A DNA stretch of 64,000 nucleotides from positions 1 through 64,000 of the forward strand of contig JAEUQU010000002.1 of assembly GCA_016789455.1 (NCBI GenBank). Reading direction: 5' to 3'. The notes beneath the pieces were generated by a model that was not told the DNA's origin, searched no databases, and saw only the letters and a list, made by a program, of their open reading frames with translations. The position numbers were made by a program, and so were the translations under genes. Position 1 is the first letter of the stretch, and every line of letters begins with the position of its first letter. Positions 1 to 64,000 of the stretch are shown one piece after another. Source of the stretch: Candidatus Saccharibacteria bacterium (GTDB taxonomy: Bacteria > Patescibacteriota > Saccharimonadia > Saccharimonadales > Saccharimonadaceae).

Positions 1-1329
1 TATCGTCAGAAGATTTATACAGGACGGTGGCACTGCCGGTAGTGCTGTCAAACTTTCTTACAACCAAGTACCTGTCAGTAGGCCAGCTGGCGGGGTCATC
101 GGCGGTAGAGATGATGACGACGGTGCCGTTATCATCTACCGTTGGCGAGTAGTTTGCATAGGGAGAATTGAGTCCGGTGGACGTCATGCTGTTTAAGTCC
201 ACGCTATAGGTAAGTGAGCGACTCAGGGAATACTTTAAAAGTGTATCGTCGTGTCCGCTTTGGCCAGGACCTGTACCACTGCCGCCTAGTAATACTATGC
301 CGTCAGGCGAGATGGCCATGCTGTTTACCTCAAAACTGCAGTCGTTAATGGGGACATCGTCTGCGGCCGGACCGGTGCTGGCCTGGTCAAGCTGTATGAC
401 CTCGCTAATGCCGGTACAAGTATTGGTTGGGCTTAAATCAGAGGATAGCAGGGCATACACTCTTCCGGTTTGGTCGCCGACGAATTGCTGAACGGTTCGG
501 CGATTACTGTACGTCGTATTGGACAGATCATAATTTTACTTGTAGCTTCTGCTAGGCTATCATTTGTAAAATCGTAGTACCGAACGTACTTGCGATCCGT
601 GGCTGCTACGCCGTTCGAATACGTAATTTCATGATCCAGAAAAGCTACACCACTCTCTAATGGCACAATCAGGCCGCCTATTGGCGTGTGGCCATTAATG
701 TCAGCAACTTTTACTGGAGTGTCATCTAGCGTTTCCCCATTATTGATATCGAGCGCGTACAGCTTATTGTCGTAGTAGTTAGATGAACAATAACCAGAAG
801 CAAGGCCTACAGCATATAACACATTGTCGTTGCCGAGAGTGGGGTAGGCCATCCGTGCCTGGCGCTGTTCGGTTGAAAGGGTAGTGTCTGAGCATGCTGT
901 AAAAGATTTGGCCCAAACAAGTGCACCGTCCTTATATGCCGCCAGCCGATTTTCTTGGCCGACAGAGGAATTCTTGATTTCGTACAAGTACACCGTGCCG
1001 TCATGGCCAGTTGTCATGCTACGCTTGCTACAATCAAATGCATGCCATGCGCTGTTGGTCGTGCGTGAAAGCGTTGTTACTGTTGAGCCGTCAGGCGCAT
1101 ACGTCTTGGCGTATCCCTGAGGATAATTATGACTACAGTATGTGGCCGTAGCGCTGCCATCCCGATGCGCCGCCAAGTTGTTGGGCGTATAAGAATGGTC
1201 TCCCGTTAAGGTGGCAGGTATATGCGTGGCTGAGGCTCCTGCTTGCGCCCCTCCCGTAAACGCTAGAAGCGTTGAGAACATGACTGCTCCCATTATTACT
1301 GACGACAGAGTACGCAGGGAGTATTTCAC
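1..1329 (-). pseudogene. Secreted beta-propeller repeat protein, frameshifted, cut by left edge
   Basis: The GTG start at 1329 is followed by a signal-peptide-like stretch (residues about 8-30, ending near GGAQA). The body contains repeats resembling PQQ/WD beta-propeller blades (NVLYAVG, NKLYALDINNG, GRVYALLSSD, GIVLLGGSG), so an exported propeller protein is inferred; no enzyme motif is visible. The frame opened at 1329 is lost just after position 530. From about 533 down to position 1 another minus-strand frame stays open and continues the same blade pattern (DLSNTTYSNRR, then VYALLSSD). One missing base near 530-535 (ATT-AT instead of ATT-TAT) explains this. The gene continues beyond the window. 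Either a recent pseudogene or a sequence error. Confidence 0.7.
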
Positions 1330-1544
1330 TTTTTGTTTCCGTTGTGATTATGTTAATAGCCTTAGCATACCAAAACGCCGCAGTATAAAATAGCTGCAAA
1401 CATAATCACACAGACCATTTACGACAAGCGCCACATCTAAAGCGGTAACGGGCCGAGGATCGCTTGGTTTAATGATCCGGCGGGGAACATACTCTCGATT
1501 ATTGAGCAGAGCTAGGTTTGACCTGGCGGTACTATAAAAACAAT

Positions 1545-2299
1545 TTACTTAATTATTATTTGCGTAAACATTTGATCTGCCAATTCTGCAGTGGCGTCAT
1601 CATCAAGCCTGCAGCCAAACATGTATGTCTTTTCGCCACCATCTATCAGGTAAGTGATGGTGAACTGTTTTACATCTCTGGTAGATAGCCGGTTGGCACC
1701 GTAATAACGGACGGCTTTGCGCCCTTCGTAAGTGAAATTGTCGCGCTCGATGATGTTGTCCAGATACGGCCGGGCGGGTCGGTTAATTTGCCGTCGTCGC
1801 CGGTATCTAGTCCTTCCTTCGCCTCAATAGAGGGAAGGAAGGCAAGGCTTTGCACGGCAAAGCTGCACGGTCGCTCGCGATTATTGTCAGATGTGCCAAA
1901 TGTCGCGCTATACGTATAAAAAGATTCTCCTGGGTCTCGAAGTGAGGAGCTTGTTGGGCCACCCTCGGCTTTCCAGTCGGCTGGAATATAGATTGCGAGG
2001 ACAGAGTCCGCATAAGGCACCCATCCCTCTGGTGCGGGCATGCTTGTTACTTCGTCAAGCTTATCGTTATCAGCAATGATTGTAGGGTTCTTTTTTCCAG
2101 GTACTTTTTTCTCGCTGTTATTCGCGGTGGGCGGCGGCGATGCAGCTTGTTGTGGCGTGGGCACAATAAAGCTGAAATACCACCAAACTGATGTCGCAAT
2201 AAGCAAAGCGGTACAAGTTGTGATAAGCCAAAACAGCACTATCTTAGACGACGCATTATGCATAACTACTTCAGTATAAGCTATGCATAAATCTATCAT
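1545..2299 (-). pseudogene. Membrane-anchored protein, paralog of the gene at 4385, frameshifted
   Basis: One N-terminal membrane segment (about residues 20-47), a Pro/Thr-rich linker, then a soluble domain. Function unknown. In the first frame the protein stops at 1670, but after RIW (near 1758) a second minus frame continues as DNIIERDNFTYEGRKAVRYY and ends at TAA 1545. That tail aligns with the C-terminus of the gene at 4385-5098 (RIW..D....DSFT...GVRYV...GKTYMYS), so a single G is missing near 1757-1762. The shared GDDGK..P.RIW block confirms paralogy. A second in-frame ATG at 2263 lies nine bases after a TATACT box and may be the true start. It lies divergently to family A gene 1. Confidence 0.7.
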
Positions 2300-2313
2300 G
2301 TAATCTAACCCTA

Positions 2314-2342
2314 TTGATAATTAATTAAATTTGTGCTATAAT
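2314..2342 (+). promoter_or_regulatory. Sigma70-type promoter of family A gene 1
   Basis: TTGATA (2314-2319), 17-nt spacer, TATAAT (2337-2342) with an extended TGC before the -10. An 84-nt leader separates it from the ATG at 2427. Confidence 0.75.
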
Positions 2343-2426
2343 AGTAAGTTTAAGCCGCGCACCCCGCCCGGCACCCCCGGTTCCAAGGCCAAACAGCCCC
2401 AGAACCCCGACGAAAGCGAGCCACCA

Positions 2427-3032
2427 ATGGCCGACATGCAGGCCGACGAGGCCCCGACCTTCGCCTACGACACCGCCCGCGAGTCCCGGCAGTTCCCGGT
2501 GCCCGAGCTGATCCACGCCGCGCTGATCGACTTCGGTCAGCAGGGCTCCAAGATCCTGCTGCCCGGCATCCGCGGTGAACACCTGCCGCGGTCCGTCTTC
2601 GGCCCCAACTACGTGGTGCTGGATCAGGATGGCCGTGCCGCCGAGGTCTACGACGAGCAGGAGTTCCTGCGTGAGCACGCCTTCGTGCCGCTGCACACGC
2701 AGCCGGGCATCGGCTGGATCCGCAACCAGCTGTTCATGGGCTACTACCTGGACGCGCCGGTGAGCTGGCCGGGTACCAACCCGCCGCAGATCGTACCGGC
2801 GGGCACGCTGGTCATCCGGCGGGCGGACGGGTCCTTCACGACCCACGCGCCGGATGTCGCCACCACCCGCTTCCTGACGCCGGAGCAGGTGGCGCAGCTG
2901 GGCGCCAGCAGCTGGTCGGTGGACGACTACCTGCGGTGGGCCATCGACGCCCTGCAGCGCGACATGCTGCGACGGCTGGTGGACCAGCTCGGCGTCAAGC
3001 TGCCGGGCGGACCCGGCGCCGGCGGCCAGTAG
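2427..3032 (+). CDS. Family A protein 1 (unknown, GC-rich)
   Basis: Unrecognised 201-aa soluble protein without signal peptide or membrane segment. It is the most divergent of three tandem paralogs (this, 3148, 3707). Shared order: an N-terminal PELIHAAL/RPVFAIQV-like strand, a central GWIRNQLFMGYYLDAP block (equivalent to VWVDTRLPRGYLLDEP in the next gene), a PAGTLV strand and a C-terminal LTPEQV...GASSWS...L..AI..LQR helix. ATG 2427 is chosen because upstream in-frame codons overlap the promoter; ATG 2436 is possible. The very high GC contrasts with the AT-rich promoter and with AT-rich neighbours. Its own promoter and terminator make it monocistronic. Confidence 0.75.
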   Translation: MADMQADEAPTFAYDTARESRQFPVPELIHAALIDFGQQGSKILLPGIRGEHLPRSVFGPNYVVLDQDGRAAEVYDEQEFLREHAFVPLHTQPGIGWIRNQLFMGYYLDAPVSWPGTNPPQIVPAGTLVIRRADGSFTTHAPDVATTRFLTPEQVAQLGASSWSVDDYLRWAIDALQRDMLRRLVDQLGVKLPGGPGAGGQ

Positions 3033-3039
3033 CCGCCAC

Positions 3040-3092
3040 GGGGCAGGGGTACGTTCCGGAGTCTGGACGTACCCCTGCCCCTGTTGTTTTTT
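3040..3092 (+). terminator. Strong rho-independent terminator after family A gene 1
   Basis: A perfect 15-bp stem (GGGGCAGGGGTACGT pairing with ACGTACCCCTGCCCC) is followed by TGTTGTTTTTT. Confidence 0.85.
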
Positions 3093-3147
3093 ATGGTGTA
3101 CAATACTGCCGAGGAGTCCGCCAGGCTACCAAGAAAGGAAGGGCACG

Positions 3148-3714
3148 TTGCCCATCTCATTTCCGTTCGACGACCTCCGCGCCACCCCGCAATTCAAGAA
3201 GCCCCAACCGGTCTACGCCGTCCGTCTGAAGGCGCTGTCTTCCGGCACTGTCTACGAGGTCGGCACCAGCCAGCGTAACGACCGCCACACCGCCCAGGGC
3301 ATCACCGCCGTCCTGCTCAACCAGGAGGGCCACGTCGGCACCTCCGTTCCCTGGATGGAATGGATCGCCAACTACCAGCGCGTGCCGGTGCCCGGCTGGC
3401 CGGACATCGTCTGGGTGGACACCCGGCTGCCCCGGGGCTACCTGCTGGACGAGCCGCTCGCCGTGCGTGAGAACGGCAGTCCCACGCAGCTGCCGGCGGC
3501 CACGCTGGTGCTGAGCCACAACGGCGTGCTGTCCTACGTGCTGCCCCAGCAGGCGGCTGTGGACTACCTGAGTCCGCAGAAGGTGCGCTGCGCCGGCATG
3601 ACCGCCTGGACCCAGCCGCACTACGCCCACTGGTGTGTCACCGAGGTGCAGCGCATGCTGGCGCTGGCCGACCCCACGCAACTCCAGCCGCAAGAGGAGG
3701 GCAGCAATGCCTGA
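3148..3714 (+). CDS. Family A protein 2 (unknown, GC-rich)
   Basis: Unrecognised 188-aa protein. TTG start at 3148 is supported by AAGGAAGG five bases upstream. It shares with protein 3 (3707) the block [IV]VWVD.R.P.GYLL.EP, the following ...LP...L.L....VLSYVL strand and a C-terminal LSPQKVRCAGMTAWTQPHYA helix (LTPEEAA...LGMVGWTPSHYA in protein 3). No transmembrane segment, signal peptide or catalytic motif is apparent. Its last eight bases overlap the start of the next gene, so the two are translationally coupled. A TGTACAAT -10-like box lies at 3096-3103. Confidence 0.78.
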   Translation: MPISFPFDDLRATPQFKKPQPVYAVRLKALSSGTVYEVGTSQRNDRHTAQGITAVLLNQEGHVGTSVPWMEWIANYQRVPVPGWPDIVWVDTRLPRGYLLDEPLAVRENGSPTQLPAATLVLSHNGVLSYVLPQQAAVDYLSPQKVRCAGMTAWTQPHYAHWCVTEVQRMLALADPTQLQPQEEGSNA

Positions 3715-4246
3715 TGAATTCATGTTCGACATGACGCTGGCCTCCCGCCAGTACCGCCGGCCCCGGCCGGTCTTTGCCATCCAGGTGACCACCGAGCGGC
3801 CCGGCCAGGAGATTCTGGTGCCGGTGGACGAAGGCCCGTGGCACCGCCGCCGGCTGGACACGGTCTCGTACCTGCCAGCCGACCCGCAGGGCAGGGCGGC
3901 CAGTCCGCTGCCGGCGGAGGTGTGGCACAGGCGCTACCACCCGGTGACCATCCCTGGCATGCCGCATGTGGTCTGGGTGGACGTGCGGGTGCCCCAGGGC
4001 TACCTGCTGTCTGAACCCGCCATTGCCGTGCGGGGCGGGAACCAGGTGACACTGCCGCCCGGCTCGCTGGCCCTGCGTTACACCGGGACGGAGGCACTCA
4101 TCGAGCTGCTGACGCCCGAGGAGGCGGCCGAGCAGTTCTACAGCCTCGGCGAGGTGGTGAGCCTGGGCATGGTGGGCTGGACGCCCAGCCACTACGCCTT
4201 CAAGGCGGTCGAGGCGGTGCAGCGGCAGGTGAGTGTCCGGCTGTAG
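3707..4246 (+). CDS. Family A protein 3 (unknown, GC-rich)
   Basis: 179-aa paralog of the preceding gene, with RPVFAIQV near the N-terminus, VVWVDVRVPQGYLLSEP in the centre and GMVGWTPSHYAFKAVEAVQR at the end. The ATG at 3707 has GAGGAGG as ribosome binding site inside the end of the upstream gene and overlaps it by eight bases. Soluble, GC-rich, function unknown. Conservation is concentrated in W, Y, G and P positions, which suggests a conserved fold rather than an active site. Confidence 0.78.
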   Translation: MPDEFMFDMTLASRQYRRPRPVFAIQVTTERPGQEILVPVDEGPWHRRRLDTVSYLPADPQGRAASPLPAEVWHRRYHPVTIPGMPHVVWVDVRVPQGYLLSEPAIAVRGGNQVTLPPGSLALRYTGTEALIELLTPEEAAEQFYSLGEVVSLGMVGWTPSHYAFKAVEAVQRQVSVRL

Positions 4247-4261
4247 CCGGGCGGCTCTGCA

Positions 4262-4300
4262 AGGGGCGGGGTGCGCGTGTGCGTACCTCGCCCCTGTTTC
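4262..4300 (+). terminator. Terminator of the family A operon
   Basis: AGGGGCGGGGT-g-CGC pairs with GCG-t-ACCTCGCCCCT around a GTGT loop, followed by GTTTC. Confidence 0.65.
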
Positions 4301-4384
4301 AATTATTAAAAATGTTTCGTTTGTGCGCGTTTAACTTTCGAAATGATGCTTGTGTTATATTGAGCGTACGGAAAGTAAATAAAC

Positions 4385-5098
4385 TTGAATAAAAATATAT
4401 ATATAACCATCTTGGTATTGCTGACACTTGCCGGTGCAGTTTTGGCGTTTACTTATGTGGCAAAAGAGAACGTTAACAGTAATGGTTCTACTAACAAAGA
4501 AGCACATCAAGGCGAGTTAAGTGGAGATATCCAAAAAATTGCAAACAGCCCAAGCGAGGGCATTAGGTTTGAGGACAAGATCAAGAATATAGACACAGTC
4601 AAAGATGTGCCAAGCGGCTGGAAAAAATATGAGAATGGCGAGTACGGCTTGAGCTTTGTGCATTCTCCTAAGTTGACGGTCCAGTTCAGAGAGCCTTCTA
4701 GGGACTCGTCTGGAGGCGACCCGACAGAACATAGCTTTCTTTTTTACGACCAATCCGGGAAGCAGAGCGATTGCTGTACCCTTAATGTTATCGATAAAAG
4801 CCTGGTTGAAGTTGCGCTTGATATTGAAGACGGCGATACCGGTGATGATGGAAAAGTCGTCGCAAGCCCCAAAAGGATATGGCGTGACGTCAAAGAAAAA
4901 GATTCATTTACAATTGATGGTCACCAAGGTGTCCGTTATGTCAGTACGATAAGAAGGTCGTATCAGGAAGATTATCAGACTTTGGCTTCATATCTCATAA
5001 GCTTCAGGGGCAAGACATACATGTACAGCACCAATAGCAATTCCGTTGCGAGCGACAATGAAGCATTTAGGGTTTTGCAAAGCTTGGTATTGAAGTAG
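4385..5098 (+). CDS. Membrane-anchored protein of unknown function (intact paralog of 1545-2299)
   Basis: 237 aa starting at TTG 4385 with GGAAAG upstream. One N-terminal hydrophobic helix (residues 5-24) acts as signal anchor, then a hydrophilic linker and an extracytoplasmic domain with the signature GW..YENGEYGLSF, a central CCTLN, and GDDGKVV.SPKRIW followed by KTYMYS. The second half matches the repaired tail of the paralog at 1545-2299, which provides the reference for its frameshift. AT-richer than the family A genes between the two copies. Function unknown; resembles small substrate-binding or stress-type exported domains only in layout. Confidence 0.75.
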   Translation: MNKNIYITILVLLTLAGAVLAFTYVAKENVNSNGSTNKEAHQGELSGDIQKIANSPSEGIRFEDKIKNIDTVKDVPSGWKKYENGEYGLSFVHSPKLTVQFREPSRDSSGGDPTEHSFLFYDQSGKQSDCCTLNVIDKSLVEVALDIEDGDTGDDGKVVASPKRIWRDVKEKDSFTIDGHQGVRYVSTIRRSYQEDYQTLASYLISFRGKTYMYSTNSNSVASDNEAFRVLQSLVLK

Positions 5099-5109
5099 GA
5101 CCGTACTGA

Positions 5110-5496
5110 TTATTGCTCGAGTTTACTGGCCAGTTCAAAGAGCTTATTCCAATCTTCCTCTGTCGGAGTACCGTCATCAATGTCCTCGCACACATCAGCA
5201 ATCGCATGCAGTACGGGTTCTTTCTGTGCGTCAAAAAGTTCCGGATGAGCCCAAGCCAAGGTAGCAATCGTACCCGCCGGATGCCACAGGACGGTATCGG
5301 GGTCGGTCAGCCTGTTCATTGGTTCGGCCCTGAGTTCGGAGACTATGGTAGTGACATACCAAATTAATAAATGCCGAGTGCCGGGGGCGGTAGGATTATG
5401 GGTAATAGCTCTGTGGGCTGCACTCTTGGCATTCCTTACGGCTATAAGCCGCTCATCTTCAAGGGGGCCGTCTTGTGCTGTCTGGGCTGAAATCAT
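5110..5496 (-). CDS. Hypothetical soluble protein
   Basis: 128-aa protein rich in Ala, Glu and Asp with no recognised domain, no signal peptide and no membrane segment. A central LLIWYVTTIVSEL helix and a C-terminal acidic helical region (EEDWNKLFELASKLEQ) are visible. A TAGAAT hexamer sits six bases before the ATG, so the mRNA may be leaderless. Convergent with the gene at 4385, separated by 11 bases. Confidence 0.65.
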   Translation of the reverse strand: MISAQTAQDGPLEDERLIAVRNAKSAAHRAITHNPTAPGTRHLLIWYVTTIVSELRAEPMNRLTDPDTVLWHPAGTIATLAWAHPELFDAQKEPVLHAIADVCEDIDDGTPTEEDWNKLFELASKLEQ

Positions 5497-5538
5497 ACAA
5501 GTATTCTAGGATAAATAATACGCAAGAGAAAGTGAATC

Positions 5539-5575
5539 GTGGCGCCGTCCGGACATCGAATCCGAACGGCGCCAC
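5539..5575 (-). terminator. Hairpin downstream of the gene at 5597
   Basis: GTGGCGCCGT and ACGGCGCCAC form a perfect 10-bp stem, with CCGGA/TCCG extending it inward. On the minus strand it precedes a T/C-rich run. Confidence 0.65.
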
Positions 5576-5596
5576 TTCAGGGCAGGTGCTGGCGAA

Positions 5597-5956
5597 TCAC
5601 CGTGCGTGGGGCGGCGGCCGATGCCGCCGCCGGTTCTTCTTGCCGACGCCCTGGTTGGTCCAGTGGATGTTGCTCTCGCCACCCCGACCATCCGTGTCCC
5701 ACGAGACACGAGTGTTGTCACGGTAGAACTGAGTGGCGTGGCCCTGGCCGGTTCGCGGATCTATCTCGCCCGTTGCGCCAGTTGGCTCCTGCTCGCTCCG
5801 TTCCTGGCGGTCGTAGATTGTTGAGCTTCCGCCGTGAAGGCGGTTGTACACCTCCTGCCAGTCTGACAGCTGTTCGTTGTAACGCTCCCATGCCTCGCCT
5901 GCAGACCGGCCGCGGACGCGTGGCCTCTGCGGTCGGGTTGGACAGCGTTGACACAT
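5597..5956 (-). CDS. Small basic C-x-x-C N-terminal protein (unknown)
   Basis: 119-aa hydrophilic protein. ATG 5956 is chosen because GAGGAG lies just upstream. It begins MCQRCP (a CxxC pair), continues with an Arg/Pro-rich stretch and a central WERYNEQLSDWQEVYNRL helix, and ends in a very basic KKNRRRHR tail, which suggests nucleic-acid or polyanion binding; this is inference. A TTGACT element lies at 6064-6069 upstream and a hairpin follows the stop, so it is probably a single-gene unit. Confidence 0.6.
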   Translation of the reverse strand: MCQRCPTRPQRPRVRGRSAGEAWERYNEQLSDWQEVYNRLHGGSSTIYDRQERSEQEPTGATGEIDPRTGQGHATQFYRDNTRVSWDTDGRGGESNIHWTNQGVGKKNRRRHRPPPHAR

Positions 5957-6040
5957 AGGGATAGCTCCTCCGTGCGGTGGACTTCCGGAAGTCCGTATGC
6001 ACTCATATGCTTGTGGCAGAATGCATCCCAGACTCATAGT

Positions 6041-6069
6041 ATTGAAAATTATAATTGATATTTAGTCAA
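6041..6069 (-). promoter_or_regulatory. Probable promoter of the gene at 5597
   Basis: Minus strand TTGACT (6064-6069), 17 nt, TTCAAT (6041-6046); an alternative TATAAT lies closer (6048-6053), so the exact -10 is uncertain. Confidence 0.45.
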
Positions 6070-6327
6070 CAAAATGTAATTAACATTTAATAAAGAATTA
6101 ATATCTTCTAAGAGACGACTAAGTGTGGCGGCCGCCTATAACTATTTTAGTGCAGCCGAATTGGAAGTATCCATTCTTGTTGCCATAATACAATGTTAGT
6201 TTATAAACATTTCAAAATTAAAGAATTATGTTACTATAACGCATGGAGCCTGCGCCTGGCAGTGCTCTTGCTCAAAACGAGCATTCACCCGAGGCATGCC
6301 TTTGGCATGCGGAGAGGAGTCTCGCAA

Positions 6328-6514
6328 GTGACCGCAGCTCTTTTGACGGAGCCGGACGGCGATCTGTCCGTGATGCCGCAGGCCTTGCCCGTCGAGCTGG
6401 CGCACATCGTCACGCCCCCCCCAGATGGGGACGTGCACGTGCCGCTGCCCCAGGTGCTGCACGGGCAACGCCCACTGCCACCGCTACGAGACCGGCTGCA
6501 ACATCAACTGGTAG
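6328..6514 (+). pseudogene. Small Cys/His-rich protein gene interrupted at an 8-C run
   Basis: GTG 6328 has GAGGAG nine bases upstream and opens a frame encoding TAALLTEPDGDLS...VELAHIVTP, which reaches a run of eight C (6415-6422). After the run, only the neighbouring frame makes sense: GTCTCRCPRCCTGNAHCHRY then ETGCNINW and TAG (6514), with eight Cys and two His in about 28 residues. With seven C the two halves join into a roughly 61-aa protein with a zinc-binding or disulfide-rich tail. A strong terminator follows. It is either a sequencing indel or a slippage-prone (phase-variable) gene. Confidence 0.6.
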
Positions 6515-6525
6515 GCCGGCTCAAC

Positions 6526-6571
6526 CCAGGCTTGCAGGTTCTTTCGTGGAGCCTGCAAGCCTGGTGGTTTT
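6526..6571 (+). terminator. Terminator after the Cys-rich small gene
   Basis: Perfect 13-bp stem CCAGGCTTGCAGG / CCTGCAAGCCTGG with a 13-nt loop, followed by TGGTTTT. Confidence 0.8.
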
Positions 6572-7163
6572 ACAATTTTTTCGTATATTTATCTCGCATT
6601 TCAATAAATTTATCTCTCGACTCCATAGCAATAACAGGACTCACCCGTTCAACTTCATCCCATATTTTATGAAATTGGGCAAGCTCCTCGTTATAGTGCG
6701 CTTTAGAGTACACGCCAGCCAGCATATACATTGCCTCGTCACGAGGAGGGGTTACTTTTTCCTGTATTACCCCGATGTATCCAAGCACATGAGTAACCGG
6801 GAACCCATACAGAATACCGGCTTCTAATTCGCTAAGCTGATCGTGCCTTGCTTTGACATAGTTCAGGACGGCTTGGTTGGCGCCAACTTGAATCCATGAC
6901 TCTTGAAAATCGCCGTTTCGTGATTCCGTGCGGTATGGCAGCTCTAGTTTTCGTATTTCAGCCAAACTGGCATCACGGCGCGACAATCCGATATCAACTT
7001 CTGCAATCCACTTTTTGTGAAGCAGCAGTAGTAGCAGCTCAACCTTTTCTCCGATTGTCAGTACTGTTGAGTTTTCTAGAATTCTAATTTTAAGCTTCGT
7101 TATCTTTGGCAAAATCTTATCGGCATCTGCCAATGGTACAGGCTGTGGAGTGATGGGTAGCAT
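6570..7163 (-). CDS. Hypothetical helical protein
   Basis: 197 aa, AT-rich codon use compared with adjacent GC-rich genes. No signal peptide or recognised domain; mostly predicted helices, including a Leu-rich segment (VELLLLLLHKK, about residues 40-52). The C-terminal part contains two PP/DEA helices and a basic tail. A TACTAT box ends ten bases before the ATG, again compatible with a leaderless transcript. Function unknown. Confidence 0.65.
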   Translation of the reverse strand: MLPITPQPVPLADADKILPKITKLKIRILENSTVLTIGEKVELLLLLLHKKWIAEVDIGLSRRDASLAEIRKLELPYRTESRNGDFQESWIQVGANQAVLNYVKARHDQLSELEAGILYGFPVTHVLGYIGVIQEKVTPPRDEAMYMLAGVYSKAHYNEELAQFHKIWDEVERVSPVIAMESRDKFIEMRDKYTKKL

Positions 7164-7363
7164 TTATTTTAGGATAGTAGCGCATCTGGCAAAAGTACAG
7201 CTTTTCACGATTCTACAGCCCTTTGCTCAAAGTTGGACTTATATTTCATTTTTATTTAACTTTCATCAGGTACAACATACAACCAGACTAGCCAACAGCG
7301 CTGGTGTGCGGTACAAACAGAGTAAGGATATTGACAGGAAACCCCTATGTCGGCCACGGCAGT

Positions 7364-8071
7364 ATGCGACTTTTAATCATCGAAGACAACAAACAGGTAG
7401 TCATGGCCCTGCAGCGCGGGCTGCGCTCGGCCTATGCTATCGACGTGGCCTACAACGGCCAGGACGGCCTGCTGCAAGCCATGGCCACCAGCTACGACGT
7501 GATTCTGCTGGACCTGACCCTGCCGGACATGAGCGGCGAGGACATCTGCCGCACGCTGCGGGCGGAGCGCCGGACCATGCCCATCGTCATCATTACTGCC
7601 GCCACGGAGGTGGTAAAGAAGGTGACCTTGCTGGACATGGGCGCGGACGACTTTTTGACCAAGCCCTGCTCGCTCGAGGAGATCCGCGCCCGCCTGCGCG
7701 CCGTGCTGCGCCGCAGCTCCCAGCGATTGTTCAATACGCTGCTGGTGGTAGAAGACCTGGAGCTGGATACGGCCGCCCGCACCGTCACCCGCCAGGGCCA
7801 GGCCATCCAGCTGCGCCGCAAAGAGTTTGACCTGCTGGAATACCTGATGCTCAACGCCGGGCGGACGGTGACCCGGCCGATGATCATCGAGCATGTGTGG
7901 GATATGAATGAGAATCTGTGGACGAATGCGGTGGATGTGCACATTAAGCATTTGAGGGATAGGGTGGATAAGCCGTTTGGGAAGAGGCTTATTCGAACCG
8001 TGCATGGCGTGGGGTATAAAATCGAGACATCAGAAGCAAAAGAGGCCGAAGTGTCACATATATTAAATTAA
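7364..8071 (+). CDS. OmpR/PhoB-family response regulator
   Basis: 235-aa two-component regulator. The receiver domain (1-115) has the acidic pair IIEDN, the phosphoacceptor Asp50 in LLDLTLPD and the conserved Lys in FLTKPC. The C-terminal winged helix (about 130-225) has RRKEFDLLEYLMLNAGR, VHIKHLRDRV and the wing IRTVHGVGYKI. ATG 7364 is preferred over the longer upstream start because the receiver begins directly with MRLLIIEDN. The partner kinase starts 10 bases after the stop. Target genes are not identifiable, though protease genes lie immediately downstream. Confidence 0.92.
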   Translation: MRLLIIEDNKQVVMALQRGLRSAYAIDVAYNGQDGLLQAMATSYDVILLDLTLPDMSGEDICRTLRAERRTMPIVIITAATEVVKKVTLLDMGADDFLTKPCSLEEIRARLRAVLRRSSQRLFNTLLVVEDLELDTAARTVTRQGQAIQLRRKEFDLLEYLMLNAGRTVTRPMIIEHVWDMNENLWTNAVDVHIKHLRDRVDKPFGKRLIRTVHGVGYKIETSEAKEAEVSHILN

Positions 8072-8081
8072 AGTTAAAGAC

Positions 8082-9428
8082 ATGTTTCGCAAACTTTCTC
8101 CACGCCAAATACATGACTCGGATGAGTTCCGAAGACGTACCCAAGTTCTAAAGTTTATTTTGATAGGGGCAATTACACTAGGCATAATTGCTACACTGTT
8201 TGTGGTTGTCGAAAGTCTCGCGCTTGCCGAAGAATACTCCGGGCTGGCCGTTGCAGCTTGCGTGGCGCTAACGATGGTGCTGTTCGGCTGCTATATATTA
8301 AACAGCAAAGGACATGTCAAACTCGCATCTGTTGTGGTTGCATTTTTGGCTTACGGCCTAGCCACATACACCCTTGTTAAATGGGGAGTCCTAGTGCCTC
8401 AAGGAGTACTTGCCTATGGAATGTTGGTAGTAATTATTGGCGTACTGCTAGGCTCAAGAGCTTCCTTTATGGCCTCGATGCTTTGTGGTATTTCTCTTGC
8501 GAGCATGGTCTATCTTGAAGGAACAGGTCAACTCAGTCCTGACTTGACCTGGACGAATGACGAGGGGACTTATGCTGACGTGGTAATCTACATACTCTCT
8601 TTCATGATTCTTTCACTCGTAGCGTGGTTATCTAATAGAGATATCGAGCATTCATTATGGCGTGCCCTGACCTCGGAAGCATTGCTTATGGCAGAGCGGG
8701 ATAACTTAGAAGCCTCCGTTGCTCGGCGAACAAAAGAAATTGAGAGGCTTCAGGCAGAAAAAATCAGCGAACTTCAACGATTTGCGGAGTTTGGACGTAT
8801 GGGCGCATCACTTTTGCATGATCTCGCGAGTCCTTTAATGGCTGCATCTCTTGATCTTGATAGCATGGAGCAAGATAGACGATTAAACATGATAAATCAA
8901 GTCAAACGTAGCATCTATCAAATTGAAAGATACATCGAAGGCGCCAGGAGGCAGCTTGAAAGCCGAAGCGGTACGGAAGAATTTGATGTTATTGAAGAAA
9001 TTAAGCTATGTCTGCATGTGTTTGAGTCGAGGGCAAGAAACCTAAGCGTCTCACTTGATTTTCCGTACACTGAACGAGTGATGATGAAAGGCGATAGTGC
9101 ATTATTCACCAAGATAGTATCGAATTTGGTCGGTAATGCCCTCGATGCTTATGGCGATGCACGAGCGAAGCTTAGAATAATTAATATCGGAATCATTGTA
9201 GATAAACATAAAGTAACAATTGCCGTAGAAGACTATGCAGGCGGCATACCTGCACGGCACATTTCTCACATATTTGAAGCCTTTTATACGACCAAACATA
9301 ACCGTCAGGGCATGGGACTGGGGCTATCGATTGTTAAAGATATCGTGGAGACAAATTTTAAAGGTAAGATTTTCGTTAATAACTTACCTAAAGGTGGCGT
9401 AAGGTTTTCGATTGAGATTCCCCTGTAA
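8082..9428 (+). CDS. Membrane sensor histidine kinase
   Basis: 448 aa. Six predicted membrane helices (about residues 22-195) form an integral sensor without a large extracellular domain, followed by a coiled coil (about 205-235). The H box is GASLLHDLASP with His246; the ATPase part has the N box NLVGNALDAYG, DYAGGI, FEAFYTTKH and GMGLGLSIVKDI. It autophosphorylates and should pass phosphate to the regulator encoded 10 bases upstream. The membrane-embedded sensor suggests detection of a membrane-associated signal or host contact (inference). More AT-rich than its partner gene. Confidence 0.9.
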   Translation: MFRKLSPRQIHDSDEFRRRTQVLKFILIGAITLGIIATLFVVVESLALAEEYSGLAVAACVALTMVLFGCYILNSKGHVKLASVVVAFLAYGLATYTLVKWGVLVPQGVLAYGMLVVIIGVLLGSRASFMASMLCGISLASMVYLEGTGQLSPDLTWTNDEGTYADVVIYILSFMILSLVAWLSNRDIEHSLWRALTSEALLMAERDNLEASVARRTKEIERLQAEKISELQRFAEFGRMGASLLHDLASPLMAASLDLDSMEQDRRLNMINQVKRSIYQIERYIEGARRQLESRSGTEEFDVIEEIKLCLHVFESRARNLSVSLDFPYTERVMMKGDSALFTKIVSNLVGNALDAYGDARAKLRIINIGIIVDKHKVTIAVEDYAGGIPARHISHIFEAFYTTKHNRQGMGLGLSIVKDIVETNFKGKIFVNNLPKGGVRFSIEIPL

Positions 9429-9672
9429 TACATTACAAATTGCCCCAACCGGCGGCATGGTGCTATGCTTACTCTAGACACCTAATAGAGACAAACAGTG
9501 AGTCACCCCAACCCCCACCGGGCCACCGCCCATCAGCCCTGGATCCATCCAGGCCACCTGGTAGCCGCGGTGCAATCAAGTCCACGTGCCAGCGCGTACC
9601 AGCGTGCCAGTGCCGGACTGTTTTGCGTTACCGGCATGGGCGGCAACGACTCGTAGAAAGACTACCACCACC

Positions 9673-10479
9673 ATGCCCGTCTACCACCCCGGCATCCTCC
9701 AGCCCCAGCCCCCGCGGCGCATCCGCTTCCGCATGCTGCTGCCCAGTGCCATGGTGACGGTAGTGATTGCGGTGGTTGGCACGGTGCTGTTGCAGGGTGC
9801 CCTGGTTGCCTTGCCAGCCGTCACGCTGGAGGTAGAGCGGGCGGTTCCGGCCAGTGGCAACGGTGCCCGCGTAGTCAGGGATAACGCCGCCTCTGGCAGC
9901 AAAGCCCTCGGCTTTGGCCCGGTCACCAGCGGCGGCAATGACAGCGGCCAGTGCCGCACCAGCAGCAACCTGGCGGTGCAGGATTCGGTGGAGCAGGACG
10001 ATACGCCCTGGCAGATGACGGGCGACGAGCTGAACATTGTCTTTAGCACCTATGGCATCACCGAACCCTGGGCGGGGTATGTGGGCGAGGCGGCGGCCAT
10101 CTGGTCGGCCAGCCCGTGCATCAATGCCACGGCCTCTGCTGATCCTTGCGGCGCACAGCCCTGTGTGCCGGTGGGGCTGGAGGGCGGCAACCAGGGCGGC
10201 GACTTTGGCATTACCAACTGGGAGACCATGGATGGCTACCTGACCGGCTCTGATATGACCATCTTTATGGACGCCCACGAGGGTTACCCAGAGAGTGAGA
10301 AACTCTCTACCATCGCCCACGAGATGGGTCATGCCCTGGGCCTGGCGCATCGCGGTACCCAGAACATCCTGATGTCGGCCACGCCGGCCGAGAGCGGGTC
10401 TACCACCACCCAGCCGGATGCTGTTGATTTTCAAAACTTGTTGGCGCTGTATGGTACGCAGCAGACCGGGGGACAGTGA
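9673..10479 (+). CDS. Anchored matrixin-like zinc metalloprotease 1
   Basis: 268 aa. The N-terminus is basic, followed by one membrane helix (about 17-40), then an E-V-E-R-A...ASGSKALGFG segment like the end of a carbohydrate-binding-type beta sandwich, and a protease domain with STIAHEMGHALGLAHR (HExxHxxGxxH zinc motif) and the Met-turn ILMSA. ATG 9673 is chosen by alignment with the three paralogs; a longer in-frame start lacks support. Predicted to face outwards and cleave extracellular protein. The stop is four bases before a second protease gene. A 244-nt leader precedes it. Confidence 0.85.
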   Translation: MPVYHPGILQPQPPRRIRFRMLLPSAMVTVVIAVVGTVLLQGALVALPAVTLEVERAVPASGNGARVVRDNAASGSKALGFGPVTSGGNDSGQCRTSSNLAVQDSVEQDDTPWQMTGDELNIVFSTYGITEPWAGYVGEAAAIWSASPCINATASADPCGAQPCVPVGLEGGNQGGDFGITNWETMDGYLTGSDMTIFMDAHEGYPESEKLSTIAHEMGHALGLAHRGTQNILMSATPAESGSTTTQPDAVDFQNLLALYGTQQTGGQ

Positions 10480-10483
10480 GCAT

Positions 10484-11281
10484 ATGGCGCCGCAGCATTC
10501 TTCTCATACGCCTTTGCCGCATGTGCGCCGGCGCTCGTTGGTGCCGGGCGCGGCGGTCAGCATCGTGGTGGCGGCGGTGGGTATTGTGCTGCTGCAGGCG
10601 AGCCTGGCGGCCGGGCCGGTGGTGCGGGTGGAGGCGGAGGCGGGGAGGGGCGGTAATGCTCTGGCCATCGATGACGCTTCCGCCTCCGGCGGGCGGGCGA
10701 TTGTCTTTGGGGTGGCCGCCGGACCAGGCGGCAGCGATGGCCCCGGTGCGGGCAATTCCGCCGGTGGCTGCGTGGCACCCATCAACAACACTATTTTAGA
10801 CAGCCTGCCGGGCGAGGGCATCGGCTGGCAGCGCGGCAGCAGCGGCAAGGCGGACATCCCCTTTAGTACGGCCGGGCTGGACGCTGCCTGGGCCAAGCGG
10901 GTGCAGCAGGCGGTGGGCATCTGGAACGTCAGCCCCTGCCTCAACACCACCGCTACTACCGCACCGTGCAACGACGAGCGGGGCTGCGTGCGCGTCTTTG
11001 CCAGCCAGGAATGCAGCGGCGATACGCTGGGGACGGCCGATTGGAGCGTCAGTAACCAGTTCATCAGCGGCGGCCGCCTGGAGCTGTGCACCGCCGCCCA
11101 CGAGGGCTTTGGCGAGAACGAGGCCCTGGCCACGGTGGTCCACGAGATGGGACATAACCTGGGGCTCAGCCACCGGGAGACACCGGGCCTGATGATGTCG
11201 GCCACGGGGAATGGTGATACGGACCCCAAGCCGGATGAGACGGATTTGCATAATATCCTGGTTATTTACGGGAATCAGTAG
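10484..11281 (+). CDS. Anchored matrixin-like zinc metalloprotease 2
   Basis: 265-aa paralog of the preceding gene: cytoplasmic RRRS, one membrane helix (about 18-40), a VRVEAEAG...ASGGRAIVFG module, Gly/Pro-rich linker, and the catalytic TVVHEMGHNLGLSHR with Met-turn LMMSA. Several Cys pairs (SPCLN, GCVRVF, QECSGD, LELCTA) point to disulfides and an extracellular location. Tandem duplication with the upstream gene; a bidirectional hairpin terminates the operon. Confidence 0.85.
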   Translation: MAPQHSSHTPLPHVRRRSLVPGAAVSIVVAAVGIVLLQASLAAGPVVRVEAEAGRGGNALAIDDASASGGRAIVFGVAAGPGGSDGPGAGNSAGGCVAPINNTILDSLPGEGIGWQRGSSGKADIPFSTAGLDAAWAKRVQQAVGIWNVSPCLNTTATTAPCNDERGCVRVFASQECSGDTLGTADWSVSNQFISGGRLELCTAAHEGFGENEALATVVHEMGHNLGLSHRETPGLMMSATGNGDTDPKPDETDLHNILVIYGNQ

Positions 11282-11293
11282 TATTTAGAATGA

Positions 11294-11334
11294 AAAACTC
11301 CCCGGTACCGCGCTGGTGGCGCGGCCGGGGAGTG
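11294..11334. terminator. Bidirectional terminator between protease and family B operons
   Basis: ACTCCCCGG...CCGGGGAGT with an inner GCGC pairing; it lies between convergent genes. Confidence 0.75.
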
Positions 11335-11338
11335 TCTC

Positions 11339-11971
11339 TCATGCGGGGTTGCAGCCGCGCTGGGCCACGATGAGTGGCGCCACCTGCTGGAACAGCTGGC
11401 TGCTCAGCCGTTCATAGACCGTGCGGGCGTGGAGCCGGGGCAGGTAGAGCGCGCCGTCGCGCTCGTAGCCCAGCGTGGGGTCGGGGTTGTGCCAGAAGTA
11501 CGGCACGTCCACGCCGCCGCGGCCATCTGCCGGACCGCCGTGGCCGCCGTCGTAGCGGATGAACCAGCCGGGCAGGCCAGGGTCCACCACGTACGGCTCC
11601 GTGGTCATGAACTGCTCGCGGCCGCCGCCGTTCCAGTCGCCGCCGGTGTAGCGCAACAGGGTGGGCGGGGTGCCGGCGCCGTGGAACTGCAGGTGGTCGC
11701 CGCCCACGATGAGGTGGGTCAGCATCCAGACGTTGGCCGTCAGGTCGGGCGTGGTGCCGCTGACGATCTGCGGCAGCCAGCCCAGCGCGATCAGGAACTG
11801 GTCCGTGGCCAGCAGGCTCAGGCGGTCCTCTGCCTCCACGGTGGTGAAGTCGCAGCGGGCGCCCGGCAGGTCGTAGTTGCCGACCTGCGCGGTCAGCAGC
11901 AGGGTCTCTACCGCCCCCTCTAACGGCAGGTAGGTGCGGTCGGGGCGGACGAGGGTGCGCGGGTTGGTCAT
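11339..11971 (-). CDS. Family B protein 1 (unknown, GC-rich)
   Basis: 210 aa. The ATG at 11971 overlaps the TGA of the upstream gene (ATGA), so a longer apparent reading frame upstream is only a shadow. No signal peptide or membrane helix. Family signature: a strand ending in LRYTGGDWNGGGREQF, then WFIRYDGGHGG and a C-terminal helical tail (YERLSSQLFQQVAPLI). Five paralogs of this type lie consecutively on the minus strand. Function unknown; many aromatic and Gly residues suggest a compact beta-rich fold. Confidence 0.75.
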   Translation of the reverse strand: MTNPRTLVRPDRTYLPLEGAVETLLLTAQVGNYDLPGARCDFTTVEAEDRLSLLATDQFLIALGWLPQIVSGTTPDLTANVWMLTHLIVGGDHLQFHGAGTPPTLLRYTGGDWNGGGREQFMTTEPYVVDPGLPGWFIRYDGGHGGPADGRGGVDVPYFWHNPDPTLGYERDGALYLPRLHARTVYERLSSQLFQQVAPLIVAQRGCNPA

Positions 11972-12615
11972 GAGCCGGTCTCCTTGGTGTCTCGGGCGAG
12001 CAGTGGTTCCAGGATGTGCGTGGTCAGCCAGTGTTCGAAGTCTTCCAGTACGTCCTGGGTCTTGACCTCGGGCGGTTGTTCGGGCAACAGCGGGAAGGAC
12101 AGGCCGCCCATGGTGGTGTGGGCCATCAGGGGCTGGCGCTGGCCGGGCGTCCAGGCTTCGGCGCCGTCGGACGTGCTGAGCGCGCCGCCGGCGTAGGTCT
12201 GGAACCACGGCTCCTCGGGTTGCAGGTAGTGGGCCAGGCGGCGGCCGCGGAAGCGTTCGCGGTCCTGCGGCCAGCGGTCGGACGGACCGGTGTAGAGGGT
12301 GAGTACCGGGCCGGACTCGTCGGCGTAGACGGTCAGCTGCATGCGCGGGATGTTGATGGTCTCCACGCCCAGGATGTCGCCGGGCCGGGGCCGGGCGATG
12401 GGCTGGGCGAACAGCAGCTGCCACTCCGGCCCCTCGATGGTTTCCAGCCAGCAGTACGGGCCGGTGGGCTCGGTAAAGCGGATGCGGATGCCGGGCGCCT
12501 GCCAGCCGAGGTTGCGCAGGGCTTCCACGATGGCGCGCACCGGCTCGTCCACTGCGAACTGTTCGCGGGTGGGGAGGAGGACGGTGACGCCGGGCGGTGG
12601 GCCGGGGGTGGTCAC
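11968..12615 (-). CDS. Family B protein 2 (unknown, GC-rich)
   Basis: 215 aa from GTG 12615, which has AAGGAA upstream; the longer upstream frame is a shadow of the next gene. It shows the family signature IPRMQLTVYADESGPVLTLY then TGPSDRWPQDRERF, followed by WFQTYAGGA and a C-terminal amphipathic helix (LEDFEHWLTTHILEPLL). First gene of a two-gene operon with family B protein 1 (4-bp overlap). Unknown function. Confidence 0.75.
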   Translation of the reverse strand: MTTPGPPPGVTVLLPTREQFAVDEPVRAIVEALRNLGWQAPGIRIRFTEPTGPYCWLETIEGPEWQLLFAQPIARPRPGDILGVETINIPRMQLTVYADESGPVLTLYTGPSDRWPQDRERFRGRRLAHYLQPEEPWFQTYAGGALSTSDGAEAWTPGQRQPLMAHTTMGGLSFPLLPEQPPEVKTQDVLEDFEHWLTTHILEPLLARDTKETGS

Positions 12616-12697
12616 AGGGGTTCCTTCGGGTCGGGGTGCATGAGAGGTGCGAGGGGCCGGCGCATAGCAAAAATGGGCCGGTGCCCACGTCTGTAGT

Positions 12698-12726
12698 ACG
12701 GTATAATAATTATGTATTTTAGTCAA
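12698..12726 (-). promoter_or_regulatory. Promoter of the family B 2-1 operon
   Basis: Minus strand TTGACT (12721-12726) followed 15-17 nt later by TATACC/TACCGT. Confidence 0.55.
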
Positions 12727-12758
12727 TGAACGAAGGGGCACCCCGCGCTCAAAAGCGA

Positions 12759-12801
12759 AAGCCCCGCACCTCCCCGCCGGCTGGCGGTGGAGGTGCGGGG
12801 C
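12759..12801 (-). terminator. Terminator of family B gene 3
   Basis: GCCCCGCACCTCC pairs perfectly with GGAGGTGCGGGGC; on the minus strand it lies just after the stop at 12818. Confidence 0.7.
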
Positions 12802-12817
12802 GGCCGCATCGGGCGGG

Positions 12818-13457
12818 TCAGGCGTCGGGGCCGGTGTCGGCGTCGTCGTCTTCAGGGTCTGGCTTGCGCGGCGACACCTGCAGCGGCTCCAGCACGTTGG
12901 CCCGCAGCCAGTCGGCCACCTGCGCCAGGACGTCGTCGGTGTCCAGGACGGGCGGGTCCTCCGGACGCAGCTCGTGCAGGAAGCCCTGCTCGTCGTCCAG
13001 GAACAGCTTGGGCGTACGGACGCCGGGCTGGTGCTGAAGGGGTGCGGTGAAGCCGCCGTTGTAGCGGATGAACCAGCGCTCCTCCTTGCGGGGGGTGGGT
13101 GGGCCGTTCCCACAGGAAGAAGCGGGCCTGGTCGGCCTCCCAGTCGTCGCCCGTGTAGACCTCGTAGGTCGGACCGGATTCATCACCGAACAGCTCGAGC
13201 CGGCGGCGGGGGATGAAGATGTCCTCGACGGCCAGGCCGCCGTGCGGATGGGTAGCGGTGGGTTCCCGGTCGAAGAGCAACCGGAAGTGCCGGCCGCTCA
13301 GTTCCCGGATGACCATTCCTTCCTCCGTGGCGTCTGCCACGATGTCGATGGGCACGGTGAGCATGGCGTCGCGCTCGGCGATGGCGGCCACGATGGCGGT
13401 GACCACCTCGTCGACCGGGCCGTACTGGGTGGTGCGGGGGACGATGACGGGTTGCAT
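12818..13457 (-). pseudogene. Family B protein 3, interrupted at a 6-G run
   Basis: Start ATG 13457 (MQPVIVPRTTQYG) with GAGGGAG upstream. The first frame gives VEDIFIPRRRLELFGDESGP, TYEVYTGDDW and ARFFLWERPTHPP, then becomes low-complexity. From about 13090 a neighbouring frame carries RKEERWFIRYNGGF and the family tail LAQVADWLRANVLEPL, ending at 12818. One extra base in the G-run 13088-13093 (six instead of five) separates the halves; removal gives HPRKEERWF, matching paralogs. Promoter and terminator are intact, so the lesion is recent or a sequencing artefact. Confidence 0.72.
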
Positions 13458-13514
13458 GATGCTCCCTCTCGATGCGGATGAAACGTGCGGGCGAAAGCCG
13501 TAGCGTACTGTTCT

Positions 13515-13543
13515 ATTATAGCACAGTTTTATATAAAAGTCAA
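13515..13543 (-). promoter_or_regulatory. Promoter of family B gene 3
   Basis: Minus strand TTGACT (13538-13543), 17-nt spacer ending TGC, TATAAT (13515-13520). Confidence 0.75.
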
Positions 13544-13588
13544 TTCCGCCCCTGTTGCGGCGTGGCGGTATCCGGCGCCGCATTGAAA

Positions 13589-13621
13589 CGCCCCGCCACT
13601 CCATCAAGGAGGGCGGGGCGG
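13589..13621 (-). terminator. Terminator of the family B 5-4 operon
   Basis: CGCCCCGCC / GGCGGGGCG stem, 14-nt loop, then TTTC on the minus strand. Confidence 0.7.
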
Positions 13622-13635
13622 GTGTATCGGCCAGC

Positions 13636-14274
13636 TCAGTCGGCGGGTATCACGGGCAGGGCGGTCACCTGCGGCAACAGATGCCGCTCCAGCCACGAGC
13701 CAACCTGCTGCATGGCATCTGCCAGTGCCAGGCTGTCCGGATCGTCCGGTTCCTGCGGGTGCAGGCGGCCGCCCATGTCGTCGTAGAGCAGCCGGGTGGG
13801 GCGGACGCCGGGGCGGCACTGGCGGGGATGGTCCCAGCCGCCGGTGTAGCGGACAAGCCAGCGCGGGCCGGCCGCCAGGTCTTCCGGACGGTCCCAGCTG
13901 AAGAAGCGGGGTTGGTCGGCCCGGTAGTCCTTGCCCACATACAGCTCCAGCACTGGCCCGGCTTCGTTGCCGAACAGTTGCAGGATCATCCGCGGGATCA
14001 TGACGGCCTGTACTGCCGGCCCGCGGTGGCTGGACGGGCTCAGCGCGCCCCGGGCGAAGTACAGCTGGCAGTTGCGGCCGCGGATCCAGCGCACAAAGCG
14101 GGCGCCGGACGGGGTGCAGTCGAACTCGATGCGCAGGTCGTCCAGCTGGAGCGGCCGGGCGGTGCTGCCGGCTGGCAGGCGCCCGGCCAGGCTGTGCAGC
14201 AGGCCGGTGACGACGTTGTCGACCGGCTGGAACTGTGCGGCCTCGGGGATGAGCAACGGTTGGCGCCAGTACAA
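13636..14274 (-). CDS. Family B protein 4 (unknown, GC-rich)
   Basis: 212 aa. TTG 14274 is preferred because GGAGGAGGG sits directly upstream. It is the clearest family member: PVDNVVTGLLHSL, a strand with RGRNCQLYFARG, IPRMILQLFGNEAGPVLELY, DYRADQPRFFSWDRP, WLVRYTGGWDHP and a C-terminal helix GSWLERHLLPQV. No membrane segment. Second gene of an operon, 18 bases after family B protein 5. A long plus-strand frame across this region is an antisense shadow. Confidence 0.75.
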   Translation of the reverse strand: MYWRQPLLIPEAAQFQPVDNVVTGLLHSLAGRLPAGSTARPLQLDDLRIEFDCTPSGARFVRWIRGRNCQLYFARGALSPSSHRGPAVQAVMIPRMILQLFGNEAGPVLELYVGKDYRADQPRFFSWDRPEDLAAGPRWLVRYTGGWDHPRQCRPGVRPTRLLYDDMGGRLHPQEPDDPDSLALADAMQQVGSWLERHLLPQVTALPVIPAD

Positions 14275-14292
14275 CGCCCTCCTCCTGAGTGG

Positions 14293-14940
14293 TCAGGCCG
14301 GGCGGACGATGCCGACCGGCGGGATGGCCAGGATCTGCGGCAGCAGGTTGTCCCGGTACCAGGCGGCAAAGCGCTCCAGCAGGGCGGCCGTCTCGTAGGA
14401 CGGCGGGTCTTCACTGGTGCGCCCGTACTGCAGGCCGCCGGCAGTGGTGTGGAACAGGCGCGGACTGCGCCGGTGCCGGTGGTGCAGGTAGTCGCCGGCC
14501 CGCTGGTGTCCGCCCTGGTAGGCCAGGTACCAGCGGTCGTGGCCGTTGGCCAGGGCCGGCGGCTTGTCGTACATGAAGCGCTCGCGGTCCGCCCTCCAGT
14601 TGCCGCCGGTGTAGACGGCCAGGGTGGGTCCCGTCTCATCCGTACAGAGGGTGAGATGGAAGCCCGGGATGACGGCCTGGGACGGGCTGTAGCCCAGGTT
14701 GCGCTGGGGCGTGGCGCCCTCGCGGCCCAGCCAGAGCCGGCAGTCGGCGGTGGAGATGGCGCGGATGCGGTACAGCAAACCACGGTTGGTGGGGATGGGA
14801 ACGGGGCAGAACTCCACGCGGACGCCCGGCACCTGGCAGTCACGCTCGGCCAGCGCCGAGATGATGCGGATGACGGTGCCGTCCAGCGGGTCGTACTGAC
14901 GGCTGGATGGTATGGCGACGTTGTGCTGCGTGATGATCAC
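14293..14940 (-). CDS. Family B protein 5 (unknown, GC-rich)
   Basis: 215 aa from GTG 14940, with GGAAGCGAG upstream. Family features: a PLDGTVIRIISALAERD N-terminal helix (as in protein 3: PVDEVVTAIVAAIAERD), a LWLGREG strand, SQAVIPGFHLTLCTDETGP, GGNWRADRERFMYDKP, WYLAYQGGHQ and the tail FAAWYRDNLLPQILAIPP. First gene of its operon. Function unknown. Confidence 0.75.
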   Translation of the reverse strand: MIITQHNVAIPSSRQYDPLDGTVIRIISALAERDCQVPGVRVEFCPVPIPTNRGLLYRIRAISTADCRLWLGREGATPQRNLGYSPSQAVIPGFHLTLCTDETGPTLAVYTGGNWRADRERFMYDKPPALANGHDRWYLAYQGGHQRAGDYLHHRHRRSPRLFHTTAGGLQYGRTSEDPPSYETAALLERFAAWYRDNLLPQILAIPPVGIVRPA

Positions 14941-15011
14941 GGCTGCTCGCTTCCTGCCGGGTGTGCCGGCATGGTCGATACGGGGTGCGATGGCGGTGCC
15001 ATAACGTGCAT

Positions 15012-15040
15012 ACTGTAGAATGATTATAAGTTTGAGTCAA
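15012..15040 (-). promoter_or_regulatory. Promoter of the family B 5-4 operon
   Basis: Minus strand TTGACT (15035-15040), 17 nt, TACAGT (15012-15017). Confidence 0.65.
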
Positions 15041-15054
15041 TAATTCATGGGTGT

Positions 15055-15088
15055 GTCCCGGCCCCGGGCGTACCGGGACCGGGAGTGG
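15055..15088 (-). terminator. Terminator of the 15482-15090 operon
   Basis: CCCGGTCCCGG pairs with CCGGGGCCGGG on the minus strand directly after the stop at 15090. Confidence 0.6.
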
Positions 15089-15089
15089 C

Positions 15090-15452
15090 TCACCCCTCAG
15101 GATTGGGGTTGGGCAGGGTGACGGGGCGCTGCGGCACCAGCAGGATGGCCTCGTGCAGGCCGTGGTCGCTGATGTCGGGCGTCTCGCCCAGCAGCGCCTG
15201 CAGCAGCCGGGCGTGGTCTGCTGAGGGGGTGGCGACGATCAGGGCAGCGTAGCCTCGCTGGGCGTACCGCCTGGTGTCGATGCGGTGGTGGTAGCCTTGC
15301 GGCAGCGCCTGGTTGGGTTTCCGCTCGAAGCCGGTGGCCGTCAGGTGGGCGGCTACGGGGCCGAGCAGCGAGCAGACCAGGGCCAGGTTGCTGAAGGTGG
15401 TGCCGGCCTCGCGCAGGCAGGTGATGGCGCTGGTGTCGAGCTGGGTGGTCAT
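15090..15452 (-). CDS. Small GC-rich protein, possible partner of 15482
   Basis: 120-aa soluble protein starting at ATG 15452 with a GGAG site. It contains an N-terminal helix (TFSNLALVCSLLGPVAAHL), a GYHHRIDTRRYAQRGYAALI segment and a strand-loop end (EAILLVPQRPVTL). Weakly similar in layout to the upstream 132-aa protein (helix, then ...VxRDV/IVATPS... strand). No known domain recognised. Second gene of a two-gene unit, 29 bases downstream. Confidence 0.6.
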   Translation of the reverse strand: MTTQLDTSAITCLREAGTTFSNLALVCSLLGPVAAHLTATGFERKPNQALPQGYHHRIDTRRYAQRGYAALIVATPSADHARLLQALLGETPDISDHGLHEAILLVPQRPVTLPNPNPEG

Positions 15453-15481
15453 GGTGCTCCGATTTCGTAGTGAGGGGGTGG

Positions 15482-15880
15482 CTAGGATGCCGGTTCGACC
15501 TGGTAGTGGCCGGTGCTTTCCAGTAGCTCGGTGGTCAGGGCGACGTACTCCTGCTGTTTGGCCTTGTCGGGTGCTTCACCACTCAGGGTGACATCCCTGA
15601 TGACGGCCACCAGGCGGTTGCCGGTGGCGCTGAACCCGAAGACAAACGGGCCGCTCAGTGCGTGCTGAGGTGCGTGAGCGCCGCAGGCGCTGAGCAGGGC
15701 AGTGAAGTGTTCGTGCCAGGTCAGCCAGTCGGGTTGCATCATCATGAGGTACAGCGGACGGGGTTCGGTGAGGCCGTCGGCAGGCCAGGGGTAGTCCGGC
15801 CCGGTTGCCTCGATGACGACCGTCGCCATACTGCCGCGTGCCGCGCCGCTGCTGAGGCGGACGGCCGTTGGAGTGGTCAA
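15482..15880 (-). CDS. Small GC-rich protein
   Basis: 132 aa from TTG 15880, favoured by AAGGAG five bases upstream; ATG 15829 (MATVVIEAT) is an alternative. Contains a PRPLYLMMMQPDWLTWHEHF motif and a strand NRLVAVIRDVTLSG followed by a C-terminal helix. No signal peptide, membrane helix or known domain. A consensus-type promoter precedes it and the operon ends in a GC-rich hairpin, the same organisation as the family B units beside it. Confidence 0.6.
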   Translation of the reverse strand: MTTPTAVRLSSGAARGSMATVVIEATGPDYPWPADGLTEPRPLYLMMMQPDWLTWHEHFTALLSACGAHAPQHALSGPFVFGFSATGNRLVAVIRDVTLSGEAPDKAKQQEYVALTTELLESTGHYQVEPAS

Positions 15881-15929
15881 CTGCGCTCCTTATGATCGAG
15901 CCTCAAGTGAGGCGGGGTGAGCCAGTGTT

Positions 15930-15958
15930 ATTAAAATATAGGCCCATGACTGTGTCAA
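15930..15958 (-). promoter_or_regulatory. Promoter of the 15482-15090 operon
   Basis: Minus strand TTGACA (15953-15958), 17 nt, TTTAAT (15930-15935). Confidence 0.6.
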
Positions 15959-15971
15959 CGCTGCCGGTGCG

Positions 15972-16544
15972 TCAGTTGCGGAAATAACGGTTGGGCCGGC
16001 TGAACAGATAGAGCGCACTGAACAGGCAGAGCGCCGACATCAGCACGAACAACACCGGGAATCCGAAGTACTTGCCAATCAGGCCGCCGACCACACCACC
16101 GGTGGCGATGGCCAGGTAATTGCTGGCTTCCCAGATGCTCCAGCGGGTGCCTTCCAGGCGCTTGGGGCCGATCTGGTCGGTGTAGAGCGCATCATACGCC
16201 GGGGCGATGAAGGCCTGCGACATGCCGATCCAGGCCTGGACGATGAAGAGGCTGAGCACGGAATCGACCGCCAGGTAGGCGGCGAAGCCGATGGCGCAGA
16301 ACAGATAGCCCAGCGCCACTAATTTTTGCTTGTGCCGGCTCTTATCGGCCCGCTTGCCGGCAGCCACTACTACACAGGCGGCCACCAGAGCAAAGGCGGT
16401 GCTGGCCAGGCCGGCGTCCAGCACGTCACCGCCGACCTTCTGCACAAAGATAGCCTGGAGCGGCGCGAACATGGCCGCCGAACTCAGCACCAGAAAATCA
16501 ACGAAGAGGATGATGCGGAGGGGGCGGTTGAGGTAGCGTTTCAT
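15972..16544 (-). CDS. Half-size MFS transporter-like protein
   Basis: 190 aa with six predicted membrane helices. The start resembles the N-terminal half of a major facilitator (MKRYLNRPLRIILFVDFL, then GKRADKSRHKQK in the helix 2-3 loop, a typical MFS basic loop). Normal MFS permeases have twelve helices and about 400 residues; no remnant of a second half lies downstream, so this is a stand-alone half, as found in other CPR genomes. It might act as a homodimer. Substrate unknown. Confidence 0.78.
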   Translation of the reverse strand: MKRYLNRPLRIILFVDFLVLSSAAMFAPLQAIFVQKVGGDVLDAGLASTAFALVAACVVVAAGKRADKSRHKQKLVALGYLFCAIGFAAYLAVDSVLSLFIVQAWIGMSQAFIAPAYDALYTDQIGPKRLEGTRWSIWEASNYLAIATGGVVGGLIGKYFGFPVLFVLMSALCLFSALYLFSRPNRYFRN

Positions 16545-16557
16545 GTAAAATGTGATT

Positions 16558-16968
16558 TTATTCGATTAGTTTTAAATAGTACGAGTTGCTGCCTGCTAGG
16601 GTGAAACCGTTGCTTACAGGTTTGCCGTACACTTCTACTCGTTTGCCTATCAGTGCTTTCAGGCACTGGTCTTCGTGCGGTATGCCGAGCGTACCAAACG
16701 GTATGTTTCCATCGCCCATGCCCGGCCTCGCGGCAATCTTCTTGCCGTCCACCATTATGTAATACTGACTGTCCGCCAGAGGAGTGCAGCGACCTCCTTC
16801 AAAGCCGGTGATGGTGCCAGTAAAGCGCACGCTACCTTCAGGATGTGCTTGTTGAAAGTAGTAAGAATACATTGGAGCAAACAGTAGTGCAAGAAGGGCG
16901 AGCCCGACGATTGCAATGACAGTAAGAATGGGTGCTTCAAGCTTCTTTTGTGACAAGGGGCGGCTCAT
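16558..16968 (-). CDS. Membrane-anchored small protein (unknown)
   Basis: 136 aa from ATG 16968 (MSRPLSQKKLE); a non-ATG start six codons upstream is possible. One hydrophobic helix (about residues 14-36) then an extracytoplasmic domain with GSVRFTGTITGFEGGRCTPL, DGKKIAARPGMG and RVEVYGKPVSNG, which looks like an OB-fold-type beta barrel. Ends just before the half MFS gene on the same strand (13-bp gap), so they may be cotranscribed. Function unknown. Confidence 0.65.
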   Translation of the reverse strand: MSRPLSQKKLEAPILTVIAIVGLALLALLFAPMYSYYFQQAHPEGSVRFTGTITGFEGGRCTPLADSQYYIMVDGKKIAARPGMGDGNIPFGTLGIPHEDQCLKALIGKRVEVYGKPVSNGFTLAGSNSYYLKLIE

Positions 16969-16989
16969 GCCTAGACTATAGCACAAGCA

Positions 16990-17430
16990 CTACCGGCCAT
17001 GCCCATGAAAACCAGGCACCGAATCACCATCGTCACTACTTGTGTATCCCCATGCTTGCTGCCACGCCCGCATCTGTCCAATCTCCTGCGTCTGAGCAGT
17101 CATGATAGCGCCGGATAACTGCTTGATTTCATCGTGCTTGGCCTGTGTTTCTGCCAGCTTGGCCATGGCCACCGCGCCCTCGTGATGGATGATCATCTGC
17201 TTTATGAACTCGCGGTCAAAATCGTCGCCGGTTTCGCCGCCCAGACTGCTGGTCATACTGTCCATGCTGGTGTGCATGTCGGTAGTCACGGTAGTGCTGC
17301 TAAAACTGCTGGAGCTATGTGTCGATGACGCACTCTCTGTGCCTTGCTTCTCAAAGCTGGCGGCCGTTGCCACCAGTAACCCACCGGCGATGAAGCTGAT
17401 GATACCCGTCAATAAAACCTTCGTATCCAT
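16990..17430 (-). CDS. DUF305 protein, copper-operon member
   Basis: 146 aa. Signal anchor (residues 5-26), Ser/Thr-rich linker, then a DUF305 helical domain with DREFIKQMIIHHEGAVAMAK, followed by a second helix QTQEIGQMRAWQQAWGY. The Met/His-rich IIHHEGAV motif fits periplasmic or surface copper handling reported for DUF305 genes near copper operons. ATG 17430 has AGGGAGGAA upstream. Third gene of the DUF4396-csoR-DUF305 operon, 30 bases after csoR. Confidence 0.85.
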   Translation of the reverse strand: MDTKVLLTGIISFIAGGLLVATAASFEKQGTESASSTHSSSSFSSTTVTTDMHTSMDSMTSSLGGETGDDFDREFIKQMIIHHEGAVAMAKLAETQAKHDEIKQLSGAIMTAQTQEIGQMRAWQQAWGYTSSDDGDSVPGFHGHGR

Positions 17431-17460
17431 GATCGTATTCCTCCCTCCTTATAGTATGCG

Positions 17461-17742
17461 CTACAAAATCCGGCCGATCGCCTTAATCAGTTCCTCTGTC
17501 TTGGCGTCACGCCCGGCCGGCCCGATGTCCGGGTCGCTCAGGCAGTGGCGAGTGTGCTCGCCCAGCAGCTCCAGGGCCACCTGGTCCAGGGCCGAGCGGG
17601 CCGCGGATATCTGCGTCAGGATGTCGATGCAGTATTTGTCGTCCTGGACCATACGGTTGATGCCGCGGATCTGGCCCTCTACGCGGTTGAGGCGCCGCTC
17701 TACCACGTCTTTTTTGGCGGCGTAGCCGTAGGTGTGGCTCAT
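17461..17742 (-). CDS. csoR: CsoR-family copper-sensing repressor
   Basis: 93-aa all-helical repressor of the CsoR/RcnR family. Copper ligands occur with canonical spacing: Cys38, His63 and Cys67 (YCIDIL and GEHTRHC), matching C-x24-H-x3-C of CsoR. The RRLNRVEGQIRGI helix is the usual DNA-binding surface. Its start overlaps the stop of the upstream DUF4396 gene by four bases. A palindrome at 18226-18244 upstream of the operon fits its operator, implying autoregulation by Cu(I). Confidence 0.93.
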   Translation of the reverse strand: MSHTYGYAAKKDVVERRLNRVEGQIRGINRMVQDDKYCIDILTQISAARSALDQVALELLGEHTRHCLSDPDIGPAGRDAKTEELIKAIGRIL

Positions 17743-18215
17743 GCGTGTCCCCTATGAGTATGGTGATTGTGGTCATGCTGCGCATGTACCAGCGCATGCC
17801 CCTTGCCGCGCTGCAATAGGTACCTGTTGACCGGATACGCCGCGGCAAAGGCGGCCACCAGCGCAAGACTCATGCCAAGCCAAAAGACTGGGTTAACCAG
17901 CCCGGCATCCATGGCGCCGGGGATGGCTGCCATGACGGCGTTATCGACGATTTCCATGGTGGCGATGGAGAGCGTGTCGGCTGCCAGCACCAGCGGCAGG
18001 GCGGCGGCAAGCGTCATGCCGCTGCGCACCAGTGGCAGCAGCGAAAGGGCATAGCCAAAGACAAAGGCCAGGCCGACGGCGATGACAATGGTGGCGATAG
18101 TGCTTAGCCCCAGAGCTGTGCCGATGATAAGCCCCAGTATTTCGCCGATGGCACACCCCGTCAGGCAGTGCAGGGTAGCGCTGGCGGCCAGGGCGTTTAT
18201 ATTTGAGTGTTTCAT
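17739..18215 (-). CDS. DUF4396-type membrane protein of the copper operon
   Basis: 158 aa, four predicted membrane helices. The N-terminal LHCLTGCAIGEILGLIIG motif (CxxxC plus a Gly-rich helix) is typical of DUF4396 proteins. It ends with a His-rich cytoplasmic or surface tail (HALVHAQHDHNHHTHRGHA), a probable metal-binding segment. First gene of the CsoR operon. Likely contributes to copper transport or resistance, inferred from the neighbours and from metal-type residues. Confidence 0.8.
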   Translation of the reverse strand: MKHSNINALAASATLHCLTGCAIGEILGLIIGTALGLSTIATIVIAVGLAFVFGYALSLLPLVRSGMTLAAALPLVLAADTLSIATMEIVDNAVMAAIPGAMDAGLVNPVFWLGMSLALVAAFAAAYPVNRYLLQRGKGHALVHAQHDHNHHTHRGHA

Positions 18216-18225
18216 AGTGACCTCC

Positions 18226-18244
18226 TATACCCCCATAGGGTATA
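18226..18244. promoter_or_regulatory. Putative CsoR operator
   Basis: TATACCCCCATAGGGTATA, an imperfect palindrome with the C-run/G-run pattern of CsoR sites, located 10 bases upstream of the DUF4396 start. A second TACCCCC half lies just beyond (around 18249-18256). Confidence 0.8.
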
Positions 18245-18353
18245 CCGCATACCCCCGACCGTCAAGCTGCCAGTAAGATATCTCCTTGCCAAAGCGCCGC
18301 AGCCTGGCCTATGGTGAGGTGAATAACACTATCTATTCCAGGAAGGGGCCAGC

Positions 18354-19292
18354 ATGAAAGCAGCACAGATCAGTGAATACGGGGACGCATCGGTCATCAC
18401 CATCAACGAGATTGCCAAGCCGGTGGCGGGCGAGGGCCAGGTAGTAGTGGCGGTGCACGCTGCCAGCATCAACCCTTTTGACACCACCATCCGGCAGGGC
18501 TATATGCAGGAGATGATTCCGCTTGAGTTCCCAGTGACACTGGGCGGCGACATCGCCGGCGAGATAGTGGAGGTGGGTCAGGGCGTCGAAGACTTTGAAG
18601 TGGGCGACACGGTCTACGGCCAGGCCAACGTGGTAGCCGGCAACAGTGGCGCCTTTGCCGAGTTCGCGGCCACCAAGGCAGACCAGATCGGCCGGGCACC
18701 GGCGGGCATCAGCATTCTGGAGGCCGCCTCATTGCCGCTGGCTGGCGTCAGTGCCGTGCAGGCTCTGACGGAGCATCTTGACCTGCAGGAAGGCCAGAAA
18801 ATCTTTATCCACGGTGGCGGCGGAGGCATCGGCTCGATGGCTATCCAGATTGCCAAGCACATCGGCGCGCACGTGGCCACGACGGCGACGGGTGACCGCG
18901 TGGAGTTTGTCCGCAGCCTTGGCGCCGACGAGGTCATCGACTATAAGACGCAGGATTTCACTGAAGTACTTGCCGATTACGACGCTGTCTTTGATACGGT
19001 CGGCGGCGACGATTTTGCCCGTACCCTGGACGTGCTGCGGCGCGGCGGCACCGCCGTCTCGATGATCGCCCAGCCTGACGAGGCCAAGGCTGCCGAACTC
19101 GGCGTCACCGCCCTGATGCAATCCACCGGCGTTACCACCGACCGGCTGGACAAGCTGACCGCCCTGGTGGAAGACGGCGTGGTCAAGCCGCAGGTGGACA
19201 AGACCTTTCCGCTGGCGCAGGTGGCCGAAGCCTTTGCCGCGCGTGAGGGTGGGGCGGTGAAGGGGAAGGTGGTGTTGCAGATTACGGCGTAA
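18354..19292 (+). CDS. Zinc-independent MDR oxidoreductase (quinone oxidoreductase-like)
   Basis: 312-aa medium-chain dehydrogenase/reductase. N-terminal GroES-like fold with INPFDTTIRQGY and LGGDIAGEIVEVG, then a Rossmann NADP domain (IHGGGGGIGSMAIQIAKHIG). No catalytic or structural zinc cysteines are present. SD GGAAGG lies before ATG 18354. It should reduce quinones or enones with NADPH in the cytoplasm. Single gene, convergent with the P-loop gene at 19294 with only one base between them. Confidence 0.9.
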   Translation: MKAAQISEYGDASVITINEIAKPVAGEGQVVVAVHAASINPFDTTIRQGYMQEMIPLEFPVTLGGDIAGEIVEVGQGVEDFEVGDTVYGQANVVAGNSGAFAEFAATKADQIGRAPAGISILEAASLPLAGVSAVQALTEHLDLQEGQKIFIHGGGGGIGSMAIQIAKHIGAHVATTATGDRVEFVRSLGADEVIDYKTQDFTEVLADYDAVFDTVGGDDFARTLDVLRRGGTAVSMIAQPDEAKAAELGVTALMQSTGVTTDRLDKLTALVEDGVVKPQVDKTFPLAQVAEAFAAREGGAVKGKVVLQITA

Positions 19293-19293
19293 C

Positions 19294-19941
19294 CTAAAGC
19301 TCGGCAACTACGATGTCGCTAAATGCCGCTTCAAAGCTGGTCAGTCGCTTTTTCGACTCGGCGGCAGACGAGGTGGCATATTGGCGTATCGAACTCTCTA
19401 ATGCCGGACTCAATTCGCGTGAGCTACAAAAGCTGATAAATTCCGCTTTGTCGACAAGTTCCCAGAGGCGCTTTGGCAGACCGGCATGGTAGTCTTCGGT
19501 AGTCTGTATAAACCGGCTTGTAATATTGCGTTCATACGCATCGAGGTGGACAGGATGGAAGTAAAGAAAAAGGAAGTCGGTATATCCGGCAAAGAGTGCT
19601 TGCAGGGTGGTGGTATTTGCGACAGCCCCATCAATGATAAGGGGCTGCCCGGTAGTATGCTTGGCCTCGATCAGCTTCCGGGTTGCTGTTAAGAAAGCGT
19701 CAATAAGTTTCCGGTTCGTGTCGTCTTTGTAAATCTCGACGAATGCCGTCTTATGGTCCCGTATTCCCATTGGTTTAATGACATGCTCATTTACGACCTG
19801 ATCAAGTTCAATGATCTCGTAACCAGATGCTTCTGCCAATTTGCTGGCAAATGTAGATTTGCCGGTGCAGGTCTTGCCGGAAATATGAATGAGTTGCGGG
19901 CGCTTTTGTTGAACGAGGTGATAAGCTTCATCGATGGTCAT
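19294..19941 (-). CDS. P-loop kinase-like protein
   Basis: 215 aa. Walker A motif HISGKTCTGKST (about residues 19-30) and a conserved EIIELDQVV acid strand place it among small-molecule or adenylate-kinase-like P-loop enzymes. A QPLIIDGAVAN strand and a basic region (ERNITSRF) may form lid and sensor parts. Substrate cannot be assigned. Codon use is more AT-rich than that of the neighbouring reductase. Confidence 0.75.
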   Translation of the reverse strand: MTIDEAYHLVQQKRPQLIHISGKTCTGKSTFASKLAEASGYEIIELDQVVNEHVIKPMGIRDHKTAFVEIYKDDTNRKLIDAFLTATRKLIEAKHTTGQPLIIDGAVANTTTLQALFAGYTDFLFLYFHPVHLDAYERNITSRFIQTTEDYHAGLPKRLWELVDKAEFISFCSSRELSPALESSIRQYATSSAAESKKRLTSFEAAFSDIVVAEL

Positions 19942-20038
19942 AGGTGCTTCGAGTATATCAAAGACGCTGTTGTGCTGTCGCTGCCTGAAATGTTACGCTT
20001 ATGGTATATAGTCAAACAACAAAAAAGGTCACTGGCAT

Positions 20039-20938
20039 ATGTCATCGCTCCCTGGCTACCACTTCCACTCCACCAAACGCACGGCGGTGCCTGGCGCCTT
20101 GGTGGCGGCGGTCATCGGGCTGACGGGTATCGTGCTGCTGGGCGGTGTCTTTGCCGCCGGGCGGGTGGTGGCGTTTGAGGCAGAGGATGCTGAGGGTGTA
20201 GCGACCGGTACGGCCGGTGCGCATGCCCTGCAGGATGCGGCTGCCTCAAACAGTAAAGCTCTCCGTTTCGGCCTTGCCCCAGTGACTGATGATGGCGGGG
20301 ATGATGCTGGCGGCGGTGACGACCCGACCGACCCGACCGATCCGGGTGACGACGGCGGTGTCATTACCGACCCGGGCGACGACGGCACTACTGCTGAGTG
20401 TGCCGCTCCGGCCGGCGCAGCCATGCAGGACACGGAGGGCGACACGTACTACTGGGAAATCACCGGCGACCGGCTGGATATGGTCCTGAGTATCAAGGAT
20501 CTGCCGGAGCCATGGGCCGGGCATATCAAGAAGTATGCCGAAGTGTGGTCGGCCGGGCCGTGCGTCAAGATAAAGGTTATCGCCGAAGCCTGCGGCGATA
20601 CGCAGCCGTGCCTGCCAGTCGTCATCGATAATGCCAATCCAGGCATCGGCGGTGTTGACCGTGACACTGAGGGCAGGGTCTTTAAACGGGCGCAGATTGC
20701 GCTTAACGAGACCGCGCATGCGGCAGCGGCAGACGCCGACGGGGAGCGGAAGATTACAGCCGGCCATGCCATCGGCCGCGCGCTTGGCCTGGGATTGCGC
20801 ACGACGCCGGAGATACTGATGTCTTCAGTGCGGCCGCTCGTCGGAGGTAGTACCGCCCCGGATTCAGTTGATTTCGAAAACTTAAAAGTGCTGTATGGCT
20901 CGCAGGTAAGCGGCATGGCTGGAGGGAGCAGTAACTAG
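20039..20938 (+). CDS. Catalytically degenerate matrixin-like protein (pseudoprotease)
   Basis: 299 aa. Same layout as the three other protease paralogs: basic N-terminus, membrane helix (about 17-40), EAEDAEG...ASNSKALRFGL module, Asp/Gly/Pro linker (DPTDPTDPGDDGG), C-terminal domain. At the zinc site it reads TAGHAIGRALGLGLR where its neighbour has TVVHEMGHTLGLKHR: the first His is kept, the catalytic Glu is Ala, the second and third His are Arg and Leu. The Met-turn ILMSS is kept. It is intact, so a regulatory, scaffold or binding role is more likely than decay. The next gene starts at the very next base. Confidence 0.85.
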   Translation: MSSLPGYHFHSTKRTAVPGALVAAVIGLTGIVLLGGVFAAGRVVAFEAEDAEGVATGTAGAHALQDAAASNSKALRFGLAPVTDDGGDDAGGGDDPTDPTDPGDDGGVITDPGDDGTTAECAAPAGAAMQDTEGDTYYWEITGDRLDMVLSIKDLPEPWAGHIKKYAEVWSAGPCVKIKVIAEACGDTQPCLPVVIDNANPGIGGVDRDTEGRVFKRAQIALNETAHAAAADADGERKITAGHAIGRALGLGLRTTPEILMSSVRPLVGGSTAPDSVDFENLKVLYGSQVSGMAGGSSN

Positions 20939-21847
20939 ATGGCACAACTACCTGGCTATCATTTCAATAAGCGCAAGAACACTGTGGTGCCGGGCGCCAT
21001 CGTGGCGACTATCGTCGGCGTGACGGGTATCGTGCTGCTGGGCGGCGTCTTTGCGGCCGGACCGGTGGTGGCCTATGAACCGGAGGATGCGTTTGACGGC
21101 GCACCGGGCACCAACGGCCTGCATGTGGTAGAAGACACCGGCGCATCCAATAGCAAGGCGCTGCGCTTTGGTCTGCTGCCGGCAACTGATGACGGCACGA
21201 ACGAACCCGACCCGGATCCTGATCCAACCCCCGACCCTGATCCAGTAGAACCCGACCCGGAACCAGATCCCAAGCCAGACCCGGATCCCACCCCGACCCC
21301 CGAGCCGAAGCCTTGTACCATGCCGCCCGAAGGCGTCGTGCTTGATTCCGAACCAGGAGAGCGCCCGTGGCGCATGAACGGTGCCGTCTTTACGCCCACC
21401 TTCAGCATCGCCGGCATGAGTGCGGAATGGGGCAACCATGTCAAGCGGGCTGCCGCCGAGTGGTCGCGCAGCTACTGCATCGACGCTTCGGTCATCACCA
21501 CGGCCTGTACTGCCGATATCTATGCCTGCATTCCGGTGAGTGAGGCCAAGCTGGCCCCGAACGGTAACGTCCCGACGCTTGGCCAGGCGCCATACACCAA
21601 GGATAATGAAGGGTACACCATCAAAGCCTCGCTGCAGCTGGACCCTGCCGCCCACGCGGGCTATCCGGCCACCGAGGCGCTCTCGACCGTGGTGCACGAG
21701 ATGGGGCATACCCTGGGCCTGAAGCACCGGCTGACGGCCGGCCTGATGCTTTCGGCCAATGCCAAGGCCGGCGGCACGCCGCAACTTCCGGACAATACTG
21801 ATTTTTATAACATCGCAGTGATTTACGGTCGGCAGCTAAGCCAGTAG
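20939..21847 (+). CDS. Anchored matrixin-like zinc metalloprotease 3
   Basis: 302 aa, partner of the degenerate gene directly upstream (no spacer). Membrane helix at about 18-40, YEPEDAF...ASNSKALRFGL module, a long Asp-Pro repeat linker (PDPDPTPDPDPVEPDPEP type, about residues 98-126), then a protease domain with STVVHEMGHTLGLKHR and Met-turn LMLSA. Cysteines RSYCID, TTACTAD and YACIP suggest disulfides outside the cell. The linker would hold the protease away from the membrane or wall. Confidence 0.87.
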   Translation: MAQLPGYHFNKRKNTVVPGAIVATIVGVTGIVLLGGVFAAGPVVAYEPEDAFDGAPGTNGLHVVEDTGASNSKALRFGLLPATDDGTNEPDPDPDPTPDPDPVEPDPEPDPKPDPDPTPTPEPKPCTMPPEGVVLDSEPGERPWRMNGAVFTPTFSIAGMSAEWGNHVKRAAAEWSRSYCIDASVITTACTADIYACIPVSEAKLAPNGNVPTLGQAPYTKDNEGYTIKASLQLDPAAHAGYPATEALSTVVHEMGHTLGLKHRLTAGLMLSANAKAGGTPQLPDNTDFYNIAVIYGRQLSQ

Positions 21848-21865
21848 GCAGACGCTCATAAAAAC

Positions 21866-21900
21866 AAACAGCCTCCCCTCCACGGAGGCTGTTTGCCCGT
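21866..21900. terminator. Terminator after protease 3
   Basis: AAACAGCCTCC ... GGAGGCTGTTT, a perfect 11-bp stem with A and T flanks suitable for both strands. Confidence 0.8.
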
Positions 21901-21919
21901 GGAAGGGAGGCGGCGCCGT

Positions 21920-22528
21920 TCAGACGCTGACCGTTCCGCTGCGGATGGTGGTGACCGCCTCCAGGATGTCCTGAAGGTGATCCTCGGCACCGTCCCAGAG
22001 GTAGACATGCTCGATGGTGGTGCCGTGGTACACGATGGCCCAGGTCGCCCCGGTCACCTCGAACCGGCGGCGGGCGAACAGGTCGCCCTCCGGCTCCAGC
22101 TCGCTGATGCACGTGTCTCCATCGGTGGCCACACGGGGATCGTTGCGCCGTGCCGTGCAGTCGTCCAGCGCGCTGTCGGCGTGCATGGGACTGATCTGGT
22201 ACCACTCGATGCCCGCCGCCAGCAGCGCGTCGACGACATCCTTGATGGGGAAGATCGGGCGCGCCGGGTCGAGCCGGAGCTGGATCTTCCGGTGGCGGGA
22301 GTTGCCGTTGGTCTTGCGCCCGGCGTAGCCGCTCAGGAGGGGCACCATGGCCCGCTTGACGCGCTTGCTGCCCTGCATGATCTTGACGTGCAGCTTGCGG
22401 GACTGGCCGGTACCCAGTAGCTCGATGATGAAGTCGTGTTCACTGTCGAGGGGGTGGCGCTGGCCGCAGGTGATGAGCTGGGGGCCCGACATGACGTGGC
22501 CGTTGTGGGTGTTGAGGAAGATGTCCAC
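21920..22528 (-). CDS. GC-rich protein of unknown function
   Basis: 202 aa. GTG 22528 is chosen because AGGAGT lies just upstream. Basic centre (KIMQGSKRVKRAMVPLL, RKTNGNSRHRKIQLRL) and an acidic C-terminal half with HVYLWDGAEDHLQDILEAV. No membrane helix or signal. It has the layout of families A/B/D/E (own consensus promoter, GC-rich coding sequence) but no clear sequence match to them. Confidence 0.65.
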   Translation of the reverse strand: MDIFLNTHNGHVMSGPQLITCGQRHPLDSEHDFIIELLGTGQSRKLHVKIMQGSKRVKRAMVPLLSGYAGRKTNGNSRHRKIQLRLDPARPIFPIKDVVDALLAAGIEWYQISPMHADSALDDCTARRNDPRVATDGDTCISELEPEGDLFARRRFEVTGATWAIVYHGTTIEHVYLWDGAEDHLQDILEAVTTIRSGTVSV

Positions 22529-22563
22529 GGGTACTCCTTGTTCGGGAACAATGGTCGCGCATA

Positions 22564-22592
22564 ACTATACAACGTATAATTGCTCATGTCAA
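22564..22592 (-). promoter_or_regulatory. Promoter of the gene at 21920
   Basis: Minus strand TTGACA (22587-22592), 17 nt, TATAGT (22564-22569) preceded by TTG. Confidence 0.75.
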
Positions 22593-22628
22593 ATAAAGTG
22601 TTGATGTTGTAGACCTAGATACTAGTAG

Positions 22629-22997
22629 TTATTCAGGATGGTTAAGCGCAATAATGTAGCCCTCATGAATAATATTGCCGTTTACTTTTGCATCCTCAAG
22701 TATATGTTGGCCCGCTTTGAATTGACGCAGCATTAATTTGATGAAATGCTGGTTCTTATCGTATATAACAACTCGAGCTATATCATCCCTTTCGGAAGGT
22801 TCTAGTTCATCTTGAAGAATTTTAATCAAACTACGGAATACTTCCTTGTTGTTTTCCCCAGTAATCCAATCGGCACTAATAAGGATAGACCATTTGTCTA
22901 CCAACTCATCCATCTTGAGTACTGCAAAAAGAATGACAGGTCGGTCTTCATTTATCTCTATGAACTTCGCAAGAACTCTAGCGTAGCTCTCTGACAT
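22629..22997 (-). CDS. Putative partner of the HEPN-like protein
   Basis: 122 aa from ATG 22997 (MSESYARVL); an ATG two codons upstream is possible. AT-rich. Its pattern of a strand DKWSILISADWI, helix EVFRSLIKILQDEL, strand IARVVIYD and end GNIIHEGYIIA resembles reduced nucleotidyltransferase (MNT)-like proteins, though no GSxxxGDxD motif is present. The start codon overlaps the stop of the HEPN-like gene (TAATG), so the two are coupled, as in HEPN/MNT toxin-antitoxin pairs. Function is an inference from layout. Confidence 0.6.
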   Translation of the reverse strand: MSESYARVLAKFIEINEDRPVILFAVLKMDELVDKWSILISADWITGENNKEVFRSLIKILQDELEPSERDDIARVVIYDKNQHFIKLMLRQFKAGQHILEDAKVNGNIIHEGYIIALNHPE

Positions 22998-23464
22998 TAC
23001 CATCTTTTTAGCCTCGTCATTGTTTTTAGTATACTATCATCATCTGCATACAGAGCATCGTACAGCGCTTTTGCGTTAGCCTCTTGAAAGTTTGCCTGCA
23101 TTCGTGGATCGTAACGCATTGCTGTGTAATCCTTATTTCCAAAAATGAGCGGAGCGGTAAAAATAGACCAGTTTTGGAAAGCATTAGCGTTTATCATCGG
23201 CTTGCGCACGCTAAATACATCCGTCATTCCACTGATTTTTAGCAGACGGTCAAATTTGTGCGACTTAAAATATTTATCATCGTCATGATTTGCTTCAGGA
23301 TAAGTCTCGAAACGCAGTGCTTTACAGGCTGCGGCTTTCAAAGCCAGCTCAAGTGCCATGGCCATCACATAGACCGCCATCTCCCAGTCTTTCATGTCAA
23401 TTAGTTTCTTAGCAATCACAACCCGAGAGCGGGCGATTGCTTTTAAATCAATCCCTGATGCCAT
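22997..23464 (-). CDS. HEPN-domain-like protein
   Basis: 155 aa from ATG 23464. The N-terminal half has two helices (IARSRVVIAKKLIDMKDWEM, then AVYVMAMALELALKAAACKA) in the typical HEPN pattern A..A..L....W..A...A..A.E.ALKA. The central SHKFDRLLKISG fits the H-x-L-x-x-L helix of HEPN families. The usual RxxxxH ribonuclease motif is not evident. AT-rich and coupled to the gene downstream. Possible toxin-antitoxin or nucleotide-linked regulatory pair. Confidence 0.65.
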   Translation of the reverse strand: MASGIDLKAIARSRVVIAKKLIDMKDWEMAVYVMAMALELALKAAACKALRFETYPEANHDDDKYFKSHKFDRLLKISGMTDVFSVRKPMINANAFQNWSIFTAPLIFGNKDYTAMRYDPRMQANFQEANAKALYDALYADDDSILKTMTRLKRW

Positions 23465-23550
23465 TATGTTTACGATTATAACATAATATCCATAACTTAT
23501 CAAACGCAATTTATAAAAAGGGCTATTATAAGCCCTTTGCATACAAAACC

Positions 23551-23628
23551 TGGGGCGAATGATGGGGCTCGAACCCACGGCCTCCGGAGCCACAATCCAG
23601 CGCTCTAACCTACTGAGCTACATCCGCC
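23551..23628 (-). tRNA. tRNA-His (GTG)
   Basis: Cloverleaf with acceptor GCGGATG/CATTCGC, D-stem GCTC, anticodon loop ATTGTGG, T-arm GTGGGTTCGAGCCCCAT. An additional G at position -1 faces C73, the histidine identity pair. CCA is encoded. Confidence 0.97.
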
Positions 23629-23692
23629 ATATGTGTACGTCGAGTGCAATTCTACCACAGTTATGGGCGAAGTGAAAGGCTTGGCCTGGTGC

Positions 23693-24718
23693 CTAGCCGC
23701 CGATGCCCGAGAAGCTGTCTACCTGCAGCTCCGGGGCGTTGGTGGCGCCGGTGCTGCTGAAGGCCCGGATGCCGACCCGGCCGCCGCTCTGGAAGACGGT
23801 GTTGGTGAGGGAGAGTGTCGGGCTGCTGGGTTCGGCGGTGCCGTCCTGCCATGCATACATGCTGAGAGTGGTGCCGTCGTAGGTGCCGCGGATCCACCAG
23901 CGCTGGCCAGGGGCAAAACTTGAGCCTACGGTGATGTTGCTGCCCAGGTTGGTCTCAGTGCCGGCCTCGTTGATGGTGATGGCTGCCGTTACGGCGCCGG
24001 TGGTGCCGAATGTCAGGCGGAAGCGGTAGTGGTTGTTGCTGTCGGTCAGGCTGCCGACCAAGGCGGCAGAATTGGCGGCGCCGGCCGGCATGGTGCTGAG
24101 GGTGAGCCGCGTACGGACGTCGTAGGTAGCAAATGTCTGGCTGAGCCTGGTGTAGCGCGAGTTGTTGGCGGTCGGCATGGCGATACGGCCAGTGGTGGAT
24201 GACACCGAATAGTCGGCTACGGAACCGTTGGCGGTCGACCAGGTGCCACCGCCGGAGGCTGTGCCCCAGCCGGAGCTGACGGTGCGAGCAAAGTCGTCGC
24301 TGATGGTGGTGGAGGCGGTACCGCCAGTGCCATGGCCGGGGCAGGGGCCGCTGACGGGTGAGCGGTTCTGGCTGGTGACCTTGAAGGTCGGGGTGCCGTT
24401 GTTGGCGGTCAGGCAGTAGGTGTCGGTGGCGGCGTTGTAGGCATATTGATAACTGGTATTGGGACTAGTGGGCAGGCTCGGCATGACGCTGGGGTAGGTG
24501 CCGGTGTCGGCCTTGGTCTGTTCCAGCTGCTTGGCTGACGACTTGAGGTCGGACTGGGCCGTGGCGCTCCGCGCCTGGTCCTGCGAGCGGCTGTAGGCAC
24601 CGATGGCCAGTACTGCCAGGATGCCGATGATGACAATGACGATGAGCAGCTCAACGATAGTGAAGCCTGTACTATGCAGCCGTGAGCCGCCATGGGTGCG
24701 TGCGATGGTGCGTTCCAT
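23693..24718 (-). CDS. Type IV pilin-like protein with lectin-like C-terminal domain
   Basis: 341 aa from ATG 24718. Class III-type pilin signal: short basic leader then TG^FTIVELLIVIVIIGILAVL, followed by the pilin helix and a short globular part (TSYQYAYNAATDTYCLTANN). From about residue 140 a second domain starts (ISDDFARTVSSGWGTASGGG, VGSLTDSNNHYRFRLT, WWIRGTYDGTTLSMYAW), typical of concanavalin/LamG-like jelly rolls. Predicted surface adhesin or pseudopilin. TTGTGG-17-TATAGT ends ten bases before the ATG, so the mRNA is probably leaderless. Divergent from the sortase. Confidence 0.85.
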   Translation of the reverse strand: MERTIARTHGGSRLHSTGFTIVELLIVIVIIGILAVLAIGAYSRSQDQARSATAQSDLKSSAKQLEQTKADTGTYPSVMPSLPTSPNTSYQYAYNAATDTYCLTANNGTPTFKVTSQNRSPVSGPCPGHGTGGTASTTISDDFARTVSSGWGTASGGGTWSTANGSVADYSVSSTTGRIAMPTANNSRYTRLSQTFATYDVRTRLTLSTMPAGAANSAALVGSLTDSNNHYRFRLTFGTTGAVTAAITINEAGTETNLGSNITVGSSFAPGQRWWIRGTYDGTTLSMYAWQDGTAEPSSPTLSLTNTVFQSGGRVGIRAFSSTGATNAPELQVDSFSGIGG

Positions 24719-24821
24719 AGTTGTTTTTACTATAGTAAATCCGTCGGTAAACCACAAGCAGGATGGTGGGGCGGGTTTTGATATAGGCGTGAGCCATATA
24801 TACTATGAACTGCAATTCTTT

Positions 24822-25484
24822 ATGAAATACCACTACCAAAAAGGGGCGTCCGGAAAGAGCAAAAGCGGCTCCCGCCTCAAAAATGCCCTCTGGATCATCG
24901 TACCCTGCCTGACGGCGGGTATCGGTATCTATATTTTAATTACTGCCTTCAGCCCGTCTTTCATCGTCGTGCCGTTCTCTGACGAGCAGGCCAGGGTGGA
25001 GGAGCGGCTTAACAGCAAGCCGGGCATCTTTGGCAACCGGCTGTATATACCGCAGATCAACGTTGACGTGGCTATCGTGGAGGGTAATGACGAGTCGGTG
25101 CTCGATAGAGGCGCCTGGCATCGCCAGCCCCAGAACGGCAACCCCGAAAAGGGCGGCAATTTCGTGCTGAGCGCCCATCGTTTCCTGATGGGCTGGACGC
25201 CGCAGGAGACGCGGGCGAAATCGCCGTTTTATAACATCGGGCGGTTGAAGGTGGGCGATCAGTTATTCGTGGATTATAAAGGGTCGCGCTATGCGTATAA
25301 GATTACTAGAAAATATGAGGTGAAGCCGACGGCGGTCGAGATCGAGGCGAAGTCTGAGAAGGCAAAATTGACGCTGTATTCATGTACGCTGGAAGGCGCT
25401 GCTGACGGCCGCGATGTCATTGAGGCTGAGCCGCTGGGCAAGGTGGATAAAGTGCAGGCCACCGAACCAGGACGCTTGCAATAA
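24822..25484 (+). CDS. Sortase (class D/E-like)
   Basis: 220 aa. Signal anchor (about 21-44), then a sortase barrel with GNRLYIPQINVDVAIVEGND, catalytic His in VLSAHRFLMGW, catalytic Cys in TLYSCTLEG and the Arg in ADGRDV. It would cleave a C-terminal sorting motif and attach proteins to the wall or to each other. ATG 24822 is the first Met before the anchor; longer in-frame starts run into the divergent pilin gene. Divergently placed next to the pilin-lectin gene; no LPxTG-like substrate is seen here. Confidence 0.9.
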   Translation: MKYHYQKGASGKSKSGSRLKNALWIIVPCLTAGIGIYILITAFSPSFIVVPFSDEQARVEERLNSKPGIFGNRLYIPQINVDVAIVEGNDESVLDRGAWHRQPQNGNPEKGGNFVLSAHRFLMGWTPQETRAKSPFYNIGRLKVGDQLFVDYKGSRYAYKITRKYEVKPTAVEIEAKSEKAKLTLYSCTLEGAADGRDVIEAEPLGKVDKVQATEPGRLQ

Positions 25485-25533
25485 CTCAAAAAAGAAAGAA
25501 GGGCCGGAGCGCGCAGTGGCGCCCCGGCCTCCC
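25485..25533. terminator. Terminator between sortase and gene 25542
   Basis: GGCCGG-a-GCGC pairs with GCGC-c-CCGGCC (25502-25529); the minus-strand side is followed by CTTCTTTCTTTTTT. Confidence 0.8.
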
Positions 25534-25541
25534 CTTCGCCG

Positions 25542-26240
25542 TTACTGGCGGCGGTTCCATTGGCGCAGGTAGAACTGGCCGATGCGCCGGTGGTCCTGGG
25601 AATTCCGGCTGCCGATGTGCCTCTGCAGGGAGCGGCTCAACAGACCGGTGGCACCGGCGGTGTCGAAGGCACCCTGCTGCGCCAGGGCGCAGTAACGCCT
25701 GACGCGCTCGACGATGCCTTGGTCCGGCGCGCCGATCAAGCTGCGCAGGTAGTGGAACGGTTCGTCGGGCAGTGTCGTCAACCGAGCCAGGAAGACCTCT
25801 ATACGGATCAGGCTCTGGTCGTCGATGGTGAAGCGCCCCGGCACGTAATCGTGCCGGTGGGTGCCCAGCCCGCCACTCAGCAGTACCTCGCGGTACAAGC
25901 CGGGGTGGAAGCTGAGGGGTGCCCAGCTCCAGGCGTTGATGACGTCCAGGATGCCCGGAGGAATGAAATCCGTACCCGGTCGCAGCCGGATGGTGCCACC
26001 CTCCGGCCGGACGGCCTGGAGGTAGCCCTGGCGGTGGGCGATCTCGCTGGCCACCGGATTGTCGGTGGCGATGGGCGGCGTGACATCGGTCACATCCCGC
26101 AGGATGTATCCGAGCAGCCGCAGCTTGGCCAGGTAGGCCCGTTCCGCCCCGGGCGTCAGGATGTACACCTGTTCGCCGATGCGGGCGGTATCGTGGAGGC
26201 CGAGCGGGTCGTCGGCCGGATCCAGAAACGTAGGGGTCAT
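25542..26240 (-). CDS. GC-rich protein of unknown function
   Basis: 232 aa from ATG 26240 (MTPTFLDPADDP). No signal peptide or membrane helix. Has TARIGEQVYILTPGAERAYL, SWAPLSFHPGLYREVLLSGG, a Tyr/His-rich loop THRHDYVPGRFTI and a C-terminal helical half (VERVRRYCALAQQG) with a basic end HIGSRNSQDHRRIGQFYLRQ. Organised like the other GC-rich units (own promoter and terminator) but without an obvious paralog here. Confidence 0.65.
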   Translation of the reverse strand: MTPTFLDPADDPLGLHDTARIGEQVYILTPGAERAYLAKLRLLGYILRDVTDVTPPIATDNPVASEIAHRQGYLQAVRPEGGTIRLRPGTDFIPPGILDVINAWSWAPLSFHPGLYREVLLSGGLGTHRHDYVPGRFTIDDQSLIRIEVFLARLTTLPDEPFHYLRSLIGAPDQGIVERVRRYCALAQQGAFDTAGATGLLSRSLQRHIGSRNSQDHRRIGQFYLRQWNRRQ

Positions 26241-26300
26241 GCTTGCCTGCTTTGTATCGAAGGGGAGCAGTCGGCACATGGGTTGCCGACCTTGTTAATT

Positions 26301-26329
26301 ATTATGAAACGTAGCTATGAATAAGTAAA
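26301..26329 (-). promoter_or_regulatory. Promoter of the gene at 25542
   Basis: Minus strand TTTACT (26324-26329), 17 nt, CATAAT (26301-26306). Confidence 0.55.
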
Positions 26330-26417
26330 CAAAAAGCCGCCTGCTGGCGGATAGGGATTATTTACTCGGGGTGTCCGCACAGGCGGGCAGCGGGGTCGCC
26401 ACTGCCTGCCTGTGCGG
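26330..26417 (-). terminator. Double hairpin downstream of family D gene 1
   Basis: CCGCACAGGCGGGCAG pairs with CTGCCTGCCTGTGCGG (26375-26417), followed on the minus strand by a second hairpin CCGCC-AGCA-GGCGG ending in CTTTTTGTTT (26330-26349). Confidence 0.75.
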
Positions 26418-26426
26418 GTGTTGGGA

Positions 26427-26981
26427 TCAGGCGTCCCAGTAGCCGAAGATGTCGTTCCAGCCGGGGTAGCGGCTGTCGAGCCAGGCGCAGGCTTCCTGGC
26501 CTGCCCGGGCGATGGTCGCCGTGTAATCACTGCCCGAGTCGCCCTTGAGCGGGATGGTCACCGTGTGGATGACGGTGCCACGGTCCATGACCTGCATGGA
26601 CACGGCGCCCGTGACGTTCATGTCCTGGGCGTACGTGTAGCGCGTGTGCAGGGCCAGGTAGTGGCTGCCGGTCGTACCCAGGTCCGTGCCCAGGCTGGGC
26701 ACGATGATCAGGGTGACGCGGTGGTTGTTCCGGGCATCGAAGAAGTGCCAGGTGACCCCGATGGGGCTGCCGGGAACCATCTCGCGCCGCCAGCCGGCCG
26801 GAAGCCAGGCCTCGACCATCGGCTGGGCCCGCTCGGCGGCCGTGGGCTTGAGCATGAGCTCGCGCTTTGCTGCCGTCAGGACGCCCTCGCCGAAGACGAA
26901 ACCCATCTGGATGAGCGTCGTCCTGTGGTGGAGGCTGAGAGCGGCCGGCAGGACGATGGCGCCGGCGTTAGGCTCGGTCAT
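26427..26981 (-). CDS. Family D protein 1 (unknown, GC-rich)
   Basis: 184 aa from ATG 26981 with GGAG upstream. Family D signature: a central LPAGW (AWLPAGWRREMVPG) followed by a beta-rich half and the C-terminal block ACAWLDSRYPGWNDIFGYWD. Four genes between 26.4 and 30.9 kb end in this AWL..R.P.W.D...YWD motif, next to the stop codon. No signal peptide or membrane helix. Function unknown; a C-terminal conserved aromatic motif could be a recognition or docking tail (inference). Confidence 0.75.
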   Translation of the reverse strand: MTEPNAGAIVLPAALSLHHRTTLIQMGFVFGEGVLTAAKRELMLKPTAAERAQPMVEAWLPAGWRREMVPGSPIGVTWHFFDARNNHRVTLIIVPSLGTDLGTTGSHYLALHTRYTYAQDMNVTGAVSMQVMDRGTVIHTVTIPLKGDSGSDYTATIARAGQEACAWLDSRYPGWNDIFGYWDA

Positions 26982-27093
26982 GAGCGTAGTGCTCCTCGTT
27001 CGAAGGGGTATTGCCTGCTTGTGGAGGTGTCCTGCCAAAGGGGACGTCATGTGCATGGGGCACGTAGCGTACTCTGTGGTAGGTCCATCTACA

Positions 27094-27122
27094 ATTATAG
27101 CATAAATTTAATTAAAAGTCAA
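27094..27122 (-). promoter_or_regulatory. Promoter of family D gene 1
   Basis: Minus strand TTGACT (27117-27122), 17-nt spacer ending ATGC, TATAAT (27094-27099). Confidence 0.8.
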
Positions 27123-27259
27123 TGAAATGAGACAGATGAACAGAGGTGGCGCCGACGCTGTAAATAATATTACTTTCTTAGGCTGGCAGTCCTGCTAATC
27201 TGACGGAAAGGCCCTGCGCCGCCGCAACAACGTTCCCGTCAAAGCAGAAGGAGAATTCC

Positions 27260-28447
27260 ATGAAAGCAGTCACATGGCAGGGTAAGCGTAAAGTCAGTGT
27301 GGAAGAGGTGCCGGATCCGGTCATCCAGGAGCCGACCGACGCCATCATCAAGATAACGTCCACGGCCATCTGCGGTTCGGACCTGCACCTGTATGAGGTG
27401 ATGGCACCGTTCATGCATGAAGGCGACATATTGGGGCATGAGCCGATGGGTATCGTACAGGAAGTCGGCAGCGGCGTGACCGGGCTGCGGCCGGGTGACC
27501 GGGTGGTGATTCCGTTCAATATTGCCTGCGGAGATTGTTTCATGTGCCAGCAGGGCCTGCAGTCGCAGTGCGAGACGACGCAGGTGCGTGAGCACGACCG
27601 TGGTGCCGCCTTCTTTGGCTACAGTAAACTGTATGGTCGGGTGCCGGGTGGTCAGGCTGAGTATCTGCGGGTGCCGCATGCTGACTACGGTGCCATCAAA
27701 GTGCCGGAAGGACCTTCGGACGAGCGTTTCTTATACCTCTCCGATGTACTGCCGACCGCCTGGCAGGCGGTGCAATATGCTGGTGTGCCGAAGGGCGGCA
27801 GTCTGGCGGTCATCGGGCAGGGGCCGATCGGCGACATGGCGGTGCGGATTGCCAAACATATGGGCATCGGCCGGATAATCGCGCTCGACCTGGTGCCGGA
27901 GCGGCTGGAGCGGGCACGCGCCAATGGCGCGGACATCATCGATATTACCGACATGAAGGACGAAGACCTGGTAGCGGCCGTGCGCGACCTGACGGACGGG
28001 CGAGGTGCTGATGCGGTCATCGATGCCGTCGGTATGGAGGCGCATGGTTCGCCCAATGCCAAGATGGCGCAGACGCTGGCCAACCTGCTGCCAGACAAGG
28101 CGGCAGAGAAAATCTTTATGACGGCTGGCGTCGACCGGCTGAACGCGCTGTATTCGGCGATTGATATCGTACGACGTGGCGGCACGTTGTCTCTTGTGGG
28201 TGTATACGCCGGCCAAGCCGATCCGATACCACTCGATACATTATTTGATAAATAGATTCAGTTGCGCATGGGCCAGGCCAATGTGCGCCATTGGAGTGAT
28301 GAGATACGTGACCTACTGGTTGCGGATGACATCTTCGGCGTTGAAGACTTCGCCACCCACCGGCTGCCTCTGGACGATGCACCGCATGCCTATGAGATAT
28401 TTCAGCAGAAGCAGGATGGGGCGGTGAAGATCGTACTGAAGCCATAA
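27260..28447 (+). pseudogene. Zinc alcohol/formaldehyde dehydrogenase-like gene with internal TAG
   Basis: A 395-codon medium-chain zinc dehydrogenase interrupted by one in-frame TAG (28253-28255). The N-terminal catalytic domain has STAICGSDLHLYE (zinc Cys), ILGHEPMG (GHE) and the structural zinc loop CGDCFMCQQGLQSQC; the Rossmann domain has VIGQGPIGDMAVRIAKHMG and LDLVPERLERA. After LDTLFDK-stop the same frame continues IQLRMGQANVRHW...FATHRLPLDDAPHAYE and GAVKIVLKP, the proper MDR C-terminus. A single CAG-to-TAG change explains it. GGAG before ATG is intact. The truncated 331-aa product would lack the last catalytic-domain strands. Confidence 0.82.
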
Positions 28448-28554
28448 GCGGGCACGCAACGAGTGTCCTGGTGATGTGGTGAAGCGATGTGGATACGGCA
28501 AGCAGGCCCCGTGTCGCAGCGAGCCTGACTCGCCGTACCCACGGGCGACGGCTC

Positions 28555-29100
28555 CTAGTCGTCCCAGTACCTCCGGGGGTCAAGCCAGCTGGGGTGGCGC
28601 TCGGCGAGCCAGGCACGGGCGGCGCTGAAGGTCTCGCGACGACGCCGTGCCCGCTGCTGCTCATCGAGCCCGGTCAGCAGTACCGGCCCGATGGTATGCA
28701 GCGTCCGGTTGCCGTCGCGCACGACGACGATGACGCGGTTGGCGCTGCCGCGCCGGTGGCTGACGGTGTAGCGGGTCGTGACGTGCAGGTGGGCGCGCCA
28801 CTGGCCGTTTGCCTCGCGGCAGTAGAGCAGGGCACGTATGCGTGATCTGTCGTCGCGCAATGCCATTTCGTGCTGGTCGGGGCCAGGAGTCAGGTGCCAG
28901 CCCGGCGGCAGGGCGGCCAGGCGGAACTTGGGATGGTCGGCAACGGGCGCCAGCAGCGTGACGCCGGCATCTGTCAGTACGCCTTCCTGGCCGTTCATGT
29001 CGGCGGGCAGGATGCATTGGTCGTCACGTGCGAGTTCGTGGCCGGGCAGGACGATCAGGTCGGGCGCAGCTTCGGCATCATCGCGGGCGATATGGGTCAT
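28555..29100 (-). CDS. Family D protein 2 (unknown, GC-rich)
   Basis: 181 aa, ATG 29100 with GGAGT eight bases upstream. It carries the family motif LPPGWHLTPG in the centre, basic beta strands (YTVSHRRGSANRVIVVV) and the terminal ARAWLAERHPSWLDPRRYWDD. No membrane helix or signal peptide. Own upstream promoter-like element and a 3' hairpin-rich region. Unknown function. Confidence 0.72.
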   Translation of the reverse strand: MTHIARDDAEAAPDLIVLPGHELARDDQCILPADMNGQEGVLTDAGVTLLAPVADHPKFRLAALPPGWHLTPGPDQHEMALRDDRSRIRALLYCREANGQWRAHLHVTTRYTVSHRRGSANRVIVVVRDGNRTLHTIGPVLLTGLDEQQRARRRRETFSAARAWLAERHPSWLDPRRYWDD

Positions 29101-29170
29101 TGTCGGGACTCCTGGTCGTGGATGGGGCTTGCTTGTCGTGTGCGCCAGGCGGGGCCTGGGTTGCCTTTAC

Positions 29171-29197
29171 CTTATATGCATTTGCTGCAGAGGTCAA
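29171..29197 (-). promoter_or_regulatory. Possible promoter of family D gene 2
   Basis: Minus strand TTGACC (29192-29197), 15 nt, TATAAG (29171-29176). Confidence 0.4.
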
Positions 29198-29207
29198 AAG
29201 TGGCCTT

Positions 29208-29257
29208 ATTGAAACACCGCCGCCCCGGCCACTGGTGAGTGGCCAAGGCGGCGGCGG
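29208..29257 (-). terminator. Terminator of family D gene 3
   Basis: CCGCCGCC-TTGGCCACT pairs with AGTGGCC-GGGGCGGCGG, followed on the minus strand by TGTTTCAATAAGG. Confidence 0.75.
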
Positions 29258-29265
29258 ATGGGAGG

Positions 29266-29838
29266 TCAGTCCCAGTGAGCGGTCAGGCTCCTCGCGTCCG
29301 GGTAGCGCGTCAGCAGCCAGGCCCAGGCCTCGTCGAAGGCGGCCTGTTGCAGGGTGTCGGCGCGCCGGCTGTCGGTGCCGTAACCGACCGGCTCGGTGGC
29401 GTAGATCTCCGCGCCGTATCCCAGGCCGCCACTGCGGCGGGCGCTGGCATCGGCGATGCGGACGACGATCTGCCGCTGGGCGCGGTAATCCCGGTACACC
29501 CGGAAGCGGTGCAGCACCGTCGTGGTGGGCGGGTAGCCCGCAGTGCGGATGGTCACCAGGCGCAGGCGGGCGCGACCCTGGTTGTCCAGGATGTGCGCCG
29601 TGGTGCTCTCGTTCTGACGGATACTACGCCAGCCCAGGGGGAAGGTGGCGTTCATCATGTCCGGCTGGTCCGTCACGGGATCACCGAGGAGGATACCGAA
29701 CCTCACCAGGGCCAACCGCCCGCGCTCGGCGGAGCCGGCATCGCCATCCCTGTCGCGGATTGCCGCCGGGATGACCATGTGCTGCTCCGGGTGGACCTGG
29801 GTCCAGACCGGCGCGGGGTGCTGCGTTTCTACGGACAT
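29266..29838 (-). CDS. Family D protein 3 (unknown, GC-rich)
   Basis: 190 aa from ATG 29838 (MSVETQHPAPV); the much longer upstream frame is low-complexity and unlikely. Carries FPLGWRSIRQ (variant of LPxGW), HRFRVYRDYRAQRQIVVRIA and the terminal EAWAWLLTRYPDARSLTAHWD, a relaxed version of the family tail. The ribosome binding site is weak (GGAGA about 15 bases away). A strong hairpin follows the stop. Unknown function. Confidence 0.65.
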   Translation of the reverse strand: MSVETQHPAPVWTQVHPEQHMVIPAAIRDRDGDAGSAERGRLALVRFGILLGDPVTDQPDMMNATFPLGWRSIRQNESTTAHILDNQGRARLRLVTIRTAGYPPTTTVLHRFRVYRDYRAQRQIVVRIADASARRSGGLGYGAEIYATEPVGYGTDSRRADTLQQAAFDEAWAWLLTRYPDARSLTAHWD

Positions 29839-30215
29839 GGCATTTCCAGCCAATCTCCCCGTCCATATCGACGTTGACACACCCGGCGGCTGCCGGGTCG
29901 GTACGCACTCCATGGCGCACGCACGAGACGGGGAGCGGGGTTGCCACCAAAAAGAAAACATCAAAAAAGGGTGCCAGCCTGGCCACCCGTCTCGTACTGG
30001 GCGTGCTGTGAATGTGCTCGGTTGAACCTTGCTCGAATGAACCTTTACAGTATCATCGATGCTTTGGTGGATCGCTATGAAATATATCACAGCCTGAGTG
30101 GCTGCCGTACGGGCGCCCCTCTGCAATGAGAAGGAGGCGTCGTGCGGCAAGCAGACATGGAGCGGGAGGTGTGCCCGCCGCCGACGCCGGGCCGATGGGC
30201 CTATGACCGCCAGGG
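29839..30215. other. Gene-free stretch with inverted repeats
   Basis: 377 bases upstream of family D gene 3. It contains an inverted repeat ACGAGACGGG (29923-29932) / CCCGTCTCGT (29986-29995) that encloses, on the minus strand, a hairpin GGGTGGCCAG-GCTGG-CACCC followed by TTTTTT (29965-29989), and a CCCGGC-GGCT-GCCGGG hairpin near 29882-29897. The mutually exclusive pairings look like an attenuator or the leftover terminator of a lost gene. No convincing gene was found. Confidence 0.45.
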
Positions 30216-30872
30216 TCAGTCCCAGTAGGCGCTGGGATCGCGCCACTTTGGGAAATGTTCATACAGCCAGGCCCGCGCCTTAAGGATGACCGCCTGGCGG
30301 GCTTCGGCGTCCTTCCTGCGTTTGCCCCGGATGGTCAGCGTGGCGGTGGTGTGCACCACCTCGCCTTCACAGAGGACCTCGACACAGACGCCGCAGTCCT
30401 CCTCGACCAGCCGGTAGCCGTAGCGCGCCACGGCCTCCATACTGACCACTTCACAGGCGTAGGGGTTGTCGTCCCGGTAGACGAAGCGGGCGCGGGTGCG
30501 GCCCTGTTCATCTACCAGTCTGCCACTACAGCGGCCCTCGTCCTCGATCTTCTGCCAGCCCGGCGGCAGCCGCGCGTACGACTGCAACGGGGCGCCAGGT
30601 ACCGGATCCAACAGTTCCAACCCGGCGACTGCCAGGGCGACGCCGCCGGAGCTGATTTCGCGCGGGAGGACGACCAACCACTGCTCGTCGGCATCAGGTG
30701 CCGGGGGTGTTGGCGCGGGGGTGTCGTCCATGACCGCTGTGGCGGCCGGCTCGCCAGCCGTTGAGCCGTCCGTCACTGGGACATCCTCCTGGTTGATGAT
30801 GATGGCCGGCCCCGTCCGGCGTACCAGGTTTCCCTGGCCGAGCGGCGTGGGGAAGACCTCGTAAATCGGCAT
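30216..30872 (-). CDS. Family D protein 4 (unknown, GC-rich)
   Basis: 218 aa from ATG 30872 (MPIYEVFPTPLG) with AGGAGT upstream. Longer than its paralogs through an N-terminal extension with a Thr/Pro/Ala-rich linker (about residues 40-62). Then LPREISSGGVALAVAG, ARLPPGWQKIEDEG, a Cys-containing CGVCVEVLCEGE strand and the family tail KARAWLYEHFPKWRDPSAYWD. No signal peptide or membrane segment. Confidence 0.75.
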   Translation of the reverse strand: MPIYEVFPTPLGQGNLVRRTGPAIIINQEDVPVTDGSTAGEPAATAVMDDTPAPTPPAPDADEQWLVVLPREISSGGVALAVAGLELLDPVPGAPLQSYARLPPGWQKIEDEGRCSGRLVDEQGRTRARFVYRDDNPYACEVVSMEAVARYGYRLVEEDCGVCVEVLCEGEVVHTTATLTIRGKRRKDAEARQAVILKARAWLYEHFPKWRDPSAYWD

Positions 30873-30953
30873 GATGCACTCCTTGGGGAGAAGGGGTCTG
30901 CTCTTGTCTGCTTGCCTCGAACCCTGCCGTCGGTAAGCGGCGGGGTTTGGCGT

Positions 30954-30981
30954 ATTATACAATTTTTGCTTCAATAATCAA
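30954..30981 (-). promoter_or_regulatory. Promoter of family D gene 4
   Basis: Minus strand TTGATT (30976-30981), 16 nt, TATAAT (30954-30959) preceded by TG. Confidence 0.65.
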
Positions 30982-30991
30982 ATAGTGATGA

Positions 30992-32521
30992 TTACATCTC
31001 ACGCAGCACTTGGATATGCGCACCGATGGCATTCAACCGCTCGGCCAGATCCTCATAGCCGCGGTTGATGGAATAGACGTTGCGCAGCACCGAGACGCCG
31101 TCGGCGGCCAGCATGCCGATGAGTATCAGTACGGCCGGGCGCAGGGCGGGCGGGCAGATGACCTCGGCCGGTTTCCAGCGGGTAGGGCCGATGATGTTGG
31201 CGCGGTGGATGTCGACCAGTTCGACCTGGGCGTTCAGCTTGGTCAGCTCGGTGTAGTAGATGGCACGGTTCTCGTACGACCAGTCGTGGATGAGCGTGCG
31301 GCCGTGGGCGGTGGCGGCGACTGGCACGAAGTACGGCAGGTTGTCCATGTTGATGCCGGGGTGGGGCAGGGCGTGGATCTTTTCGCCGGGAGCATGCAGG
31401 CTGTCGGTTGGCACGTAGGTGATGTCGACCAGGGCGGTGCGGCCGTTGCGGGCGCGGTATTCGGGGCTGATTTTGAGGGTGGCGCCCATACGCTCCAAGG
31501 TCAGGACTTCACGTTCCAGGAAGTCGATAGGCGCACGCTCGACGGTGATGGGCGAGTTGGTGGTGGCAGCGATGCTCAGGAAGGTCATGGCTTCAATGGG
31601 GTCTTCGCTGGGGTAGTATTCGACGTCGACATTGATATCCTTGACCCCTTCGACCGTGACCGAGGTGCTGCCAAAGCCGGTAATGCGGACGCCCAGTTTC
31701 TCCAGGAAGAAGGCGACGTCCTGCACCATGTAGTTAGAACTCAGCCCCTTGATGACAGTCGGGCCGGGAATACGGGCGGCGGCCATCAGGGCGTTTTCGG
31801 CGGCGGTTTCGCTGGTCTCATACATGACCACTTTGCCGGGCGCCTTGGGGTGGCTGGTGCAGTGGTACCAGCCGGTGGTGGTCTCGACCTTCAGGCCCAT
31901 GGCTTCCAAGGCATAAAGGTGCGGCAGGACGGTGCGCTCACCCAGTTTGCAGCCGCCGGCGTACGGAAGCTTAAACTCTTTCATGAGATGCATCAGCGGA
32001 CCCATGTACATGATGACGCTACGGGTCTTGCGGGCCGCCTCGGCATCGATGGCCTCCAGATTGAGGCGGCGGGGCGGCTTGATCTCGAGGTCATTGTCGT
32101 CGTTGAGCCAGCGCACCTGGACGCCGATGCTCAGCATGACCTCGATAAGGCGGTTGACCTCCTCGATGCGCGGCATGCGGCGCAGAGTTGTCGTTCCCTT
32201 GTTGAGCAGCGAGGCACAAAGCAGGCCGACGGCGGCGTTCTTGCTGGTTTTAACGGAGATGGCACCGGAAAGCTTATGGCCGCCTTCGACGCGGAAGTTG
32301 ATGGTGCCGCTTTTGTTGAGGCTGACGATTTCGCGGTCCAGCACATCGCTGATCCGGCCCAGCATTTCGATGCTGACGTTCTGGTTGCCGGCTTCGATGC
32401 GGTTGACGGCGCTCTGTGAGGTATTCAAACGAGAGGCAAGCTCAGCCTGGGTCATGCCGCGGTCGCGGCGGAGGTTGCTGATGAGTTTGCCGACTTTTTC
32501 TTTGTAGTCGAGTTGTTCCAT
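30992..32521 (-). CDS. murA: HTH-fused UDP-GlcNAc 1-carboxyvinyltransferase
   Basis: 509 aa. Residues 1-65 form an XRE-type helix-turn-helix (MTQAELASRLNTSQSAVNRI), and from about 72 a complete MurA/EPSP-synthase fold follows: GGHKLSGAISVKTSKNAAVG, catalytic Cys in YAGGCKLGERTV, and the C-terminal RPAVLILIGMLAADG. It transfers enolpyruvate from PEP to UDP-GlcNAc, the first committed step of peptidoglycan synthesis. MurA is normally about 420 aa without HTH; the fusion could allow self-regulation at DNA. ATG 32521 is the first Met of the HTH domain. Confidence 0.92.
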   Translation of the reverse strand: MEQLDYKEKVGKLISNLRRDRGMTQAELASRLNTSQSAVNRIEAGNQNVSIEMLGRISDVLDREIVSLNKSGTINFRVEGGHKLSGAISVKTSKNAAVGLLCASLLNKGTTTLRRMPRIEEVNRLIEVMLSIGVQVRWLNDDNDLEIKPPRRLNLEAIDAEAARKTRSVIMYMGPLMHLMKEFKLPYAGGCKLGERTVLPHLYALEAMGLKVETTTGWYHCTSHPKAPGKVVMYETSETAAENALMAAARIPGPTVIKGLSSNYMVQDVAFFLEKLGVRITGFGSTSVTVEGVKDINVDVEYYPSEDPIEAMTFLSIAATTNSPITVERAPIDFLEREVLTLERMGATLKISPEYRARNGRTALVDITYVPTDSLHAPGEKIHALPHPGINMDNLPYFVPVAATAHGRTLIHDWSYENRAIYYTELTKLNAQVELVDIHRANIIGPTRWKPAEVICPPALRPAVLILIGMLAADGVSVLRNVYSINRGYEDLAERLNAIGAHIQVLREM

Positions 32522-32619
32522 GGTGGTTAGTATATCAAAAATGATATATATGCAACAGTATTCAATAATTTTACACAATGATCTGTACAAGTATCCTTTG
32601 GTAGTATACCTTAGGTTAC

Positions 32620-33021
32620 ATGAACATATCACCTTCATATCTTGACGATTATGATCGGCAGATTTTGTCTGGATGGCTGGAAATTACCATGCGATCACAA
32701 TTGACATTCTGGATATTGCTAAGTCTCTATCGGAGGGTCATGTCTATGCAAGGCGTCAAAGAGCGAATGGAGGCCTTGTCGTCCGGTATGGTAACCGCTG
32801 ATGACAAAAGCATGTACAGGGCGTTACGCAGACTAGAAGACATCGAGCTGGTCCGAAGCACCACCGAAAAAAATCCGAAGGGTCCTGACAAGAAAAACTT
32901 TGGACTGACGCACCGCGGAATGCGAGTGCTGGCTGCGTATATCAGCGGTTACGTCCAGCCGGTGCACATGAATAGCAACGTGGTAGAGCTCATGGAGGAG
33001 ATAGTAGATGAAACGAAGTAA
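32620..33021 (+). CDS. PadR-like transcriptional regulator
   Basis: 133 aa. A winged-helix layout: helix SQLTFWILLSLYRRV, then MYRALRRLEDIELVRSTTEK and the wing KKNFGLTHRGMRVLAAYI, resembling PadR-family regulators (YRALRRLE...L..........Y.LT..G). Its end overlaps by 14 bases the membrane-protein gene downstream, which it probably controls. The effector is not evident. Confidence 0.75.
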   Translation: MNISPSYLDDYDRQILSGWLEITMRSQLTFWILLSLYRRVMSMQGVKERMEALSSGMVTADDKSMYRALRRLEDIELVRSTTEKNPKGPDKKNFGLTHRGMRVLAAYISGYVQPVHMNSNVVELMEEIVDETK

Positions 33022-33865
33022 CATAGTACGGCTGCGGCAAGTGCTCCGCGGACTGAAAGCCCAGCCAAAATTATTAGCAGTAGAAACGGCACTGCTGGTG
33101 GCGGGGTGCGCGCTCGCTTTCTACAGTTTGCTACTGGGCATGATATTTTGGGCGGTCTCCCGGCGCATCTTGCAGGGCTGGCTAGCCAAGCGACTGAAAG
33201 GTGATGTGATGCGTCACGTCTTCTGGCTTGAGCGAGCATACGACACGATTTTTATCGTGATGTTGGCAGTGTACTCCACAGTGATAGCAATTATGTCGCC
33301 GGTGACCACTGAACGTTACCTGTTCTTTGGCCTGACAGCTCTCCTTGTGGCACTGTATGGTCTTCACACATACGTTACACTTTTTCTCGCCAAGCGGCGG
33401 GAGGCGCATATTAAAACGCACGGCGTCAACGAGCTCTTTGGGTCTCCAAAAGGACGCATGATTGAAGGACGCCTTGCGCGCGCTGCCTTGATAGTCGGAG
33501 GCCTGAGTGCAGTGCCGCTGGTTCTGACGGCCATGATCGTCATTCCGCAGCTGTATCTGACGTACCCGCAGGGTATGGAGTGGACTTCGGCTGTTGACGC
33601 AGTGGCGGTTTACTCCTGCTGGACGACATTGGCAGTGGCATATATCCGGCTGCTGGGCCGGGCGTTTATTGTGACACCGCGCTTTATTGTCCTGCAGCTC
33701 CTCGCCCTTGCTGGCACTGTGGCGGTGGCGATTTTTCAAACTGTCCATTCGGCAGACATGGGCTACCGGGTGGAGATGCTTATACCGCTGGCACCGTTGC
33801 TGGGTGCGCCCTTTATATATCTGGCAATCCGTAGGCGCGTGAATGCCAGAGCTGCGATACAATAG
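33008..33865 (+). CDS. Polytopic membrane protein
   Basis: 285 aa with about seven predicted membrane helices (for example [36 protein letters not shown] and a C-terminal [20 protein letters not shown]). No family recognised. Coupled to the PadR-like gene by a 14-bp overlap, a common arrangement for PadR regulators and their membrane or transport targets. Ends eight bases before glyA. Confidence 0.75.
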
Positions 33866-33872
33866 AATATAT

Positions 33873-35156
33873 ATGATAGACACCACCATAGCCGAACTAA
33901 TCCAAGGCGAACTCCGCCGCCAACGCGAAGGCCTCGAGCTGATCCCTTCGGAAAACTACGTCTCCGCCGATGTGCTTGCCGCCATGGGCAGCGTCTTCAC
34001 CAACAAATACGCCGAAGGCTACCCTGGCCGGCGCTACTACGGCGGCCAGGAATTTACTGATCAGGTTGAGACACTGGCCATCGAGCGCGCCAAGCAGCTC
34101 TTTGGCGCCGACCACGCCAATGTGCAGCCGCACTCCGGTGCCCAGGCCAATGAGGCGGTCTACCACGCCTGGCTGGAGCCGGGCGACACGGTGCTGGCCA
34201 TGGATCTCTCGCACGGCGGCCACCTGACGCACGGCCATCCGGTGACGGTGCTGGCCCGTCAGTATAATTTTGTGCGCTACCGCATGAAGGACGTCACGAC
34301 CGGTGAAATTGATTATGATGAGCTGCGCCGCCTGGCCCTGGAGCACAAGCCCAAGATCATCCTGGCGGGCTTCTCGGCCTACCCGCGTGAGCTGGATTAT
34401 GCCAAGTTCGCGGCTATCGGCCAGGAGGTCGGGGCGCTCTTGGTGGCGGATATGGCGCATATTGCCGGGCTGATCGTGGGCGGAGCTGCCAAGAACCCGT
34501 TTGACTATGGGTTCCACGTTATTACTACCACGACGCACAAGACGCTGCGCGGGCCGCGCGGTGGGCTGATCCTGAGCCGTGGCACCGTCGGCAACCCACT
34601 CAAAGCGCCGGAGAAGACGATTGAAAATATCCCTACCCTCATCGACCGCACTGTTTTCCCGGGGATGCAGGGCGGGCCGCTGATGCATGTCATTGCGGCC
34701 AAGGCGGTGGCGTTTGGTGAGGCGTTGCAGCCGGAGTTCAAGGCCTACGCTTCGCAAATCGTCAAAAACGCCAAGGTGCTGGCCGACGAGCTGAAGAACC
34801 GCGACTTCCAGCTGGTCACCGGCGGCACTGATAACCACCTGATCCTGGCAGACGTCCACGCCAGCCTCGGTATCGACGGCAAGCAGGCAGAGGAAGCCCT
34901 GGACAAAGTCAACCTTACCCTCAACAAGAACGCTATCGCTGATGATCCGCTGCCGCCCTTCAAGCCCAGCGGTATCCGTTTGGGGACGCCGGCTGTCACT
35001 ACCCGCGGGCTTAAAGAAGAGCACATGGCGCAGCTGGCCGAGTGGATGAGTCTGGCGCTGGCCGCCCATGATGATGCGGCCAAGCTGGCGGCACTACAGG
35101 CCGAAGTGCGCGAGTTTGCGCTGGGATTCCCATTGCCGAGTGACGCAAATCATTGA
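33873..35156 (+). CDS. glyA: Serine hydroxymethyltransferase
   Basis: 427-aa PLP enzyme that converts serine and tetrahydrofolate to glycine and 5,10-methylene-THF. Start ATG 33873 gives the usual N-terminus ([20 protein letters not shown]). Visible signatures: [30 protein letters not shown] and the PLP lysine in [14 protein letters not shown]. Full length for the family. A TACAAT box lies nine bases before the ATG (probable leaderless mRNA). Its TGA stop is part of the TTGACA -35 box of the following family E gene. Confidence 0.97.
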
Positions 35157-35181
35157 CAAATGCTGCATAATTTGCTATAAT
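35153..35181 (+). promoter_or_regulatory. Promoter of family E gene 1
   Basis: TTGACA (35153-35158, containing the glyA stop), 17-nt spacer ending TTTGC, TATAAT (35176-35181). Confidence 0.85.
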
Positions 35182-35222
35182 ATATAGTTGACCTACTACT
35201 CCGACAAGTGAGGTGTACCTGT

Positions 35223-35909
35223 ATGTTCATCGAAGGCTACCGCGGCCGCTACGGCTGGTACATCGGCGAGCCCGACAAGCTGGCCAGGCGGCTGGTGAAG
35301 TCCGAACCGACGCCCACTTTCGACAGGGTGCGGGTGTGGATGTCTGCCGTGCTCGGTGCGGTAATCGGTGCGTTCCTGATGCTGATGCTGTCGGTGCCGC
35401 TCGGACCGCTACTGCGGCTGCCGCCCGACAACCAGTGGCTGCAGCTCATCTTCTGGGTGCTGTACTTCACGGTGCCGGCGGTGCTGACGAGCATCGTCCT
35501 CCGCCGGCTGACGCGGCAGCGCATCGCCAAGGAACAGCGCCTGTGTGAACCGTTCGTCGACGACTGGGACGTGCGCCTGGTGCGGCTGATCCGCGAGGTG
35601 TCGGTCCTGTCACTGGAGCGGCTGAGCGGGGAACCGGTCAGTAAGCTGCTCATCGACCGCTACATGGTGCTGACCCGTGGCATCCTGGACGACCTGGTCC
35701 GGCTGCGCACGGAGCGGAGCGGCATGGAACGTGCCGTCGGCAGTGAAGAGCAGCTCATCGCCCGGCTCGACGCCATCGTGCTGGAGCTGAAGGAATGGCT
35801 GCCGCTGGAGCGTGACTGCAAGAGCCGCAGCGAGCTGCAGCCGCATCTGACGCCGCAGCAGATCATGGAGTCCTTCACGTCGATGCTGATGGCGCGACGG
35901 CTGGTGTAG
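35223..35909 (+). CDS. Family E protein 1 (two-helix membrane protein)
   Basis: 228 aa from ATG 35223, GAGGTG upstream. Family E layout: short N-terminus with W-x-I-G (GRYGWYIGEP), basic stretch, two membrane helices (about 44-65 and 74-97), basic KEQR junction, then a cytoplasmic helical domain with DWDVRLVRLIREV and PVSKLLIDRYMVLT, ending FTSMLMARRLV at the stop. Unknown function. First of six tandem genes, each with a TTGACA/TATAAT-type promoter and a similar hairpin terminator. Confidence 0.78.
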   Translation: MFIEGYRGRYGWYIGEPDKLARRLVKSEPTPTFDRVRVWMSAVLGAVIGAFLMLMLSVPLGPLLRLPPDNQWLQLIFWVLYFTVPAVLTSIVLRRLTRQRIAKEQRLCEPFVDDWDVRLVRLIREVSVLSLERLSGEPVSKLLIDRYMVLTRGILDDLVRLRTERSGMERAVGSEEQLIARLDAIVLELKEWLPLERDCKSRSELQPHLTPQQIMESFTSMLMARRLV

Positions 35910-35911
35910 TG

Positions 35912-35958
35912 GGGCGGGCACCCCTCCGGACAACTCGTCCGGGGTGGGTGCCTTTCCA
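35912..35958 (+). terminator. Terminator of family E gene 1
   Basis: GGCACCCCTCCGGA pairs with TCCGGGGTGGGTGCC, then TTTCCATTTTG. Confidence 0.75.
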
Positions 35959-35977
35959 TTTTGTGATACTGCTAAAA

Positions 35978-36006
35978 TTGACAAAATATTTAAAATTTGC
36001 TATAAT
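35978..36006 (+). promoter_or_regulatory. Promoter of family E gene 2
   Basis: TTGACA (35978-35983), 17 nt ending TTTGC, TATAAT (36001-36006). Confidence 0.85.
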
Positions 36007-36049
36007 ATGCAATTGACCTACTTCATCGACCCCCTAAAGAGGTGCGCAC

Positions 36050-36742
36050 ATGATCATCATGGACAGAAAAGGCCGCTACAACTGGTGGCTCGGCCAGCCC
36101 CACACGTCGGAGCTGAAGCTGGCCCTGGCCGGCGAGATGCGCCGGAGGTACAGGGTGCGGCCGTGGCTGGTCGCCGCCCTGGCGGCAATTGCCACCTGCC
36201 TCGTCCTGCAACTGGACGCGGTGGGCACGACGCTGCTGGTGCCGCTGCTGCCCGACGCTTCGCGGCCCATCCTGCTGACGCTCATCCTCGTCTACCTGGT
36301 GCTGCCGTCGCTGCTGGTGGGCATGCTCGCCTACTTCCTGATGCGGTGGCTGGTCCGTCGTGAACGGCGGCGACTGGCACCGCTGGTCAGTGAACTGGAC
36401 GTTCGCATGCGACGGCTCGGCCGTGCGGGACTTCTGAACATGCTGGCAGGACTCGGCAAGGAGCCGGTGGCCAAGCGGCTGATCGACACATACCTGCGGC
36501 TGACCGCCCATCTGGCGATCCAGATCGCGCAGGCGGAGCAGCCGGCGGACGATGAGCAGCGGGGCCAGGGCCCGAGCCTGAGCCTGCTCGTGGACGAACT
36601 CGACCAGTACGTCCGTCTGCTGTGCGATCTGCTGCCCATCCACCTCGACCGCAAGTCGGCGGTGGAAGAAGAGCTGGTGACGCCCGACGAGGCCGAGGAG
36701 CGCTACCGGGCCGACCTGCGCGCGGCCCGTCTTCTGAAGTAG
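36050..36742 (+). CDS. Family E protein 2 (two-helix membrane protein)
   Basis: 230 aa, start ATG 36050 (MIIMDRKGRYNWWLGQP) with GAGGTG upstream. Two membrane helices (about 44-65 and 76-100) separated by a short Pro-containing loop, then a basic RRERRR junction and a cytoplasmic helical domain with ELDVRMRRL and PVAKRLIDTYLRLTAHLA. Ends DLRAARLLK. Best-preserved family member; function unknown. Confidence 0.78.
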   Translation: MIIMDRKGRYNWWLGQPHTSELKLALAGEMRRRYRVRPWLVAALAAIATCLVLQLDAVGTTLLVPLLPDASRPILLTLILVYLVLPSLLVGMLAYFLMRWLVRRERRRLAPLVSELDVRMRRLGRAGLLNMLAGLGKEPVAKRLIDTYLRLTAHLAIQIAQAEQPADDEQRGQGPSLSLLVDELDQYVRLLCDLLPIHLDRKSAVEEELVTPDEAEERYRADLRAARLLK

Positions 36743-36743
36743 G

Positions 36744-36792
36744 GACAAGCACCCCTCCGGCTGCGGCCGGGGCGGGTGCTTTTCCTTTTTAT
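36744..36792 (+). terminator. Terminator of family E gene 2
   Basis: AGCACCCCTCCGGC pairs with GCCGGGGCGGGTGCT, followed by TTTCCTTTTT. Confidence 0.78.
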
Positions 36793-36855
36793 ACGAATCT
36801 TGCTACACTCCAGCTATCCCGGTTCATTGCGATGTCACGAGAGGCGAGGTGGAAA

Positions 36856-37509
36856 ATGATCTTTCACGACGTGGATGGCGGAAAGTACTGGTGCATCGGT
36901 GTGCCGACCCGTGCCGAACGGGTGGCCATCATGACGGGCAGGACGGCATGGCGTGACCGCGCCGGGGCAGCCAGTCTGGCTGTGGCAGCGGCGGCACTGT
37001 GTTACCTGGTGCTGGTGCAGTGGCCGGTGGCGGCGTTACTGCAAGGGCCGTACCGGTTCGGCCTGCCGGTCGTGGCGGCCGTGGCTGTCGGTTGGCTGGC
37101 ACTGAGGCGCATCCGCCGGCGGTATAACATCCTGGAACGGATGGTACCGTTTGATGACGTACGGATGGAGCGGATGCTGCGATCCGTGCCGAAGCTGACG
37201 CTGGGGACGCATGCCGGACACCCTGTTTCCAAGCGGCTCATCGACCGGTATCTGCTGGCGGCGCGGGGGCTGGCGCAGGTCATTGAGGATCGGCGCAGCG
37301 GCGGGCAGAATGCCGGTGTGGACCCTGAGGGCCTGCGGGCTTCTGAAGAGAAGTTTTATGTCAGCCAGCTGGATGAGATTGTCCAGATCCTCGTCAGCTG
37401 GTTGCTTGACCGCGACATTGTGTGCGCGGCGCTGGACCCTGGAGCCGGTGCTGATGGCGTGGCCGCCGCCTTCGTGGAAGAGCTGCGTAAGCGGTCGCTG
37501 GTGAACTAG
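36856..37509 (+). CDS. Family E protein 3 (two-helix membrane protein)
   Basis: 217 aa from ATG 36856 with GAGGTG upstream; the longer in-frame start is inside the upstream gene and rejected. W-x-I-G motif (GGKYWCIGVP), membrane helices about 39-60 and 67-85, RRRYNILERMVPFDDVRMERML and PVSKRLIDRYLLAARG, ending ELRKRSLVN. Its promoter is the weakest of the set (only TACACT near 36804), suggesting lower or different expression. Confidence 0.76.
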   Translation: MIFHDVDGGKYWCIGVPTRAERVAIMTGRTAWRDRAGAASLAVAAAALCYLVLVQWPVAALLQGPYRFGLPVVAAVAVGWLALRRIRRRYNILERMVPFDDVRMERMLRSVPKLTLGTHAGHPVSKRLIDRYLLAARGLAQVIEDRRSGGQNAGVDPEGLRASEEKFYVSQLDEIVQILVSWLLDRDIVCAALDPGAGADGVAAAFVEELRKRSLVN

Positions 37510-37510
37510 G

Positions 37511-37560
37511 GAATGGCACCCGCCTGGACGTCGTCTGGGAGGGTGCCCTTTCTTTTTTTG
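37511..37560 (+). terminator. Terminator of family E gene 3
   Basis: GGCACCCGCCTGGAC pairs with GTCTGGGAGGGTGCC, then CTTTCTTTTTTTG. Confidence 0.78.
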
Positions 37561-37571
37561 CGCAGACTTGA

Positions 37572-37600
37572 TTGACAATTCAATATAAAATCATTATAAT
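37572..37600 (+). promoter_or_regulatory. Promoter of family E gene 4
   Basis: TTGACA (37572-37577), 17 nt, TATAAT (37595-37600). Confidence 0.85.
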
Positions 37601-37639
37601 ATAGTACGACCTACTCTCACGAGCGAAAGAGGTATATCC

Positions 37640-38320
37640 GTGTACTTGCGGTGCAAGAACGGCCAGGGCGGCTGGTTTATGGGACGGCCGAGTCAGGATG
37701 ACTGCAATGTCATCGCCACCAACAACCTGCCTGGACAGAGCCGGACGTGGGCGATCCTATCCGGACTCGTCGCAGGCGGGCTGACCTATCTGGTACTGAC
37801 CCGGCGCCCGGTGTACGAGACGCTGCTGTTTCCGTTCCTCAAGACCAATCCGTGGAGCATCGCCCAGTTCATCCGGCTCTTCTACCTGCTGGGCCTGCCG
37901 ATCATGGTCGGCCTGCTTGTGGGCTGGCTGGTGGCGCGGTGGCTGCGGCGGCGCTACGGCGCCTTCGAGCGGTTCGTGCCCATGACCGACCTGCGCCTGC
38001 AGCAGTTGATCCGCTTTGTGTCGGAGCAGGAGCTTGGCCGGTACTATGAACGGCCGGTCAATAAGGCGCTGGTCGATGCCTACCTGCAGATCACGCAGCG
38101 GGCATCGGGCGCGGCCGCCATCTACGAGCGCCGTGCCGCTGGACGTGCTTGTGCTGATGTCCAGGCCGTCACTCTGCAGATCAACCGGACCGCCCGCATC
38201 GCGGCCGCCTGGCTGCAGGGCGACCGGGCGCTGCCGGACGACAAGATGACCGGTGAGCCGGCCGCCGACTACGTGCGCGCGTTCGAAGACGAGCTGCGCG
38301 GCGCGTCGCTGATGAAGTAG
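37640..38320 (+). CDS. Family E protein 4 (two-helix membrane protein)
   Basis: 226 aa from GTG 37640 (MYLRCKNGQGGWFMGRP). Membrane helices about 36-55 and 77-101, RRRYGAFERFVPMTDLRLQQ then LIRFVSEQELG and PVNKALVDAYLQITQ, ending ELRGASLMK. The MTDLRL and FVPM..LR positions correspond to the conserved D-x-R-[LM] helix of the family. Unknown function. Confidence 0.77.
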   Translation: MYLRCKNGQGGWFMGRPSQDDCNVIATNNLPGQSRTWAILSGLVAGGLTYLVLTRRPVYETLLFPFLKTNPWSIAQFIRLFYLLGLPIMVGLLVGWLVARWLRRRYGAFERFVPMTDLRLQQLIRFVSEQELGRYYERPVNKALVDAYLQITQRASGAAAIYERRAAGRACADVQAVTLQINRTARIAAAWLQGDRALPDDKMTGEPAADYVRAFEDELRGASLMK

Positions 38321-38368
38321 GGCGTGCGCCCATCTGGACGATGTTCCGGGTGGGCGCTCTTCCTTTTA
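38321..38368 (+). terminator. Terminator of family E gene 4
   Basis: GTGCGCCCATCTGGA pairs imperfectly with TTCCGGGTGGGCGC, then TCTTCCTTTTA. Confidence 0.7.
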
Positions 38369-38373
38369 TGACA

Positions 38374-38402
38374 TTGACAATAACACAATAATTTGCTATA
38401 AT
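38374..38402 (+). promoter_or_regulatory. Promoter of family E gene 5
   Basis: TTGACA (38374-38379), 17 nt ending TTTGC, TATAAT (38397-38402). Confidence 0.85.
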
Positions 38403-38442
38403 ACTAAGTTGAACCTACTTCACCGTTGGAAGGGTGGACCAG

Positions 38443-39018
38443 ATGATCATTGTTAGTTCGGAAGGCCAGACTGGCTGGCTGCTCGGTGACCAGGGATTGG
38501 TCATGCCGCCGGTGTACGTCCTGCCGCATGTCCGCCGCCGCAACGCGTTGTTCTCGTTGCTGCGCCGGGTCACCGGATTGACCCGCCTGCGCTCGTGGCT
38601 CCGGCATCTGAGCCCGAGACCGAACCAGTCGATGGAAGGCTGGGTGGTGCTGCTGGAGGACGAGCGGATGCAGCAGCTGCTGACATTCGTGCCGCTCGAC
38701 CAGCTGCGCCAGTACGGTGCTGGGACGCCGGTTGCCCGGGCGCTGATCGACTGCTATCTGCTTTCTACGGGCGGATTCGTCAATGAGCTGATCGAGGCAC
38801 GGACGTGGCACCTGGATGCTGTTCGGACGCAGCGGGAAACCGCGCAGCCAGATGAGCGCATACGGCAGCTGCTGGGGCACATCACTGACGCGGCGGAGAT
38901 CCTGGCTGGCCGGCTCAACGCCCGCGGCAGTCAGGATGTCCGCGCCAGTGATGAACATGTCACCGCAGCCGTGACGGACCTGAGGCGCCGCCTGCAGCGC
39001 CAAGGACTCGTGAAGTAG
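38443..39018 (+). CDS. Family E protein 5 (lacks a clear membrane hairpin)
   Basis: 191 aa from ATG 38443, with GGAAGGGTGG upstream; an in-frame start three codons earlier is possible. Keeps GQTGWLLGD at the N-terminus and LLEDERMQQLLTFVP, PVARALIDCYLLSTGG and the QGLVK end, but the two hydrophobic helices are replaced by a basic segment (VRRRNALFSLLRRVTGLTRL). It would be soluble or only peripherally membrane-bound, so the C-terminal helical domain is the conserved functional part. Confidence 0.75.
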   Translation: MIIVSSEGQTGWLLGDQGLVMPPVYVLPHVRRRNALFSLLRRVTGLTRLRSWLRHLSPRPNQSMEGWVVLLEDERMQQLLTFVPLDQLRQYGAGTPVARALIDCYLLSTGGFVNELIEARTWHLDAVRTQRETAQPDERIRQLLGHITDAAEILAGRLNARGSQDVRASDEHVTAAVTDLRRRLQRQGLVK

Positions 39019-39066
39019 GAGTGCACCCGCCCGGACCTGGTCTGGCGCGGGTGCTTTCCTTTTCTG
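39019..39066 (+). terminator. Terminator of family E gene 5
   Basis: TGCACCCGCCCGGAC pairs with GTCTGGCGCGGGTGC, then TTTCCTTTTC. Confidence 0.78.
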
Positions 39067-39083
39067 GACTGCTTATGTATGTA

Positions 39084-39112
39084 TTGACTAAAGCTAAAAA
39101 TATTGTTCTAAT
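39084..39112 (+). promoter_or_regulatory. Promoter of family E gene 6
   Basis: TTGACT (39084-39089), 17 nt, TCTAAT (39107-39112): weaker than its siblings. Confidence 0.6.
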
Positions 39113-39148
39113 ACTCAATGACCCGCTTCACCGACGAAGGATGTGACC

Positions 39149-39556
39149 ATGATCGTTCAGAGTGTCGACAAGCCGGCCTGGCTGTGCGAAGACGGTGGCG
39201 CCACCGTGCTGTTGGAAGACGTCCGGCTGGCGCAGCTGTTGCATCATGTCTCGCGCTATCGTCTGGAACAGTTCGGCGGCATGCCGATCGCCAAGGCGCT
39301 GATCGACGCCTACCTGACGCTGACGGCCAAGCTGGCAGCCAGCATTGACCAGGAGCGCCGGGCGCGGGGTGCTCACCCCATCGCCGGCCCGGACGAGCAG
39401 GCGCTCAACATGAGGCTCACCCAGATCGCCCTGCGGCTGTCGACCGCCCTGCGGACGCGCAACCTGTCGCCGAGCGGTGAAGACCACTCGGCGCAGATCC
39501 ATGCGGCCGTCGAGGCCTTCTCCACCGAGCTGCTCCAGGCGGAGCTGCTGAAGTAG
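39149..39556 (+). CDS. Family E protein 6 (minimal, no membrane helices)
   Basis: 135 aa from ATG 39149 (GTG two codons upstream is possible). Shortest member: the N-terminal KPAWLCED replaces W-x-x-G and runs directly into VLLEDVRLAQLLHHVSRYRL, PIAKALIDAYLTLTAKLAAS and the end LLQAELLK. The membrane hairpin is deleted entirely. It shows that the roughly 110-residue helical domain can stand alone. Confidence 0.75.
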   Translation: MIVQSVDKPAWLCEDGGATVLLEDVRLAQLLHHVSRYRLEQFGGMPIAKALIDAYLTLTAKLAASIDQERRARGAHPIAGPDEQALNMRLTQIALRLSTALRTRNLSPSGEDHSAQIHAAVEAFSTELLQAELLK

Positions 39557-39607
39557 GGGTCAGCACCCGGCCGGACTGATGTCCGGCGCGGGTGCTTTCC
39601 TTTTTAT
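39557..39607 (+). terminator. Terminator of family E gene 6
   Basis: AGCACCCGGCCGGAC pairs with GTCCGGCGCGGGTGCT, then TTCCTTTTTAT. Confidence 0.78.
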
Positions 39608-39617
39608 ATCGCACTGG

Positions 39618-40673
39618 TTATGCGTTAGGGTCGGGTTGGGCGGAGGCTTCGCCGCCGATAATCTCAGGTTCTTGCTCGAGCGTCACGCCGAACTGGGCCT
39701 TGATGCGCGTGATGATTTCCTGACGGAAGGCATGCAGGTCGCTGCTGCTGCGGGAGCTCTTATTCACGACGACCAGGGCATTTTCCTTATACGTGCAGAA
39801 TCCGTGGTTCTCGTAGCCTTTCAGATGAGCTTTCTCGATGAGCCAACCGGCCGCCAGCTTGATGCGGCCGTCGGCGGTAGGGTAGACGGGCATCTCCGGA
39901 TGTTTTTTCATGATTTTTTCCGCCTGGACGGCGCTGATGATGGGGTTCTTGAAGAAAGAGCCGAGGTTGGCGACCTTGCCGGGGTCCGGCAGCTTGGTCA
40001 TGCGGATGGCGATGACGCCGCTTCTGATGGTGAAGGGGTCGTGATCGGCAATTTCGAACCCGCTCAGGTAGCTGGCCAGAGAGGCGTACAGCGGCGCGCC
40101 GTGCGGCGTCAGGCTAAGGCGGTAGGTGACGGAGGCGATGGCGTAACGGCCTTTTTCGGTGGAGTTGAAGATGCTGGAGCGGTAGGCAAAGCGGCAGTCT
40201 TCGGGCAGCAGTGTTTTCCAACTGCTGTCGTGGCTGTCGTAGACGGTGACGCTGGAGAGGACCTCGCTGATCTCGCGGCCATAGGCACCGATGTTCTGGA
40301 CGGGGGTGGCGCCGACGGTGCCGGGAATCATCGAGAGTTCGGCGATGCCGTACAGGCCGCGCTCGCAGCTGAGCCGGACGATGTCGTCCCAGTGCTCGCC
40401 GGCGCCAGCCTGCAGGATGACATCCTGGCCATCAGTGGCAAAGGAGACGCCGCGGATGCGGTTGCGGATGATCAGCCCCTGAAAGCCGGCATCCTCAAAA
40501 ACTATGTTGCTGCCGCCGCCGATGACGCGCCAGGGCAAGCGGTTGCTGCGGGCCCATTCAATGGCTTCGGAAAGCTGGCCGGGCAGGGCGACGTCGGTAA
40601 AGTAGCGGGCGGGGCCGCCCAGCCGCATGGTGGAGTAGCCGCTCAGCGGTACGTTTTCAATCGGTTTGACCAT
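39618..40673 (-). CDS. murB: UDP-N-acetylenolpyruvoylglucosamine reductase
   Basis: 351-aa FAD enzyme that reduces the MurA product to UDP-MurNAc. Signatures: STMRLGGPARYF, RVIGGGSNIVFEDAG, GIAELSMIPGTVGATPVQNI, the proton-donor Ser in NLGSFFKNP and the C-terminal Glu in LEQEPEIIGG. Start ATG 40673 (MVKPIENVPLSGYST); longer versions run into the divergent gene. A TATAAT lies six bases before the ATG, so the transcript is likely leaderless. Confidence 0.95.
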   Translation of the reverse strand: MVKPIENVPLSGYSTMRLGGPARYFTDVALPGQLSEAIEWARSNRLPWRVIGGGSNIVFEDAGFQGLIIRNRIRGVSFATDGQDVILQAGAGEHWDDIVRLSCERGLYGIAELSMIPGTVGATPVQNIGAYGREISEVLSSVTVYDSHDSSWKTLLPEDCRFAYRSSIFNSTEKGRYAIASVTYRLSLTPHGAPLYASLASYLSGFEIADHDPFTIRSGVIAIRMTKLPDPGKVANLGSFFKNPIISAVQAEKIMKKHPEMPVYPTADGRIKLAAGWLIEKAHLKGYENHGFCTYKENALVVVNKSSRSSSDLHAFRQEIITRIKAQFGVTLEQEPEIIGGEASAQPDPNA

Positions 40674-40758
40674 GAGCCCATTATATACGACTGCGTTGCT
40701 GGCGGGGTGCCGGCGTGGTACATTAAGAAAAATAGTGAAAAACAAAAAAGGATGGAAC

Positions 40759-41604
40759 ATGAATCCTCAGCAGCAACCATCGCCAGAGCAACCTCCGCAG
40801 CAACCGCAGTATCCTGGGCAGGAGCCGGTGCAATATCCGGCGCAGGACCAGGTGCCGCAGCAGCCATATGGAACACCAGTGCAGCAACCGGCCGATCCCT
40901 TCGCGGGCATACCGCCGGTGAATCCGGCATTTACTCCGTCACCTGCCAAGGCCAACAAGGGCATGAAGATCGCCATCATCGGTGGTGTTGCCGGATTGCT
41001 ATTGCTTGTCGGGCTGCCCGTCGCCCTGTTGACGTTCTCGGGCGTGCAGCAGCGGGCAAAGCAGGCCAAGACCGACCAGTCTGCCCGGGCAGCGCTCGAT
41101 ACCGACACCAAAGAGCCTGCCGGCAGCAAAACGGAACCCGCCAAAGAACCTGTCAAGTCCAGTGAAGTCAAACTGGCTGACAAGAATTTTACGGATGAGC
41201 TTGGCTACAAGACTTCAGTGACGCGTCTGATACGGAACTACCCGGTTACCTCGGAATACGAGCGTGAATCGTTGGCCAAAGACGGCCTGGAACTGGTAAT
41301 GGCGGAGTACACTATCGAGAATGTCAGTAGCGAAGTATCAGGCGGCAGCCCCTTCGCCTCAGATTTGCAGATGATGGCGAATGGCAAGGCCTATAGCCAG
41401 TCGTACCTGGTGCTGAAGGATGACCTCAAGAAGGCCGGCTACACACCGCTGCCATCCACCAACCCCAAGGCGGGTGAGCCGGTGACCGGCGTGGTGCTGT
41501 ACGAGGTGCCCAAGGGCGCCAAGTTATCGCTGTTTTACCATATGAAGGTCAATGTCATCGGTGGTGATGACGTTGATAAGGAATATAAGCTCGACCTGTT
41601 CTAG
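40759..41604 (+). CDS. Anchored protein with Gln/Pro-rich N-terminus and DUF4352-like domain
   Basis: 281 aa from ATG 40759 with AAAGGATGG upstream. Residues 1-65 are Gln/Pro-rich and cytoplasmic, one membrane helix follows (about 72-95), then an extracellular Ig-like domain with [34 protein letters not shown] and [16 protein letters not shown], the usual DUF4352/telokin-like pattern. Function unknown; probably surface. Divergent from murB. Confidence 0.75.
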
Positions 41605-41684
41605 TCGGTACTGGCTGGTTGCGCCCACATGACGCGTACCACCCCTGGCGTGATTGACCAAAACCATATACTATAGTGCAATAC

Positions 41685-41761
41685 GCACCCGTAGCTCAGC
41701 TGGATAGAGCGTTGGTTTCCGGTACCAAAGGTCGTAGGTTCGAATCCTGCCGGGTGTACCA
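41685..41761 (+). tRNA. tRNA-Arg (CCG)
   Basis: Acceptor GCACCCG/CGGGTGT, anticodon stem TTGGT/ACCAA with loop TTCCGGT, T-arm GTAGGTTCGAATCCTGC, encoded CCA. Confidence 0.97.
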
Positions 41762-41769
41762 AATAAAAT

Positions 41770-41795
41770 CACTCTCCGGAGGAGGGTGTTTTTAG
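41770..41795 (+). terminator. Terminator after tRNA-Arg (CCG)
   Basis: CACTCTCC-GGA-GGAGGGTG followed by TTTTTA. Confidence 0.8.
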
Positions 41796-41894
41796 TTGGC
41801 TCGTCTGACGGGGTTATCATGAGCTTCGCGCAGCGAAGCGATTATCCTGCCAGACCCAACACTGACAAAACCCACTTCTTGCTACAATAAACTC

Positions 41895-42575
41895 ATGGCT
41901 CTCCACCACCTAAAACACATCCTCCTCGCCACTCCGTTCGTCCTCATCACCATCGCACCCTTCATCGCAATCGCCAACTGGCTCACCATCAGTCTCGATC
42001 CAAAGCTCGTCGCTCTTGGTGCCCTCGGCTGGTGGATTGCCCTGCTGCTGCGCGCGCCGGTGATGCTGCTAGCCAGGCGGTTGCCGCAGCAAAAGGCATC
42101 CAGGCTGGTCGTGCTTGCCTCGGGTTCGGCCGAAGAAATCATCCGGCTTATCCTGCTGCTGATTTTGGGCTTGACGACGCAGAATGCCTACTCGGTCGGT
42201 CTGGGCTGGGCGGCAATAGAGATACTCTACAGTCTCGTGCAGGGCTTTGGTATGGCCGTCCTTGCCCAAAAGCGCGATGCAAAAGCCCTGGAAGCCAAAA
42301 AGCTGCTCAAGGCCATGGGCATGGAGCGGGCCATGCAGCCCAGTGCCGTCTACTGGGGGATTGTTGAGCGGCTGGGCGCAAATGCGCTGCATATCAGTTT
42401 TGCACTCCTGTTAGTGGTCAGCCCGTACCTGGTGTTGGCAACGGCGACGCTGCACAGCCTGGCGAACTTCGGCATCACCAAGTTGATGAAGCGGTCACTG
42501 GCTGCTGCTGAGCTGCTGTTCCTTGGCCTTGGCGCGGGGTTGTTCCTGGCCGCGCTTGTTCTGGTTCCGCGCTAA
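41895..42575 (+). CDS. YhfC-like membrane protein (putative intramembrane protease)
   Basis: 226 aa, about six to seven membrane helices. Three motifs fit the YhfC/PrsW-type glutamic or metallo-protease relatives: SGSAEEIIRLILL (EExxR), VERLGANALHISFALLL (ExxxxxxxH) and TLHSLANFGITKLM (HxxxN). A TACAAT box ends six bases before ATG. Substrate unknown; the family assignment rests on motif spacing only. Confidence 0.72.
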   Translation: MALHHLKHILLATPFVLITIAPFIAIANWLTISLDPKLVALGALGWWIALLLRAPVMLLARRLPQQKASRLVVLASGSAEEIIRLILLLILGLTTQNAYSVGLGWAAIEILYSLVQGFGMAVLAQKRDAKALEAKKLLKAMGMERAMQPSAVYWGIVERLGANALHISFALLLVVSPYLVLATATLHSLANFGITKLMKRSLAAAELLFLGLGAGLFLAALVLVPR

Positions 42576-42605
42576 GCTGCACGGCTCTGGTATTATTGGA
42601 TTATT

Positions 42606-43133
42606 ATGACTGCACTCAACTTTGCCGCCGCACTTACCACCATCGGTGACTGGACCATCATCAGGCTGCCGCAGGATATCAGCGACCAGCTGCCGTCCCG
42701 TGGTCAGGTCATGGTTAATGGCACTATGAACGGCGCCGTGTTCCAGTCTCCGCTTGAGCCGGATGGCGACGGCGGGCATTGGTTCAAAGTTGAAGCCGAG
42801 TTGCAGGCGGCTGCGGGCGTAGCGGCCGGAGACACGGCCACGCTGACACTTGAGGCCACCAAGGAGTGGCCGGAACCTGCTGTGCCGGGAGACTTTTCTT
42901 CTTTGCTGGCAAACAATGCCGACCTCCAAGCGCTCTGGCAATCATTAACCCCCAAGGCCCGCTGGGAATGGCTGCGCTGGATCGGCTCCACTAAACAGGC
43001 GCAGACCCGGGCGCGCCGCATCCAAGTGGCAGCGTCCAAGCTGCGGGCAGGCGAGCGCCGGCCGTGCTGTTTCAATCAAAGTATGTGCTGTGTGCCGGAG
43101 GTATCAAGCAACGGGGTACTTCTTGCTCAGTAA
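42606..43133 (+). CDS. DUF1905/YdeI-type protein
   Basis: 175 aa. The N-terminal half (TIIRLPQDISDQLP, VMVNGTMNGAVFQSPLEPDG, HWFKV) is a DUF1905 small beta barrel, and the C-terminal half (LTPKARWEWLRWIGSTKQAQ, then TRARRI and GERRPCCFN) is the YdeI/OmpD-associated helical segment linked to bacteriocin resistance in other bacteria. Cytoplasmic. The 3' end overlaps the beginning assigned to the next gene by up to 44 bases. Confidence 0.82.
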   Translation: MTALNFAAALTTIGDWTIIRLPQDISDQLPSRGQVMVNGTMNGAVFQSPLEPDGDGGHWFKVEAELQAAAGVAAGDTATLTLEATKEWPEPAVPGDFSSLLANNADLQALWQSLTPKARWEWLRWIGSTKQAQTRARRIQVAASKLRAGERRPCCFNQSMCCVPEVSSNGVLLAQ

Positions 43134-44616
43134 AAGCTTGGGATTCGTCCGCGATTGGCGTCTGGAGGTGGTCGCCTTCCTGGTGGGCATGACCATCCTG
43201 GCCTTCGAGCTGACGGCTTCACGTATCGTGGCGCCGTATCTCGGCGCCTCAATCTACACCTGGACCAGTATCATCGGCGTCATCATGGGTGCATTGGCGG
43301 CGGGCTACGCCATTGGCGGCGTGCTGGCGGACCGCTATAAACGTATTGAGCATATTGTCTGGCTATTGCTCGGGGCGGCGGCCTGCATCGCCATCGTCAA
43401 TCTATCCAAGGATACGATGCTTAGCTCCGTCACTGCCTGGTTCTCGTCGTTGCAGACGCAGGCGTTCTGGGCGAGCATGCTGCTATTTGTGGTGCCGACG
43501 GTCTGCATGGGTGCCATCATGCCATACCTTACCAAGCTCAACATTACCGATCTTGGCTCCAGCGGCCAGAAAGTGTCGCGCATCGATGCCGCCAGCACCA
43601 TCGGCTCGATTGCCGGCACCTTCCTGACGGGCTACGTGCTGTTTGAACTCATCGGCACACCGCGCATGCTGACCTTGCTGAGTATCACCCTGGTGCTCGC
43701 TTCTTTCCTGTTGGTGCGCCGCCGGTTGCTATGGGTGCGGCTGGCCGTTTTGACGATAGTGGTGCTACCCGGCTTCTTCCCGACGACGCCCAAGGTGAGC
43801 GGCTTCAAACACGAGGAGGATACGGCATATGCCCGCATCATCATCAGGGACGTGCCGTTCTACCAGCATGACGTGCGGGTGCTGCAATCTGATAGCCAGG
43901 GGGTGCAATCCGGTGTCAGGACGGACGGCAGCAAAGAACTGGTTATGCCGTATGTGCAGAATTTTTCGTATATATCCGAGGTGAAGCCGGATGCCAGGCG
44001 GCACCTGATCATCGGTGGCGGTGCATTTACCTTTCCTGAGCATCTGGCCCGGAAGTATCCCAAGTCGCACGTCGACGTGGTGGAGATCGATGGCAAGCTG
44101 GCCGATATCAGCCGGCGTCATTTCAACTTCGAGCCGACGGGCAATCTCAGCGTCATCCCGGCAGACGGCCGGCAGTTCCTCAACAAGAACCAGACTGCCT
44201 ACTCGACCATATTTTTGGACGCCTTCAATGCGATAGTGCCACCGTTCCAGCTGATGACGCGCCAGGCCGTACAGGAGATGCACCGCTCGCTGGAGACGGA
44301 TGGGGTGGTGGCGGCCAACGTCCTTGGCTCGCCTGAAGGTCACGGTAAGCAGCTGGTCCAGGCGGCCTACAGTACCTTTGCAGCGACATTCAAGCATGTC
44401 GGCGTCTATCAGGTGGCGCCGATGGACGGTCAGAGCAGTACGCAGAACATGATGATCGTAGCCTCGGATGATCCGCGGACGGAGTCCCGGTTGGCCGAGC
44501 GGCTGCGCGCGCACGTGGAGCTTGACCATATGCGCATGACGAAGCTGCCGTTCAGGGCATCTGATCGTCTGGTGATGCATGATGACTTTGCGCCGGTTGA
44601 GCGGTATAGTCAGTGA
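43090..44616 (+). CDS. Membrane-fused spermidine synthase-like methylase-fold protein
   Basis: 508 aa at the longest (GTG 43090); later TTG starts near 43126-43159 would avoid the overlap with the upstream gene. About six to seven N-terminal membrane helices (LEVVAFLVGMTILAFELTAS; IGVIMGALAAGYAIGGVLADRYKR) in the MFS-like module, then a spermine/spermidine-synthase Rossmann domain (HLIIGGGAFTFPEHLARKYP, VDVVEIDGKLADISRRHF, FLDAFNA). The family of membrane-fused polyamine-synthase-like proteins is widespread; the true substrate is unknown. Confidence 0.85.
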   Translation: MCRRYQATGYFLLSKSLGFVRDWRLEVVAFLVGMTILAFELTASRIVAPYLGASIYTWTSIIGVIMGALAAGYAIGGVLADRYKRIEHIVWLLLGAAACIAIVNLSKDTMLSSVTAWFSSLQTQAFWASMLLFVVPTVCMGAIMPYLTKLNITDLGSSGQKVSRIDAASTIGSIAGTFLTGYVLFELIGTPRMLTLLSITLVLASFLLVRRRLLWVRLAVLTIVVLPGFFPTTPKVSGFKHEEDTAYARIIIRDVPFYQHDVRVLQSDSQGVQSGVRTDGSKELVMPYVQNFSYISEVKPDARRHLIIGGGAFTFPEHLARKYPKSHVDVVEIDGKLADISRRHFNFEPTGNLSVIPADGRQFLNKNQTAYSTIFLDAFNAIVPPFQLMTRQAVQEMHRSLETDGVVAANVLGSPEGHGKQLVQAAYSTFAATFKHVGVYQVAPMDGQSSTQNMMIVASDDPRTESRLAERLRAHVELDHMRMTKLPFRASDRLVMHDDFAPVERYSQ

Positions 44617-44617
44617 T

Positions 44618-45592
44618 ATGAAAATTTTAGTCACTGGCGGCGCCGGCTATATCGGCAGTACCGTCGCCACCCAACTTGTTGAAGCGGGCCATGAAGTGGT
44701 AGTCCTTGACCTTGTCGCCAACTCTGCCCGCATCTTTCTTCCGGCACAGGTACGCCTGATTGAAGGCGACATCGCGCAGCTACAGCACTATATCACCAAG
44801 GACGATGGTATCGAGGCGGTCCTGCACCTGGCCGCCCACCTGTCCGCCGGCGAATCAATGCAGGTGCCGGAAAAATACTGGCACAATAACACGGTCGGGA
44901 CGCTGCGGCTGCTGGACGCGATGCGTGAGCTTGGTATCCGTAAGCTTATCTTCTCATCGACGGCGGCGGTATATGGCAATCCAAAAGAAACGCCGATTAC
45001 CGAAGAGTCCGAAAAGAACCCGACGAACACCTACGGCATGACCAAGCTGGCGACCGATATGGCTATCACCAGCGAATGCATCGCCCACGGATTGGCTGCC
45101 ATCAGCCTGCGATTTTTCAATGTCGCCGGGGCATATGGCCTGTGCGGCGAGCGCCACGACCCCGAAACGCATATCATACCGCTTGCGTTCGAGGCCATTA
45201 CCGGCAAGCGTGACGGCTTCATGCTGTTTGGCGACGACTATCCGACCGAAGATGGCACCTGCGTGCGTGATTACATCCACGTGTCCGACCTGGCCAAGGC
45301 GCACATCCTGGCGCTTGGCGCCCTGACTCCAGGGAAGCACGATATCTTCAACCTCGGCAATGGTAACGGTTTTTCAAACCGGCAGGTGGTGGCGGCGGTC
45401 GAAAAAGTGACCGGCCGGCAGCTGCCAGTGGCTGTCGCACCGCGGCGCGCCGGCGATCCGGCCGTGCTGATTGCCTCCAGCCAGAAGGCGCGGGACGTCC
45501 TGGGTTGGCAGCCGGAAAAGGCGGGCCTGGAAGAGATAATCGGCGATGCCTGGAAATTTTATACACAGCAGCAGGTCGACGGCCGGCATTGA
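44618..45592 (+). CDS. galE: UDP-glucose 4-epimerase
   Basis: 324-aa extended SDR. NAD site VTGGAGYIGSTVA, SSTAAVYG, active-site Tyr-x3-Lys in TYGMTKLA and FNVAGAYG. It interconverts UDP-Glc/UDP-Gal (or GlcNAc/GalNAc) for cell-surface glycans. ATG 44618 lies one base after the upstream stop; a TATAGT box is seven bases before it, so a leaderless internal transcript is possible. Confidence 0.93.
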   Translation: MKILVTGGAGYIGSTVATQLVEAGHEVVVLDLVANSARIFLPAQVRLIEGDIAQLQHYITKDDGIEAVLHLAAHLSAGESMQVPEKYWHNNTVGTLRLLDAMRELGIRKLIFSSTAAVYGNPKETPITEESEKNPTNTYGMTKLATDMAITSECIAHGLAAISLRFFNVAGAYGLCGERHDPETHIIPLAFEAITGKRDGFMLFGDDYPTEDGTCVRDYIHVSDLAKAHILALGALTPGKHDIFNLGNGNGFSNRQVVAAVEKVTGRQLPVAVAPRRAGDPAVLIASSQKARDVLGWQPEKAGLEEIIGDAWKFYTQQQVDGRH

Positions 45593-45628
45593 CCCCCATC
45601 ATGCTTGTGCCGCATAATAAGCGGTACT

Positions 45629-45991
45629 ATGCGTCAAAAACTAACATTACGCAGCGGTTTTACCATTGTTGAACTTTTGATAGTCATCGTCGTGCTGGGC
45701 ATTCTGGCAGTGGTGGCTATCACCTCTTTTAGCGGCGCTCAGGACCGTGCCCGCACCGCCTCGGTAGAGAGCGACCTCCGCAACGCCCGGTCCAAGCTGG
45801 CGGCGGCGTATGCCGAGAATGGCGTATATCCGACCGATCCCAGCTCTTTACCCATCAGTCCAGGCACCAGTTACATTCTGGAAAGCACTAATGCCGGAAC
45901 GCCCGGTTTTTGCCTGCAGGCCACCAACGGCAATGTCACCAGAAACGTCACCAACTCGTCGGCAAAGCTCAACACCGGCAGCATCATATAG
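45629..45991 (+). CDS. Type IV pilin-like protein (short)
   Basis: 120 aa. Leader MRQKLTLRSG then FTIVELLIVIVVLGILAVVA, a prepilin-peptidase type signal, a pilin spine helix and a small C-terminal part with GTSYILESTN. Lacks the added sugar-binding domain of its paralogs. TTGACC-18-CATAAT ends ten bases before ATG. Its last 121 bases overlap the convergent gene at 45871. Confidence 0.88.
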   Translation: MRQKLTLRSGFTIVELLIVIVVLGILAVVAITSFSGAQDRARTASVESDLRNARSKLAAAYAENGVYPTDPSSLPISPGTSYILESTNAGTPGFCLQATNGNVTRNVTNSSAKLNTGSII

Positions 45992-46857
45992 CCCATAATC
46001 CTGGCGCGGTGGTCGGCGGCGATAGTATCAAGGTCTTTTCGGAACTCAGTCTTATTATTGACGATGGCAATCAGCGTCCTGCGCAGGGCATTGTTGGTAT
46101 AGGGCAGGCAAAGCAGTTTGCGGGCGTGTTTCATGAAGATGCGGTGTTTGATGGGGCTGTCGGCGTAAGGATTGCTGCCTTTGCCGCCCTTGACCTGGAT
46201 GCCATACCGTAAGCCATCGACCGGGTCGAAGACGGTGACATCGACACGCCGCCCCTCGTCGGCATGATGATCTTCGCGGTACGCGGCCTGTACCGAGTAT
46301 AATGGCTGCTGATCGGGAAAAAGGGCGTTGCTGCGGTGCAGGAAATACGAACAAAGGCTTTCGAGCGCTACTCCATCCAGTGTCTCGTGCGGCCAGCGGC
46401 TCAACAGATGGTTGAAGTAGGCATGGAACATCTTTTCCTGCCGCTCGAGAAAATCCGGTGCCGGCGCTTCGCCGTGTAGGCTGCCGATGATTGCTTCATA
46501 TGTGGGGAGCTGTGAGATTTCCCAGCGCGCCCGCTCGGCGATGTCGTTATTGGTGGTGGCCTCCAGTTTGAAGGCTCTGCCCAGGCGCGCACGGGCACTG
46601 TCGAGCAGGGCGTGACGATCCTCCAGGGTCAGCTCCGGGTCGGGATGCAGTGCCGCCTCGATGGCGCATGAACCGGCGGTCAGATGGAAAGAGCCGCGGT
46701 CACAGGTACTGATAGCATCTTCATACCACATGAGCATCCCCGCACTGGGCTCGGTGTCGGCGGGGGTGTCAAGGTAGCGCTGGCGGTGTGAGCCGGCGGC
46801 ATCAAGCTGTCGGCGGCGCAGCGAGGCTGCCTCTTGCTGCGGGAGAGGTTCGAACAT
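45871..46857 (-). CDS. Putative PD-(D/E)xK-like nuclease-fold protein
   Basis: 328 aa. An N-terminal helical half contains LEDRHALLDSARARLGRAFK and a TPR-like region. Around residues 205-235 the segment RRVDVTVFDPVDGLRYGIQV followed by KGG fits the D-x(n)-Q/E-x-K core of restriction-endonuclease-like folds, with further basic helices (IKHRIFMKHARKLL). Function not certain. TTGACA-16-TAAAAT ends eight bases before ATG. The 3' end overlaps the pilin gene antiparallel by 121 bp; the C-terminal 40 residues could be extension past an older stop. Confidence 0.65.
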   Translation of the reverse strand: MFEPLPQQEAASLRRRQLDAAGSHRQRYLDTPADTEPSAGMLMWYEDAISTCDRGSFHLTAGSCAIEAALHPDPELTLEDRHALLDSARARLGRAFKLEATTNNDIAERARWEISQLPTYEAIIGSLHGEAPAPDFLERQEKMFHAYFNHLLSRWPHETLDGVALESLCSYFLHRSNALFPDQQPLYSVQAAYREDHHADEGRRVDVTVFDPVDGLRYGIQVKGGKGSNPYADSPIKHRIFMKHARKLLCLPYTNNALRRTLIAIVNNKTEFRKDLDTIAADHRARIMGYMMLPVLSFADELVTFLVTLPLVACRQKPGVPALVLSRM

Positions 46858-46992
46858 GAGTTAATATTTTAATAGTATTGTCAAATATGTCAATCACCCA
46901 AGCGGCGAACAGGCTGTTGCGCTGCCTGTGGATATCACTTGCAGGAGGATGTGAAAAAGTCTATGCTTATCCTAGAACTAATAGGAGCTCCT

Positions 46993-47598
46993 ATGAAAAA
47001 GAAAAACACCAAGAAGCACGCCTCGTCCAAGCGGCGCATCGGTGATTTTGAGCTGATCCTGATTGCGCTTGTACTGATTTTTGCCAGCTATACCGGCTGG
47101 TATGTCTGGCGGGCTAATGACAGTCAAGCCGAGGCTGAGGCAACGCTGAGTGCTGAGATTGATGATGAGAACACCAAAATAGTGGCAGGTTCGAAGGGTA
47201 CCGTCAGAATTCCTGAGCTTAACGTCAAGCTGTCAGTGCCAGGCGGTCTCAAAGACCTGACGTATTCTATCGACCGGCAGACAGATGAGCACGGCACCGA
47301 GACAGTGTATGCCTACCTCTCAAGTGAGACTATGCTGAAGTTGGATGACCAATGTGCGGCAGAGGGTGGCGCACTTGGCGTCCTCAAGAAAAGCTCCGGC
47401 CGGGCCGACGAAAGCAAAGAGCATGTCATTGCCCATAAACAACAGGTAGGGGATTCTATCAAGCAGCTCGGCGACCACTACCTTACCTACACAAAACCGC
47501 AAGCGGCCTGCGGCAACCCGGATGTCAGCAAGCGTAAACAACAGGAGCTCTCGTCGCAGCTGATGACGGCGCTCCAATCGGCCACACTACTGCAATAG
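46993..47598 (+). CDS. Membrane-anchored protein of unknown function
   Basis: 201 aa from ATG 46993 with GGAG upstream. Lys-rich cytoplasmic head (MKKKNTKKHASSKRR), one membrane helix (about 20-38), then an extracytoplasmic domain with GTVRIPELNVKLSVPGGLKD and two Cys (DDQCAAEGG, AACGNPD) that may form a disulfide. It lies 9 bases before a pilin gene and is probably cotranscribed; layout resembles the anchored proteins at 1545 and 4385. Confidence 0.7.
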   Translation: MKKKNTKKHASSKRRIGDFELILIALVLIFASYTGWYVWRANDSQAEAEATLSAEIDDENTKIVAGSKGTVRIPELNVKLSVPGGLKDLTYSIDRQTDEHGTETVYAYLSSETMLKLDDQCAAEGGALGVLKKSSGRADESKEHVIAHKQQVGDSIKQLGDHYLTYTKPQAACGNPDVSKRKQQELSSQLMTALQSATLLQ

Positions 47599-47607
47599 GA
47601 GATACGT

Positions 47608-48549
47608 ATGCGCCTTGGCGCACGACAGACTGGTTTTACTATCGTTGAGCTGCTTATCGTCATCGTCATCATCGGCATCCTGGCGGTGATTGCCATCGGC
47701 GCTTTCAGCCGTGCCCAGGATCAGGCGCGTACCGCCACGGTACAGTCCGACCTCAAGGCTTCCGCCAAGCAGCTGGAGCAGGCCAAGGCGGACTCTGGCA
47801 CTTATCCGGCCACATCCGCCGGCCTGCCTGCCAGCCCGAATACCAGCTACCAATACGCCTATAATGCGACCGCCGATACCTTCTGTCTGACAGGGGCCAA
47901 TGGCAGCTCGACCTACCGCGTTACCAGCGATAACCGCACCCCCGTCAGCGGTGCGTGCCCGGGGCATGGGGTAGGCGGCGTGCCGCCGATTACCAACCTG
48001 GTCACCAATCCCAGCCTTGAGGCCAATACGTCGGCCGGTTTTGGCAACAACGGTGCCGTCGCCTCGACCTACTCGACACCCAGCACGACCACAGCATTTG
48101 GCAGCCGGGTCTACCGCCGCGACTTTACGGGAACGGCCACACTGAGTAATGTCGGCCCGTATGTCCAGATCGATACCGACCCCGCCCAGACCAACTACAT
48201 GGCCAGCGTCTGGATCCGGGTCAGCAAGCCGATGTCATATTACATCGGTGCCGAGCGCCGCAACAGCGGCGGCACGAACATCGGTACGCTCAACAGCAGC
48301 AATGTCGCGCTGGCGGCTAACACCTGGACGCGGCTCACGCTCTCGGTGCCGGTCATCGCCACTATGGAATCGTTCACCTTTGTCATCTACTCCACCTCTA
48401 CTTCCTGGGCGCCGGGCGACTGGGTGGAAGTCGATGGACTGATGGTCCACGAGGGCACCAGCCTCTCGGCATACGCCGACGGCAATACTTCCGGCTGGAT
48501 CTGGAACGGCACGACCAATCTCTCAACCGCAACCGGACCGGCGCAGTAG
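47608..48549 (+). CDS. Type IV pilin-like protein with CBM-like C-terminal domain
   Basis: 313 aa. Leader RQTG then FTIVELLIVIVIIGILAVIA, pilin helix, small pilin head with TSYQYAYNATADTFCLTGAN, then from about 130 a CBM4/9-like jelly roll: NLVTNPSLEANTSAGFGNNG, YMASVWIRVSKPMSYYIGAE, NTWTRLTLSVPV and DWVEVDGLMVHEG. Predicted pilus-associated adhesin that binds glycans. AGGAG lies before ATG. Followed two bases later by an SDR gene. Confidence 0.87.
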   Translation: MRLGARQTGFTIVELLIVIVIIGILAVIAIGAFSRAQDQARTATVQSDLKASAKQLEQAKADSGTYPATSAGLPASPNTSYQYAYNATADTFCLTGANGSSTYRVTSDNRTPVSGACPGHGVGGVPPITNLVTNPSLEANTSAGFGNNGAVASTYSTPSTTTAFGSRVYRRDFTGTATLSNVGPYVQIDTDPAQTNYMASVWIRVSKPMSYYIGAERRNSGGTNIGTLNSSNVALAANTWTRLTLSVPVIATMESFTFVIYSTSTSWAPGDWVEVDGLMVHEGTSLSAYADGNTSGWIWNGTTNLSTATGPAQ

Positions 48550-48551
48550 GA

Positions 48552-49181
48552 ATGCGGGTCGTCATCTTTGGTGCGAACGGGCGGGTGGGGCGGCTGGTGG
48601 TGCGCCGGGCGCTGGAGCAGGGCCTGGGGGTGGTTGCTTTCGTGCACTCCGCATCATCCTTGGCGCAAAACAGCAAGTTGACGGTCGTGCAGGGCGATAT
48701 ATACCGGCCCGATGAAGTGGCGGCTGCCATCCGCCAGGCGGACGCGGTCATCAGCGCACTTGGCAGCTGGGGGACACCGCGCAAGGACGTCCTCGGTGCG
48801 GGCATGCAGGCTATCATTCCCGCCATGCAGGAACATGGTCTCTCGCGGATAGTCTCACTGACCGGTGCCGATGCCCGGGCGCCGGGCGACACGCTTGGAA
48901 TAGTGCATCGCCTCAGCCATCCGCTGCTTGGCCTGGTGGCGGGTAAGGTGCTGGCTGATGGCGAGCAACACATCCGGCTGCTGCAGGCGAGCGGCCTTGC
49001 CTGGACGGTCGTCCGGTCGCCGGTCATGAACGAACAGGGTGATGCCGGCCGGTTCGTACTGTCACGACGGCGGCCGATGCCCTGGCAGACTATTCACCGC
49101 CAATCGGTGGCCACCAGCATGGTTGAGCTGGTCCAGAGCCAGGCGGAGCTGCGGGCGGCGCCCTTCATTGCGAGGAATTGA
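48552..49181 (+). CDS. NAD(P)-binding SDR-like protein (NmrA/BVR-B type)
   Basis: 209 aa. Dinucleotide motif VIFGANGRVGRLVVRRALEQ near the N-terminus, VVQGDIYRP, AVISALGSWG and SRIVSLTGADA, typical of atypical short-chain dehydrogenases. Cytoplasmic. Tight spacing (two bases) to the upstream pilin gene. Likely a redox or sensor protein; no substrate inferred. Confidence 0.82.
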   Translation: MRVVIFGANGRVGRLVVRRALEQGLGVVAFVHSASSLAQNSKLTVVQGDIYRPDEVAAAIRQADAVISALGSWGTPRKDVLGAGMQAIIPAMQEHGLSRIVSLTGADARAPGDTLGIVHRLSHPLLGLVAGKVLADGEQHIRLLQASGLAWTVVRSPVMNEQGDAGRFVLSRRRPMPWQTIHRQSVATSMVELVQSQAELRAAPFIARN

Positions 49182-49217
49182 CCCCACCATTCTTTGCGCG
49201 CATAATTAAGCATAATC

Positions 49218-50144
49218 ATGTCGGCACTATCGCACCCTCATCATCGTTCTGGCTTTACTATCGTTGAGCTACTGATCGTCATCGTGGTCATCGGCATCCT
49301 TGCGGTGCTGGCGATCGGGGCATTCTCGCGGGCGCAGGACCAGGCCAGGGCGGCCAGTGTACAGTCCGACCTCAAGGCCTCCGCCAAGCAGCTGGAAAAG
49401 ACCAATACCGAGACAGGGGCGTATCCTGCCACTGCGGCCGGGTTGCCAGCCAGCCCCAATACGACCTATCAGTACGCATATGACAGCGCCGCCAACACGT
49501 ACTGCCTGACCGGTGAAAACGGCAATCAGATGTTCACCATCTCCAGCAGCGAGCGCGCTCCCAAGCAGGGCGGCTGCTTCGGGCATAACGCAGGCGGCCC
49601 GACGGTCATCACCAATCTGGCTACCCGGCCCAGCTTTGAAGTGGCTGGCGGTGTCAATGCCTACAACGCCACCTATGGCTTTCCGTCGGGCGGCGCCTAT
49701 GCTGGCACCAGTTTTGTCAGAGCTACCCGGACCAATACCACCGGGCAGGGCGGTCCTTGGTGGGACGCCGCCTTTGTGCAGCCCGGCCGGACATACCGGC
49801 TGACGCTCCATGCACGCTCCAACGTCACGTCACCACGTGATGTCAGCATCGAATGGATGAGCGGCTCATTCAGCATCATCAGTGTCAGCCCGGTGCAGGC
49901 GAGCGTCCCGATGACCTCCAACTGGACGCGCATCAGCGGCACCGCCACCGCACCCGCCGGCGCGAACTGGATGCGCGTGACGGTCTACACGAACGGCCCC
50001 GGCACCACCAGTGACTATGTGGATGTTGACGGCGTCATCATTACCGAAGGCACCAACACCTATAACTATGCCGATGGCAGCACCGCCGGCTGGACCTGGG
50101 GCGGCACCGCCCACGCATCAACCTCAAGCGGTATGGCACAATAA
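49218..50144 (+). CDS. Type IV pilin-like protein with CBM-like C-terminal domain
   Basis: 308-aa paralog of the gene at 47608. Leader HHRSG then FTIVELLIVIVVIGILAVLA, TTYQYAYDSAANTYCLTGEN, then a jelly roll: NLATRPSFEVAGGVNAYNAT, YRLTLHARSNVTS, NWTRISGTATAP and DYVDVDGVIITEG. TTGACC-17-CATAAT ends 11 bases before the ATG, so the mRNA is nearly leaderless. The stop overlaps the upstream start candidate of the ABC ATPase gene. Confidence 0.87.
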   Translation: MSALSHPHHRSGFTIVELLIVIVVIGILAVLAIGAFSRAQDQARAASVQSDLKASAKQLEKTNTETGAYPATAAGLPASPNTTYQYAYDSAANTYCLTGENGNQMFTISSSERAPKQGGCFGHNAGGPTVITNLATRPSFEVAGGVNAYNATYGFPSGGAYAGTSFVRATRTNTTGQGGPWWDAAFVQPGRTYRLTLHARSNVTSPRDVSIEWMSGSFSIISVSPVQASVPMTSNWTRISGTATAPAGANWMRVTVYTNGPGTTSDYVDVDGVIITEGTNTYNYADGSTAGWTWGGTAHASTSSGMAQ

Positions 50145-50161
50145 TGAAAAAGGACCACCCA

Positions 50162-51061
50162 ATGACTGCCCACGAACACGGCATCCTCACCCGCCTCGAC
50201 GCCAACGATATCACCAAGGACTTTGGCAACGGCCGCGGCATATTTGATGTCAACCTGACGGTCCATAAGGGTGAGATCGTCGGTTTCGTCGGGCCGAACG
50301 GCGCCGGCAAGAGCACGACCATCAACATTCTGACCGGCTTCATCAACCCCGACCGCGGCCACTTCGCCGTCCTGGGTGAAATGGCCGACACCGGCTCCAT
50401 CCATCACCTGATGTCCCGCATCGGCATCCTGCTTTCCGAACCGACCATCGAGCCGGACCTGACGGCTGCCCAGGTTTTCCGCCGCAGCCAGGAGCTGCTG
50501 GGCCTGGATTGCAGTCAGAACTGGCGCCGCATGAGCCAGGAGCTGGAACTGGACGTTGATAAGAAGGTCAAGAAACTGAGTCTGGGGAATAAGAAGAAGG
50601 TGGGCATCATCAACGCCCTGATGCACGAACCCGACCTGCTCATCATGGACGAACCGACATCCGGCCTGGATCCGCTGATCCGCAGCCGCTTCATGGCCAT
50701 GGTGAAGCAGATGGCCGATAACGGCGGCGCCGTCCTGCTCTCGTCACACGACCTGGGCGAAGTGCAGGCCATCTGCGACCGTATCGTCATGATCAAAGCC
50801 GGACGGGTCATCCTGTCTGATACTACCGACCATATCCTGGATAAAGCCGAGCGCGCCTTCCGCCTGCTTGCCCCGCCAAAGGAGCTGCTGGCGGCCATCC
50901 GTAAGCTGAAGATCCGTGTCACCGAAGAGGCCGGCAGCGAGGCCGTCATCCATACTGCGCACTACAAGGAGATGATCGAACTGCTGACCCGCCACAAGTT
51001 CTACAACTTTTACATCGAACGCCCGACGCTGGAAGAGACGTTCAAGGAGAATTACCGGTAA
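50162..51061 (+). CDS. ABC transporter ATP-binding protein
   Basis: 299 aa from ATG 50162, preferred because AGGA lies eight bases upstream; ATG 50144, overlapping the pilin stop, is the alternative. Walker A GPNGAGKST, signature KKLSLGNKKKVGI (a divergent LSxGxxK), Walker B LLIMDEPTSGLDPL and switch His in SSHDLGE. It drives an ABC-2 type exporter with the permease encoded two bases downstream. Confidence 0.94.
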   Translation: MTAHEHGILTRLDANDITKDFGNGRGIFDVNLTVHKGEIVGFVGPNGAGKSTTINILTGFINPDRGHFAVLGEMADTGSIHHLMSRIGILLSEPTIEPDLTAAQVFRRSQELLGLDCSQNWRRMSQELELDVDKKVKKLSLGNKKKVGIINALMHEPDLLIMDEPTSGLDPLIRSRFMAMVKQMADNGGAVLLSSHDLGEVQAICDRIVMIKAGRVILSDTTDHILDKAERAFRLLAPPKELLAAIRKLKIRVTEEAGSEAVIHTAHYKEMIELLTRHKFYNFYIERPTLEETFKENYR

Positions 51062-51063
51062 TC

Positions 51064-51879
51064 ATGTACAGCCTTACCTTGCTCGCCCAACAGTTCCGTT
51101 TGAAACTTGGATCGCTGGCCATCTGGACCATCGTCTGGTCTTTGCTGTTGCTCCTGTTCTCCAGCGTCTTCAATTCACTCAGTGATGACGCCGAGGAGAC
51201 GGCCAAGGTCTTTGAATCGCTCCCCAAGGAGTTGTACGGCGCGCTGAACATCAACCCGTCCGCCTATCTGACCAGCATCGAAAACTTCCTCTCCGGCCAG
51301 TTCCTGTTCGTCTATATGCTGGCAGGCACCATCTTTGCGTTCGCGCTCGGCGTCGGCGCCATCGGTAAGCGCATAGAGAACGGCACCATCGCCAATTTCC
51401 TGACCCGCCCGCTGCCGCGCGGCGACATCTACATCGTGCAGTGGCTGGTGAACTGCCTGTTCCTGGCGATGGCGGGCGCACTGGTCGGCGGCATCGCCTG
51501 GCTTATCTTTGATACCCTGCTCACGGGCCAGGATATTATTTCCGAGGGTTATTTCTTCTGGACCTTCACCGGTACGACGCTCTTGTTCATTACCTTCGCC
51601 ACACTGGGACAACTGGTGGGAACACTGATGAACGGCGGGCGGTCACTCGCGGTCGGGGCGGCCATCGCGGTTGCCAGCTACTTTATCAATGCGCTGGGCG
51701 CCATTGCCGAGCTGCCGCAGTGGCTGCAGTCGGTCTCGCTGTTCCACTACCTCGACGTGGCGACATTGCGCGATGAGTATGTCCTTAACGGCGAGCGCGC
51801 ACTGTATCTTGTTGGCTTCACGCTGTTATTCGTGCTGCTGGGCTGGCTGCTATTCCGCCGGAAAGACATTTATATCTGA
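51064..51879 (+). CDS. ABC-2 type permease
   Basis: 271 aa with six predicted membrane helices (AIWTIVWSLLLLLFSSVF, LAGTIFAFALGVGAIGKRIE, NCLFLAMAGALVGGIAWLIF, FTGTTLLFITFATLGQLVGT, and others) and the short GxNxxxNFLTRPLPR-type loop typical of ABC-2 permeases. Cotranscribed with the ATPase gene. Export of lipid, drug or polysaccharide is possible; substrate unknown. Confidence 0.9.
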   Translation: MYSLTLLAQQFRLKLGSLAIWTIVWSLLLLLFSSVFNSLSDDAEETAKVFESLPKELYGALNINPSAYLTSIENFLSGQFLFVYMLAGTIFAFALGVGAIGKRIENGTIANFLTRPLPRGDIYIVQWLVNCLFLAMAGALVGGIAWLIFDTLLTGQDIISEGYFFWTFTGTTLLFITFATLGQLVGTLMNGGRSLAVGAAIAVASYFINALGAIAELPQWLQSVSLFHYLDVATLRDEYVLNGERALYLVGFTLLFVLLGWLLFRRKDIYI

Positions 51880-51886
51880 TTTTTTA

Positions 51887-51915
51887 TTGCATTTTTTGTA
51901 AATATGTGGTATAAT
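51887..51915 (+). promoter_or_regulatory. Promoter of family E gene 7
   Basis: TTGCAT (51887-51892), 17 nt, TATAAT (51910-51915). Confidence 0.75.
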
Positions 51916-51955
51916 AGAAGGGTCACACTCCAACGACACTGTGTGAGGCTTTTCT

Positions 51956-52531
51956 ATGTATGTTCGCAGCGCCCGGACGGGCGGCGATGATTTCTGGGTG
52001 CCGGGCGAGTGTAACGCCCGCACCCGGCGGAACATCCGCCACCTGCAGGACGGCTACCTGGCCGACAGCAATACGGCCTGCCTGGTCCGCATGGGTCTCC
52101 TGTGCGGCAGCATGGTCGGGGCCGGTGCGGTGCTGGGCGGTCTGTTCCTGGACCGGGCGGCTGCCGGCTCGCTTGTCGGGTTGGTGATGGGTATCGTGGT
52201 GTTCTACGTGTCCGTCGTCTACCTGTGGCTACGGCCCGACAACACCATGCGGGCGATCCGCGTCAGTGACGTCCGGTTCCAGCTGCTGAGGGAGTGCGGT
52301 GCGCCGCCGCTTGCTCAGTACGGGGACGACGATGACTGCCGGGCGATCATCGGCCAGTACCTGGAGATGACGGCCGAACTGGCGCACATCTACTGCGGGA
52401 GGCCAAGCCGCATCTGCGTCGCCGAGGCGGAGACGCTGCTGGGGATGCAGGCACGCGCCACGGCCCAGCTGCTGGTGACGCATCATCTGCTCCACGATGC
52501 CGACAGGAAGCAGGAGGTGGTGGATCGCTGA
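51956..52531 (+). CDS. Family E protein 7 (distant, separated from the array)
   Basis: 191 aa. N-terminal DDFWVPGE corresponds to the W-x-x-G motif, two membrane helices (about 46-68 and 73-92), then VSDVRFQLLRECG and AIIGQYLEMTAELAHIY, the degenerate form of D-x-R-[LM] and LIDxYLxLT. The Pro-[VI]-x-K segment is lost. Lies 12 kb from the six tandem genes yet keeps a similar promoter and a hairpin terminator, so it is a separated paralog. Confidence 0.7.
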   Translation: MYVRSARTGGDDFWVPGECNARTRRNIRHLQDGYLADSNTACLVRMGLLCGSMVGAGAVLGGLFLDRAAAGSLVGLVMGIVVFYVSVVYLWLRPDNTMRAIRVSDVRFQLLRECGAPPLAQYGDDDDCRAIIGQYLEMTAELAHIYCGRPSRICVAEAETLLGMQARATAQLLVTHHLLHDADRKQEVVDR

Positions 52532-52557
52532 GCCGTCGCATCCGGTCACCGGCCATG

Positions 52558-52606
52558 GGGCCCTTCTGTACGCGGTACGTCCGCGTGCGGAAGGGCCCTT
52601 CTTCAT
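52558..52606 (+). terminator. Terminator of family E gene 7
   Basis: GGGCCCTTC pairs with GAAGGGCCC, with inner CGCGGTACGTCCGCG pairing, then TTCTTC. Confidence 0.78.
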
Positions 52607-52637
52607 GTGTGCCCCGATTTGGTGGTAGGATAGGGAT

Positions 52638-53234
52638 ATGACATCTTTCATCGTCGAGCAGAAGCTCACCGCATTCGTCAACAAATACAGCATCTACGCC
52701 GTCGGACCGGACGGGCAGAAGGGCGGGCTGATCTGTCTTGCACAGCAGAAGCGGCTGGCGTTCAAGGAAGAGATCCTCTTTTATGCCGACGAGGCAAAGA
52801 CCACCCTCGCCTTCAAGGTCAAGGCAGAGAAGGTGATTGATTTTCACGGCAAGTTCATCGTGCGTGATGCCCAGGATAATGAGCTCGGGCGGGTGCGCAA
52901 GGCCTTCAAGGCATCGCTGTTCCGCAGCACCTGGGAGATGCTTGATGTACAGGACAACGTCATCAGTACCGTCACCGAGGAAAATGCCGGCCTGGCCGTG
53001 CTGCGCCGTGTCTGGGATATGGTGCCAATTGTTGGGGACCTGCCATTCTTCTTCAAGTATCACTTTGTCTTTTATGCGCCAGGGGCGGCCACCATCCAGG
53101 CCAGGTACACCAAGACGACGCTGCTGCGCGACCACTACCGGCTCGATACTTTTGACGATGGCCTCATCAGCCAGGTGGGCTGGCAGACGCTTGTGGCGCA
53201 GTGTGTGCTGCTGGATGCGCTGCAGGGCCGGTAG
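52638..53234 (+). CDS. LURP-one-related/scramblase-like protein
   Basis: 198 aa. Consecutive strands (FVNKYSIYAVGPDGQKGGL, KEEILFYADEAKTTLAFKV, KFIVRDAQDNELGRVRKAFK, STWEMLDVQDNVISTVTEEN) and a hydrophobic C-terminal helix follow the tubby-like barrel of the LURP-one-related family. Cytoplasmic or membrane-associated. Convergent with the lipid kinase gene at 53238 with a four-base gap. Confidence 0.78.
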   Translation: MTSFIVEQKLTAFVNKYSIYAVGPDGQKGGLICLAQQKRLAFKEEILFYADEAKTTLAFKVKAEKVIDFHGKFIVRDAQDNELGRVRKAFKASLFRSTWEMLDVQDNVISTVTEENAGLAVLRRVWDMVPIVGDLPFFFKYHFVFYAPGAATIQARYTKTTLLRDHYRLDTFDDGLISQVGWQTLVAQCVLLDALQGR

Positions 53235-53237
53235 GCT

Positions 53238-54149
53238 TTAAATTATTGTTGTCAGCGCCTTGTGGGCAGACGTGATTCTGACATGGCTGCCGCCCTTGAT
53301 GATGACGAGCTCGCCGTCCAGCTGCATCGGCATCTTTTTGAGGGCGGTAAATTCGTATTCGGTCTGCTGGGTGGTGGTGCTAAGGCCGATGGTGGCAGCA
53401 GTGATGATCATCTTGAGGAGTTGGAACTTGTGCTTGTGGGGGAGATGCACCACATCGAACTGGCCGTCATCCGGCGTCAGGTCCGGTGCCAGCTTAAAGA
53501 TCTTGGCCATCTGGTTGATATTCATGAATAATAGGCTGTCAAGGCGGACGGTGCGGCCGCGGCGGAGAATTTTGAACGGCCGGTACTTCCAGAAGGTCTT
53601 GATGACGAAGCCGAGCTGGTTGAAGGCGTTGAGCGTATGGCGGTTGAGCTCGGCGGCTACCACCGGCGTGATGCCGACGCCGGCGTAGGAGTGGGCGTAG
53701 CGGGTGAGGCCGGCCTGGGCGGCGGTATCCTCGCTGGTGATGTCGACCCGCAGCAGGTCGATCTTAGTGACGCGGCCTGACAGGATGGCTTTGTGGAGCG
53801 GGTCGTCCTGCAAGGTGCGGCTGTGGTCATTGGCATTGCCCGCGGGCAGTACGGCGGCGATAGGGTGGCGGGCCTGTTTCTTATTGATGGCGTTCATGAT
53901 GCCGTTGACCACTTCGTTGTAGCCGCCGTCGCCACTGGACGATATGATGAGCGGACGCTCGTGCTTGCTGGCCAGCTTTTCGGCCAGCACCTCGGCATGA
54001 CCGGCGTATTTGGTGGGGATGCAGTCGACGGGCATGGTGATGCCCTCGTCCCGCCGCAGTATCTTGCGCAGGCCGTAGGCCATCTGCTTACTGTCGCCGG
54101 TGCTTTTGGGGTTGTAGATGATGGCAATTGTCGAATAGGGGTGTCTCAT
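53238..54149 (-). CDS. Diacylglycerol/lipid kinase-like protein
   Basis: 303 aa. DAGK catalytic motif SSSGDGGYNEVVNGIM, then AVLPAGNANDHSRTLQDDPL, with the second domain strands (SYAGVGITPVV, LLFMNINQMAK, DGQFDVVHLPHKHKFQL). It belongs to the DgkB/YegS/LCB5 superfamily and probably phosphorylates a lipid. CPR genomes rarely make their own lipids, so the substrate may be host-derived (inference). Confidence 0.88.
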   Translation of the reverse strand: MRHPYSTIAIIYNPKSTGDSKQMAYGLRKILRRDEGITMPVDCIPTKYAGHAEVLAEKLASKHERPLIISSSGDGGYNEVVNGIMNAINKKQARHPIAAVLPAGNANDHSRTLQDDPLHKAILSGRVTKIDLLRVDITSEDTAAQAGLTRYAHSYAGVGITPVVAAELNRHTLNAFNQLGFVIKTFWKYRPFKILRRGRTVRLDSLLFMNINQMAKIFKLAPDLTPDDGQFDVVHLPHKHKFQLLKMIITAATIGLSTTTQQTEYEFTALKKMPMQLDGELVIIKGGSHVRITSAHKALTTII

Positions 54150-54228
54150 GGTAATCCTTTATACAAGTCTACACTTACCGTACGGTTAAGCGCTACCATA
54201 CTATACCGTTAAGTGCTACTATGCGCAT

Positions 54229-54702
54229 ATGAAAAAGACAACAATGGGCAATCGGCGGCGGCTGGTGATCATGGGGCTGGCGTTGGCCGTGCTGGCTGTC
54301 GGCTGCGCGCTGGCTGTGCTTTACGCCCGCGAGGCGCCACGGCTGGCCAAGCGGGGCGAGACGCCGCTGATGGTGATCTCGTATACCGGTGGGATGTGCG
54401 CAGGCGGGCAGACCTGCCACTCCGAGCACGCCATCTATGAGGACGGAACCTTCATCGGCATGAGCCGGCTCAGCCCCGATGAAGTCAGCAAGCTGAAGCG
54501 CCTGGTGGCCGAGACGAAGATCCCGACGTACAAGGAGCGCAAACAGGCGTACTGTCAGTCATATGCCGACGGGTTGGATCTGAGCGTGGCATTTCCGCAG
54601 CGATATCCGGGTAAGACTTACACGCTCTGCAAGCTAGATATGCCGATTGATGACCCTATCGATACGTATATCGGTGAGCTTATTTCCAACCATGCCAACT
54701 AG
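54229..54702 (+). CDS. Anchored small protein with four cysteines
   Basis: 157 aa. Membrane helix at about 10-30 (VIMGLALAVLAVGCALAVLY), then an extracytoplasmic domain with SYTGGMCAGGQTCHSEHAIY and a second Cys pair (AYCQSYADG, YTLCKLD), probably disulfides. A TACTAT box lies six bases before ATG. Ends six bases before the glycosyltransferase gene. Function unknown. Confidence 0.7.
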   Translation: MKKTTMGNRRRLVIMGLALAVLAVGCALAVLYAREAPRLAKRGETPLMVISYTGGMCAGGQTCHSEHAIYEDGTFIGMSRLSPDEVSKLKRLVAETKIPTYKERKQAYCQSYADGLDLSVAFPQRYPGKTYTLCKLDMPIDDPIDTYIGELISNHAN

Positions 54703-54708
54703 CAGCGT

Positions 54709-55443
54709 ATGCGGCTGAGCGTCGTCATCCCGGTCTACAATGAGGCCGGGCAGATCGAGGACTGCCTGGCGTCGCTACGGGCGCAGACGCGGCCTGCGGA
54801 TGAGATTATCGTCGTCGACAACAACTGCAGTGACGATACGGCCGACCGGGCGCGCCGGTTTGGCGCACATATCGTGACGCAGCCCGTGCAGGGCATCTGG
54901 CCGGCCCGGGCGGCGGGCTTTGCTGCGGCACGCGGTGAGCTGCTGATAGGGACGGATGCTGATGCCCGGTTCCCGCCGGACTGGCTGGCGAAGATTGAGC
55001 AGTTGGCGCGCAAGCGGCCGGATGCGGTCGCCTTCAGCGGTCCGGGCCGTTTTTATGATGGCGGCAGGCTGCATAACCGCCTGGCAGACTTCTGGTATAT
55101 GTCGGCGTATTTCAAACTGGTGGGGGCGGCACTGATGACACCGCCGATCTTTGGCTCCAACTTTGCGCTGCGGGCGGAGGCCTGGCGGGCGGTCAGAGAG
55201 ACGGTGCATCTGGACGTGCCGGAGATCCATGACGATATCGACCTTTCATACCACCTGTTGCCGCTCGGGGCTATCGTCCATGACCATGGCATGGCCAACT
55301 TCATTTCCATCAGGCCTCTGCGGTCAATGCGGCAGATGATGCGGCGCTACCGGCGTGGGTTCCGTTCGATTTTCCTGCATTGGCCGCAGCAGGCGCCGTG
55401 GCGGCTGTATATGGAGCGTCGGTCCCGCCGCCCTCGCGGTTGA
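54709..55443 (+). CDS. Family 2 glycosyltransferase
   Basis: 244-aa GT-A enzyme: SVVIPVYNEAGQIEDCL, then VDNNCSDDT, the DxD-type GTDADARFPPDWL and the acceptor loop DVPEIHDDIDLSYHLLPLG, with a basic C-terminus (MERRSRRPRG). A cytoplasmic, membrane-associated sugar transferase for a lipid or wall glycan. Six bases after the upstream gene. Confidence 0.9.
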   Translation: MRLSVVIPVYNEAGQIEDCLASLRAQTRPADEIIVVDNNCSDDTADRARRFGAHIVTQPVQGIWPARAAGFAAARGELLIGTDADARFPPDWLAKIEQLARKRPDAVAFSGPGRFYDGGRLHNRLADFWYMSAYFKLVGAALMTPPIFGSNFALRAEAWRAVRETVHLDVPEIHDDIDLSYHLLPLGAIVHDHGMANFISIRPLRSMRQMMRRYRRGFRSIFLHWPQQAPWRLYMERRSRRPRG

Positions 55444-55485
55444 CGGTTGTGTGCAACTGCGCACACCGCTATAATCATGAGCAAC

Positions 55486-56211
55486 ATGAAACAATTCCTG
55501 CTGCACGACGTGCGCCTGTCGCAGTACTTTATCATCATCTTCAGCCTGGCGGTCGTCATCGAGGTGCTGCTGCCGAATACCAAGTTCGACCCCGGCGCGC
55601 TGACCTTGTTCTCGGTCAACTCGTTCCTGTACGGTTTTTACATCGCACCCATCCTGAGTACGCAGAAAGCGCGTATCGAGGAGCTGCATAGGATCGTGCG
55701 GCTGGAGGCAAACGCCATCTTTGCTATGGTGCTGCTGGTTAAGCCGCTGCCAAAGACGCTCCGCAACAGTATCCAGGGCATGTTCATTGATTATGTGGAC
55801 TCACTGGTGAAGCACCGCAGTCCGGAAGCCAGCGAAAAGCTGTATGAGCGGCTGATTTCGTTCTGCATCGAGTACAAGGGCAGCCATAAGGATGACATTG
55901 ACAAGCTGCTGGAAAAGCTGGTGGCCAATCAGATCAACAGGACAAATTTTACAATGCAGCGGGCCAACCGGGTGTACAGCAATGAGTGGGTCATTATGCT
56001 TGTGCTATTCTCGATTACCGCCTTCTTTGTGGCGGTCATGGATGCCGGGCACGGCCTGGGCTATCAGTTATTGGCAGCCTTGCTGCTGACCGGACTGAGC
56101 ATGCTCATGGTCATTCTCATCAAGTTCTCAACCTTATCTCACAAAAAGGCCAAGGAGATTTGGAATCCTTATAAAAAGCTTATGGAAAGTCATTTTTACA
56201 GAATTGATTAA
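55486..56211 (+). CDS. Membrane protein of unknown function
   Basis: 241 aa from ATG 55486; an ATG three codons earlier lies only one base after the TATAAT (55470-55475), so the later start, ten bases after the -10, is preferred. Two N-terminal helices (about 10-28 and 37-55), a long amphipathic helical middle (LRNSIQGMFIDYVDSLVKHR) and two C-terminal helices. No family recognised. The TTGTGT-17-TATAAT promoter suggests a leaderless mRNA. Confidence 0.7.
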   Translation: MKQFLLHDVRLSQYFIIIFSLAVVIEVLLPNTKFDPGALTLFSVNSFLYGFYIAPILSTQKARIEELHRIVRLEANAIFAMVLLVKPLPKTLRNSIQGMFIDYVDSLVKHRSPEASEKLYERLISFCIEYKGSHKDDIDKLLEKLVANQINRTNFTMQRANRVYSNEWVIMLVLFSITAFFVAVMDAGHGLGYQLLAALLLTGLSMLMVILIKFSTLSHKKAKEIWNPYKKLMESHFYRID

Positions 56212-56468
56212 AATTCGTTTTAGTGCGTGATATGATAGATAGCATGCAGGGGAACTGTGTTAGGGTCGGCATCATGCTGAAGCCCTGATGGCTGAGGGAG
56301 CCATTGTGCGAGGATACAGCTTGCATCATTGATTGGAACAGTTGTACATCAAACACTGTAAAAACTTTAAAACCATTATTAAATAAGTGTGCTTGTTTAT
56401 CGAAAGCAAGGCTTTTAGGGGTGGGCCGAAATACACTTATGCTATAGTTGAGGAGTTAGGGCAAGTAT
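56212..56468. other. Intergenic stretch before the GH6 gene
   Basis: 257 bases. A TATGAT box near 56231-56236, the structured candidate RNA at 56243-56328, a weak hairpin with TAAAAACTTTAAAA near 56338-56375, and a TATGCTATAGT box (56441-56451) that is the likely promoter of the cellulase gene. Confidence 0.5.
56243..56328 (+). ncRNA. Candidate structured RNA
   Basis: Possible nested stems: ATGCA/TGCAT (outer), CTGT/ACAG, AGGG/CCCT with inner GGCAT/ATGCT, and a hairpin ATGGCT-GAGGG-AGCCAT, together forming a three-way junction. It precedes the GH6 gene by 140 bases and has its own upstream -10-like box. No known riboswitch consensus was recognised. Confidence 0.35.
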
Positions 56469-57728
56469 ATGCGTATACCAAAGCAAAAATTTTACGTCCG
56501 TTTCAAATGGCAGTTAGCCGCCAGTGCCACGGCAGTCTTCGCCGTGGCCGGTCTGTGGGGGACCCTGGCCAGCCAGACGCCGGAGCGCAATGAGGCGCGT
56601 ATCGGTGCGATCGTCTACAGTACGGTCGACGGACAGGAGACGTTGAGAATCGTAGAGAGTCCGATCTCGGCCGATGCACCGGCGACGGTCCGTCCGGTCA
56701 GGACACAACAGATGGCTGCCCAGCCGGTGGCGACAGAGAGCAAGAGTGCGCCGGCGCCGGAGCAGACGGCTGCCGAGCCAAAGCCGGAGCCGGTACCGCA
56801 GCCGATGACGACTCAGAACGTCACGCAGCCGACATCCGTGCCGTCCAGTACCAACACTACCAAGGAGCCGATCGTGGTGCCACGGCAGATGGTGCCGACG
56901 CAGCCGTCAATCGGCCGTCCGGCGCTGTTCGTCGACCCGGCAATCGCAGCAAAAGGATATTTCCCGGAAATCGCCAGCCAGCCGCTTTCGACCTGGTTCG
57001 GTGAATGGAGCGGTAATGTTACCAACGCCGTCAACGATGCCGTTACAAAAGCAACCGCTGCCGGGGCCGCCCCGGTACTGGTGGCCTACAACATCCCCAT
57101 CCGCGACTGCGGCAGCTATTCCGCAGGCGGTGCGGCCGAAGCCGATGCTTACAAAAGCTGGATGCAAAGCTTCGTCAACGGCATCGGCCAGCGCAAAGCC
57201 TATGTCATTCTGGAACCGGATGCACTCGCTGGCATCTCATGCCTGGACGCAGCTGGCCAGCGCGCACGCCTGGAGCTGATCGCCGATGCCGTCAACAAGC
57301 TCAAGACCCAGACCAAGGCTTCGGTGTATATCGATGCCGGCAATGCCACCTGGATTGGCGCTTCGACCATGGCTTCCCGCCTGCGCTCGGCCAACGTGGC
57401 GATGGCCGACGGCTTCGCGCTGAACGTTTCCAACTTCATCAGCAACTCTGTCTCGCAGCAGTATGGCGACCAGTTGGCCAAGCAGATTGGCAAGCGCTAC
57501 GTGATTGATACCAGCCGCAACGGCAACGGTGCCGCTCCGGACGGTGAATGGTGCAACCCGGCCGGCCGTGCACTGGGCACCCGTCCGACCACCAGCACCG
57601 GCCAGCAGTATGTCGATGCCTACCTATGGATCAAGGTGCCCGGCGAATCCGACGGTACTTGTAACGGCGGCCCAAGCGCCGGACAGTGGTGGCCTGACTA
57701 TGCGCAGAGCCTGATCCGCAATAGCTAA
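56469..57728 (+). CDS. Glycoside hydrolase family 6 (cellulase)
   Basis: 419 aa. Signal-type helix (about 15-32), Pro/Thr/Ala-rich linker (about 60-140), then a GH6 barrel with VLVAYNIPIRDCGSYSAGG (catalytic acid Asp in RDC), VILEPDALAGISC, FALNVSNF, VIDTSRNG and WIKVPGESDGTCNGG, all GH6 hallmarks. It should hydrolyse beta-1,4-glucan outside the cell with inversion. SD GAGGAG before ATG; TATGCTATAGT promoter upstream. Convergent with a GH8 gene. Unusual for a CPR bacterium. Confidence 0.93.
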   Translation: MRIPKQKFYVRFKWQLAASATAVFAVAGLWGTLASQTPERNEARIGAIVYSTVDGQETLRIVESPISADAPATVRPVRTQQMAAQPVATESKSAPAPEQTAAEPKPEPVPQPMTTQNVTQPTSVPSSTNTTKEPIVVPRQMVPTQPSIGRPALFVDPAIAAKGYFPEIASQPLSTWFGEWSGNVTNAVNDAVTKATAAGAAPVLVAYNIPIRDCGSYSAGGAAEADAYKSWMQSFVNGIGQRKAYVILEPDALAGISCLDAAGQRARLELIADAVNKLKTQTKASVYIDAGNATWIGASTMASRLRSANVAMADGFALNVSNFISNSVSQQYGDQLAKQIGKRYVIDTSRNGNGAAPDGEWCNPAGRALGTRPTTSTGQQYVDAYLWIKVPGESDGTCNGGPSAGQWWPDYAQSLIRNS

Positions 57729-57738
57729 AAGTATGGCC

Positions 57739-57783
57739 TTAAAAAAGACCCGGCAGTCACGTGACCTGCCGGGTCTTTTTTCG
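57739..57783. terminator. Bidirectional terminator between GH6 and GH8
   Basis: AAAAAAGACCCGGCAG...CTGCCGGGTCTTTTTT, symmetric for both convergent genes. Confidence 0.9.
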
Positions 57784-57792
57784 TGGCAATGA

Positions 57793-59082
57793 TTACTTTC
57801 CAGTACCTGTCAGATTGGGCAGCAGATTGTTGACTAGCGCCATGCCGAACCAGGCCCAGCTGTCGCTGTAGTAGCTGACGGTGCGTTCTCCTTCGGTGTA
57901 GGGCCGCCTGAGCTTAACGGTGTAGATAGACTCGGCCAGCTCCGGATGCTTGATGGCAAAGTAGCCCAGCGTGGCGCCGTACATCGCCGGTACTTCGTCG
58001 CGGATCTTGACGCTGCCGTCGTGGGAGTAAGTGGAGTAGATTGCGTCATCGCGCTGATAGACGCTGGCCAGGTGTGAGAACCGGCTGATGAGCGTTTTGG
58101 CACGGCGGTCACGGTGCCATTCGTAATCGAGGGCGACGCGCCAGACAGTCCGCATGGCATCGTAGCTGAAGTTGGTGGTCAGGCCTGGCTGGGTAGGGGC
58201 GGAAAGTTTGCCGGTGGTTTTGTTCACCAATACCCAGTCCGGCGGCAGGTTCGCACTGCGGCCCGGGCCGAGCGGCTGGCTGGAGGCGGCGGTCAACAGG
58301 GCGTAGCCGTCGCCGACCAGGCGCGACCAATCGTGCTCGGAATCGACGAGAGCGAAGGCACGGAACGCGTACGGGGCATAGTACGATGGATTGACGATGA
58401 CGGTCGGCTTGTCCGCGGTCTTCTCAAGGTCATTGCCCAGCAGGTAGAGCCGTCCGGCAATCTCCATGACTTCTTCGTTCCAGATGCCCTCGATGATCGG
58501 GAGCGCCTCCTGCCGGTAGCCTGAAGATTGCCACTTATTCTCAGCCATCAACAGTGCCAGAGCGATGTCGATATCGGCGTCAGCGGCGGCATTCTGGCCG
58601 CCTTGTTCGGTAAGGATGCCGTAGCTGCCGTCGGGTTTCTGGCCCCAGCGCCAGGCGAACAGCTTGTCGTCCTGATGTTGCAGCTGCTGCTTGGTCCAGG
58701 CCCAGGCTTTGTCAAACGTCGGCCGGTCATCCATCCAGACGGCACGGAGCATGGTGTAGCTTTGGCCTTCGGAAGTGGTAAGGTTGTTCTGCTGGTTGTC
58801 GAGCGTCCGGCCGGTGTCCTTTTCCCAGTATTTTTCTTTGTGGGTATTCCACATAGAGGCCAATACCGGCTCGTCGGCAAAATTCAGGGGTGTATCATCC
58901 CGCAGGCCCTGGGTATAGGAGATGATGCCGATGGTCAGCAGCGCCACCAACAGGCAGGTGAGGCCGATGGCCTTGGCGTAGAAACTTGTGTCGGCAGTCG
59001 GCCGGGAGGGAGAGGTAGGCTCCGGCTGTGTCTGTCCTGCCGCCTGGTGGTGTTGCTTGCGTTTATGCTTAGACTTGCCCAT
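57793..59082 (-). CDS. Glycoside hydrolase family 8 (endoglucanase)
   Basis: 429 aa from ATG 59082, with GGAAGGAA upstream. Lys-rich cytoplasmic head, membrane anchor (about 36-58), then an alpha/alpha barrel with TTSEGQSYTMLRAVWMDD (proton donor Glu), LFAWRWGQKPDG, ADADIDIALALLMAENKW (catalytic Asp) and NPSYYAPYAFRAF. An anchored endo-beta-1,4-glucanase or related glucanase. Convergent with the GH6 gene, so the two are probably a cellulose-degrading pair at the cell surface; it could alternatively trim a self-made glucan. Confidence 0.92.
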   Translation of the reverse strand: MGKSKHKRKQHHQAAGQTQPEPTSPSRPTADTSFYAKAIGLTCLLVALLTIGIISYTQGLRDDTPLNFADEPVLASMWNTHKEKYWEKDTGRTLDNQQNNLTTSEGQSYTMLRAVWMDDRPTFDKAWAWTKQQLQHQDDKLFAWRWGQKPDGSYGILTEQGGQNAAADADIDIALALLMAENKWQSSGYRQEALPIIEGIWNEEVMEIAGRLYLLGNDLEKTADKPTVIVNPSYYAPYAFRAFALVDSEHDWSRLVGDGYALLTAASSQPLGPGRSANLPPDWVLVNKTTGKLSAPTQPGLTTNFSYDAMRTVWRVALDYEWHRDRRAKTLISRFSHLASVYQRDDAIYSTYSHDGSVKIRDEVPAMYGATLGYFAIKHPELAESIYTVKLRRPYTEGERTVSYYSDSWAWFGMALVNNLLPNLTGTGK

Positions 59083-59264
59083 GGTGAATTCCTTCCAGCT
59101 TATTACAGAGGTGGACACCTGTCAAACCGGTAATGCTCGCGGTCGGTCGGGAGTAACGGCTGGCGGTGGTATGGCGAGGGGGCGCTGATGAGGTATCATT
59201 AGTGTAAGCGGGAGTATGCTCAGAACATAAACACGGGCACGAAAGTAAGTAACAGCGACCAGTA
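59083..59264. other. Divergent promoter region of GH8 and GT2 genes
   Basis: 182 bases between divergent starts. GGAAGGAA serves the GH8 gene; no strong -35/-10 pair is evident. Confidence 0.35.
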
Positions 59265-60116
59265 ATGCGACGGAAGGACAGTTTCAGCGTGACACGGCAG
59301 CAGCGGCAGACCACTCGGCGTGATGTCAATCGCCCAAAACAGGGCAGTATTCCTTTGACCATTATCATCCCTGCCTACAATGAGGCGCGCACCATCGGCA
59401 ATTCACTGGAGGAGTTGGCGGCGTATCTGCGGCGGGCCGGCCTGAGGCATACGGAGGTCATCGTGTCGGTTGGCAAGAGTTCGGACGATACCATCGGCCT
59501 GTCCCGGGCTAAAGCCCATCTCTTTGATTACTTCACAGTGCTGGACAACGGCCGCCCGGCCGACAAAGGCCGCAATGTCAGGCTGGCCATGCTGGCTGCC
59601 CGCGGAGAAAAGCGCGTCTACATGGATGCCGACCTGGCGACACCCCTGCATCACCTGGCAGAGATGAACCGCCTGCTGGATACATACGACGTAGTCAGCG
59701 GCGAACGTACTATCAGCACCATCCACTCCGGTCATCGCAAGTTCATTTCGCTGTTCGGCAATGTGCTGGTACGGGCGATCCTGCTGCCTGGCGTCAAAGA
59801 TTCGCAGTGCGGTTTCAAAGGCTTTCGTCGCGGGGCGGCGGAGCAGATATTTACAAAGCAGCGGATACTCTCGTGGGGCTTCGATATGGAAATCTTGGCC
59901 CTCGCCAAGCGGCTGGGCTGCTCTATGGGGCAGATGCATATAGCCGACTGGCGCGAGGTAAAGGGCGGTGGCGGCCTGGACCGCGGGCCCGTCCAGGCGC
60001 TGCATGCCTCGGCCAAAACCTTTTACGATTTGCTGCGGGTGCGGTATTATTTCATGACGAATGCCTACGGCCCGATGAGCGGGCGGGGGCGCAGTCAGGC
60101 GGACAAGGAGCAATAA
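59265..60116 (+). CDS. Family 2 glycosyltransferase (dolichyl-phosphate-sugar synthase type)
   Basis: 283 aa. Basic N-terminus, LTIIIPAYNEARTIGNSLEE, VLDNGRPADKGRNVRLAMLA, YMDADLATPLHHL (DxD) and CGFKGFRRGAAEQIF, as in polyprenyl-phosphate glucose/mannose synthases. It charges a polyprenyl phosphate with a sugar on the cytoplasmic side. The GtrA-type membrane gene follows three bases later, a frequent flippase partner. Confidence 0.9.
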   Translation: MRRKDSFSVTRQQRQTTRRDVNRPKQGSIPLTIIIPAYNEARTIGNSLEELAAYLRRAGLRHTEVIVSVGKSSDDTIGLSRAKAHLFDYFTVLDNGRPADKGRNVRLAMLAARGEKRVYMDADLATPLHHLAEMNRLLDTYDVVSGERTISTIHSGHRKFISLFGNVLVRAILLPGVKDSQCGFKGFRRGAAEQIFTKQRILSWGFDMEILALAKRLGCSMGQMHIADWREVKGGGGLDRGPVQALHASAKTFYDLLRVRYYFMTNAYGPMSGRGRSQADKEQ

Positions 60117-60119
60117 CGT

Positions 60120-60614
60120 ATGGCATCACGACAGCGGCTGGCCAAACAGCTGGGATCATTCGGACTGGTCGGTATACTCAACACGGTACTTGATTTTGCC
60201 GTACTTAACTTTTGCCGGTTCGTATTGCATCTGCCGCCGATTCCGGCCAATCTTGTCTCGACCACGGTCGCCCAGGCGGTCAGTTTTCTGCTTAATAAGA
60301 ATTTTGTCTTTGCCGGCGCCACCAGCGACCGCAGCCGCACAGAGACGGTCATCCGTTTTATCGCCATCACAGCTACTGGCCTGTATGTCATCCAGACGCT
60401 GGTCATCTGGGTGTTCACCCACGCCTTCACGTTGCCTGGCGACGTGGCGCACGGCCTGTTGCTGGCGCTCGGCATCAATGGCATCTCGCATGATGCGGCG
60501 GTGCTGAACACGGCAAAACTGATTGCCACCGTCTTCTCGGCAAGCTGGAATTTCGTGTTGTACAAGAAGGCGGTGTTTACTGGCAGGAAGCCCGAAGCTC
60601 CTCCCAAGCGGTAG
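60120..60614 (+). CDS. GtrA-family membrane protein
   Basis: 164 aa with four membrane helices. N-terminal FGLVGILNTVLDFAVLNF, QAVSFLLNKNFVF (NxxxxF motif) and a C-terminal TVFSASWNFVLYKKAVF fit the GtrA/DPMS family, which is thought to flip or assist polyprenyl-linked sugars. Cotranscribed with the GT2 gene. Confidence 0.9.
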   Translation: MASRQRLAKQLGSFGLVGILNTVLDFAVLNFCRFVLHLPPIPANLVSTTVAQAVSFLLNKNFVFAGATSDRSRTETVIRFIAITATGLYVIQTLVIWVFTHAFTLPGDVAHGLLLALGINGISHDAAVLNTAKLIATVFSASWNFVLYKKAVFTGRKPEAPPKR

Positions 60615-60680
60615 GGCTGACCTGCCATCTATGCTATAATTGCCAGCGAATCACCGGCGCAACCCGCAGCCGGCTACTAT

Positions 60681-60756
60681 GCACCCGTAGCTCAGTGGAT
60701 AGAGCACTGGTCTTCGGAACCAGGTGTCGCAAGTTCGAATCTTGCCGGGTGTACCA
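60681..60756 (+). tRNA. tRNA-Arg (TCG)
   Basis: Acceptor GCACCCG/CGGGTGT, anticodon stem CTGGT/ACCAG with loop CTTCGGA, T-arm GCAAGTTCGAATCTTGC, encoded CCA. A TATGCTATAAT promoter box lies upstream (60631-60641). Confidence 0.96.
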
Positions 60757-60768
60757 GGTTTATTTTTT

Positions 60769-61668
60769 ATGGAATCTATCATCGAATTCATCTACCAGCC
60801 GCATGCCTTCAAGTCGCTGCTCCTCCTGCTGGGATCGATTGGTGCCGCCTATCTGCTGAGTCACTTCGTGGCGCAATTAATTGTAAGGGTGGCCCGTTTT
60901 ACGGCTAAGAAATCCGATGCTCAGACCGACGAGGCCAAACGGCTCCATCTGCGCCGCCTGGAAACGCATCTGAGCGTGGCCATCGCGGTGGTACGGGCGT
61001 CAATCGTCGGTATCGTCGCCTTCTATGTCTGGCAGGAGCTGAGTCCGGCAGCCAGTGTCTCGTCAGCGGCCATCGGAGCCAGCGCCTTCTTCATCGTCAT
61101 CGCCGGTGCGACCATCGGCATCGTGCTGCGCGACATCACCGCCGGAGCGGTCATGATCATGGAGCGCTGGTTCGATGTGGGTGATTACATCCGCGTGGAG
61201 CCCTTCCTGGATGCCAGCGGTGTCGTCGAACGCATCACCTTGCGATCCACCAAGATCCGCAGCCTCAACGGCGAGGTCAACTGGATGCACAACCAGTACA
61301 TGCAAAGCGTCAAAGTGACGCCGGGCGGCTTGCGGGCCATTGAGGTGGACGTCTTTGTGGACAGCGACGAGACGGGCGAGGCGCTGATTGGTAAGGTCAT
61401 CGCTTCGATTCCCGTCGGCTCTATGACCGTGGCCCGCGCCCCGCGCATCCTGCGCAAGGAGAAGTGGGCTGATGACATCTGGCTGATTACCGTCCGCGCC
61501 AAGACCTTGCCTGGCCGCGAATGGCTGATGGAAGATTACTTCATCGATTCGCTCAAGACGCTCGATGCCAAGCTGTTTGACGGCAAGGTGCTTATCCGCA
61601 AGCCTATCGCGCGGTACGCCGACTCGGCAGCCGAAAAGAGCTTCCGGCGGGCAATCGGCGTCAAATGA
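60769..61668 (+). CDS. MscS-type mechanosensitive channel
   Basis: 299 aa from ATG 60769, 13 bases after the tRNA-Arg. Three N-terminal helices, the pore-lining helix with ASAFFIVIAGATIGIVLRDI and MIMERWFDVGDYIRVE, then a beta domain with VVERITLRSTKIRSLNGEVN and a cytoplasmic alpha/beta end. It opens on membrane tension to release solutes under osmotic downshock. Confidence 0.93.
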   Translation: MESIIEFIYQPHAFKSLLLLLGSIGAAYLLSHFVAQLIVRVARFTAKKSDAQTDEAKRLHLRRLETHLSVAIAVVRASIVGIVAFYVWQELSPAASVSSAAIGASAFFIVIAGATIGIVLRDITAGAVMIMERWFDVGDYIRVEPFLDASGVVERITLRSTKIRSLNGEVNWMHNQYMQSVKVTPGGLRAIEVDVFVDSDETGEALIGKVIASIPVGSMTVARAPRILRKEKWADDIWLITVRAKTLPGREWLMEDYFIDSLKTLDAKLFDGKVLIRKPIARYADSAAEKSFRRAIGVK

Positions 61669-61672
61669 AAAT

Positions 61673-61709
61673 CGGGGTGGGCGAGGGCTTGCAGCCTCCG
61701 CCCACCCCG
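61673..61709. terminator. Terminator between mscS-like gene and lipoprotein
   Basis: GGGGTGGGCGAGGG...CCTCCGCCCACCCC with the minus-strand side followed by GATTTTCATTT. Confidence 0.75.
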
Positions 61710-61714
61710 TGTGC

Positions 61715-62320
61715 TCATGCCGCCGCCGGGCACTCCGGGAGCGCGTTGGCGTTCCCCTCGATCACCCTCAGGAAGAGTGACTTGTTGAATCCCACCTGCG
61801 CGCCAGGCTGGCCCGCCACGCTGTAGGAGGGGGTGGCCTGCGGACTGAGCAGCTTGTCCGGCTGGTCCGGCACGACGAAGCCGTGCCAGGTGTCGGTGCC
61901 CTCGGTGGTGATCGTGGTGGTGCTGCAGACCAGCTCCACCACCTCGTCCGGCTGCGGCCAGCATCCCTGCTGGCTGGCGTCGCCCGCACCGGCATGGCTG
62001 GGCTTGGCACAAGTCGAGCCTGGGGAGTTGCTCAGGTTGAGCGGCGTGCCGGTGAAGGCCGGCCGCGGGTAGGCCGGCAGGTAGCAGTCGCCGGGGCGGG
62101 CCTGCTCGTCGCAGCCGCTGGTGCCGCGGGTGTCGACGACCGCCTTGGCGACGACCGTCAGCTCCTTGCTGGCGTCAACCATAGTGGCTGTCACCGCAGG
62201 GGGTCCGGGCGTCGCGCTGGCCGTGCCGGAGGCCTCGGAGCCGCCGCCACAGGCCGCGAGGGCCAGGGCGAGAACCAGGGCCAGGCCGGGCAGTAAGCGT
62301 GCTAGCACGGTTCGGTTCAC
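61715..62320 (-). CDS. Lipoprotein of unknown function
   Basis: 201 aa from GTG 62320. Signal peptide ending in the lipobox LALAAC (Cys at about residue 24), Gly/Ser/Thr-rich stalk, then a Cys-containing domain (SGCDEQARPGDCYLPAYPRP, GSTCAKPS, QQGCWPQPDEVVELVC). GC-rich with an AT-rich consensus promoter upstream, as in families A-E, but no clear relation to them. Surface-exposed; function unknown. Confidence 0.8.
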   Translation of the reverse strand: MNRTVLARLLPGLALVLALALAACGGGSEASGTASATPGPPAVTATMVDASKELTVVAKAVVDTRGTSGCDEQARPGDCYLPAYPRPAFTGTPLNLSNSPGSTCAKPSHAGAGDASQQGCWPQPDEVVELVCSTTTITTEGTDTWHGFVVPDQPDKLLSPQATPSYSVAGQPGAQVGFNKSLFLRVIEGNANALPECPAAA

Positions 62321-62352
62321 ATCCTCTCGGGGTTGGGGTGATGCACCGGGTA

Positions 62353-62381
62353 ATTATATAATCATTATTCCGTCGGGGCAA
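62353..62381 (-). promoter_or_regulatory. Promoter of the lipoprotein gene
   Basis: Minus strand TTGCCC (62376-62381), 17 nt, TATAAT (62353-62358). Confidence 0.65.
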
Positions 62382-62500
62382 AAAATACTGCGCGACTCAA
62401 CATAGGGGAGTCTTATCCAAGCATTTTTTAAAAAGCCTGTGTTTAAATTTACACTTTTACTAAAAAGCATTATATTGAAGACAATAACGTAAGGATAAAT

Positions 62501-62977
62501 ATGGAAAGTCAGCAACCCAACAACAATTACCAACCAGTAAACGCACCAGCTCCTGCACCGGCGCCGGCTGCTCCGGGCGCACCTGCCGCTCCTGGCGAAG
62601 GCAAAGATTTTATGGCGGCTTCGCTGCTGTCTGCCTTCGTGGGTGTATTCGGTGTTGACCGTTTTTACCTGGGCTACACCGGCCTTGGCGTATTGAAGCT
62701 TCTGACTCTTGGTGGTTGCGGTATCTGGGCTTTGATTGACCTCATTTTGATTCTCACCGGCTCTCTCAAAGATGCCGCCGGCCGGCCACTGGCTAACCGT
62801 GAAAAGCATTTCAAGACGGTGTTGATTATCATTGGTGCCTGGTTCGTCCTGCAGACCATCGGTGGTATCGTCTCCTCAGCCACCCTCACCAGCCAGCTCA
62901 ACAACGCCATGCAGCAGGAAATGAACAGCCAGCTGGAGAGCAGCGACTACGACTCTGACGAAGTCATGCCATACTAA
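62501..62977 (+). CDS. TM2-domain protein
   Basis: 158 aa. Ala/Pro-rich N-terminus (about 14-32), then a TM2 domain: [40 protein letters not shown] and [11 protein letters not shown], with the diagnostic Gly-x-x-Asp-Arg-Phe-Tyr-x-Gly pattern. Two or three membrane helices; function of the family is unknown. GGAT-type ribosome site before ATG. Confidence 0.9.
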
Positions 62978-62995
62978 TCTCGCTGAATAAGCGTC

Positions 62996-63355
62996 ATGTC
63001 AGACGGCCGTACCGGCACTGCCCGATCCCAACGCATCCTCATGGAGGCCTTGGGGCTGCAGTCGCCGCGCGGCCGTCTCATGGTATTTACGGTGTTGAGC
63101 GTGGCAGTACTGCTGGCGCCGTATGAGTGGTTGGCGCATCTTTCGATCTGGCAGGCCTTAGGTATCCCGTCGCCCTCCATCGGGCTGACGCGTGCCTATC
63201 ACTTGTTGCTGCACGGCGACGTTGCGGGAGCCTGGCAGCGCAACCCGTTAATTTTTCTGGTGCTGGCCATCGGCCTGCCGATGCTGGCCTTCGACGCTGG
63301 CCGCGTCTTTCAGCAGTGGCGTGCCAGACACAGGCCATACCCGGCCAAAAAGTAA
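62996..63355 (+). CDS. DUF2752-like membrane protein
   Basis: 119 aa, two membrane helices (about 30-48 and 82-100). The middle segment PSIGLTRAYHLLLHGDVAGA followed by WQRNPL matches DUF2752 (usually CPxCGLTRA...GD...A...NPL), but the two cysteines of that motif are replaced (PSPSIG). Function unknown. Follows the TM2 gene by 18 bases. Confidence 0.72.
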   Translation: MSDGRTGTARSQRILMEALGLQSPRGRLMVFTVLSVAVLLAPYEWLAHLSIWQALGIPSPSIGLTRAYHLLLHGDVAGAWQRNPLIFLVLAIGLPMLAFDAGRVFQQWRARHRPYPAKK

Positions 63356-63430
63356 AATAGCCCTTTTCAAACGTGGCAAAAACTGCTATAGTCTCTCTGT
63401 TAGAACGCATCGCGTTCAAGTTACGCATAC

Positions 63431-63507
63431 GGGCCAGTAGCTCAGCTGGTTAGAGCACCTGCCTCTTAAGCAGGGTGTCGAGAGTTCAAGTCTCTCCTGG
63501 CCCTCCA
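63431..63507 (+). tRNA. tRNA-Lys (CTT)
   Basis: Acceptor GGGCCAG/CTGGCCC, anticodon stem CCTGC/GCAGG with loop CTCTTAA, T-arm GAGAGTTCAAGTCTCTC, encoded CCA. TGCTATAGT box at 63385-63393. Confidence 0.97.
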
Positions 63508-63545
63508 AGAAAAATGCCTCACGCAAGTGGGGCGTTTTTCTTGGC
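63508..63545 (+). terminator. Terminator after tRNA-Lys
   Basis: AAGAAAAATGCCTCAC-GCAA-GTGGGGCGTTTTTCTT. Confidence 0.88.
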
Positions 63546-63603
63546 TGGAGACAGGAAGGGCTTGAGCGCAACTCCTTTGCTATAATAGCTACAAGGAGAA
63601 CCT

Positions 63604-63888
63604 ATGTCATTCCAAGCCTACCTAGACAACATCGAAAAGAACACTGGTAAAACCCCGGCTGAATTTATCGCCCTGGCGCAAGTCAAAGGCTTCGGGCCGG
63701 ATACGAAATCGGGAGAAATCGTCACCTGGCTCAAAGAGGAGCATGCGCTCGGCCATGGCCACGCGATGGCGCTCGTGCATGTCATCAAGCATGGCGCAGT
63801 AATAAGCGACAAACACGTCAAGTCCGGCGGTGTGCACGCCGACGAAAGTAATACGCTGCGGCTGGATGGTTTGGAGAAACGCTCATGA
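63604..63888 (+). CDS. DUF4287 protein
   Basis: 94 aa. MSFQAYLDNIEKNTGKTPAE at the N-terminus, then EIVTWLKEEHALGHGHAMAL is the diagnostic DUF4287 motif. Small cytoplasmic helical protein, function unknown. TGCTATAAT box and AAGGAGAA ribosome site upstream. The TGA overlaps the ATG of the next gene. Confidence 0.9.
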   Translation: MSFQAYLDNIEKNTGKTPAEFIALAQVKGFGPDTKSGEIVTWLKEEHALGHGHAMALVHVIKHGAVISDKHVKSGGVHADESNTLRLDGLEKRS

Positions 63889-64000
63889 CACCCCGATTCA
63901 TCTTCATCCACGGCAAAGGCACCACTCATTGGTCGTTCGCCTGGGCGCCATGGCTCAAGCAGGAACTCGAGAAACTTGGTGTGGAAACATTCTTCGAGAC
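63885..64000 (+). CDS. Alpha/beta hydrolase (RBBP9-like), cut by right edge
   Basis: Only 38 codons are present. ATG 63885 overlaps the previous stop (ATGA). RFIFIHGKGTTHWSFAWAPW followed by LKQELEKLGVETFF is the oxyanion HGxG-like strand and first helix of RBBP9/YdeN-type hydrolases. Cotranscribed with the DUF4287 gene. Confidence 0.75.
   Translation, partial: MTPRFIFIHGKGTTHWSFAWAPWLKQELEKLGVETFFE

Follow-up and report, generated by a model that had tools for sequence, protein, structure and literature searches.

The 64,000-nucleotide window analysed here, part of a Candidatus Saccharibacteria genome of 1.44 Mb in two contigs, carries two abutting genes of the matrixin family, one of which has lost three of the residues that define the zinc-binding active site. 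Below, PSE denotes the gene of this pseudoprotease and ACT the adjacent gene for a matrixin with an intact motif (Table 1). On balance, PSE probably encodes a lineage-specific functional pseudoprotease, which is membrane-anchored, has a matrixin fold, is co-expressed with its intact paralogue, and acts without catalysis.

Table 1. Positions of the two genes, their motifs, and related features in the window
Feature	Position	Strand	Remark
Response regulator 5' of the other matrixin pair	7304..8071	+	gene context
Sensor histidine kinase immediately 5' of the other matrixin pair	8082..9428	+	homologue adjoins the congener's single matrixin
Paralogue W9586, intact motif, 5' member of the other tandem pair	9673..10479	+	ORF may start at 9586
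Paralogue W10484, intact motif, 3' member of the other tandem pair	10484..11281	+	alignment
Promoter-like site 5' of PSE	19985..20012	+	consensus match only
PSE, 299 aa	20039..20938	+	membrane anchor at the N-terminus, then a linker rich in Asp and Gly and an inactivated matrixin-fold domain
PSE anchor module	20039..20272	+	transmembrane segment, then EAEDA...ASNSKALRFG; 67% identical to ACT anchor
Degenerate zinc motif of PSE, HAIGRALGLGL	20765..20797	+	alignment with homologues
Met-turn Met of PSE, kept (ILMS)	20819..20821	+	alignment
ACT, 302 aa, intact-motif matrixin	20939..21847	+	ATG directly 3' of PSE TAG
ACT anchor module	20939..21172	+	sequence comparison with PSE anchor
Intact zinc motif of ACT, HEMGHTLGLKH	21695..21727	+	alignment with homologues
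Leu in place of the Met-turn Met in ACT (GLMLS)	21749..21751	+	alignment

The aligned zinc-motif site reads ITAGHAIGRALGLGLRTTPEILMSS in PSE and STVVHEMGHTLGLKHRLTAGLMLSA in ACT. In PSE the general base Glu is replaced by Ala, the second His by Arg, and the third His by Leu, and only the first His is kept; the alignment therefore confirms the claim of an earlier note on this DNA that the catalytic Glu and two zinc-binding His are missing. The three replaced residues are invariant in 13 of 13 other aligned homologues, and HExxHxxGxxH, which is absent from PSE, is present in full in ACT and the other homologues. A protein with this single remaining ligand would not be expected to bind a catalytic zinc or to carry out metzincin-type hydrolysis. 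The Met-turn column contains Met in PSE and in every other aligned homologue with the exception of ACT, which departs with a Leu in spite of its intact motif. A compensating frameshift within the PSE motif was ruled out, because the changes are substitutions only. It is also extremely improbable that the gene is in fact intact and that the motif results from an error of sequencing or assembly: only a single genome is at hand, but the three clean substitutions lie in frame in three codons, no indel is present, and the surrounding codons also differ from every paralogue.

Both genes are encoded on the same strand with zero-length spacing, the TAG stop codon of PSE ending at 20938 and the ATG of ACT beginning at 20939. 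The start of PSE is thus 900 bases upstream of that of ACT, and not one base before it, as had been stated. PSE is indeed full length, and its open reading frame contains neither a frameshift nor an internal stop. Consensus matching revealed no further promoter-like site on the plus strand between the site upstream of PSE and the ACT start, and this, together with the zero-length spacing, suggests that the expression of the two genes is coordinated. The anchors of PSE and ACT are 67% identical, in contrast to only 30% identity of the catalytic domains, and therefore the description of the two proteins as sisters is clearly appropriate for the anchor, but not for the catalytic domain. The dN/dS value for the anchors is 0.17, which is a rough estimate since dS is high (1.4). 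PSE had been said to keep the anchor, the linker, and the Met-turn of its paralogues; this is true for the anchor and the Met, but the linker is not closely shared, being Asp/Gly-rich in PSE and Pro/Asp-rich in ACT.

The same anchor type, a transmembrane segment followed by EAEDx...ASxSKALxFG, is found at the N-terminus of numerous surface proteins of this genome that are otherwise unrelated, e.g., a GH6 protein, an alginate lyase, pectate-lyase-like beta helices, an M28 peptidase, and others. The shared N-terminal anchor seems to be a module that serves surface display in general, and it may be a remnant that resembles a carbohydrate-binding module (CBM-like).

Several observations suggest that PSE has been under constraint outside the motif. 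Its in-frame coding log-odds are 0.191, compared to -0.23 and -0.31 for the other sense frames and to 0.02-0.42 for the genes of the window. Among 18 invariant columns that were defined on the 13 other homologues (4 catalytic, 14 other), PSE has lost four, namely, three of the four catalytic columns and one of the 14 others (one Ser). This concentration of the losses on catalytic columns has a one-sided Fisher p of 0.019, which becomes 0.05-0.12 with a laxer choice of columns. All aligned sequences, PSE included, share four cysteines, two Trp, and several Asp, Asn, and Tyr in the domain. In a leave-one-out profile from which the motif columns had been removed PSE scored 98.4 bits, ACT 96.0 bits, and the intact copy C2:704k 99.2 bits. 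Therefore, PSE shows no greater decay than these intact copies once the motif is disregarded, and its damage does not extend beyond the motif. An intact frame combined with a loss confined to catalytic residues, as seen in PSE, is one mark of a functional pseudoenzyme; for the other mark, orthologues that keep the same changes at a dN/dS below 1, no instance was found in the genomes searched.

Decay after redundancy is a serious rival, albeit an unlikely one. In that case a redundant paralogue would have lost catalysis only lately, on the way to a pseudogene, and the other conserved residues would have been inherited from its active past. The presence of six matrixin copies suggests redundancy, no orthologue with the same substitutions was found, the matrixin of the congener is intact, and the codon adaptation of PSE is slightly lower than that of its sisters (0.644 versus 0.70). 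The similar profile fit of PSE and ACT outside the motif argues against decay, and so does a neutral simulation, which started from an intact paralogue and scored the loss of at least three catalytic columns and of at most one of the 14 others without a stop codon. This joint pattern occurred in at most about 0.1% of the runs at any divergence tried, and thus the loss of three of four catalytic versus one of 14 other columns is rare under neutral drift overall. When divergences up to 0.3 were given equal weight, about 0.6% of the runs with at least three catalytic losses kept the rest without a stop. However, the same conditioned share was 20-33% at divergences of 0.02-0.05, and therefore a very recent loss is compatible with the simulation. 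The dN/dS values between the catalytic domains of the paralogues are uninformative, because dS is saturated. As no orthologue of PSE was found, constraint after the loss of catalysis is not cleanly separable from constraint before it.

The predicted structures are in agreement with a matrixin fold of both proteins. AlphaFold2 yielded a metzincin fold for PSE (pLDDT 88.5, pTM 0.87) and a model of similar quality for ACT (pLDDT 86.9, pTM 0.85). The underlying alignment comprised nine sequences from the window and the loci, for PSE eight intact homologues, and hence the PSE model leans to the fold and indicates compatibility with it, but is no proof of folding. The PSE model matched snapalysin with a Z score of 13.1 and karilysin with 12.8, the ACT model with 12.2 and 11.8, respectively, and human MMPs were tied with or just below these two enzymes for both models. 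For PSE, Foldseek gave an E value of 7.4e-07 to MMP-12, and the VIA Z scores to MMPs, karilysin, and snapalysin were 11.5-13. The models of PSE and ACT thus share their fold with the matrixins (PF00413, M10), karilysin, and snapalysin, whereas an N-terminal membrane anchor and four conserved Cys set the family described here apart. HExxHxxGxxH is found in ACT and the other paralogues, which also match PF00413, the match of ACT to Pfam Peptidase_M10 (E 9.2e-5, 22.8 bits) being just under the cut-off of 24 and reaching 24.1 bits in the genome search. In contrast, PSE lacks the Glu and two His and has no match to PF00413 at an E value of 1, nor to any other Pfam or NCBIfam profile.

The genome contains six matrixin copies, i.e., PSE, ACT, the tandem pair at 9673-10479 and 10484-11281, and the copies C2:588k and C2:704k. 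The motif is intact in five of the six, PSE being the exception. The best paralogue match of PSE has an E value of 2.5e-58. Based on the catalytic domains, the nearest copy to PSE is W9586 (38% identity), and the nearest to ACT is W10484 (40%). The one congener that was compared has a single matrixin with an intact motif, and a genome from another family of the order has two, both intact. Five loci of Georgenia, Arthrobacter, and Pseudonocardia (L057-L061) encode the same four-Cys matrixin domain with 27-37% identity to the copies in the window; they differ by their N-terminal regions, all of their motifs are intact, and a pseudo copy is absent from the loci read. A query of public genomes with the single domain retrieved only actinobacterial and more distant matches. 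Matches outside the genus in one search turned out to be matches to the Pro-Asp linker and not matrixins.

An orthologue of PSE was not found in the genus (two species sampled), in two largely overlapping draws from the family (394 and 393 genomes), or in draws from the order and the class (393 genomes each). A scan of viral contigs revealed no relative, and a plasmid scan gave one weak match, in Paenarthrobacter. The earlier note had described a conserved pair of pseudoenzyme and enzyme. A pair it is, with a pseudoprotease by motif, signs of constraint at the level of the fold, and an abutting paralogue with an intact motif, but its conservation is unsupported: no orthologue of PSE turned up in the genus, family, order, and class samples, and the pair was found in this genome only. 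Because the genus is thinly sampled, the absence elsewhere says little about the age of the pair.

The other tandem pair sheds some light on the origin of PSE. The order response regulator, histidine kinase, matrixin is found in the window (7304-11281, with two matrixins) as well as in the congener (L043:988-3862, with one), and by gene order this row is a conserved two-component-matrixin cluster. The shared order identifies the copy at 9673 as the positional counterpart of the congener's matrixin. An intact motif in orthologues of close relatives had been named as a mark of simple decay; the congener's matrixin is indeed intact, but it corresponds to the 9673 copy and not to PSE, so that its motif leaves simple decay neither proven nor disproven. 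With the motif intact both in the congener's matrixin and in the 9673 counterpart, its loss in PSE is a derived, lineage-specific trait. The kinase gene upstream of PSE and ACT has no match in the congener, and the corresponding empty site was not located there.

In phylogenetic trees the anchors of PSE and ACT group together (96/92), and the catalytic domain of ACT groups with that of W10484 (89/91). The grouping of the PSE catalytic domain with W9586 is weakly supported (51/0), although W9586 is nearest by identity, and AU tests reject neither a PSE and ACT group (p 0.12) nor a W9586 and W10484 group (p 0.15). The branch of PSE is among the longest (3.22), but two intact members have similar branches (2.97 and 3.39). 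A simple recent tandem duplication that gave rise to PSE and ACT is unsupported in view of catalytic domains that are so much less similar than the anchors. A co-linear duplication of two genes, pairing PSE with W9586 and ACT with W10484, is suggested by the ACT and W10484 group and by the identities, but the PSE and W9586 pairing has little tree support, and both AU alternatives stand unrejected. An exchange or homogenisation of the anchors after an older duplication is plausible, and a slower evolution of the anchor would give the same contrast between anchor and domain.

Within the preferred explanation, a functional pseudoprotease, a family of cell-surface matrixins would have expanded in this lineage, to six copies here compared to one in the congener, and would have given rise to PSE. 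In PSE, catalysis would then have gone with the replacement of the general base and of two zinc ligands, whereas the fold of the domain would have stayed constrained. PSE would be co-translated with ACT, and a common type of anchor would hold both proteins on the surface of the same cell. Most likely, PSE would bind the substrate, surface partners, or ACT itself, and its binding would recruit, present, or titrate what ACT cuts.

We infer a partnership of PSE and ACT, and the regulatory or substrate-presenting role put forward in the earlier note would have precedents in M16B operons and pseudo-ADAMs. The catalytic domains of snapalysin, karilysin, and MMPs are known to be self-sufficient, which argues against an obligate PSE/ACT heterodimer with an inactive subunit that would shape the substrate cleft. 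This narrower form of the preferred explanation is quite improbable, also because both motifs are intact in the other tandem pair. In its favor are the abutting genes, the matched anchors with 67% identity, the unusual Met-turn of ACT, and the two-gene operons of prokaryotic M16B peptidases, which code for an active and an inactive subunit (PMC11266112). M16B operons and the mitochondrial processing peptidase thus combine inactive and active homologous metallopeptidase subunits, as PSE and ACT might do, but M16B has an unrelated fold and motif (HxxEH), and the heterodimer was shown there, while that of PSE and ACT is hypothetical. That PSE serves, more broadly, the adjacent ACT as a dedicated regulator or subunit, which would constitute a heteromeric bacterial M10 system in a bacterium with a small genome, is rather improbable.

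A second narrower form is possible, though somewhat unlikely, namely, that PSE binds at the surface independently of ACT, as an adhesin, a decoy, or a capture module, and lies next to ACT only due to tandem duplication. Many surface domains of this genome that are otherwise unrelated share its anchor type, and pseudopeptidase ADAMs act by protein-protein binding (PMC11266112); however, coordinated expression is suggested by the zero-length spacing and by the lack of a promoter-like site for ACT alone. These ADAMs (ADAM2, 11, 22, 23; M12 metzincins) are membrane-anchored and have lost the zinc ligands and the general base, but have kept the Met-turn (PMC11266112), as has the membrane-anchored metzincin-fold domain of PSE. 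Unlike PSE, they are eukaryotic and multidomain, belong to another metzincin subfamily, and have no adjacent active gene in an operon.

Inactive metzincins such as these ADAMs are already well described in animals. The literature search, mostly of freely accessible papers, retrieved no bacterial matrixin pseudoprotease and no report linking Saccharibacteria with matrixins. A single-genome case limits the claim, and the find is a modest one. If PSE assists or restrains its neighbour, the pair would serve as a compact, genetically simple model of how a pseudoprotease exerts control on the surface of a bacterial cell.

Two further features of the window lie downstream of ACT. At 22629-23593 on the minus strand there is an overlapping gene pair, which is possibly a two-gene module and whose larger product matches HEPN weakly (E 0.099). 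At 23693-25484 a pilin-like gene with an N-methylation motif on the minus strand overlaps the 5' end of an ORF with a sortase domain on the plus strand.
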